35,607 nucleotides of DNA from an uncultured Bacilli bacterium (lineage in GTDB: Bacteria; Bacillota_I; Bacilli_A; RF39; UBA660), in the NCBI GenBank assembly GCA_947591575.1, contig CANQDI010000005.1, positions 1 to 35,607 of the forward strand. Reading direction: 5' to 3'. The position numbers and the translations under genes are program-made. The notes below the pieces were generated by a model. The model was not told the DNA's origin. It searched no databases and worked only from the letters and a program-made list of their open reading frames with translations. Of this stretch, positions 1 through 35,607 are shown in pieces. Position 1 is the stretch's first letter; each line of letters opens with the position of its first letter.

Positions 1-398
1 CCACTTTTCTCAAATTTTAAAAATAAATCTTCTAAATTGTTAATTTTATCAGCACATATAACTAATTTATTTCTAAGAGGAAGTTTTTTTGCCTCTTCAA
101 TTGTATGTCTTTTTCTATCTTCCCAAGATAATGATTTATTAGGTTCAGAAGCACCCATTACTAAGTCAGCAATATCCTTACCAAATTCTTTTTCAATATC
201 TAGAATAGTATATTTTGTATCTTCTACAACATCATGTAAATATCCAGCAGCTACAACATTATCATCATATCCAAATGATTCCAAAAGTTGCCCAACTCCA
301 ATTGGATGCATTATCATTGGTTTATCAGGTTCACTTTTTCTAACTTGTCCCATATGAGCTTGTATAGCAAATAATCTTGCCTTTTCTTTAATATCCAT
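1..398 (-). CDS. HD-domain phosphohydrolase, RelA/SpoT-hydrolase (MESH1)-like, 3' end cut by window edge
   Basis: Minus-strand reading from ATG at 398 gives MDIKEKARLFAIQAHMGQVRKSEPDKPMIMHPIGVGQLLESFGYDDNVVAAGYLHDVVEDTKYTILDIEKEFGKDIADLVMGASEPNKSLSWEDRKRHTIEEAKKLPLRNKLVICADKINNLEDLFLKFEKSG, with HPIGV, HD(V)VED and ADKINNL motifs. GGAGG lies ~10 nt upstream of the ATG. The plus-strand 106 aa ORF 37..357 is antisense to it. Confidence 0.85.
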   Translation of the reverse strand, partial: MDIKEKARLFAIQAHMGQVRKSEPDKPMIMHPIGVGQLLESFGYDDNVVAAGYLHDVVEDTKYTILDIEKEFGKDIADLVMGASEPNKSLSWEDRKRHTIEEAKKLPLRNKLVICADKINNLEDLFLKFEKS

Positions 399-630
399 AA
401 TTCTATTTACCTCCATATATTTTAATGCAAACCCATATTTATTCTTTATCAAAGTTTCTACATTCTTTTTAAAATTTTCAAATTCTTTATTATAGCAATA
501 TGTTTTGGCATATCCATCATTACCAAATTTCTTTGATATATGTTTATATGCTCTATTAATCATTTCATCTAAATCCAAATCAGGATAATGTTTAATAGTA
601 TAAGCATGTGTCCTTTTTACTGCCTATTTT

Positions 631-1308
631 TTATCTTTCAATCAAATATAAATTTAAATATTTTTCCCATTCTTGAGCATTTTCTTCAGCAAATAAATGA
701 TATAAAAAATCTACAATTATTTGATGTCTATTTTTCGCCTCGTCCCTTCCAGAAGTAGTTAGCATCAAATCCTTCAGTTTTAGTATTTTTTCAAAGATAT
801 GGCATACACTACTATCTGCACATCTACTTGTATATTTCTCAGCACTTATATCTTCAATCGGAAAAATATTTTTATCAAAAAACGGCTTTCCATTTTTCAG
901 ACTGTAAGTATAAACTCTTAAAATACCATTTGCTCCTAATGCATCGCACATATCAGCATCAGAAACTATTTTTCCTTCCAAAGTTGTAGGGCAACATCCT
1001 TTTAATCTCTTACTATAACCAATATTATTAAGAGCAAGGCATACTTGTTCTTGAATTTTTCTATTTACATTACAATCATCCATAATTCTTTTTGCATTTG
1101 TAAGATTTTCAGCATTATCTATTCCAAACAATTTATAATCATCTACATCATGTAATAAAGCAATTAAAGAAACAATTTCTTTATTTCTGTTTTCTTTTTC
1201 AGCAAATTTTAAGGATAATTCTAAAACCCTATTTACATGTTCCATTCCATGTCCAGAGTCATCTTTATTTAATAATTCACTTACTTTTGCTTTAACCTTT
1301 TCTATCAT
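631..1308 (-). CDS. HD-domain hydrolase (metal-dependent phosphohydrolase superfamily)
   Basis: 225 aa; HGMEHVNRV...LIALLHDVDDYK...SDADMCDALGANGI is the typical HD architecture; GGGAGG upstream of the start. Confidence 0.85.
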   Translation of the reverse strand: MIEKVKAKVSELLNKDDSGHGMEHVNRVLELSLKFAEKENRNKEIVSLIALLHDVDDYKLFGIDNAENLTNAKRIMDDCNVNRKIQEQVCLALNNIGYSKRLKGCCPTTLEGKIVSDADMCDALGANGILRVYTYSLKNGKPFFDKNIFPIEDISAEKYTSRCADSSVCHIFEKILKLKDLMLTTSGRDEAKNRHQIIVDFLYHLFAEENAQEWEKYLNLYLIER

Positions 1309-1595
1309 TATTTGGCCTCCCTCCCATAACAGTTATTATAGCATATTTCCCTAATAAAATTAAAAATATTGTCTAATTAATAAAACTACATTATAATTAA
1401 TTTATCAAATATAAGTGAATTGTTATAAAAGTATGCATAACCCTTTTAGTAATCGCTCCAATGACGAATCTCGAATATTGATATATAAAAGCCAATCGTT
1501 TGATTGGCAATATTTATTTTAATAATGTATTTTTATATATTTGGCAAAATAATTATGATTAAATATTTTGATTATGAGTTAACGGAGGAAAAAAT

Positions 1596-2045
1596 ATGAT
1601 AAAAATTGGCAAAATAAAAGTTAACGAGAAGCTAGGTCCAAATGTATTTTTAGCTTGCATATTACTATCTTTTATAATATTTTTAATTTTTAGTATTAAT
1701 TTAGCTTCTATATTTATAAAGACGAAAAATTATATTAAAATTAAGTCAATAGTAACTGATGTTGGTTATTATACTGTCCATTCTTCCGATAATACTTATC
1801 ATTATGCTGATGTAGAATATGATTATAATGGCACACATTATCATTATAGAAAAACATTACATATTTTTATTTTTTATCCAAAGATAAAAAGTAAAATAAA
1901 TTTATATATTAATCCTAAAATGCCCACAGAGGTAAGAGATACTTGGCTTACAACTATAGATATTTTTGTAGTTATATTTTCCTTGATATTTCATCTATTC
2001 GCGATTAAATTTTATTTAATTAGACGAAAATTAAATTGTAATTAG
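1596..2045 (+). CDS. Small membrane protein, DUF3592-like
   Basis: 149 aa with two hydrophobic segments flanking YHYADVEYDYNGTHYHYRKTL...INLYINPKMPTEV; GGAGG RBS before the ATG. Confidence 0.6.
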   Translation: MIKIGKIKVNEKLGPNVFLACILLSFIIFLIFSINLASIFIKTKNYIKIKSIVTDVGYYTVHSSDNTYHYADVEYDYNGTHYHYRKTLHIFIFYPKIKSKINLYINPKMPTEVRDTWLTTIDIFVVIFSLIFHLFAIKFYLIRRKLNCN

Positions 2046-2298
2046 CCATTATTCTTATTCATTGACGGATCTGTTCGAACTTTTCGGACATTAAAATATA
2101 TTTTATCTTCATTTAGAGGTAATTTTTTATTGAAAATAAAAATTCCTAGGGGGTTCATTATTTTATATAAAATATTTACTGAATTAAATAATATAGTAAT
2201 AATAGTTACTATCATTTAGTTAATATATGACATAATAATCTCATGTAAAAATAATGAAACTAGGTGTAAAATTTTTTACTGTATGTATTTTGTTAATT

Positions 2299-3423
2299 CT
2301 AATTATATTTATAACCATCTCCTACAATATTAACCTTTACATTTCTTTTTTGTAATGTTCTTGAATAGATTCTTGTGTGGTCTTGTATTTCAGTAGGATG
2401 TAATTGTTCATAACGGCTTGAATAGATAAACTCTGAATTTGTATATCTACAAATATCTACCATATAAGGTTCTAATTGCTTTAATACCGCTAAAGTTCTT
2501 TTTACGTCTTCATACGTTTCAGTTGGAAAACCTGATATAATATTTAAATATAAACTCTTATAATTTATTTTTCTAATATTTTGAACAAAATTTATGATTT
2601 CGTCACTAGTAAAACCTTTTCTAATCAATTCTAATATTCTGTCACTTCCAGATTCTAAAGATCCACATAATTCTACTACTTTATCACTATTTGCTATAAC
2701 GCTTTGAAAGTCATTTTTTATTGCATCTTTAAATGAAAATCCCACTAATATCACTTTTTTAATATTTTCTTTTTTTTCTAGATAAGAAATGACTTCTGGT
2801 AACATATATTCATTATAAATATCTAAGCCATATTGGCAAATATTTGTTCCTTTCAAAAAAACTTTTGAATATTTTGCATCATTCAAAATATCTATAGCTT
2901 CTTTTATTTCACTTAAATCAACGCTTTTTAAAGGATATTTTTGAAAAGTAAGTTTACAAAAAGAACAATTATTTAAACAACCATTAGAAATATAAACTTC
3001 TGCTGAACTTTTAGAATTTCTAAGTACCATACCAAAATCATTTATATCTTTATTACGAAATACATCTTCAGATATTAATTTTAATAATAAATAAGGTTGA
3101 TTTTGAGGAATTATGAAATCAATATTATCTTGAAGCCATTTTTCAACCTTTGATAAAAACATATTGTTTTCGAAATCTCTAGTAATACATCCAGTTAAAT
3201 ACGTTTTCGATCCTGATTTTTTTTCTTTTAAAATAGAATCAATGTAATTTAAAGTACATTGAAGATTATATTGTGTACAACAGCAGGTTTCTGCAATAAC
3301 AATAACATCTGCATCAGAAACATTAGTAGTAATATCAAAAAACTTATATAATTCATTATAAATAATATTATGTTGATAATTTAGGCCACAACTATTTTCT
3401 GTTCCAATAAAAATTTTCATCAT
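2299..3423 (-). CDS. Radical SAM protein resembling MiaB/RimO methylthiotransferases, apparently without a TRAM domain
   Basis: CLNNCSFC radical SAM CxxxCxxC motif. The N-terminal UPF0004-like part keeps three spaced Cys (ENSCGLNYQ, ETCCCTQYN, LTGCITRDF). GFPTET motif present. The protein ends shortly after the SAM domain. Confidence 0.75.
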   Translation of the reverse strand: MMKIFIGTENSCGLNYQHNIIYNELYKFFDITTNVSDADVIVIAETCCCTQYNLQCTLNYIDSILKEKKSGSKTYLTGCITRDFENNMFLSKVEKWLQDNIDFIIPQNQPYLLLKLISEDVFRNKDINDFGMVLRNSKSSAEVYISNGCLNNCSFCKLTFQKYPLKSVDLSEIKEAIDILNDAKYSKVFLKGTNICQYGLDIYNEYMLPEVISYLEKKENIKKVILVGFSFKDAIKNDFQSVIANSDKVVELCGSLESGSDRILELIRKGFTSDEIINFVQNIRKINYKSLYLNIISGFPTETYEDVKRTLAVLKQLEPYMVDICRYTNSEFIYSSRYEQLHPTEIQDHTRIYSRTLQKRNVKVNIVGDGYKYN

Positions 3424-3528
3424 ATCACCACTTAAAAAAACAATTGATAGTATACTACAAGATTAAAGAAAATTCAATCATTTTTTATTTATTCACATAA
3501 TCTTTTATTCCTTGAAATAGTTTTCAGC

Positions 3529-3675
3529 TTACTCATAATATCTAAAAAAGTGAATATATGATGTATCTTTCTCATATTTATGAGTATTGTCTCCTTTTTC
3601 TAGTGCCATTCTTTTGGGCTGTCCTTGATATATGTTTGTATTCTCTCTAGCAGAGATAATTCTATATACTCTCAT
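3529..3675 (-). pseudogene. Probable remnant: N-terminal piece of an unidentified protein ending at an in-frame TAA
   Basis: Minus-strand ORF MRVYRIISARENTNIYQGQPKRMALEKGDNTHKYEKDTSYIHFFRYYE*, followed in frame by AENYFKE*. Protein-like composition and no good RBS. Confidence 0.4.
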
Positions 3676-3802
3676 ACTTAATGTTTAAATAAATATATTT
3701 TCCTTGTTATTATAATTATTTTTCTTCTTTGTCAATCATTGAATCTAAATGGATATGCCTTTTTTAGAGAACACCCAAAATCATTCTTGTAATAACTATA
3801 AA

Positions 3803-3841
3803 TAAAAACCACTTTCAAAATTCAATTGAAAGCGATTTTAT
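3803..3841 (-). terminator. Intrinsic terminator after the repeat-protein gene
   Basis: AAAATCGCTTTCAA-ttgaatt-TTGAAAGTGGTTTTTATTT on the minus strand. Confidence 0.8.
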
Positions 3842-3890
3842 TTTTTAGATAATTCATAAATTTGCTTATTTATATATTATAGTATGTTTT

Positions 3891-5384
3891 TTAAAACCTT
3901 CTTTTATTTTTAGAAAGTGATTTATTTTCTACTTTTTCATTACTACTTACTTGTTCCTCAATAGTTTTTATGTAATTTTTTGTAGCATCAGTATGTTGAA
4001 TAGTCTGATTTTTATATAATTCTTTTAATGCATCAAGATACTCCATATCATTTAAGTCATTTTGAACAAGAAGATATTGTAGACTATCAAAACAACTTGC
4101 ATCTTTGTCATCTAGATCTAATTTTGAAATATACTCCATATCATATTCATGATGCATACTATTAACACTACGTTTATTTGTTGCGGTTTTTAATAATAAA
4201 TCTCTTGTTTTTATATTTGTTGTTTGGCTAATACGTTTTACATCTTGCATATGATAATTTCCAAATAAAGAAACTTTATCTTTCATTAAACAATATAAAC
4301 TCATAAAGATATCTTTATCTGTAATTGTAAATAATAAATCTAAATCATCTGATTGATAACCACTATTTAATAAATCTTTATCTGACATAAGTATTTCAAA
4401 ATAAATAACAAATTGATCATCAATCTTATTTAATAATTTCAAATATTCTAAATACTTTGGATTTTTATTTCCTTTAATACTATTACTCCGATTAATCAAA
4501 ATGATATCAAATATCGTAAAACCATACCTATAAAGACTTTCTTCGATATTATTATAATTAAAATCTTCTGGATTTGTAATAAAATTATTGATTGCTATTG
4601 CAGAAAGTTTACTTTTTGCACTTGATAAAGCATCAATTTCTTCTCGATAATACTTGGCATCTTTATTGTTAATTGTATTTGGATCTGTCATTAAATCATA
4701 CAAAAATTTTTTTGCAACAGGCTTTGTAGCTAGTATTTTCATATTTTCCAAATGATACTCATCTTCTAATGAAACTTTATTCATAGCTAAGTAATTAAGT
4801 CCATACATTGGATACGTGCGAGGAAGTTGTAAACATGTACTTTTTACTTGAGCAATAAGTTGCATATCCTGTTGATGATATGGACTATTGATAGAATCTA
4901 TATTTGCTGCTACATTAGCTAAAGATGATGCTACTACCTGATCATGTGCTTTGATAATCCATTCTAAGTCTTCATGATGATATTTACTGTTGATAAAATT
5001 TGGATCATTAATAATCCACAAAGCATATCTTGCAGTATCTGCTTGACTTATCATTTGCATATCTTCATAATAAGTTTTACTATTTAAAAAATAAGGAGAA
5101 CATAAATTTGAAAATAAATGCCAACATCCTACTCCATTTTTTAATTTTAACATTGCTTGCACTCTATCATTATAATCATCACAATTTAATAAATCCTCAT
5201 TCATTAGTAATTCTATAGGAAACATGATTTTTTGAGGATCTATATGTAAAGAACCAAAATGAGCAATTTGTTTTGTGCTTAATCGTTGTACCCATTCATC
5301 AAATTCTTTCATACTATTAAAGGCTTTTTGTAGACCATATCTTTTTATTTGAGTCGATAATACTTTTAAGTCACTCGTTTTCAT
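3891..5384 (-). CDS. Tandem-repeat protein of unknown function (repeats of ~31-40 aa, N-S-x-Y-H-x-x-D-[ML]-x-x-I)
   Basis: Start set at ATG 5384 (GGAGG 7-8 nt upstream). Repeats include NSKTYYEDMQMIS, NSKYHHEDLEWII, NSPYHQQDMQLIA, EDEYHLENMKILA, NSGYQSDDLDLLF, GNYHMQDVKRIS, NSMHHEYDMEYIS. Confidence 0.75.
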   Translation of the reverse strand: MKTSDLKVLSTQIKRYGLQKAFNSMKEFDEWVQRLSTKQIAHFGSLHIDPQKIMFPIELLMNEDLLNCDDYNDRVQAMLKLKNGVGCWHLFSNLCSPYFLNSKTYYEDMQMISQADTARYALWIINDPNFINSKYHHEDLEWIIKAHDQVVASSLANVAANIDSINSPYHQQDMQLIAQVKSTCLQLPRTYPMYGLNYLAMNKVSLEDEYHLENMKILATKPVAKKFLYDLMTDPNTINNKDAKYYREEIDALSSAKSKLSAIAINNFITNPEDFNYNNIEESLYRYGFTIFDIILINRSNSIKGNKNPKYLEYLKLLNKIDDQFVIYFEILMSDKDLLNSGYQSDDLDLLFTITDKDIFMSLYCLMKDKVSLFGNYHMQDVKRISQTTNIKTRDLLLKTATNKRSVNSMHHEYDMEYISKLDLDDKDASCFDSLQYLLVQNDLNDMEYLDALKELYKNQTIQHTDATKNYIKTIEEQVSSNEKVENKSLSKNKRRF

Positions 5385-5535
5385 TAAGAATCCTCCATCC
5401 AAATTATCTTATTTTTTTACGCCACCATATATTATATTCTCTTCTGGTTAATACTTCAATACCTAAGTTACCTACTTTTTTTAAAAAAAGTATAAATTTA
5501 AAAGAAATCTATCATATTAAATATAGGAGGAAATC

Positions 5536-5967
5536 ATGAAAGAAGAAAATATTAATGCACTAGATGAAATTCATAAGGGAGCCTGTATGGGAAGGGATGC
5601 AATCCATTTTACATTAGACAAGGTAGAAGATAACAAATTAAAAGAAGTTTTAGAAAAACAGTATGCTGATTACCAAAGCATTGCCACTAGAATTGAAGAA
5701 ATTTATCCTCAATATAATGATGGAAAACCCCATGAAACAAATGCTATGACAAAAACGATGACATGGTCTGGAATTGAGATGAAAACTATGACAGATAAAA
5801 GTAATTCTAAAATTGCTGAATTATTACTACAAGGGGTCAATATGGGAATTATTGAGGGACGTAAAATCTTAAACCAGAAAAAAATAAATAAAGAGGTACG
5901 AGACATTGTTAGTAAATACGTTACAATGCAAGAAACTAGCGTTGAAGTACTAAAAGAATATCTATAA
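5536..5967 (+). CDS. Predicted helical-bundle protein, possibly ferritin-like/DUF2383-like
   Basis: 143 aa; strong RBS (AGGAGG); E/K-rich helical pattern MKEENINALDEIHKGACMGRDAIHFTLDKVEDNKLKEVLEKQYADY. Family assignment is tentative. Confidence 0.5.
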   Translation: MKEENINALDEIHKGACMGRDAIHFTLDKVEDNKLKEVLEKQYADYQSIATRIEEIYPQYNDGKPHETNAMTKTMTWSGIEMKTMTDKSNSKIAELLLQGVNMGIIEGRKILNQKKINKEVRDIVSKYVTMQETSVEVLKEYL

Positions 5968-5969
5968 TA

Positions 5970-6003
5970 TATAAAAAGCTCACTTTAAAAAAGTGGGCTT
6001 TAT
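5970..6003 (+). terminator. Intrinsic terminator
   Basis: AAAAGCTCACTTTAAAAAAGTGGGCTTT hairpin directly after the 143 aa ORF. Confidence 0.8.
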
Positions 6004-6004
6004 G

Positions 6005-6454
6005 TTATCTTTTAGGATAAACAATCACTTGTGATGGCAATAGGAATATACGTCGATTGTATTGTAATAAATCAGGCATAGATGTTTTCATTTTTTGCGA
6101 AATGTTTTGTAATGTATCTTCTTCTTTTGTAAAATAAACATTTATATGATCTTTAGGTATAGATAATTCTTCATCTTCATATAAAAAGTCCGTATTCTCA
6201 AGACCATTTAATTACCTTAAAATTTCTACTGTTGTTTCATATTCTTTGGCAATACTTGTTAGAGTATCTCCTTTTTGTACTTTATATTTAATAAAAGAAT
6301 AAAATTGATTTGGAATTTTCAATGTGTTTCCAGGAACCAAAGTAATGGCATCTTCTAGTCCATTTAAGGCAAGTAATTGAAACATAGGTATATTTTGATT
6401 GATTGCAATCGATTCTAACGTATCTCCTTCTTGAATCACATAATCAGTATACAT
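6005..6454 (-). pseudogene. LysM-repeat protein interrupted by an in-frame TAA at 6212-6214
   Basis: From ATG 6454: MYTDYVIQEGDTLESIAINQNIPMFQLLALNGLEDAITLVPGNTLKIPNQFYSFIKYKVQKGDTLTSIAKEYETTVEILR[*]LNGLENTDFLYEDEELSIPKDHINVYFTKEEDTLQNISQKMKTSMPDLLQYNRRIYFLLPSQVIVYPKR*. The same frame continues a second LysM across the stop. Confidence 0.8.
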
Positions 6455-6497
6455 TATACCATCCTCCATCTTATTGTATGCAAAAGATGATATTCGG

Positions 6498-7754
6498 CTA
6501 ATTTTGAAAAGCAACACCATACATATTTTTAGAATGGAAAAGAAGTTCACGAGAGCGAAAAACAGGTTTTAGTCCAGACGAAGGATCATATTGATATACT
6601 GTATCGTTATCAACCATAAAAATTTGATTTCCTACAACCTGTACTTCTTTTAATTCATTTGCTTCAAAAAGAATCACTCGGTCATTTGGATAAAGATCAC
6701 TAACATAGGATACTGTATTTTCTTCTATAAAATACACTCTTCCAATGCCTTTGACTGAAAGAACATTCTCATCTTCTTTTTCTACTTTGATGGATGAATT
6801 TTTTTGAAAGAAAAGATCTTCTTTTACAAAGTCATATATATTTCTTGTTTCCCAATCTTTTCCATTATAATATTTAGCATTACTCTGTTTATTGCCAATC
6901 ACTTTTATCTGTTTCTTTTTTAAATTTATTTCATATTGTTTAATATTTTTCCGATCAATTAAATAGGCAAAATGACCAACACTACCAACAAAATAACTAT
7001 CTTGTGAGATTTTTTCTTTTAATTTCATTTCTTTGACATTGGATGAAAATAAGGAAATAAAGTAAATTTTATCAAAGTCATAAGATTGATCTGAATCAAT
7101 AACCACCAAAGTATCACCAACTAAAATACTTTGATCATTTTCGTATTTATCAATTTTAAATAACTCTTTGGAGATAACACCATCTTTCTTTATAATTTGA
7201 ATTCCTCGATAATCCCAAAAGTAAAAAGCTTCTTTTGCATCAATATTTTGTGGATAATAAGTTATTTTATCAACTTCTTTTGTCGATTCATCTTCTTGCC
7301 ATGATGCATTTTGATATCCCTTCTTTTCCAGCTTTTCTATCATTGTTTTGATTCTTTCATCATTCTTTTTAAGAAGATAGGTTGAAGTAAATTCTTTATC
7401 TCCTTCTCGACAGATGATCTCTCCTTGTTTATTTTTTAAAGAAATAGGATAAATACAAGTGAGATTTTCCACTTCAAATGATTCAATATCTTGAATTATT
7501 TGTTTTTGCTTATGATCATTTTCATGCAATTGAAAATGATAGATTCTTTTCTTTTGATCTTTTACCTCAAATGTATACACATGCTCTTTATCAATGACCT
7601 CAAAATGCTCTTGTATTTGATATTTTTTTTGATTTTTTTCTAAAAAATAGGTACAATCATGTTCTTTTATAAATAGAAAAACAATTATTTGATAAGAACA
7701 AAAAAGGAGAAATAAAATACCTACTAACTTTATCACTTGCTTCACTATCATCAT
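6498..7754 (-). CDS. Hypothetical membrane-anchored extracytoplasmic protein
   Basis: 418 aa with an N-terminal hydrophobic segment (VIKLVGILFLLFCSYQIIVFLF) followed by a long hydrophilic region; no recognised family. Confidence 0.7.
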   Translation of the reverse strand: MMIVKQVIKLVGILFLLFCSYQIIVFLFIKEHDCTYFLEKNQKKYQIQEHFEVIDKEHVYTFEVKDQKKRIYHFQLHENDHKQKQIIQDIESFEVENLTCIYPISLKNKQGEIICREGDKEFTSTYLLKKNDERIKTMIEKLEKKGYQNASWQEDESTKEVDKITYYPQNIDAKEAFYFWDYRGIQIIKKDGVISKELFKIDKYENDQSILVGDTLVVIDSDQSYDFDKIYFISLFSSNVKEMKLKEKISQDSYFVGSVGHFAYLIDRKNIKQYEINLKKKQIKVIGNKQSNAKYYNGKDWETRNIYDFVKEDLFFQKNSSIKVEKEDENVLSVKGIGRVYFIEENTVSYVSDLYPNDRVILFEANELKEVQVVGNQIFMVDNDTVYQYDPSSGLKPVFRSRELLFHSKNMYGVAFQN

Positions 7755-7793
7755 CCTCTTTTTTATTGTAACAAACTGTTAAAAAAAGAAAAG

Positions 7794-8255
7794 TTATGCT
7801 GTCTTTTCTTTTTTTATATTTTCTTTATGCTGAATCATAAAAGACGTAATTTCTCTTTCAACTTCTGATAAGGCGTGCTTATCAATATTAGTTAAAACAA
7901 TCAATTCTTTTACAGTATCTATTTTTACTTTTCCCCAAATAATGCCACTTCTTACTTTTAAATCATTAAACAAATCAGGTGTAATAGAATCTAGAAAATA
8001 TCCAATGACAACACGATCTCTACCCACTAAAATTCTCTTATTAGTAAGCGCTACAACGGCTGTATTAATTATATTATAAAAACGATCATTTTTTTGAGCA
8101 ACAAATGCATAGAGTACTTTTTCTCCTGCAGTTAAATGTTGATCAATTACATTGGAATTTTTCTTTAAACGCCACCCAATTGTCATAGGATATTTATGAA
8201 TAAACTCTGTGACAAATTGATAAGTACTCTTTACATTATTCATTAATAATACCAT
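7794..8255 (-). CDS. Bacterial PH-like domain protein
   Basis: 153 aa; GEKVLYAFVAQKN...NTAVVALTNKRILVGRDRVVIGYFLDSITPDLFNDLKVRSGIIWGKVKIDTV is typical of bacterial PH-like domains. Start overlaps the upstream gene. Confidence 0.6.
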   Translation of the reverse strand: MVLLMNNVKSTYQFVTEFIHKYPMTIGWRLKKNSNVIDQHLTAGEKVLYAFVAQKNDRFYNIINTAVVALTNKRILVGRDRVVIGYFLDSITPDLFNDLKVRSGIIWGKVKIDTVKELIVLTNIDKHALSEVEREITSFMIQHKENIKKEKTA

Positions 8256-8772
8256 TATCCTTAAAAAATTGAATTGTACTGTCTTTCGTTGTATATCCTG
8301 CGATCATATCAACAATTTCATTATTTTGAACAATTAATGTAAGTGGTGTTCCATATCCCTCACTAAAGTAATCATCTGATGCAAGTAATTTAGAGACACC
8401 ATCTTCTGTAAGTTCATCTGTATTTAAGTGATTAACCTTTATTCCATAAAGATATACCATATTTTTCATAATAGGTGTATAAAGTTGACACCATGGACAT
8501 CCAGGCCTTGCAATAAAGATAATAGACTTTTCAGATCCTTTTTTTAGTGTTAGATATTCATCGATATCAATATTATTCAATTCTCCTTGTTCATCTTCTG
8601 GAATATCTTCTGTTTCAATCGCATTACTTTCATCTGTCGATGTAGATGATTGACTATATTGACTATTTTTACCACTCAGTTCAGATACAAAATAACTACC
8701 TCCAAAAACAATAATCAAAACAAGCACTACAATGGAAGCTGTTTTTAAATTTTCTTTTGTCTTTTTTTTCAT
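8236..8772 (-). CDS. Membrane-anchored thioredoxin-like protein
   Basis: N-terminal TM segment; thioredoxin-like active site IFIARPGCPWCQLYTPIMKNM (CPWC) and cis-Pro region YGTPLTLIV. Confidence 0.8.
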   Translation of the reverse strand: MKKKTKENLKTASIVVLVLIIVFGGSYFVSELSGKNSQYSQSSTSTDESNAIETEDIPEDEQGELNNIDIDEYLTLKKGSEKSIIFIARPGCPWCQLYTPIMKNMVYLYGIKVNHLNTDELTEDGVSKLLASDDYFSEGYGTPLTLIVQNNEIVDMIAGYTTKDSTIQFFKDNGIINE

Positions 8773-8866
8773 TTGACTTTCCTCCTTGCTTCTTTATTAT
8801 AACATATTTCAACAAAAAGTTATGCTTTCCTGTGATAATTTCTTCTATTTTTCACATAAATTCTTT

Positions 8867-10459
8867 CTATTTTTTCATTTTCCAATCAAAATAATCTTCA
8901 AAACGACATCTTTTATCTATTATCGTACCATTTTTTTGAAGTTCAATCACACGATTTGTCAAAGTTTCATTCAAAGTTAGATCTCTACTCGTAAAAATCA
9001 TTTCGCCTTGAAAATTTTCTAATCCTTTATTAAGAGATGTAATACTTTCTAAATCTAAATGATTTGTAGGCTCGTCTAAGAGTAGAAAATTAGGAGATGA
9101 TAACATACATTTACTAATCATGCATCGAGCTTTTTCTCCTCCTGATAAAACAGAGATATTTTTAAACACTTCTTCATTGGTAAAAAGCATTCTTCCTAGA
9201 AAAGAACGTAAATAAGTATTATCTTTTCCCTGATAAAAATTGCCAATCCACTCTATAATTGATTCATCTTTGGAAAAATAGGAACTATTATCCTGTGGCA
9301 AATAAGAAGAGACAATGGTTTTTCCAAAATGAATTTCACCCTTATCAAATTTTTCTATTCCAGCAAGAATATTCAAAAGTGTTGTTTTGGCTAAATCATT
9401 TTCTCCTAATAGAGCTATTTTATCCCCTTTTTGCAGGGTAAAAGAAATTTTATTTAATATCTTTTCTCCATCAACTATTTTCGTTAAATTTTTTACTTCT
9501 AAAATATCATTTCCACTACTTTTATCGATTTTAAAATCAATATAAGGATACTTTCTTGAAGATGGAACAATTTCATCTAATTCAATTTTTTCTAAGATTT
9601 TCTTTCTTGAAGTAGCTTGTTTTGATTTAGAAGCATTAGCGGAAAAACGATCAATAAAAGCTTGTAATTCTTTTATTTTTTCTTCTTTTTTACGATTTTG
9701 TTCCTTCATTTGTTTAAGAGCAAGTTCTCTTGATTGATACCAAAAATCATAATTACCTGCATAAATTTTCATTTTCCCAAAATCGATATCTATAATGTGT
9801 GTACAAACTTTATTTAAAAAGTGGCGATCATGGGAAACCACAACAATTGTATTTGGATAATCCATTAAAAAATCTTCTAACCATTTAATGGTTTCCATAT
9901 CTAAACTATTGGTAGGTTCATCTAAAAGCAAAATATCTGGATTTTGAAAAAGTGCTTGGGCAAGCAAGACCTTTACGCGCATTTTCGCAGATATTTCTTT
10001 CATTAAAAGGGTATGATAAGACTCATCGATTCCGAGACTTGAAAGCAATATTGCTGCATCAGGTTCCGCATTATATCCATCTAAGTCTTGAAATTCAGCT
10101 TCTAACTCGGCCATTTTCATATAGTCATCATCACTAAATATTGTTTGACAATAAAGTTTATTTTTTTCATCTATTACTTTCCATAATGCATCGTTTCCCA
10201 TCAAAACAACATCTAATACACGTATATCATCATAAGCATAATGATCTTGCTTTAAAAAAGAAACTCGTTCTTTTTTTCCAATCGTAATTTCTCCATGTGT
10301 CGTTTCTAATTCTTTGGTAAGAAGTTTTAAAAAAGTTGATTTTCCAGATCCATTGGCTCCAATTAATCCATAACAGGCACCTGAATTCAATTTTAAATTC
10401 ACATCTTCAAAAAGTGTTCTTTTTCCAAAGGTTAGTGTGACATGATCTACTTGAATCAT
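8867..10459 (-). CDS. ABC-F family ATPase (YbiT/YkpA-like), two NBDs
   Basis: 530 aa; NBD1 GANGSGKST...LLLDEPTNSLD, NBD2 GENDLAKTT...LSGGEKARCMISKCML...LLLDEPTNHLD; no TM segments. Confidence 0.9.
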   Translation of the reverse strand: MIQVDHVTLTFGKRTLFEDVNLKLNSGACYGLIGANGSGKSTFLKLLTKELETTHGEITIGKKERVSFLKQDHYAYDDIRVLDVVLMGNDALWKVIDEKNKLYCQTIFSDDDYMKMAELEAEFQDLDGYNAEPDAAILLSSLGIDESYHTLLMKEISAKMRVKVLLAQALFQNPDILLLDEPTNSLDMETIKWLEDFLMDYPNTIVVVSHDRHFLNKVCTHIIDIDFGKMKIYAGNYDFWYQSRELALKQMKEQNRKKEEKIKELQAFIDRFSANASKSKQATSRKKILEKIELDEIVPSSRKYPYIDFKIDKSSGNDILEVKNLTKIVDGEKILNKISFTLQKGDKIALLGENDLAKTTLLNILAGIEKFDKGEIHFGKTIVSSYLPQDNSSYFSKDESIIEWIGNFYQGKDNTYLRSFLGRMLFTNEEVFKNISVLSGGEKARCMISKCMLSSPNFLLLDEPTNHLDLESITSLNKGLENFQGEMIFTSRDLTLNETLTNRVIELQKNGTIIDKRCRFEDYFDWKMKK

Positions 10460-10470
10460 AAAATCCTCCT

Positions 10471-11076
10471 TTAAATTCGATAAAATATAGATATGAACTT
10501 GGCAAAGCGATATAAAATGATATTACTTTTATTAATGGCAAAACTTTTTCCAAGAGCTTTTCCACCAATGGTGAAAGCAGAAATCACACCTGTTACAATG
10601 AGCGTTGTAAAAAGTAAGTCAGAATGAAAACTTTTGATTAATAAAGCAGTAATGGTAATACCAGAAGCACCAGATACAATTCCACAAACATCACCTATTA
10701 CATCACAACAAAAACTAGATACCTTTTCTGAATTTTTTTTAAATAAAACTGCAACCTTCGCTCCTCGAACCTTTCTAGCACTCATTGAGTGAAAAATTTT
10801 TTCATCACTGGCAGTAACAGCAACACCAATAATATCAAATAAAATACCTAAAAAAACAAAAAAGAAAGTAATGAGAATACTAATCGGTAAGGTCGCCTTT
10901 TTGATGGTTGTTTCTGAAAAAAAAGATAAAACAAAAGAAAGACAAAATGCTATACCAAAAATCATGATAATCCATTTCCAATTTACAACATTTTTCTTTT
11001 TCTTTTCTTGCCTTCTTGTTTGTATTTCTAAATTACGTAATTCTTTTTTTGTTTTACTTTTTTCTTGACGATTCAT
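10471..11076 (-). CDS. Integral membrane protein resembling the CNNM/CorB transmembrane domain
   Basis: 201 aa; ILFDIIGVAVTASDEKIFHSMSARKVRGAKVAVLFKKNSEKVSSFCCDVIGDVCGIVSGASG resembles CNNM-type DUF21 segments; several TM helices. Confidence 0.6.
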   Translation of the reverse strand: MNRQEKSKTKKELRNLEIQTRRQEKKKKNVVNWKWIIMIFGIAFCLSFVLSFFSETTIKKATLPISILITFFFVFLGILFDIIGVAVTASDEKIFHSMSARKVRGAKVAVLFKKNSEKVSSFCCDVIGDVCGIVSGASGITITALLIKSFHSDLLFTTLIVTGVISAFTIGGKALGKSFAINKSNIILYRFAKFISIFYRI

Positions 11077-11231
11077 AATAACACCTCATGAAAGTATTAT
11101 AACAAATACAAAGAGAAAAGTAAGTGATAAATGATAGTAAATTTAGCATATAAGTGAATAATACAATCGTTTTATCACATTTTCAAAATGAACTCTATAA
11201 TAGTTGATTCCGTGAAAAAAATCTAACCACT

Positions 11232-11257
11232 AAAAAAAGCAATTTTCTTTGCTTTTT
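11232..11257 (-). terminator. Intrinsic terminator of the candidate ncRNA
   Basis: Minus strand AAAAAGCAA-AGAAAA-TTGCTTTTTTT. Confidence 0.85.
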
Positions 11258-11850
11258 ATTTCTGATATCAATGGCTATCCTTTGGTAAACTTTGAGTCTT
11301 AGGTCAAGCAGGATTTCCCTCGTCTTTACGATACCGTTACCAATATCGCGGTTCCCCCTTTCGAAAAACGAATACAATCAGTATGGCTTGATCACCACTT
11401 AGTACCCACTGCAATCCCAAACGACATCACTCTAGGAGATTTCCTCACCAAGCTTTATTACTAATTCTTTTTTGCAGAAAAGATTTCATTATGCAGTTTA
11501 TTCAAGTAGGTTTGGCCAATCTACTGAATCAGCTCATAAATCCCAACTTTTCCACGCAAGACAAGCTACGCTACTCATAACTTTCGCCACAAAGTAGGTT
11601 CTACCTAAGTCGTAAATTATCCATCAGCATTATTCGCGTATAGGTAACTCACAAGATTAGGTCTCCAAGATAGTGGGATTCATCTATATGCCATTATAGA
11701 CTACCCATTATCTATACCTTCCAGCATCCACCCCAAACTGGGCGTAAGAAGCAAACACCAGAAGTTTCACAGATATGCTCTTTAACGGTGTTTTAATCCC
11801 GTCTTCGTAATAAAGAAATTGACTAGAATAGTGCGCCATTTCTATTACGT
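11232..11850 (-). ncRNA. Large (~620 nt) candidate structured RNA, class not identified
   Basis: No plausible CDS. Consensus promoter upstream, intrinsic terminator at the end. Pairings in fwd coordinates: 11838-11849/11806-11819, 11787-11792/11754-11759, 11704-11712/11669-11677, 11712-11717/11638-11643, 11329-11335/11342-11348. Confidence 0.75.
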
Positions 11851-11855
11851 GCTAC

Positions 11856-11884
11856 ATTATATCATATTCTAGACTGTTTGTCAA
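11856..11884 (-). promoter_or_regulatory. Sigma-A-type promoter for the candidate ncRNA
   Basis: Minus strand TTGACA (11884-11879), 17-nt spacer, TATAAT (11861-11856): exact consensus. Confidence 0.9.
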
Positions 11885-11937
11885 ATATACTATATTCTTT
11901 TATGTCTTTCGTTGACATAATGTTTCAAAAACTTTGA

Positions 11938-14553
11938 TTATACACTTTCTTTTCTTCCCCTACTTCGTAAATATATTTTTCGAATAAAATCGACGGGAAT
12001 AACAGACATCGATAAAATAAACATTTCTATAAATTCATGTACAGATAATCCAGCAGTTCGAAATAGATTTCCACCAAAATAGATGAGGATCATTTGAACA
12101 ATGATGATAAAGAAAATAGTAATAAGAAAAACAGGGTTTTCTAAAATACCAACAAACAAATTCAATCTGGGACTTCGGGCATTAAAACTATTAAATATTC
12201 CCATAAAGATAAATAAACCAAAGAAAGCTGTTAAAAAATATTTATCATCTGGAGCAATACGAAACATTTGATGAAAGAAAGGAAGTTTAAAGAAACAAAG
12301 ACAAAGGAAAGCAGAATAAAGACCTGTAAAGAAGATTTCTCCTAACATATACCGATTTAAAATGGGTTCATCACGTCGTTTTGGTTTTTCTAACATGTAT
12401 TCTTTTAAAGGAGGTTCATAGGCGAAAGCAAGTCCTGCTAAAGTATCCATTACCATATTTACCCAGAGCATCTGCATGACAGTAATAGGGGTTTCAATTC
12501 CTACAAATGGACCTACAATCGATAAAAAAATAGCACATAAGTTCATCGTAAGTTGAAAAATAATAAATTTACGAATACTTTTAAAAGTTGTTCTTCCAAA
12601 TAAAATTGCTTTCGTAATCGATAAAAAATTATTATCTAAAATAATGATATCACTTGCTTCTTTTGTAACTTCTGTACCACTTCCCATCGCAAATCCAACA
12701 TCTGCCTTTTTTAATGCAGGAGCATCATTGACACCATCTCCCGTCATTCCAACAACTAAATTCATCTCTTCACTTACTCTAACTAAACGACTTTTATCTT
12801 TTGGAAGTGCCCTTGCAATCACTCTTACTTTTGGTAAAATTTCTTTTAGTGTGTCATCATCCATCATAGACAATTTGTCACTTGTTAGTACAAGATCTTT
12901 GGTACTTTTTAAAATACCTACTTCTTGAGCAATCGAAGTGGCTGTTTTTTCATTATCACCTGTCATCATGACTACTTGAATCCCTGCATTTTGTACTTCT
13001 AAAACAGCTTCTTTTGATGTTTCACGAATTTCATCTTCTAAAGTCGCAAGAGCAATGAACGTCAAATTTGAAGGAAGACTGCCTTCTTTATAACAAATAG
13101 CAATCACTCTTTTTCCCTCACCTGCTAATTTTTCTAAAGTTCTCTTTAATTCTATATGCTTTTTCAAGGGAACAATCGTACCATCTTCCTTTAGGTATGT
13201 TTGACATTTTGGTAACAAAATTTCAGGAGCTCCCTTTATAAAAGTTACCAAGTGTTGATCTATCTTTACCGTCGTTAAAGCATATTTTTTGGTACTAGAA
13301 AAAGGATCTTCTTTCATGACTGGGTAACAATGCAACTTTTGATCATGAAAAAAAGATAATAATGCCCTATCTGTACTATTTCCTCCAATTAGTGTATGAT
13401 CAACTTCATCATGATTACAGCTATTATTTTCAAAAAGACTTGTTTTTAATGTCTCTAAATATTTAGGATAGGAAGAAAGAGCTTCTTCTGTCTCATATGT
13501 CTTAAAGTCTCCTGTTAAAAAGGATTTTACCTGCATATTTCCTTTCGTTAAAGTGCCTGTTTTATCCGTAAACAAAATATTTAAACTTCCTGCTGTTTCA
13601 ATTCCTACCAATCTTCTTACTAAAACATGATTCTTTAACATTCTTTTCATATTGGAAGATAAAACAAGAGTAACCATCATAGGAAGTCCTTCTGGAACAG
13701 CAACCACAATGATGGTAACAGCAAGTGTTAGAGCATATAAAATATTCCCCAAAAGTTGTGGAAAATCCATAAGAGAAGAAAGGATTAAATGTTTATCGAA
13801 ATGATTTGCAATAACATAAACAGAAAATAGATAAGAAAAAGCAACGAGAAGAGCACTGATATAGCCGATTTTACTAATGGTTTGAGCAAGTCCTCGTAAT
13901 CGTTGTTTTAGAGGGCTTTCCGGTGTTTTTTCAGAAAGTTCTAACGCTAATTTTCCATAAAATGTATTGACTCCAACAGTGGTCACTTCCATAACTCCTT
14001 CTCCCTGATAAATCACACTACCACGAAAAAGTTGATTTTTTCTCGTAATGATTCCTTCTTTTGGAATTTTATAACTTTCTTTACTTTCTCCACTAATAGA
14101 AGATTCATCAACTGTTAAATTACCATCCATTAAAATGCCATCTGCCGGAATTTTATCTCCATAGGATAAGAAAACAAGATCCCCTACAACCACTTCTTCC
14201 ACTGGTATTTCTATCATTCTGCCTTCTCGTATCACTTTTACTTTTATTTTACTGGATTCTGCTTGTAACTTTTCAAAAGCTTTTTCACTCCCATATTCAG
14301 AAATAGTAGAAATAAAAGATGCTAAGAAAATAGCAACAACGATTCCTACTGTTTCAAACCAATCAAAATCATGAATTAAAAAAACTGTTTTAATCCCTAA
14401 AGCAATTAATAAAATACGAATAATAGGATCCCCTAGACTTCTTAAAAATGCTTTTAAAAACGTTTCTTGTTGATGTGCTACAAGTATATTACTGCCGTAT
14501 TGTTCTCTTGATGTTTTTACTTCTTCTTGATTTAACCCTGACCATTTCTTCAT
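11938..14553 (-). CDS. Calcium-type cation-transporting P-type ATPase (PMCA-like)
   Basis: 871 aa; DKTGTLTKG, TGES-like SGES, TGDGVNDAPALKKADVGFAMGSGTEVTKEASDIIILDNNF, PEGLPMMVTL. Confidence 0.92.
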   Translation of the reverse strand: MKKWSGLNQEEVKTSREQYGSNILVAHQQETFLKAFLRSLGDPIIRILLIALGIKTVFLIHDFDWFETVGIVVAIFLASFISTISEYGSEKAFEKLQAESSKIKVKVIREGRMIEIPVEEVVVGDLVFLSYGDKIPADGILMDGNLTVDESSISGESKESYKIPKEGIITRKNQLFRGSVIYQGEGVMEVTTVGVNTFYGKLALELSEKTPESPLKQRLRGLAQTISKIGYISALLVAFSYLFSVYVIANHFDKHLILSSLMDFPQLLGNILYALTLAVTIIVVAVPEGLPMMVTLVLSSNMKRMLKNHVLVRRLVGIETAGSLNILFTDKTGTLTKGNMQVKSFLTGDFKTYETEEALSSYPKYLETLKTSLFENNSCNHDEVDHTLIGGNSTDRALLSFFHDQKLHCYPVMKEDPFSSTKKYALTTVKIDQHLVTFIKGAPEILLPKCQTYLKEDGTIVPLKKHIELKRTLEKLAGEGKRVIAICYKEGSLPSNLTFIALATLEDEIRETSKEAVLEVQNAGIQVVMMTGDNEKTATSIAQEVGILKSTKDLVLTSDKLSMMDDDTLKEILPKVRVIARALPKDKSRLVRVSEEMNLVVGMTGDGVNDAPALKKADVGFAMGSGTEVTKEASDIIILDNNFLSITKAILFGRTTFKSIRKFIIFQLTMNLCAIFLSIVGPFVGIETPITVMQMLWVNMVMDTLAGLAFAYEPPLKEYMLEKPKRRDEPILNRYMLGEIFFTGLYSAFLCLCFFKLPFFHQMFRIAPDDKYFLTAFFGLFIFMGIFNSFNARSPRLNLFVGILENPVFLITIFFIIIVQMILIYFGGNLFRTAGLSVHEFIEMFILSMSVIPVDFIRKIYLRSRGRKESV

Positions 14554-14598
14554 AAATTCCTCCTATCCTACTTTATGAAGGAAAACGAAAGTCAAACC

Positions 14599-14630
14599 AA
14601 AAAAAAAGAGATTATTTTTCGACAACCTCT
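14599..14630 (-). terminator. Intrinsic terminator or attenuator ~46 nt upstream of the P-type ATPase start
   Basis: Minus strand AGAGGTT-gtcgaaaaat-AATCTCT followed by TTTTTTTTT. Confidence 0.65.
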
Positions 14631-14717
14631 ATTGATTGATGCAACGATGATACATGTTATCTTCTATTTGCCATTTTACTGTTTATGTCGATGATATCGA
14701 TTTTATATATACAAAGA

Positions 14718-14750
14718 AAAAGAACTATAACATCTGTCTAGTTCTTTTCA
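14718..14750 (-). terminator. Intrinsic terminator after the glucosaminidase-like gene
   Basis: AAAAGAACTA-gacagatgtta-TAGTTCTTTTTCTTT on the minus strand. Confidence 0.8.
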
Positions 14751-14752
14751 TT

Positions 14753-15487
14753 TTATGCAGTACGAATTGACTCAATATAACTATTTACTTTTTGAATCCA
14801 ATCAGACCAACCCGTTGTTCCTACATATTTTTGAGCAATGGTTTCTGCAGTTGTTAATCCCTTTGCATAGTAGTTAGTATATAAGTTTTCCATATATCCA
14901 GTAATTCCCTCTTCTAAAGTTGCATATGCCTTATAAGAACTTCCGTTACAAGAAGGACTCCCTTTTTGTCCTCCTACATTATTACATGATTGTACTAAAC
15001 GACTACAATTCCACTTACATCCAGTCTCATGTAACATAATAGCAACTGCTAAATAAGGATCAATTCCTAACTCTGTAGCTTTACTAGCAATCAAAAATCC
15101 ATATCCACTAATGGTAGAATTTAAAGAGCGATTTAATTTCTGGCCTAATTCTTCTAATGTCATATTTTCATAAACAACTGGTTGCAATACCTCTAAATAT
15201 ACATCTTGTACTTCTTCCTGTACAACAGGTGCTTTTTCCGTTACCGTTTCTTTCTCATTCATTGCTAAAACTTCTTGCACCACTTGTTCTTTTTCTGTTT
15301 TCTTTGATTCATCTTCACTTGTTTTTTCTCTGGCATCCATCATATCTTTTAATGTGATTTTTTCATGATGTCTTGTTTCTACAACAGGCTTTTCTGTGAA
15401 TATAATATATTCAAGTAGACAAGCACTTCCAATCATTAGAACACCAATGATTGTAAGCAATAAGCTTATCTTTCTTTTCTTATTCAT
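14753..15487 (-). CDS. Membrane-anchored glucosaminidase/lysozyme-like protein
   Basis: TM anchor; ISGYGFLIASKATELGIDPYLAVAIMLHETGCKWNCSRLVQSCNNVGGQKG...YATLEEGITGYMENLYTNYYAKGLTTAETIAQKYVG. Start at MNKKRK (15487), RBS AAAGGAGG. Confidence 0.75.
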   Translation of the reverse strand: MNKKRKISLLLTIIGVLMIGSACLLEYIIFTEKPVVETRHHEKITLKDMMDAREKTSEDESKKTEKEQVVQEVLAMNEKETVTEKAPVVQEEVQDVYLEVLQPVVYENMTLEELGQKLNRSLNSTISGYGFLIASKATELGIDPYLAVAIMLHETGCKWNCSRLVQSCNNVGGQKGSPSCNGSSYKAYATLEEGITGYMENLYTNYYAKGLTTAETIAQKYVGTTGWSDWIQKVNSYIESIRTA

Positions 15488-15591
15488 AGTTCCTCCTTTA
15501 AAAGTGAACAACATCATTCTAACATAGAACAACTTCATTGTCAAATGAGCTTGACTGTTCTTGAATGTATCTTATGCCAAATATTATAAAA

Positions 15592-17739
15592 TTATCTAGG
15601 TAAAAGGCTTAAAGAAACCTTCTTTTTTTCGACAGCAATATCATCGACATAGCAAGTTACAATATCTCCTACCTTGAAACGTTCACTAGGATGCCGTAAA
15701 TATTCATTTGATAGTTTCGAAATATGAGCAAGTCCATCATTTTTCAATCCAATATCAATAAAAATACCAAAATCCACAACATTTCGAACGGTTCCTTGCA
15801 AAGCATCTCCTATTTTTAAGTCCTCTATTTTTAAAATATCACTTTTTAAAATAGGTTTAGGAAGATTGTCTCGTGGATCCCTTCCAGGATGAATTAACGC
15901 TTTTAAAATATCTTCTAGCGTAAAAGCATCTAAATCACATATTTTCTTAGCCTGATCTTGATCAAGGGATTCTATTTTAGAAACCATTGATTCTGTTCCT
16001 ATTTCCTTGGTTGATGCCTGTAACAAATTCATTAATTTTTCGACTTTTGGATAACTTTCAGGGTGAATCTCTGTTTTATCCAGTGGATTTTCGCCATCGA
16101 GTATTCTTAAAAATCCAATAGATTGCTCATAGATTTTTTCAGTCATTCCTTTTACTTGTAACAATTCTTCTCGGCTTTTAAAACTTCCTTTTTTATCTCG
16201 CACTGCTAATAATTCCTGAATCACTTTTTTGGTAAGTCCTGAAACATAAGATAAAAGTGAGAAAGATGCTGTATTGACGTTCACTCCTACTTGATTGACC
16301 ACTTTTGTGACAACAAATTGTAATGATTCATCTAACTTTTTAGAAGAAACATCATGCTGATACAATCCAACTCCAATACTTTTGGGTTCTATTTTTACAA
16401 GTTCAGACAAGGCATCTTGTAGTCTTCTTCCAATACTAATTGCACTTCTTTTTTCAACAGTTAATTCTGGAAATTCTTTGATAGCCAAAGGACTTGCTGA
16501 ATAAACAGAGGCACCGGCTTCATTGACAGTAATATATTCAACAGGACTTTTTGCTTCTTTGATGGTTTCAGCGATAAACTTTTCACTTTCCCGAGAAGCA
16601 GTTCCATTTCCAATCGCAATGATTTCAATTCCATAGCGATCAATTAATTCGAGAACTTTCTTTTTGGAAGATTCAATCTCTACATGTGGTTCTGTTGGAT
16701 AAATAACCGCAATATCTAAAACTTTTCCAGTTGGATCCAATACAGCTAATTTACAACCTGTTCTAAAAGCTGGATCTAATCCTAGAACGACTTTTCCTTT
16801 AATAGGAGGAGTTAGGAGGAGGTGTTCTAAGTTCGATGCAAAATTTGCGATAGAAACTTCTTCTACTTTTTCTTTTAATTCACTTCTCACTTCTCTCTCT
16901 ACACTAGGTAAAATGAATCGTTTTAAACTATCTTCCATTGCTTCTATTACAAAAGGAGTTACAAAAGAAGATGGATTTTTGATGACTTTCTTTTCTAGAT
17001 AATTCTTTACTTTTTCTTTATCAATTACAATAGAAATAGATAAAATACCTTCTTTTTCTCCACGATTCATGGCAAGGACTCTGTGAGGTTTAATCGTTTT
17101 GATTGCTTCTTGATAGTCATAATACATCTCATATGTTTTATTTGGATCATTTCCATTTTTTTTGATTTTAGAAGTAATAAGACCTTCTTGATTATAAAAT
17201 TTACGAATCCATTTTCGGTAACCTGCATGATCACTAATCCATTCTGCAATAATATAGGAAGCACCTTGCAAGGCATCCTTTGGTGTTTTTATCTTTTCAT
17301 TTATGAATTTGGTAGCCATTTGTTCAAGACTACCTTCTGTTTTAAAAGACATGATCATTTTGGCAAGAGGCTCCAAACCATTTTGAAGTGCTTCTGTTGC
17401 TTTTGTTTTTTTCTTTTCTTTATATGGACGATAAATATCTTCTACTTCTACTAATTTTTGAGTTGTAAGAATTGCTTGTTTTAATTCTTCTGTTAACATT
17501 CCCTTTTCTTCAATAAGACGAATAACTGTCTCTTGTCGTTCTAATAAATTTTTTTGATACGTATATATTTCTTCTATTTTTCGAAGGATATCCTCTGTCA
17601 AGGCACCTGTTCTTTCTTTTCGATACCTTGCAATAAAAGGAATTGTATTTCCTTCTTCTAAAAGTTCTAATACAATTCCTACTTGCTTTTTGGTAATTTT
17701 TAAGTGATTGGACACTTTTTCTATTAATGCTTCATTCAT
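15592..17739 (-). CDS. tex: Tex family transcription accessory / S1 RNA-binding protein
   Basis: 715 aa; TIPFIARYRKERTGAL, YRPYKEKKKTKAT, VLGLDPAFRTGCKLAVLD, C-terminal S1 domain (LQGTVRNVVDFGIFIDIGLKNDGLAHISKLS). Confidence 0.95.
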   Translation of the reverse strand: MNEALIEKVSNHLKITKKQVGIVLELLEEGNTIPFIARYRKERTGALTEDILRKIEEIYTYQKNLLERQETVIRLIEEKGMLTEELKQAILTTQKLVEVEDIYRPYKEKKKTKATEALQNGLEPLAKMIMSFKTEGSLEQMATKFINEKIKTPKDALQGASYIIAEWISDHAGYRKWIRKFYNQEGLITSKIKKNGNDPNKTYEMYYDYQEAIKTIKPHRVLAMNRGEKEGILSISIVIDKEKVKNYLEKKVIKNPSSFVTPFVIEAMEDSLKRFILPSVEREVRSELKEKVEEVSIANFASNLEHLLLTPPIKGKVVLGLDPAFRTGCKLAVLDPTGKVLDIAVIYPTEPHVEIESSKKKVLELIDRYGIEIIAIGNGTASRESEKFIAETIKEAKSPVEYITVNEAGASVYSASPLAIKEFPELTVEKRSAISIGRRLQDALSELVKIEPKSIGVGLYQHDVSSKKLDESLQFVVTKVVNQVGVNVNTASFSLLSYVSGLTKKVIQELLAVRDKKGSFKSREELLQVKGMTEKIYEQSIGFLRILDGENPLDKTEIHPESYPKVEKLMNLLQASTKEIGTESMVSKIESLDQDQAKKICDLDAFTLEDILKALIHPGRDPRDNLPKPILKSDILKIEDLKIGDALQGTVRNVVDFGIFIDIGLKNDGLAHISKLSNEYLRHPSERFKVGDIVTCYVDDIAVEKKKVSLSLLPR

Positions 17740-17759
17740 TTTGAAATCCTTTCTTGTTT

Positions 17760-18422
17760 TTAGTGCTTTCTATGAGAAGATAGAGAAAAATCTTTTCTTC
17801 TTTCAAAAATCATGGCTTCTTTATAAGATTGTTCTTCAAAAAGATTTTTCATATCTTCTATCCGATTTTCTGCAATGTTATTTAAATATCTTTGATACAT
17901 ATTTCCTGTCATATAAATAGGTGCATACCCTTCTTTTAAAAGATGTGCATTGACAAAAAGAAAAGCAGTGCGGCGATTACCATCTTCAAAAGGGTGAATT
18001 CGAATCATTCCAAGAAAAAATCTTGCTTCTCTTTCAAAAGGGGAAAGTTTTTCCCATGTATGATGATAGTCTTCTACTAATTTTTCCATTTTATTGGGTA
18101 TTTCATGTGCTTCTGAAATAGGTGTTTTTGTTTCTTCTAATATATTTCCAATTTTTCGGTATCCCCTTGAAATATAGGGATTTTCTTCATTTACTTGATT
18201 TCCAACTTGAATTATTTTAGATGTGGTAAGCGGAGTTCCTTTCATATCTTCTATCAATTTCCAAGCTTTTCGAATATCTTCAGATCTATCAAAAACTTCT
18301 TGTACTACCAAATCAGGTGCTTCTAAAGAATATGGTGGATTTGAAAGGAAAGAAATAAAACGTTCTAGATAAACTTGCCATTCTTGGGAAGTAATATTTA
18401 AAAATGGTTTTGGTATATTCAT
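17760..18422 (-). CDS. Fic-domain protein (putative AMPylase or related transferase)
   Basis: 220 aa; Fic core HPFEDGNRRTAFLFVN. ATGA overlap with the murE stop. Confidence 0.85.
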   Translation of the reverse strand: MNIPKPFLNITSQEWQVYLERFISFLSNPPYSLEAPDLVVQEVFDRSEDIRKAWKLIEDMKGTPLTTSKIIQVGNQVNEENPYISRGYRKIGNILEETKTPISEAHEIPNKMEKLVEDYHHTWEKLSPFEREARFFLGMIRIHPFEDGNRRTAFLFVNAHLLKEGYAPIYMTGNMYQRYLNNIAENRIEDMKNLFEEQSYKEAMIFERRKDFSLSSHRKH

Positions 18423-19846
18423 ATTGATTTTCCTTCTTTTATAAAATAGTTTTGAACAACGTCATAATCACAATAAGGTAAATACTGATCTTTTACTGCC
18501 ATATAGGTATCGCGTCCTTTTCCAGCAATAAAGACAATATCATTTTTCTGAGCCATATCAAGTGCTTTTCGAATGGCCTTTTCCCGATCAATGATACGAA
18601 TATAGTGATCATCTTTCCTCTTTCCTATTAAATCATCGATAATATCATCTACATTTTCATTTCGTGGATCGTCCATCGTAAAAATAACAAAATCAGATTG
18701 GTCTAATACAATTTCTCCCATTAAAGGCCTTTTTCCTTTTTCTCTACCTCCTGCACTTCCTGTAATGGTAATAATTCTGCCTTCTTTTATTTTATTAAGA
18801 TAAGATAAAATCTTGAAAAGAGCATCTGGAGTATGTGCATAATCTAATACAATCATATAGTTTTGTCCAAATTGTAGTTTTTCCATACGACCTTCTATTG
18901 TATTGATTTCTTTCAATCTTATTAAAATTTCTTCGATAGAAAGACCTTTTGTTATGCCTACTAAAATAGAAGCAGCTATATTCAGAGCACTAAAGTCTCC
19001 TAAGAGGGAACTTTCCAAATGATATTTTTTTCCTTGATATTGAAAATCGATTTTCAATCCTTCTTTTGTTTCAAAGGTGTCTGTGATCATCAATGTATCA
19101 TTTTCTTTGTATCCATATGTTAGAACTTGACAGTTACAACAATCTTTTACTCTTTCAAAATAGGTATCACTACTATTTAAAATAGCAGTTCCTTCCTTCT
19201 TTACTTGACGAAATAATTGACATTTGCAGTCAATATAATTTTCAAGCGTTTTATGAACATTTAAATGATCTTGAGTAATACAAGTAAGGACAGCAATATC
19301 ATATTGAATAAGATCAAGACGATGACGAAAAAAAGCTTCACTAGATGCTTCCATTACAAGGGTATCACACCCAGCTTTCACAAAACGGTCCATATATAAG
19401 TAAAGTCGATCTGCATCAGGTGTTGTATTTCGAATGTTTTCGCGAAAGGCTTTACATTTTAATCCATTCGTACCAAGATAGGCACAGGATTCCCCTAATA
19501 ACTGTTCAACTATCTCTGCAACAGAGGTTTTTCCATTCGTACCAGTTACCCCAATTAATGTCATCTTTTTATCTGGAAAATCGTAAAAACGCCTGGCTAA
19601 ACTTTTAAGTTCTTCATTGGTATCTTTTACTTGAATAATAGGAACATTCTTATGATAAACAGGGCGACTCACAACTATCGCACTCGCTCCTTGTTCAATT
19701 GCTTCATCAATAAAATCATGACGATCTGCGGTAACACCTTTTGTACATACAAAAATATCACCTTCTGTTACTTCTTTTGAATGAATCTTAATCGCTTTAA
19801 TTTCCCGATCATCTGAAATTGGATAAAGTTCACTTAATTTTTTCAT
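18419..19846 (-). CDS. murE: UDP-N-acetylmuramyl-tripeptide synthetase
   Basis: GVTGTNGKTSVAEIV, NTTPDADRLY, MEASSEAFFRHRLDLI, DYAHTPDAL, TGSAGGREKGKRPLMGEI, MDDPRNEN. Start at MKKLSEL preferred; longer ORF starts at 19855. Confidence 0.93.
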   Translation of the reverse strand: MKKLSELYPISDDREIKAIKIHSKEVTEGDIFVCTKGVTADRHDFIDEAIEQGASAIVVSRPVYHKNVPIIQVKDTNEELKSLARRFYDFPDKKMTLIGVTGTNGKTSVAEIVEQLLGESCAYLGTNGLKCKAFRENIRNTTPDADRLYLYMDRFVKAGCDTLVMEASSEAFFRHRLDLIQYDIAVLTCITQDHLNVHKTLENYIDCKCQLFRQVKKEGTAILNSSDTYFERVKDCCNCQVLTYGYKENDTLMITDTFETKEGLKIDFQYQGKKYHLESSLLGDFSALNIAASILVGITKGLSIEEILIRLKEINTIEGRMEKLQFGQNYMIVLDYAHTPDALFKILSYLNKIKEGRIITITGSAGGREKGKRPLMGEIVLDQSDFVIFTMDDPRNENVDDIIDDLIGKRKDDHYIRIIDREKAIRKALDMAQKNDIVFIAGKGRDTYMAVKDQYLPYCDYDVVQNYFIKEGKSI

Positions 19847-19967
19847 ACATCTCACCTACTTTAGTGTATACTAAATCTTGCCACTTGTGATTTTCTACTC
19901 ATATTATACAACAATTTTCTATCAATGAAAATCTGGGATGTCAGAAAATGTCAAGTATTCTATTACA

Positions 19968-19995
19968 AAAAAAAGAAGAAATTCTCTTCTTTTTA
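19968..19995 (-). terminator. Intrinsic terminator of ileS
   Basis: AAAAAGAAGAGAATTTCTTCTTTTTTTTG on the minus strand. Confidence 0.75.
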
Positions 19996-22900
19996 TACCT
20001 TTTCAATTTCAATACTAACCTTTAAATCATTTAAGAAAAATTCTTCATTATATTCATTTGTTTTCACTACTTTATCTGCTAAAGTTTCTCCTTGAATATA
20101 ATCTTGAAATGTATTCATCATCTTACTGATCATTGCTTCACCATAATAAGTAATGTTAATATGATCTGTAATGACTAAATCTTTTTCTTTACGAAGACTT
20201 TGCACTTTTCTTACGAATTCTCTTGCATATCCTTCTAATAATAAGTCTTCTGTTATATTTGTATCTAATACTACCGTTGTATTTTGATTTCCTTGAGCAA
20301 AATAACCTTCTTTCACTTCAAGTGTAGGAATAATCATGTCTTCTGTGACGGTCAATGTTTTTCCATCTAGTACCATTTGATAGGTTCCCTTTTTCATTTG
20401 TTCTAGTTCTTGCATACCACAACTAGATAATGCCTCTTGGAATGCTTTGATTTGATTTCCTAATGTTTTTCCAACAACCCGAAAGTTTGGTTTTATTCGA
20501 TAATTTAGATAAGTACTCATATCTTCCTTATATAAAATTTCTTTGACATTTAACTCCTCTAGAATTAATCCCTCGAATTCTTTCATGATTTTTTCATTTT
20601 CTTTTGGTAGGATAATTTTAGAAAGAGGTTGTCGTACTTTTATTTTGGCCTCTTCTCTTGCGAAACGTCCTAAACTACAAATATCTCTTACCAAATTCAT
20701 TTTTTCTTCTATTTCTGGTTGAAAATATTCATTTTGATACATTGGAAAGGTTTCTAGATGAACTGATTCTTTTTCTGTTAAATTACAGTATATTTCTTCA
20801 CTGATAAATGGCGTAAGTGGAGCAGTTAACTTGGTTAAAGCTAATAGAACTTCATATGTTGTCAAATAAACAGATTTCTTATCTTCTGTTAGTTCACTTG
20901 CCCAAAAACGTCTACGATTCATTCGAATATACCAGTTCGAAAAGTCATCATTTAAAAAATCCAAAATAGCATGTGTTACTTTAGTAAGATCATATGCATC
21001 ATAAGATTCTTTAACTTCTTTCATGAGTGTATGAAGACGAGATAATAACCATTTATCAATAAGATTCCTTTTTTCGTAAGGAATGTCATCATCTCGTGGA
21101 TCGATTTGATCGGCATTTGCATACATTTCAAAAAAAGAATAGGCATTTTTAAATGTTGAAATATATTTAGAATATACTTCTTTTAGTCCTTCCTCATCAA
21201 AGCGAAGAGGTGTCCATACAGGAGATGCATATGCTAAATAGAAGCGAACCGTATCAGCACCATACTTTTCCATTGTTGTAAATGGCTCAACAATATTTCC
21301 TTTTGATTTACTCATTTTTTTGCCATATTTATCTTGAATTAAGTCATTAACAAGAACACTCTTATAAGGACTTACCCCTTTTATAAAGGTAGAAATAAGA
21401 AGTAATGTATAAAACCAACCTCTTGTTTGATCAATTCCTTCACAGATAAAATCTGCTGGAAATTGTTGTTCAAAAAATTCTTTATTTTCAAAGGGATAAT
21501 GATATTGTGCAAAAGGCATAGATCCAGAGTCAAACCAACAGTCAATGACTTCAGAAACACGGGTCATTTCTTTTCCACACTCTGGACATTTTAAATGAAT
21601 ATCATCAACATAAGGGCGATGTAAGTCAACGGTTTTAACATCAACATTACAAGTTGCTTTTTCTTTTAGTTCTTCCCTACTGCCAATCATTTCCTCATGT
21701 CCACAAGAACATTTCCATAATGGAAGAGGGGTTCCCCAATAACGATTTCTTGAAATGGCCCAATCATTCATATTTTCAAGCCAATTACCAAACCGTTTTT
21801 CCCCAACATAAGATGGATACCAATTTACTTTTCGATTATTTTCAATAACTTTGTCTTTCATTTTGGTAACAGCAAGATAGTAACTTGGTTTAGCATAGTA
21901 TAGAAGAGGTGTATCACATCTCCAACAATGTGGATAATTATGAAGTAATTTTTCTTTTTTGAAAAGCTTTCCGTTTTTCTTTAAATAATCAATGACTTCT
22001 AAATCAACATCAAAAACATTTTTTCCCTTCCAAAGACCTTCCGTATATTTTCCTTCCTCAGAGACTGGATTTAATACAGGAAGATCATATTCCATTCCAA
22101 CATTATAATCATCTTGACCAAATGCAGGAGCAATATGTACGATTCCTGTACCATCTTCCATCGTAACATAATCAGCAAGTGTTACAAAGAAAGCTTTTTT
22201 CGAAACTGTAAGACTAGGAATCAGCTGTTCATATTCCATATACTCTAAATCTTTTCCAAGGTATGTTTTTAAAATTTGATATTCTTCTCCTAAAACCTTG
22301 GAAGCAAGCGCTTTTCCTAAAATAAATTTATTTCCTTTACTTTCTGCTAAAATATATTCTTCATTGGGATTGACACATAAAGCAACATTACTAATTAATG
22401 TCCAAGGAGTAGTTGTCCAAACAAGAAAGTAAACATCTTCTCCCTTCTTTTTCATAGGAACAATGACAGTATTTGCAGTAATTTCTTTATATCCTTGAGC
22501 AACTTCATGAGAAGCAAGACCTGTTCCACATCTTGTACAGTATGGAAGAATTTTATGTCCTAAGTAAAAATATCCTTCTTCATAGAACTTTTTTAAAATC
22601 CACCATTCTGTTTCAATATAATTATTATTATAGGTAACATATGGATGCTCTAAATCAATAAATTGTCCCATTTCTTTCGTAAGCCGAGAAAACGATTCCT
22701 CATTCTCCCAAACACTTTCTTTACATTTTTTATTAAATGGTTCGATTCCATAATCTTCAATATCTTTTTTATTATGAAAACCTAGTGTTTTCTCTACTTG
22801 TAACTCTACTGGAAGGCCATGTGTATCCCATCCAACCTTACGATAAACTTGCTTGCCATTCATTGTCTGATATTTGCAAAAAGTATCCTTTAAAAACTTT

Positions 22901-23085
22901 GCCATCATATGATGAATACCAGGATGCCCATTCGCAGTTGCAGGTCCATCATAAAAAACAAATGTAGGATTTCCTTCCCTTGTTTGAATAGAACGTTTTA
23001 AAATATCTATATCATCCCAATATTTTAAAATATGCCTTTCTACTTCATGTATTTTCTCTTTTTCTAATGCTTTGAATTTTGTCAT
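19993..23085 (-). CDS. ileS: Isoleucyl-tRNA synthetase, IleS2-type
   Basis: ~1030 aa; FYDGPATANGHPGIHHMMAKFLKD, GWDTHGLPVE, KKMSKSKGN; start at MTKFK (23085) with AAGGAG. Confidence 0.95.
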   Translation of the reverse strand: MTKFKALEKEKIHEVERHILKYWDDIDILKRSIQTREGNPTFVFYDGPATANGHPGIHHMMAKFLKDTFCKYQTMNGKQVYRKVGWDTHGLPVELQVEKTLGFHNKKDIEDYGIEPFNKKCKESVWENEESFSRLTKEMGQFIDLEHPYVTYNNNYIETEWWILKKFYEEGYFYLGHKILPYCTRCGTGLASHEVAQGYKEITANTVIVPMKKKGEDVYFLVWTTTPWTLISNVALCVNPNEEYILAESKGNKFILGKALASKVLGEEYQILKTYLGKDLEYMEYEQLIPSLTVSKKAFFVTLADYVTMEDGTGIVHIAPAFGQDDYNVGMEYDLPVLNPVSEEGKYTEGLWKGKNVFDVDLEVIDYLKKNGKLFKKEKLLHNYPHCWRCDTPLLYYAKPSYYLAVTKMKDKVIENNRKVNWYPSYVGEKRFGNWLENMNDWAISRNRYWGTPLPLWKCSCGHEEMIGSREELKEKATCNVDVKTVDLHRPYVDDIHLKCPECGKEMTRVSEVIDCWFDSGSMPFAQYHYPFENKEFFEQQFPADFICEGIDQTRGWFYTLLLISTFIKGVSPYKSVLVNDLIQDKYGKKMSKSKGNIVEPFTTMEKYGADTVRFYLAYASPVWTPLRFDEEGLKEVYSKYISTFKNAYSFFEMYANADQIDPRDDDIPYEKRNLIDKWLLSRLHTLMKEVKESYDAYDLTKVTHAILDFLNDDFSNWYIRMNRRRFWASELTEDKKSVYLTTYEVLLALTKLTAPLTPFISEEIYCNLTEKESVHLETFPMYQNEYFQPEIEEKMNLVRDICSLGRFAREEAKIKVRQPLSKIILPKENEKIMKEFEGLILEELNVKEILYKEDMSTYLNYRIKPNFRVVGKTLGNQIKAFQEALSSCGMQELEQMKKGTYQMVLDGKTLTVTEDMIIPTLEVKEGYFAQGNQNTTVVLDTNITEDLLLEGYAREFVRKVQSLRKEKDLVITDHINITYYGEAMISKMMNTFQDYIQGETLADKVVKTNEYNEEFFLNDLKVSIEIEKV

Positions 23086-23109
23086 TTTAATTCTCCTTCT
23101 CAACAAAAA

Positions 23110-23330
23110 AATCTATGCTTGAAGGACGAAGTATTTTCGTGGTACCACCTTCATTCATAGATTTTCTATCTCATTTCCTTTAACGAGGGATCCCGGCTTT
23201 ATCTTATCCATAAAGCACACTTGAAAGTGATCTAAAATATCTTTATTTTCCCTTTTCCACCAGCCAAGGGATCTCTATCTAATAAATGATATTTTCGTCT
23301 TTCGCACTTGTTTTAAACTAGCCTTATTTT
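23110..23330 (-). promoter_or_regulatory. T-box leader of ileS
   Basis: Canonical AAGGTGGTACCACG on the minus strand; terminator stem AAATCTATG...CATAGATTTTTTT; likely AUC specifier in TTAGATCACTTTC. Promoter TTGTCA-N17-TAAAAT lies just upstream. Confidence 0.92.
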
Positions 23331-23422
23331 AACATAGCCATTTTTGCTTGACAAGTCCCTATTTTTTGGAAATATAATGGATATTTTGAACTCATTTTAC
23401 ATATGTTAAATTAGGTGATCAT

Positions 23423-23785
23423 ATGAATTCTTTAAAGAATCTGGGAAAATATTTTGGAGTCTATCTCATTGTCATTTTCATTTTTTCTCTTTTCCTTAAT
23501 CTTTTCTACTATTTTAATCTAATATCAGATACATGGCTTATGATTCTTTCCTTTATAATCCCTTTATTATTCCTCTTTTTGATAAGTATTGCACTTGGAA
23601 AAAAAGCGACGAAAAGAGGATTTCTAGAGGGGTTAAAATTAGGTGGATGCGTGATTTTCTTCTATTTTCTTCTTTACGTATTAGGATTTCAAGGAGATAT
23701 TTCTTGGAAGCTTGCCCTATTCTATCTCATTTTCCTTTTAACAAGTGTATTAGGAAGTATGATCGGAATTAACAAAAAAGCCTAA
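23423..23785 (+). CDS. Small integral membrane protein, TIGR04086-like
   Basis: 120 aa, four hydrophobic segments; KATKRGFLEGLKLGGCVIFFYFLLY. Confidence 0.6.
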   Translation: MNSLKNLGKYFGVYLIVIFIFSLFLNLFYYFNLISDTWLMILSFIIPLLFLFLISIALGKKATKRGFLEGLKLGGCVIFFYFLLYVLGFQGDISWKLALFYLIFLLTSVLGSMIGINKKA

Positions 23786-23900
23786 ACATTTTTCTAATAC
23801 AAGCTTGAATTAGGATTTTATCATAGAAAAATCTTTTATTGAGAAAAGATGGTAGATCTATTCTATTATCAGTAAAGACTTGTGCAATCTATCAACAGTA

Positions 23901-23931
23901 AAAAATCACTTTATGATGAAGTGATTTTTAT
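23901..23931. terminator. Bidirectional intrinsic terminator
   Basis: AAAAATCACTT-tatgatg-AAGTGATTTTTA between convergent genes. Confidence 0.8.
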
Positions 23932-23934
23932 TAT

Positions 23935-24891
23935 TTAATCTTTTATTTTAACATAATAAGAAACATCATAATTGAGTACGTTAAAAGTTTGAGCTTCAAT
24001 ACCTTCACTACCATGATTAACAATAATCCAAACATACTTCCATACACTATTGTCTGGAATATTTGTATTACTCTTATCAACACCGCCTGAAATGATTTTT
24101 GTTGGGGTCATAATAATTGTGTTAATATCATCTTCACTTATCTCTTTAGAAGATTGAGAGATGATTCTATCAATTGCACTCTCATCTATGCCAACCATTT
24201 GTAATCCCTTTTTTCCTTTTACAATTTGTACATCTCCATACCAATAATTATCATTTAAATCATTAACAGATTGATACCACCAAAACTTACCGTTTTTAAA
24301 CTCCCAATAAGTTTCTGAATCACTTAATATTCTCCAACCACCAGTTATATCCATTTGCTTACCTAAATTTCCAGTTCTTAATTCAGAATATATATTCCAA
24401 TTACTAAAAGAATTTAAATCATTAATTACACTTTCACTTGAATATGTTTCCTTCCTTTCCCCTATTCCCATTATAATGTAGGCTAGAACCATTACGGAAA
24501 GTATAATACTTATTATATTTAATATAATACTCGCTGTTTTTTTCCCTGTTTGATTCCTTGAAGTACATGCTAATACTAATCCCACTATTGATATGGGTAT
24601 AGATAAAATAAAGTTTATAAAGAAGGGACATAATAAAGAAACTATTCCTAGTATCAGCGATACTGTCAATTTATTATTTTTTTCAACAGATGATGAATTT
24701 ACTATTCTTTGTTCATTTTGAAATAAAGGCGCATTTTGATTATTATCTTGATATTGACTAGTACTATTTGGAATTGAATTATATTGTGCTTGGCTATTAT
24801 TATTCTGACCCATACCACTATTTAAACTCTGATTATTTGTTGTTGATTGGTTGCTTGAATGATTATTAAAATCACTTTGATTCTGATCCAT
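23935..24891 (-). CDS. Membrane protein with Asn/Ser/Gln-rich N-terminus and DUF4190-like TM region
   Basis: 318 aa; low-complexity DFNNHSSNQSTTNNQS then KLTVSLILGIVSLLCPFFINFILSIPISIVGLVLACTSRNQTGKKTASIILNIIS. Confidence 0.65.
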   Translation of the reverse strand: MDQNQSDFNNHSSNQSTTNNQSLNSGMGQNNNSQAQYNSIPNSTSQYQDNNQNAPLFQNEQRIVNSSSVEKNNKLTVSLILGIVSLLCPFFINFILSIPISIVGLVLACTSRNQTGKKTASIILNIISIILSVMVLAYIIMGIGERKETYSSESVINDLNSFSNWNIYSELRTGNLGKQMDITGGWRILSDSETYWEFKNGKFWWYQSVNDLNDNYWYGDVQIVKGKKGLQMVGIDESAIDRIISQSSKEISEDDINTIIMTPTKIISGGVDKSNTNIPDNSVWKYVWIIVNHGSEGIEAQTFNVLNYDVSYYVKIKD

Positions 24892-25318
24892 TTTCCTTTC
24901 CCTTTCTAAATAAAATGTTCAAGCATATCAATTACTTCTACTAAAATAAATGCATAAGACATGATCATTTCATCCTTTTCTATTTATTACTTGTAATAAT
25001 ATCGTATTTTGTTTAACTTTGCAATATAGTAAAAATATGGTAAAAAATTTTCCTTCTTTCATACTATACTTATTTTTATATAATTTTTCATAATAATATA
25101 GGTAAACAAAAACATGTCGAAAAAATATCACAAATGACATCCTAGTTTTATTTCCTATTATCTATTCGTATTTTCATACCTTTTTGTCTCATATTTTATC
25201 TTTTTAAAAGATGCAATAAATATTATCAAAAAGAAACATCAATATACTAACTTTCTTTCTAAGAAAATATGATCTTGACAATGATTTGACGATATTCCTA
25301 TTTGTAATTCCGTTTTAT

Positions 25319-25347
25319 TTGTAAAATAGGTAACTTTTCGTTATAAT
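25319..25347 (+). promoter_or_regulatory. Sigma-A-type promoter for the LCP gene
   Basis: TTGTAA-N17-TATAAT. Confidence 0.7.
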
Positions 25348-25371
25348 ATAGAAAGAATAAGGAGGAATTTG

Positions 25372-27330
25372 ATGGAAAAAGAAAAAAGAAAAAAGAAAAA
25401 GATAGGATTGATGATACTTCTCGTACTGACGATTTGTGCAAATCTATTCCTTATTTATAATATTTTACTATTAGGTCCTATTGAAAAGGGCATTCGTTAT
25501 ATTATTATTACCATACTCATCTTTATTGATTCCATTTTTGTATTACGGGCAAGACTAAAATTAAAATATCCAAGAAAAAAAAGAGGATTGCTTTATACCT
25601 TACTCCTCATTTATTTCTTACTATCACTCGCTATTGGATTAGCCATTGCTTATATTTATGGAACAATCAATGGAATGAATAAGAAAAATGTCATCTATAC
25701 TTCCTCTCTAGTTGTGTTAAATGAAAGTAAAATCGATGATATTAAAGATGTTAAAAATATAAAAATTGGAATCGTAGAAGATGAAGATTCTATTGAAGGA
25801 AATCAACTTGCTACTGAGGTAATTAAAGAACAGCATTTAAAAGATCAAAATGAAATCATTTCTCTTGATAGTTATCTTTCTTTATTACAAGCACTTTATA
25901 CAAAAGAGTTAGATGCAGTATTTGTTCCACAAAGTTATAAGGATATGTTTAGAGATACGACTGGATTTGAAGATATTGATACCAATACAAAAATTATCTT
26001 TTCTAAAAAGAAAGAGATGTTAAAAAAAGAAACTTCCCTCTTTGAAAGTTCCTCTACAAATAAATCTCTAGATCATCCCTTTACTGTTCTTCTAATGGGA
26101 GTTGACTCTGAACAAGAAGGAATTGAAGGTGTTCCAGCAAATGGTGATTCTTTAATTTTAGTTACATTTAATCCAAAAACACTCAATGCTACCATGCTAT
26201 CAATTCCAAGGGATAGTTATGTTCCTATTGCTTGTTTTCCAAATAAGGTGGAAAACAAAATTACACATGCAGCTTCTTATGGATTAGATTGTATGATGCA
26301 AACGATTCAAAATTATTTTGATATTACCATTGATTATTATGCTAAAATTAATTTTAAAGGAATCGTAAAACTCGTAGATACCTTAGGTGGAATTGATGTC
26401 GAAGTTCCAGCAGATCTTTGTACAGATAATTCAAATCGTGAGGGAGAAGTTTGTATTCAACAAGGAAGTCAACATCTAAACGGAGAACAAGCATTAGTAC
26501 TTGCAAGAAATAGAAAACAGCTAGCAAATGGCGATTTAGATCGTGGTTTAAATCAACAAATTGTATTACAAGGAATTATAAATCAAATTAAAAATTTAAA
26601 AAATGTAACGCAACTAATGAATATTATAGAAACAATTTCAAATAACTTTGACACAAACTTTACAACGGAACAAATCTTATCTTTCTATAATATTGGAAAA
26701 GATATCATTAAACGTAAATTAAGTCTCGATAATGGAAATCTTATAAATATCCAACAACTTTATTTACAAGGAACAGGTCAAATGATTTTAAATGAATATA
26801 TTGCAACAACCATGATTTTATGGAATTATGTTCCTAATAAGGAAAGTCGAAATGATATTGTAATGGCTATGAAACAAAATCTTGAAATAGAAGATGTTGA
26901 TATTGAAAAATCATTTACTTTCTCAATTGATGAACCTTATGAAGTAGAAACAATTGGTTATGGTCCTTATAGTCGTAACTCAACTTATTCTTTACTACCT
27001 AATTTTGTAGGATATACACAGGCAACCGCTAGTAGTATTGCAAATCGTTATCATGTTTCTGTTACATTCCAACAAGGTGGAAACTGTGCAAGTAAAACTG
27101 TATGTAGTCAAAATTATCTGGAAGGAAAACGAATTGACTTGATTCGTGGAAATGTTATTTTAACAATAGGAACAGATAAAGTATCTGAGAAAGATGAGGA
27201 TGATGAGAAAACAACTTCGAAAAAAGAAACAGATGATACAAAACAAGAAGAGAATTCTAATAGCAGTGAAGATGATGAAGTAACGGTTGAACCAAGTGAA
27301 GAAGAAAAGAGTCAAGAACCAGATGAATAA
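25372..27330 (+). CDS. LytR-CpsA-Psr (LCP) family protein with C-terminal PASTA-like domain
   Basis: LLMGVDSEQEG...GDSLILVTFNPKTLNATMLSIPRDSYVPI; KINFKGIVKLVDTLGGIDVEVP; LNGEQALVLARNRKQLANGDLDRGLNQQIVLQGI; C-terminal LPNFVGYTQATASSIANRYHVSVTF. RBS AAGGAGG before ATG 25372. Confidence 0.92.
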   Translation: MEKEKRKKKKIGLMILLVLTICANLFLIYNILLLGPIEKGIRYIIITILIFIDSIFVLRARLKLKYPRKKRGLLYTLLLIYFLLSLAIGLAIAYIYGTINGMNKKNVIYTSSLVVLNESKIDDIKDVKNIKIGIVEDEDSIEGNQLATEVIKEQHLKDQNEIISLDSYLSLLQALYTKELDAVFVPQSYKDMFRDTTGFEDIDTNTKIIFSKKKEMLKKETSLFESSSTNKSLDHPFTVLLMGVDSEQEGIEGVPANGDSLILVTFNPKTLNATMLSIPRDSYVPIACFPNKVENKITHAASYGLDCMMQTIQNYFDITIDYYAKINFKGIVKLVDTLGGIDVEVPADLCTDNSNREGEVCIQQGSQHLNGEQALVLARNRKQLANGDLDRGLNQQIVLQGIINQIKNLKNVTQLMNIIETISNNFDTNFTTEQILSFYNIGKDIIKRKLSLDNGNLINIQQLYLQGTGQMILNEYIATTMILWNYVPNKESRNDIVMAMKQNLEIEDVDIEKSFTFSIDEPYEVETIGYGPYSRNSTYSLLPNFVGYTQATASSIANRYHVSVTFQQGGNCASKTVCSQNYLEGKRIDLIRGNVILTIGTDKVSEKDEDDEKTTSKKETDDTKQEENSNSSEDDEVTVEPSEEEKSQEPDE

Positions 27331-27357
27331 AAAAATAGGAAAATCCCTATTTTTTTT
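27330..27357. terminator. Bidirectional intrinsic terminator
   Basis: AAAAATAGG-aaaat-CCCTATTTTTTTT between convergent LCP and trmK genes. Confidence 0.8.
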
Positions 27358-28009
27358 GTTCGCTTAAAATCCACTTCAATTCTCTTTGTACTTGCCTTCG
27401 CTTTTTAAAAAATGATTTAGGTAATAAACTAAGTAATAATACTCTACCCTTTCTCTCTCTTTCTAATTGTTCTATAAAAATATTCTCTCGTCTTTTTCTT
27501 AAAATTGGCCCTAATAAGGCATCCTTTTTGGTCAATTTTTCTTTGCCCCTTTGAAATTTTAAAATGGTATAAATGATATTTTTATCTTGAATTAAATATT
27601 CGTCTACTATTTTAAATCCTAGCTTTCCCACACTACTTCGAACGAAAGGAACATAATTATTAGGCGATAAAATAAGTGTTTCTATCTTTTTTAAAAGATC
27701 CTTTCGCCTTTTTAAAATGCCAAGAATGGAATACCCACCCATTCCCGAAATGATAACTGTATTAACACCTTCTTGATAAGCATCTAGTCCATCTGCAAGT
27801 GTCAAAGTAATTTGATCTTCACATTTTGCCTTGGCAATATTTTCTTTTGCTTTCAATAAGGGACCTTCCTTATTATCAGAAGCAATTACTTTTTTCATTT
27901 TCTTTTCTTTCACAAGAGCAATATCTAACAATGCATGATCACAACCAATATCAAGAGAAAAGGCCCCATTGGGGATGAGGTCTATAATTTTTTTTAATCG
28001 TTCATTCAT
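27347..28009 (-). CDS. trmK: tRNA (adenine-N1)-methyltransferase TrmK family
   Basis: DIGCDHALLDIALVK...SDNKEGPLLKAKENI...VIISGMGGYSILGIL...LILSPN; TAATG overlap with the rpoD stop. Confidence 0.88.
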   Translation of the reverse strand: MNERLKKIIDLIPNGAFSLDIGCDHALLDIALVKEKKMKKVIASDNKEGPLLKAKENIAKAKCEDQITLTLADGLDAYQEGVNTVIISGMGGYSILGILKRRKDLLKKIETLILSPNNYVPFVRSSVGKLGFKIVDEYLIQDKNIIYTILKFQRGKEKLTKKDALLGPILRKRRENIFIEQLERERKGRVLLLSLLPKSFFKKRRQVQRELKWILSEQKK

Positions 28010-29100
28010 TAGTCTGTTAAAAAATCCTTTAATTTACGAGAACGAGATGGGTGGCGTAGTTTACGAAGTGCTTTAGCTTCGATTTGTCGAATTCTCTCTC
28101 TTGTAACTCCAAAGATTTGTCCAACCTCTTCTAAGGTTCTACATTGCCCGTCATCAAGTCCAAAACGAAGACGTAAAACTTTTTCTTCACGATCTGTCAA
28201 AGTAAGAAGTACACCTGCTAATTCTTCTTTTAACATCTCGACTGTAGCATATTCTTCAGGTCCCATCGTTCTCTCATCACGAATAAAATCTCCTAGATGA
28301 GAATCATCTTCTTCTCCAATTGGTGTTTCAAGAGATACAGGGTCTTGGCTGATCTTATAAACTTCTCTTACTTTTTCTACACTAATTCCTAACTTCTTGG
28401 CAATTTCTTCATCAGTTGGTTCACGATTTAACTCTTGGGTTAATTGTCTTTGAACACGTGCTAGCTTATTAATAGTTTCTACCATATGTACTGGTACACG
28501 TATGGTTCGCGCTTGGTCTGCAATAGCTCTTGTAATCGCTTGACGAATCCACCATGTCGCATAAGTAGAAAATTTATATCCTTTTGTTGGATCAAATTTA
28601 TCAACTGCCTTCATAAGACCAATATTTCCTTCTTGAATTAAATCAAGAAATAACATACCACGTCCTACATATCTCTTTGCGATGGATACAACAAGACGAA
28701 GGTTAGATTCTGCCAAAATGCGTTTTGCTTCTTCATCCCCTTCTTCTGCCCGGCGCGCATATTCAAATTCTTCATCACTTGTAAGTAAATTAATACGGCC
28801 GATTTCTTTTAAGTACATACGAACCGGATCATTGATTTTAATATCTTTTGATAGTGTTAAGTCCTCTACCTTTGTATCTTCTGTAATTGTTTCTCCTTCT
28901 GCATCATCACTATCGTCATCACTGATGATATCAATTCCTTCTTGAACAAAGCTATTGTATAGTTCATCTAATGTATCACTATCAATTTCAAGTCCTTTTA
29001 ATTCATCAGCTAATTGTTCATAAGTAATAAATCCTTGTTTTTTTCCTAAAGCAATTAATTTTGTTTTTCTTTCTTCAATTGTTTTAATCTCTTCTACCAT
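28009..29100 (-). CDS. rpoD: Primary RNA polymerase sigma factor
   Basis: 363 aa; [98 protein letters not shown]. Confidence 0.97.
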
Positions 29101-30833
29101 TCTTTTTCTCCCCTTCTCAATTTGACAATCTCTAGTCCAATTTGTGCTTGTACTTTAGGGTCCTGTTCTGTGCTCATTTTTCGCTCTAGCCTTTTAATTT
29201 CTTGGCTCTTATTATATTCTCTCATGACTCTAAAATAATCATATAATTCTTGTTTGGTGATTTTTTGAAAAGAAGTATTGCTTCCTAACTTAGAAAGCCG
29301 TAACAACAAATTTGGTTTTTCTTCAAGATATGTATAAAGATCGGCAAAAGTTACCTCTTTATATTTACGATAATAATACATGATCTCGCTTTGTAACATA
29401 CGACTTTCTAAATCTTGAAAAACAATATGTTCCTTTTCCACCTCATCAATAGTCCAATTGGCATCCACCATTGCTGATAAAATTGCATCTTCTGCTTTTT
29501 GATATTTATCTTTTTTCTTGGGTGCTTTGATTTCAAGAGAATGATGCGTTATTTTTTGGGTTTGCTTTTCATCTTGAATCTCTTGAAACCTTTTTTCTAG
29601 GGTATTATACCCTATTTCACAAGTTTTTGCAAGATTTTTTAGGGTAATCTCGATTCGAATAGGATCTTTCATTTTGGCAGTTTCTTTTAAAACTGAGTGA
29701 ATATAATTTGTTTTTTCTTCATCACTTCTAAAATTAACACCTTCTTTTAACAACTGAATCTTATAATCTCTAAAATAAAGGGCATTTTGAACAAGTCCAT
29801 CAAATCGATCTTTTCCATATTTTAAAATAAAGGTGTCTGGATCATCATCATCTTTTAAAGAAATAACTTTTACAACAAGTCCTGCTTCTTCTAGCATTTC
29901 TCCACAAGTAAGGGTTGCTTTTTTTCCAGCACGATCTCCATCAAGACATAAAAGCACTTGATTAGAAAGTCGCTTAATGGATGCAATATGTTCTTTTGTA
30001 AGAGCAGTTCCCATCAAAGCAATGGTATTCCGATAACCAATCGTAGAAGCTCTTATCACATCCATAAAACCTTCCATAATGATAACTTGCTTTTTAATAC
30101 GGGATTCTTCTTTTGCAATATGATAGTGATAAAGTAAGGTTCCTTTTTTAAAAATAGGTGTTTCTTTTGTATTGATATATTTATTTTCTTCTTTATTTTC
30201 GTATATTCGCCCACTAAATCCAATGCATTTTCCAGTTAAATCATATAAAGGAAACATAATACGATCGTTATAAATATCCACACCATTTGTGGATAATCCA
30301 AGCGTATTTAAAAGTGAGATAGGAACTTTCTTTTTCACAAGAAGATCTGTTAAATCTTTCTTTTTATCAAGAGAAAGACCAATTTCAAATTCCTTAATTA
30401 CTTCTTCATCTATTTTTCTCTGATGAAGATATGCTCTTGCATCTTTTCCCATCGCAGATTGTAAGTTATTTTGATAATATTTGTTTGCAAGTTCATAAAT
30501 TTGATACCATTCTTCATATGGATTCTCTTTTTTATGATAAGATAATCCCTTTAATTCTACACCTACTTTATCAGCAAGCATTTTTAGAACTTCTCTAAAC
30601 TCCATATGTTCATAATTTTCCAAGAAAGTAAAAACATTGCCGGTTGCATGACAAGAAAAGCAAGTATAAATTTGTTTTTCTCTTGATACACTCATAGACG
30701 GATGAGTATCTTCATGAAAAGGGCAAACTCCAAAATAATTTTTACCTCTTGCAACCAAAGGGATTCTTTCACCGATAATATCTACAATATCAACTTTTCG
30801 TCTAATTTCGTTGATCACTTCTTGTTGATTCAT
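29094..30833 (-). CDS. dnaG: DNA primase
   Basis: 579 aa; zinc finger [32 protein letters not shown]; Toprim [10 protein letters not shown]...[12 protein letters not shown]. Confidence 0.97.
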
Positions 30834-30929
30834 CGTCCTCCCTCCTTACTTGATTTATTGTATCACAAACCTTCCTATTCTGTGTCATTTTTTATCAAAA
30901 AATAAACAGTGACTTTATTTCATTCAAAA

Positions 30930-30955
30930 AGAGTATTCAAAGCTTACTCATTTCT
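30930..30955 (-). terminator. Intrinsic terminator
   Basis: GAGTA-agctttgaa-TACTCTTTTT on the minus strand. Confidence 0.6.
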
Positions 30956-31120
30956 TTTATAGAATACTATATCGATCGGCTATCTTTATCAAATTGCGTA
31001 AAGCAAATAAAACGCATTTTAGCTGTTACACCGATAGAAAAGTCATATCTATTTATTCATAATAAATGGTTAACCATCATTGTTTTTATCTACCCTTCTC
31101 ATGATAGCATTGCATATATG

Positions 31121-32062
31121 TTACTCTTTCTTTTTCTTTGCATAATGGATATAAACCAGTTCAAATAACTGTCGATGCTTTTTCACAACAACTTCTAAAA
31201 TGATGCCACAAATCATGGAAAGAAAAGAAGCCATTAACATAAATCCTGAAAAAATAAGTGTTGGATAGCGTGGAACAAGTCCTGTTTTAAAGTATTCTAA
31301 AAAAACAGGAATACCAAAGGAAAAAGAGACTAAAAGAAAAACGAAACTAATTAAACCGAAAAAGATAGTTGGCTTATATTCTTTAAAAAGTCGTGCAATT
31401 GTTTTTAAAACTCGAAAGCCATCACGATAAGTGTTTAATTTAGAAACACTTCCTTTAGGTCGATCTCTATATGTAATAGGAATTTCCTTTAATACAAAAT
31501 TTTTATCCAGAGCATGAATCGTCATTTCTGTTTCAATTTCAAATCCTTTAGAAAGAATAGGAAAAGTCTTTACAAAATCATAACTAAAGGCACGATAACC
31601 TGTCATAATATCCTTAATGTGACTATGAAATAACAAATTAATAAGGTTTCGGACAAGTTGATTACCAAATTGATGGAAAGGACGTTTATTTTCTTGAGCA
31701 TATGTTTTAGATAATCGATCTCCAATTACCATATCTGCTTTTCCGTCTAGAATATATTGACACATTTCTTGAGCACTTTCTTTAGGATAAGTATCATCCC
31801 CATCTAACATCAAATAACAATCTGCATCAATTTCACGAAACATTGTACGAATCACATTGCCTTTACCTTGTTTGTATTCATAACGAACGAAAGCGCCTTC
31901 TTTTTTCGCAAGAAGATCAGTTCCATCAGTTGAGTTATTATCATAGACATAAATGGTTGCACTAGGTAAAACTTCTTGATAATCACGAATGACTTTGGCA
32001 ATAGTTTTAGCTTCATTATAACAAGGAATTAAAACAGCAATTTTAGATTGCTTTTTTTTCAT
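31121..32062 (-). CDS. Glycosyltransferase family 2 (dolichol-P-mannose-synthase-like) with C-terminal TM helices
   Basis: VLIPCYNEAKTIAKVIRDY, YDNNSTDGTDLLAKK, MLDGDDTYPKES, DIMTGYRAFSYDF; two C-terminal hydrophobic helices. Confidence 0.9.
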   Translation of the reverse strand: MKKKQSKIAVLIPCYNEAKTIAKVIRDYQEVLPSATIYVYDNNSTDGTDLLAKKEGAFVRYEYKQGKGNVIRTMFREIDADCYLMLDGDDTYPKESAQEMCQYILDGKADMVIGDRLSKTYAQENKRPFHQFGNQLVRNLINLLFHSHIKDIMTGYRAFSYDFVKTFPILSKGFEIETEMTIHALDKNFVLKEIPITYRDRPKGSVSKLNTYRDGFRVLKTIARLFKEYKPTIFFGLISFVFLLVSFSFGIPVFLEYFKTGLVPRYPTLIFSGFMLMASFLSMICGIILEVVVKKHRQLFELVYIHYAKKKKE

Positions 32063-32158
32063 TCTATCACCTTTTCTTCATGGCTTTAAAGTTTTAAACT
32101 TTTCCTTTTTTCATTCTATTCATTCGCTTTCAAAAAAATACAATACTTAAAAAAAATC

Positions 32159-33166
32159 TCAAATAAGAGATTTTCTTGTAAATGTTTCAACATCTTTATT
32201 AATATATACATCAATCGTTCCTTGATTCACAATTTTAATGAAACCTAAACCATTGATAACTAAGTCTTCATTAAATTTCATTTCATAAGTTCTCTTTGAT
32301 AAATCTTTTAAATCTTCATGGTGATGATTTAAAAATCTTTTTACTCTTAAATCATTAGAAATATAAAGCGTAAAGCTATTCTTTTCTCCTTCTCGATAAT
32401 CAATTCGAACTAGATCTTCAATAACAATTGCTTGTCCTTTTTTTAGTTGATATGTTTTAGGTTTAATTTCTTTTTTAGGACTTAATTTTTTAAACATATC
32501 TTTATCAACAAAATTTACGATACTTCCTATATCGACAAGACCAGGTGTATCAATTAAGGTTAAATAATCATTAATTTCCATTTTTACGGTATTTAAGGTT
32601 GTAGAAGGAAGAGGAGAAATGGTCAATTCACTTGTATTATCTGAATAATTTTTTAAAAGTTTATTGATTAACGTACTCTTTCCTGCATTGGTATGACCTA
32701 CTACATAAACAAGATTCGTCGTTTGATAAAATTTAATTCGTTTCAATAAATAATCAATATTTTGATTCTTTTCTGTACTAATTACAATAATTTCCTCAAA
32801 GGGCATTTCCATATTTTCAAAATATTGAATAATTTTTTCTTCTTTTACTGATTTAGGGAGAACATCTTTTTTATTAAGTACTAAGATCATTTTATTTTGA
32901 ATGTACTTTCGAATATCTGTAACATCTTTTTCAATATTTAGTAAATCAACAACATACAATACTAAATCTTTTTTTTCTCCAACACTTTTTAATATTTCAA
33001 TATATTCTTCATTGCTTCTTGTAACTACTTGATAATCTCCATAATTTTTTATTCTAAAACATCTTTGACATAAATCATTGTCTAGACTAGTAGTATATCC
33101 TTCTTGCATAACATTTTCATCTTGTAAAAGAACACCACAACCACTACAGTGTTTTTCATTTTTCAT
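32159..33166 (-). CDS. yqeH: YqeH-like ribosome biogenesis GTPase
   Basis: Zn finger CSGCGVLLQ...CQRCFRI; circularly permuted GTPase order NKKD...GHTNAGKSTLINKLL...DTPG. Start at MKNEKHC (33166). Confidence 0.92.
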   Translation of the reverse strand: MKNEKHCSGCGVLLQDENVMQEGYTTSLDNDLCQRCFRIKNYGDYQVVTRSNEEYIEILKSVGEKKDLVLYVVDLLNIEKDVTDIRKYIQNKMILVLNKKDVLPKSVKEEKIIQYFENMEMPFEEIIVISTEKNQNIDYLLKRIKFYQTTNLVYVVGHTNAGKSTLINKLLKNYSDNTSELTISPLPSTTLNTVKMEINDYLTLIDTPGLVDIGSIVNFVDKDMFKKLSPKKEIKPKTYQLKKGQAIVIEDLVRIDYREGEKNSFTLYISNDLRVKRFLNHHHEDLKDLSKRTYEMKFNEDLVINGLGFIKIVNQGTIDVYINKDVETFTRKSLI

Positions 33167-33674
33167 AATATACACCTCTTTTAAATATTTTCTGTCTCTC
33201 ATAAGAACGAATGATTCTTCTTTCAATAAAGCGATTAAAATACGTTATTTTTAAATCTTTTGTTCCTAATGCATCTACATAAATTGTATAGGCTCCAAAG
33301 CGATTTCCAGATAATATATCTGTGACAAGTTGATCTCCGATCATGGCTATTTCATGAGGTTTAACATGATACTTTTGAGATATGAACTGTAATCCTTTAG
33401 TAGATGGCTTTCTAGCATGTCCTATTCCTTCAACTTGAAGTGCATTTTTATAAGAAAGAACTTCTTTTTTTAGACTATTAGACAAAATAAGAACTATAAA
33501 GTCTTTTTCTAATGTTCGAATTAATTGAAATACTTTTTTACTAGGTAGTTTTTCATCAATGAGACGAAGTGTATTATCAAGGTCAAAAACAAGGCATTTA
33601 ATGCCTTTTTGTTTTAAGTTTTGATAAGAAATCGTGTAAATACTTTTTTGATACATCTTAGGCAAAAATAACAT
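33156..33674 (-). CDS. yqeG: YqeG-like HAD-IIIA phosphatase
   Basis: CLVFDLDNTLRLIDEKLPS...LILSNSLKKEV...ARKPSTKGLQ...MIGDQLVTDILSGNRFGAYTIYVD. Confidence 0.9.
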   Translation of the reverse strand: MLFLPKMYQKSIYTISYQNLKQKGIKCLVFDLDNTLRLIDEKLPSKKVFQLIRTLEKDFIVLILSNSLKKEVLSYKNALQVEGIGHARKPSTKGLQFISQKYHVKPHEIAMIGDQLVTDILSGNRFGAYTIYVDALGTKDLKITYFNRFIERRIIRSYERQKIFKRGVYYEK

Positions 33675-33723
33675 GATTTCACCTCGCATTCTTATTATAT
33701 CGAAAAAATAGTATTTTTTCAAA

Positions 33724-35130
33724 TTAATTATTTACACTGTGTGTTACCATTTTGGTTTGAGGTTCAATTGCTGCAAAAGTATACCCATTATTTTTACCAT
33801 AGCGAATAATCGATTGAATAGCATTTGCTGTATACGACTTAGTATCATGAAATAAAATCATATTGGTACGACTTTTTGATAAACTTCTAACGACATTTTG
33901 ATAAACCCCTTCTGAACTGGTTGTCTCTCCTGCATCACCACTTGATATATTCCAATCGTAATAACGATATCCTCTTAGGAGCACTTCTTTCGTTAAAGTT
34001 GTCATAATTCCTGGCTGATAACGACGGCTAATTGTATTACTACTACCACCTGGAAAACGAATAATTCTAGCATCTTGTCCTGTAATTCGCAAAACACGAT
34101 CATGTACAATTTGTAAATCGTTAAAATACCCTTCTACAGAACTATATACAGTTTGATAATTATGACTTGCAGTATGTAAAGCAACTGTGTGTCCTTCATC
34201 TGCTTCCCTTTTAATTAATGAATCAGGTCCTCCATTTGTTACAAAGAATGTAGCCTTGACTCCTTCTTCTTTTAAGATATCTAAAATAACATCGGTAGTA
34301 CCTTGTTTAGGTCCATCATCAAAGGTAAGATAAATCGTTCCATTCTTTTGAGGTTCTACTACATAAACTGTTCTCTTTACTTTTTGAACATTCCCCTCTT
34401 TATCTTCTACTTCATAAAAAATTTCATAAGTTCCTATTTGTTTCGTATTTACTTCACCAGTTACTTTTACTTGTTTTGTAACATCTCCATCACAACGATC
34501 CATTGCTTGATATCCTAATTCTTCATATACTGTATTTTGAGGAATTGAAAAAACTTCTCCTCCAGTAAGTATCATTTGAGGAGGTTCAATATCTTTATAT
34601 ATAAATTTACGATGCAATGTTGCTTTATTATTACTTTTATCTTGAACTGTATAAATAATTTGATCTTTTTCCACTTTTATTTTCACTTTTTTAGTAAGAT
34701 CCCCATCAACATTATCAACTGCTTTATATCCTAATTCTTCATATGTTGAACCAGGACAAAGATAAATCGTTTCATCACCAATTAATTCTATTTTTGGACT
34801 TTCCACATCTTTCACAATTACGTTTCGAGTCACTTTTCTTTTAAAAAATCCCTTTTTGATAGAATAAACAACTTGATAAGTTCCTTGTTTCTTAGTATTT
34901 ATTTTTCCATCCATTTGAATTTCTTTACTAATGTTTTTTCCTTGATAATAGGCTTTGGCACCTTGTTCCTTATAAATACTATTGATATTGATTGTAATTG
35001 TCTTCTCTCCTTTTAGTGCTATTTTAGGAGTCATCCAAAGGAAAAAGAAGCAAAGCCCTAAAAATATCATGAAAATACTTATCCATAAAAGATATCTTTG
35101 TTTTCTTTTTTTCGTATTCCTAACTCTCAT
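33724..35130 (-). CDS. Membrane-anchored polysaccharide deacetylase with Ig-like (DUF5011-like) repeats
   Basis: TM anchor; repeats ending in YEELGYKAVDNVDGDLTKKVK and YEELGYQAMDRCDGDVTKQVK; NodB motifs YLTFDDGPKQGTTD, HTASHNY, RFPGGSS, LFHDTK. Confidence 0.92.
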   Translation of the reverse strand: MRVRNTKKRKQRYLLWISIFMIFLGLCFFFLWMTPKIALKGEKTITININSIYKEQGAKAYYQGKNISKEIQMDGKINTKKQGTYQVVYSIKKGFFKRKVTRNVIVKDVESPKIELIGDETIYLCPGSTYEELGYKAVDNVDGDLTKKVKIKVEKDQIIYTVQDKSNNKATLHRKFIYKDIEPPQMILTGGEVFSIPQNTVYEELGYQAMDRCDGDVTKQVKVTGEVNTKQIGTYEIFYEVEDKEGNVQKVKRTVYVVEPQKNGTIYLTFDDGPKQGTTDVILDILKEEGVKATFFVTNGGPDSLIKREADEGHTVALHTASHNYQTVYSSVEGYFNDLQIVHDRVLRITGQDARIIRFPGGSSNTISRRYQPGIMTTLTKEVLLRGYRYYDWNISSGDAGETTSSEGVYQNVVRSLSKSRTNMILFHDTKSYTANAIQSIIRYGKNNGYTFAAIEPQTKMVTHSVNN

Positions 35131-35228
35131 TTTTGACTCCTATTTTATTTCGACAAAATTCTACTTTTATTATAACGATTATTCAACCTGCTGTCTAGCA
35201 TTCATTAGCATGAAAAAAAAGAGAAATT

Positions 35229-35607
35229 TTATTCCCTTTCATAATGATTCTCTTTCATAAATTCTCTTAAAATTTTGGTAAGAGCTCTTTTTTCAATGCG
35301 CGATACATAGCTTCTTGAAATTTTTAATTCTTTGGCAATTTCTTTTTGTGTTTGTTCTTCTTGATTGAATAAGCCATATCTTCGAATTAAAATATCTCGT
35401 TCTCGTTCTGTTAAAATATGCATATATCTTTTTAGTTGCTCTACGTTATCTTTATAGGTAATTTCTTCGATAAAGTCAAGTTTTGGTGCTTTTAAAACAT
35501 CCAATATAGCAATTTCATTTCCTTCTTTATCAAAACCAATTGGTTCATTTAAAGAAATATTTTTAGCATTTTTATTATTCGCTCTAAAATACATCAAAAT
35601 TTCATTT
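35229..35607 (-). CDS. Sporulation-type RNA polymerase sigma factor (SigE/SigK-like), 5' end outside window
   Basis: EILMYFRANNKNAKNISLNEPIGFDKEGNEIAILDVL, LTERERDILIRRYGL, QKEIAKELKISRSYVSRIEKRALTKIL; reading frame continues to the right edge. Confidence 0.85.
   Translation of the reverse strand, partial: NEILMYFRANNKNAKNISLNEPIGFDKEGNEIAILDVLKAPKLDFIEEITYKDNVEQLKRYMHILTERERDILIRRYGLFNQEEQTQKEIAKELKISRSYVSRIEKRALTKILREFMKENHYERE

Follow-up and report, generated by a model that had tools for sequence, protein, structure and literature searches.

The analysis of a 35,607-nt stretch of DNA (hereafter the window) led to a locus that is best explained, at a probability of about 0.93, as an ole gene with its partner gene oapA, whose particle appears to be a slim one. 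The RNA is an OLE RNA, oapA lies next to it and is inherited together with it, its contact loops and kink-turn are conserved, and the OapC and MpfA families are absent from the host. The features of the locus are as follows.

11856 to 11884, minus strand: ole promoter TTGACA-N17-TATAAT (12/12 match; conserved in relatives)
11255 to 11855, minus strand: OLE RNA, RF01071, full model length (Rfam match, alignment, covariation)
11661 to 11773, minus strand: P5-P6 region with kink-turn strands AUC-UGU-GA (J4a/5) and GGAGA (J6/7) and the L5/L6 kissing-loop sequences GCCCA and AUGGCA (alignment, pair count, comparison of relatives)
11571 to 11661, minus strand: P7 (11661-11604) and P8 (11597-11571), both present (alignment, pair count)
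11465 to 11562, minus strand: P9 with palindromic UUGGCCAA loop (alignment, pair count, relatives)
11372 to 11384, minus strand: hairpin of reduced length, assigned as P13, without the OapB-binding tip (alignment, relatives)
11232 to 11257, minus strand: intrinsic terminator-like hairpin and T run (sequence, loose hairpin scan)
10471 to 11076, minus strand: gene assigned as oapA (OLE-associated protein A), for a predicted CNNM-like membrane protein of 201 aa (co-occurrence, adjacency, weak CNNM profile hits, fold match)

When the whole window was scanned with the covariance models of Rfam 15, a single match exceeded the gathering score, that to RF01071 (OLE), which covers positions 1-616 of the 616-position model and 601 nt of the window (minus strand, 11855-11255) with a score of 348.1 bits and an E-value of 6.9e-99, the gathering score being 50. 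The original prediction had placed here, at the correct coordinates and with no strand given (it is the minus one), a large, structured, independently transcribed non-coding RNA of unidentified class, and had named OLE, ROOL and GOLLD as known RNAs of this kind. The general description was borne out by the promoter, the covariation, the indels and the lack of a conserved ORF; the class could not stay unidentified, because one Rfam search gives OLE along the entire model, with a bit score some seven times the one required for gathering. That the RNA belongs to OLE, a known class, is practically certain. The size and architecture of the window RNA, and the failure to assign a class from the sequence alone, might have suggested an unprecedented kind of large ornate RNA or membership of ROOL or GOLLD, which are likewise large and ornate, but this is hardly conceivable, given that OLE, at full length and 348 bits, is the only Rfam match of the window, that neither ROOL nor GOLLD has a match anywhere in the 35,607 nt, and that the OLE partner gene adjoins the RNA. 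Housekeeping RNAs, which the original prediction had also considered, did not appear either, as the same scan gave no match to RNase P or tmRNA. The window RNA is a somewhat shortened OLE variant, an ordinary member of its class and not a new one.

The promoter, predicted to match the consensus exactly, does so at all 12 positions (minus strand, 11884..11856) and is the sole perfect match within 4 kb; 34 of the 53 OLE loci have a promoter with at least 11/12 matches immediately ahead of OLE. At the other end, a 9-bp terminator stem (11257-11249 / 11242-11234, loop 11248-11243) is followed by a T run to 11232. This terminator is real, although the term "textbook" overstated it: the stem holds only two G-C pairs, and it was overlooked by the default hairpin scan and picked up by a looser one, which also detected a terminator-like hairpin 3' of OLE in 24/53 OLE loci. 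From the inferred start to 11232 the transcript measures about 618 nt, in agreement with the proposed length of about 620 nt. The claim that no credible ORF is present was likewise upheld. The only ORF of at least 60 aa touching the RNA on the minus strand is a 60-aa TTG ORF, no ORF is conserved, and the RNA is considered non-coding because same-genus homologues differ by indels of 1, 2, 3 and 5 nt. Since ole in the window has its own consensus promoter and terminator-like hairpin, it looks monocistronic, whereas in Halalkalibacterium halodurans it is part of a polycistronic operon (PMC12265935).

The secondary structure was evaluated by counting the Rfam pairs on an alignment of OLE sequences from relatives, 45 in number and all distinct, which share 61-92% identity with the window copy; column shuffles and pairing partners slid by 1-3 columns served as controls. 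In the window sequence itself, 138 of the 152 aligned Rfam consensus pairs are standard. Across the 45 sequences the share of paired cells was 82.2%, versus 71.2% after shuffling and 39-49% after sliding, the covariation score was 0.368 versus 0.173 and at most 0.130, respectively, and both sides had changed in 106/152 pairs. As the pairs came from the Rfam structure, projected on the window sequence, some lean towards it is expected, but the gap to the controls is far larger. Covariation support for the OLE structure is very strong, the real pairs standing far above both controls. Among the helices drawn beforehand, GATAATGGG/CCCACTATC corresponds to P6, CTACTT/AGTAG to P8 and CGATATT..GGTATCG to the 3' hairpin, while AACACC/GGTGTT cuts across two supported helices and the consensus contains no GTATAG/CTATAC pairing. 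The proposed 5' hairpin (11806-11849, minus strand) lies outside the Rfam OLE structure, yet 26/45 relatives allow a helix of 5 bp or more at the same place, a count made without a chance control.

At the level of sequence, the window RNA carries the RNA-dimer contacts UUAAAAC (A-rich L4), GCCCA and AUGGCA (L5-L6) and UUGGCCAA (L9), the last being the palindromic P9 loop that forms a dimer contact in published structures (PMC12286853, PMC12265935). Among the 45 OLE sequences, the P5 loop GCCCA is kept in all, the P6 loop AUGGCA occurs in 39 with the remainder one base off, and a GGCC core is found in P9 in 35. In the same set, and again as sequences, the kink-turn strands hardly vary, with C-UGU-GAA in J4a/5 and UGGAGAC in J6/7. 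Because the cryo-EM structure of protein-free OLE has a kink-turn formed between J4a/5 and J6/7 (PMC12286853), and because these strands are kept without OapC, an architectural role of the kink-turn is suggested. In one relative (L009, genome G035) the J4a/5 bulge and J6/7 GGAGA were lost together, leaving OLE without both kink-turn strands, and this joint loss fits their pairing. A loss of kink-turn 1a was considered and rejected: its J5/6 strand at first seemed broken, but a one-base shift restores a UAUC/GAUA pairing, and in most relatives a usable strand is kept.

Two parts of the consensus are missing from the window RNA, a hairpin of 12 nt that follows P9 and 8 nt of the tip of the presumed P13, a label that follows published helix naming; P7, P8 and a long P9 are present. 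The P13 tip GGURAC is missing in 15/45 OLE sequences, including the whole window genus, and the GGUAAC loop of P14 is almost invariant. The OapB-binding P13 tip is often missing in OLE variant 1 (PMC11332333); it is not universal in OLE, and its absence is not decisive for membership. With full-length OLE from H. halodurans and Clostridium acetobutylicum, the window RNA shares the full model length, the P3-P9 domain with its dimer contact loops, the kink-turn strands J4a/5 and J6/7, the conserved 3' domain and an oapA gene directly downstream, and it differs from them in having neither the 12-nt hairpin after P9 nor the P13 tip. With OLE variants 1 and 2 of RF39/TANB77 (PMC11332333) it shares reduced-genome uncultured gut hosts and the lack of OapC. 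The truncated OapB-binding hairpin is common to it and variant 1, and its 348 bits fall within the variant-1 band, which was set on a different model; variant 2, common in RF39, has neither P7 nor P8, whereas the window RNA has both. Six relatives from the same family as the full-architecture OLE (L021-L025 and L092) carry short OLE RNAs of 495-541 nt and 227-262 bits, which appear to be variant 2, without P7/P8 and the J6/7 GGAGA.

The next gene downstream, on the same strand and about 160 nt past the terminator, has an intact reading frame for a 201-aa protein. An AlphaFold2 model built from a 30-sequence alignment (pLDDT 84, pTM 0.71) was searched with Foldseek, and all five top PDB matches were CNNM/CorB/CorC Mg2+ transporters (probability 0.99-1.00; weak E-values of 8e-3 to 0.7). 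Sequence searches against PDB gave nothing useful, so that the fold search alone was informative there; matches to the CNNM profile were weak but recurrent (12/30 members). OapA has been described as a relative of MpfA's CNNM domain (PMC11332333). OLE lies upstream in 31 of the 33 OapA loci of named MAGs, two of the 31 being cut by a contig end. As for the two exceptions, the OapA match of L059 starts at base 1 of its contig, and in L031 (1-760) a different gene precedes oapA with no OLE adjacent. In the host family, OLE and OapA were each found in 24 of the 37 genomes, and the only two discordant genomes are due to contig ends. The linkage to OLE, the CNNM fold match and the weak recurrent CNNM hits, together with the published relation of OapA to CNNM, led us to take the gene as oapA, with high confidence. 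Its product is predicted to be a CNNM-like membrane protein and the partner of OLE, which would bind the RNA.

The RNA could instead be the long structured 5' leader of oapA and control that gene in cis, with no action in trans. In favour of this, oapA is the next gene, a short way past the terminator, and about half of the scanned OLE loci show no clear terminator separating the two genes. This reading is very unlikely, as a terminator separates ole from oapA in the window, G008 has the two on different contigs (C3 and C12), G009 has them at a distance of 1.2 kb, and the MAG of L031 has oapA without an adjoining OLE. In H. halodurans, moreover, OLE acts in trans according to the literature.

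Three neighbours of ole are conserved in relatives: a gene for a glucosaminidase, oapA and a gene of the ABC-F type. In the window, the last of these encodes a 530-aa ABC-F family ATPase downstream of oapA (8867-10459, minus strand), a neighbour of ole-oapA conserved in many relatives, for which a link to translation is possible. Immediately upstream of ole, and there in the window alone, is a gene for an 871-aa PMCA-type Ca2+ P-type ATPase (11938-14553, minus strand); this ATPase was rejected as an OLE partner, since it is not beside OLE in relatives, even within the genus. In one relative (L049, 8564-9265) Rfam matches revealed a group II intron downstream of ole-oapA.

The host genome comprises 0.95 Mb in 73 contigs and is 95.9% complete, and the 37 genomes of its family span 0.8-1.7 Mb and come mostly from the gut. 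Among the named relatives are MAGs from goat, reindeer, rumen and other gut-type sources, together with isolates that carry the label Lapin; their records place them in Bacilli, Erysipelotrichaceae or Tenericutes. The host probably belongs to the GTDB order RF39. The L7Ae family PF01248, which holds OapC (YbxF), was found in none of the 37 family genomes and in 21 of the 23 class-mates. The gene of the KOW protein OapB (YbzG), which we take to lie between map and infA in B. subtilis (ybzG), was not found at this site, the only one checked, where an 8-nt gap separates map from infA; class-mates also have no gene there, which keeps the gap from proving that OapB is missing. Compared with H. halodurans, the host is without the OapC family, and OapB was not found at the map-infA site. 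It does encode bS21. In a wider phylum sample, which sought OapC-bearing OLE hosts, OLE was found in 3/195 genomes, all of the same family. In one genome (G029) a full OLE is accompanied by another OLE copy that differs from it and is truncated at a contig end (L026, C3:70010-70394; L005, C14); this additional copy may be foreign because the MAG is estimated to be 4% contaminated. It was published in 2024 that OLE RNAs of RF39/TANB77 are shortened and mostly occur without OapB and OapC (PMC11332333); OLE in these reduced-genome clades is already on record, and the window locus is an expected example.

A reduced genome might also harbour a decaying OLE relic whose function is gone. The lost hairpins, a score below that of full-length OLE, the absence of the OapC family, the failure to find OapB at the map-infA site and the occurrence of OLE-less members within the family all point that way, but the RNA is about 88-92% identical within the genus, with compensatory changes, and the promoter is perfect, the oapA frame intact and the contact loops invariant. 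Decay is an even less likely account than a cis-acting leader.

The CorC_HlyC domain PF03471, the C-terminal domain of MpfA, was found neither in the host genome nor in any of the 37 family genomes, while 20/23 class-mates have it, which fits at the family level the reported anticorrelation by which OLE-bearing species are without MpfA (PMC11332333). OLE was absent from 12 family genomes, even with more permissive filters, and a full CNNM protein (431 aa) occurs in just one of the 12, G019. Since OLE and a full CNNM transporter are both missing from the other 11, eight of which reach a completeness of 90% or more, a simple OLE-for-MpfA swap does not describe the family, and the replacement model is strained. 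All 12 OLE-less family genomes, G006, G010, G011 and G024 among them, are also without OapA. Incomplete assemblies or other exporters are possible explanations of the genomes with neither OLE nor CNNM. As relatives without OLE and OapA have no MpfA, the function is dispensable in them or is replaced by something other than MpfA.

Published work on other species suggests how the particle would operate. The RNA would be made from its own strong promoter and fold as a homodimer through the A-rich L4 contact, the L5-L6 kissing loops and the L9 palindrome, and the dimer would dock on OapA, a CNNM-like membrane protein, giving a membrane-bound RNA-protein particle that would regulate the handling of divalent ions (Mg2+) and related stress adaptation. 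In the host lineage this particle would be slimmed to OLE and OapA, plus bS21. Binding, localisation and phenotype are projected from those species, the dimer contacts and the partner being conserved here in sequence and predicted fold. Whether the main job of the particle is OapA-dependent control of ions and stress as in H. halodurans is, in our estimate, about an even bet. This function is weakened by the lack of OapC among the three H. halodurans partners, by OapB not being found at the one site and by the weak Foldseek E-values (best 8e-3). An equally balanced proposition is that the minimal device consists of the RNA and OapA, that the kink-turn would serve architecture without OapC, and that OLE would have been lost without uptake of MpfA, so that the exclusivity of the two would break down.

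Few bacterial RNAs with an unsolved biochemical role are as large as OLE. A stripped-down OLE in genomes of about 1 Mb helps to define the core, namely RNA domain 1, the dimer loops, the kink-turn and OapA, and the same setting marks OapC and the P13 tip, and in relatives also P7/P8 and P9, as optional parts. The residual value of the locus lies in this minimal-partner setting and in its OLE-less, MpfA-less relatives.
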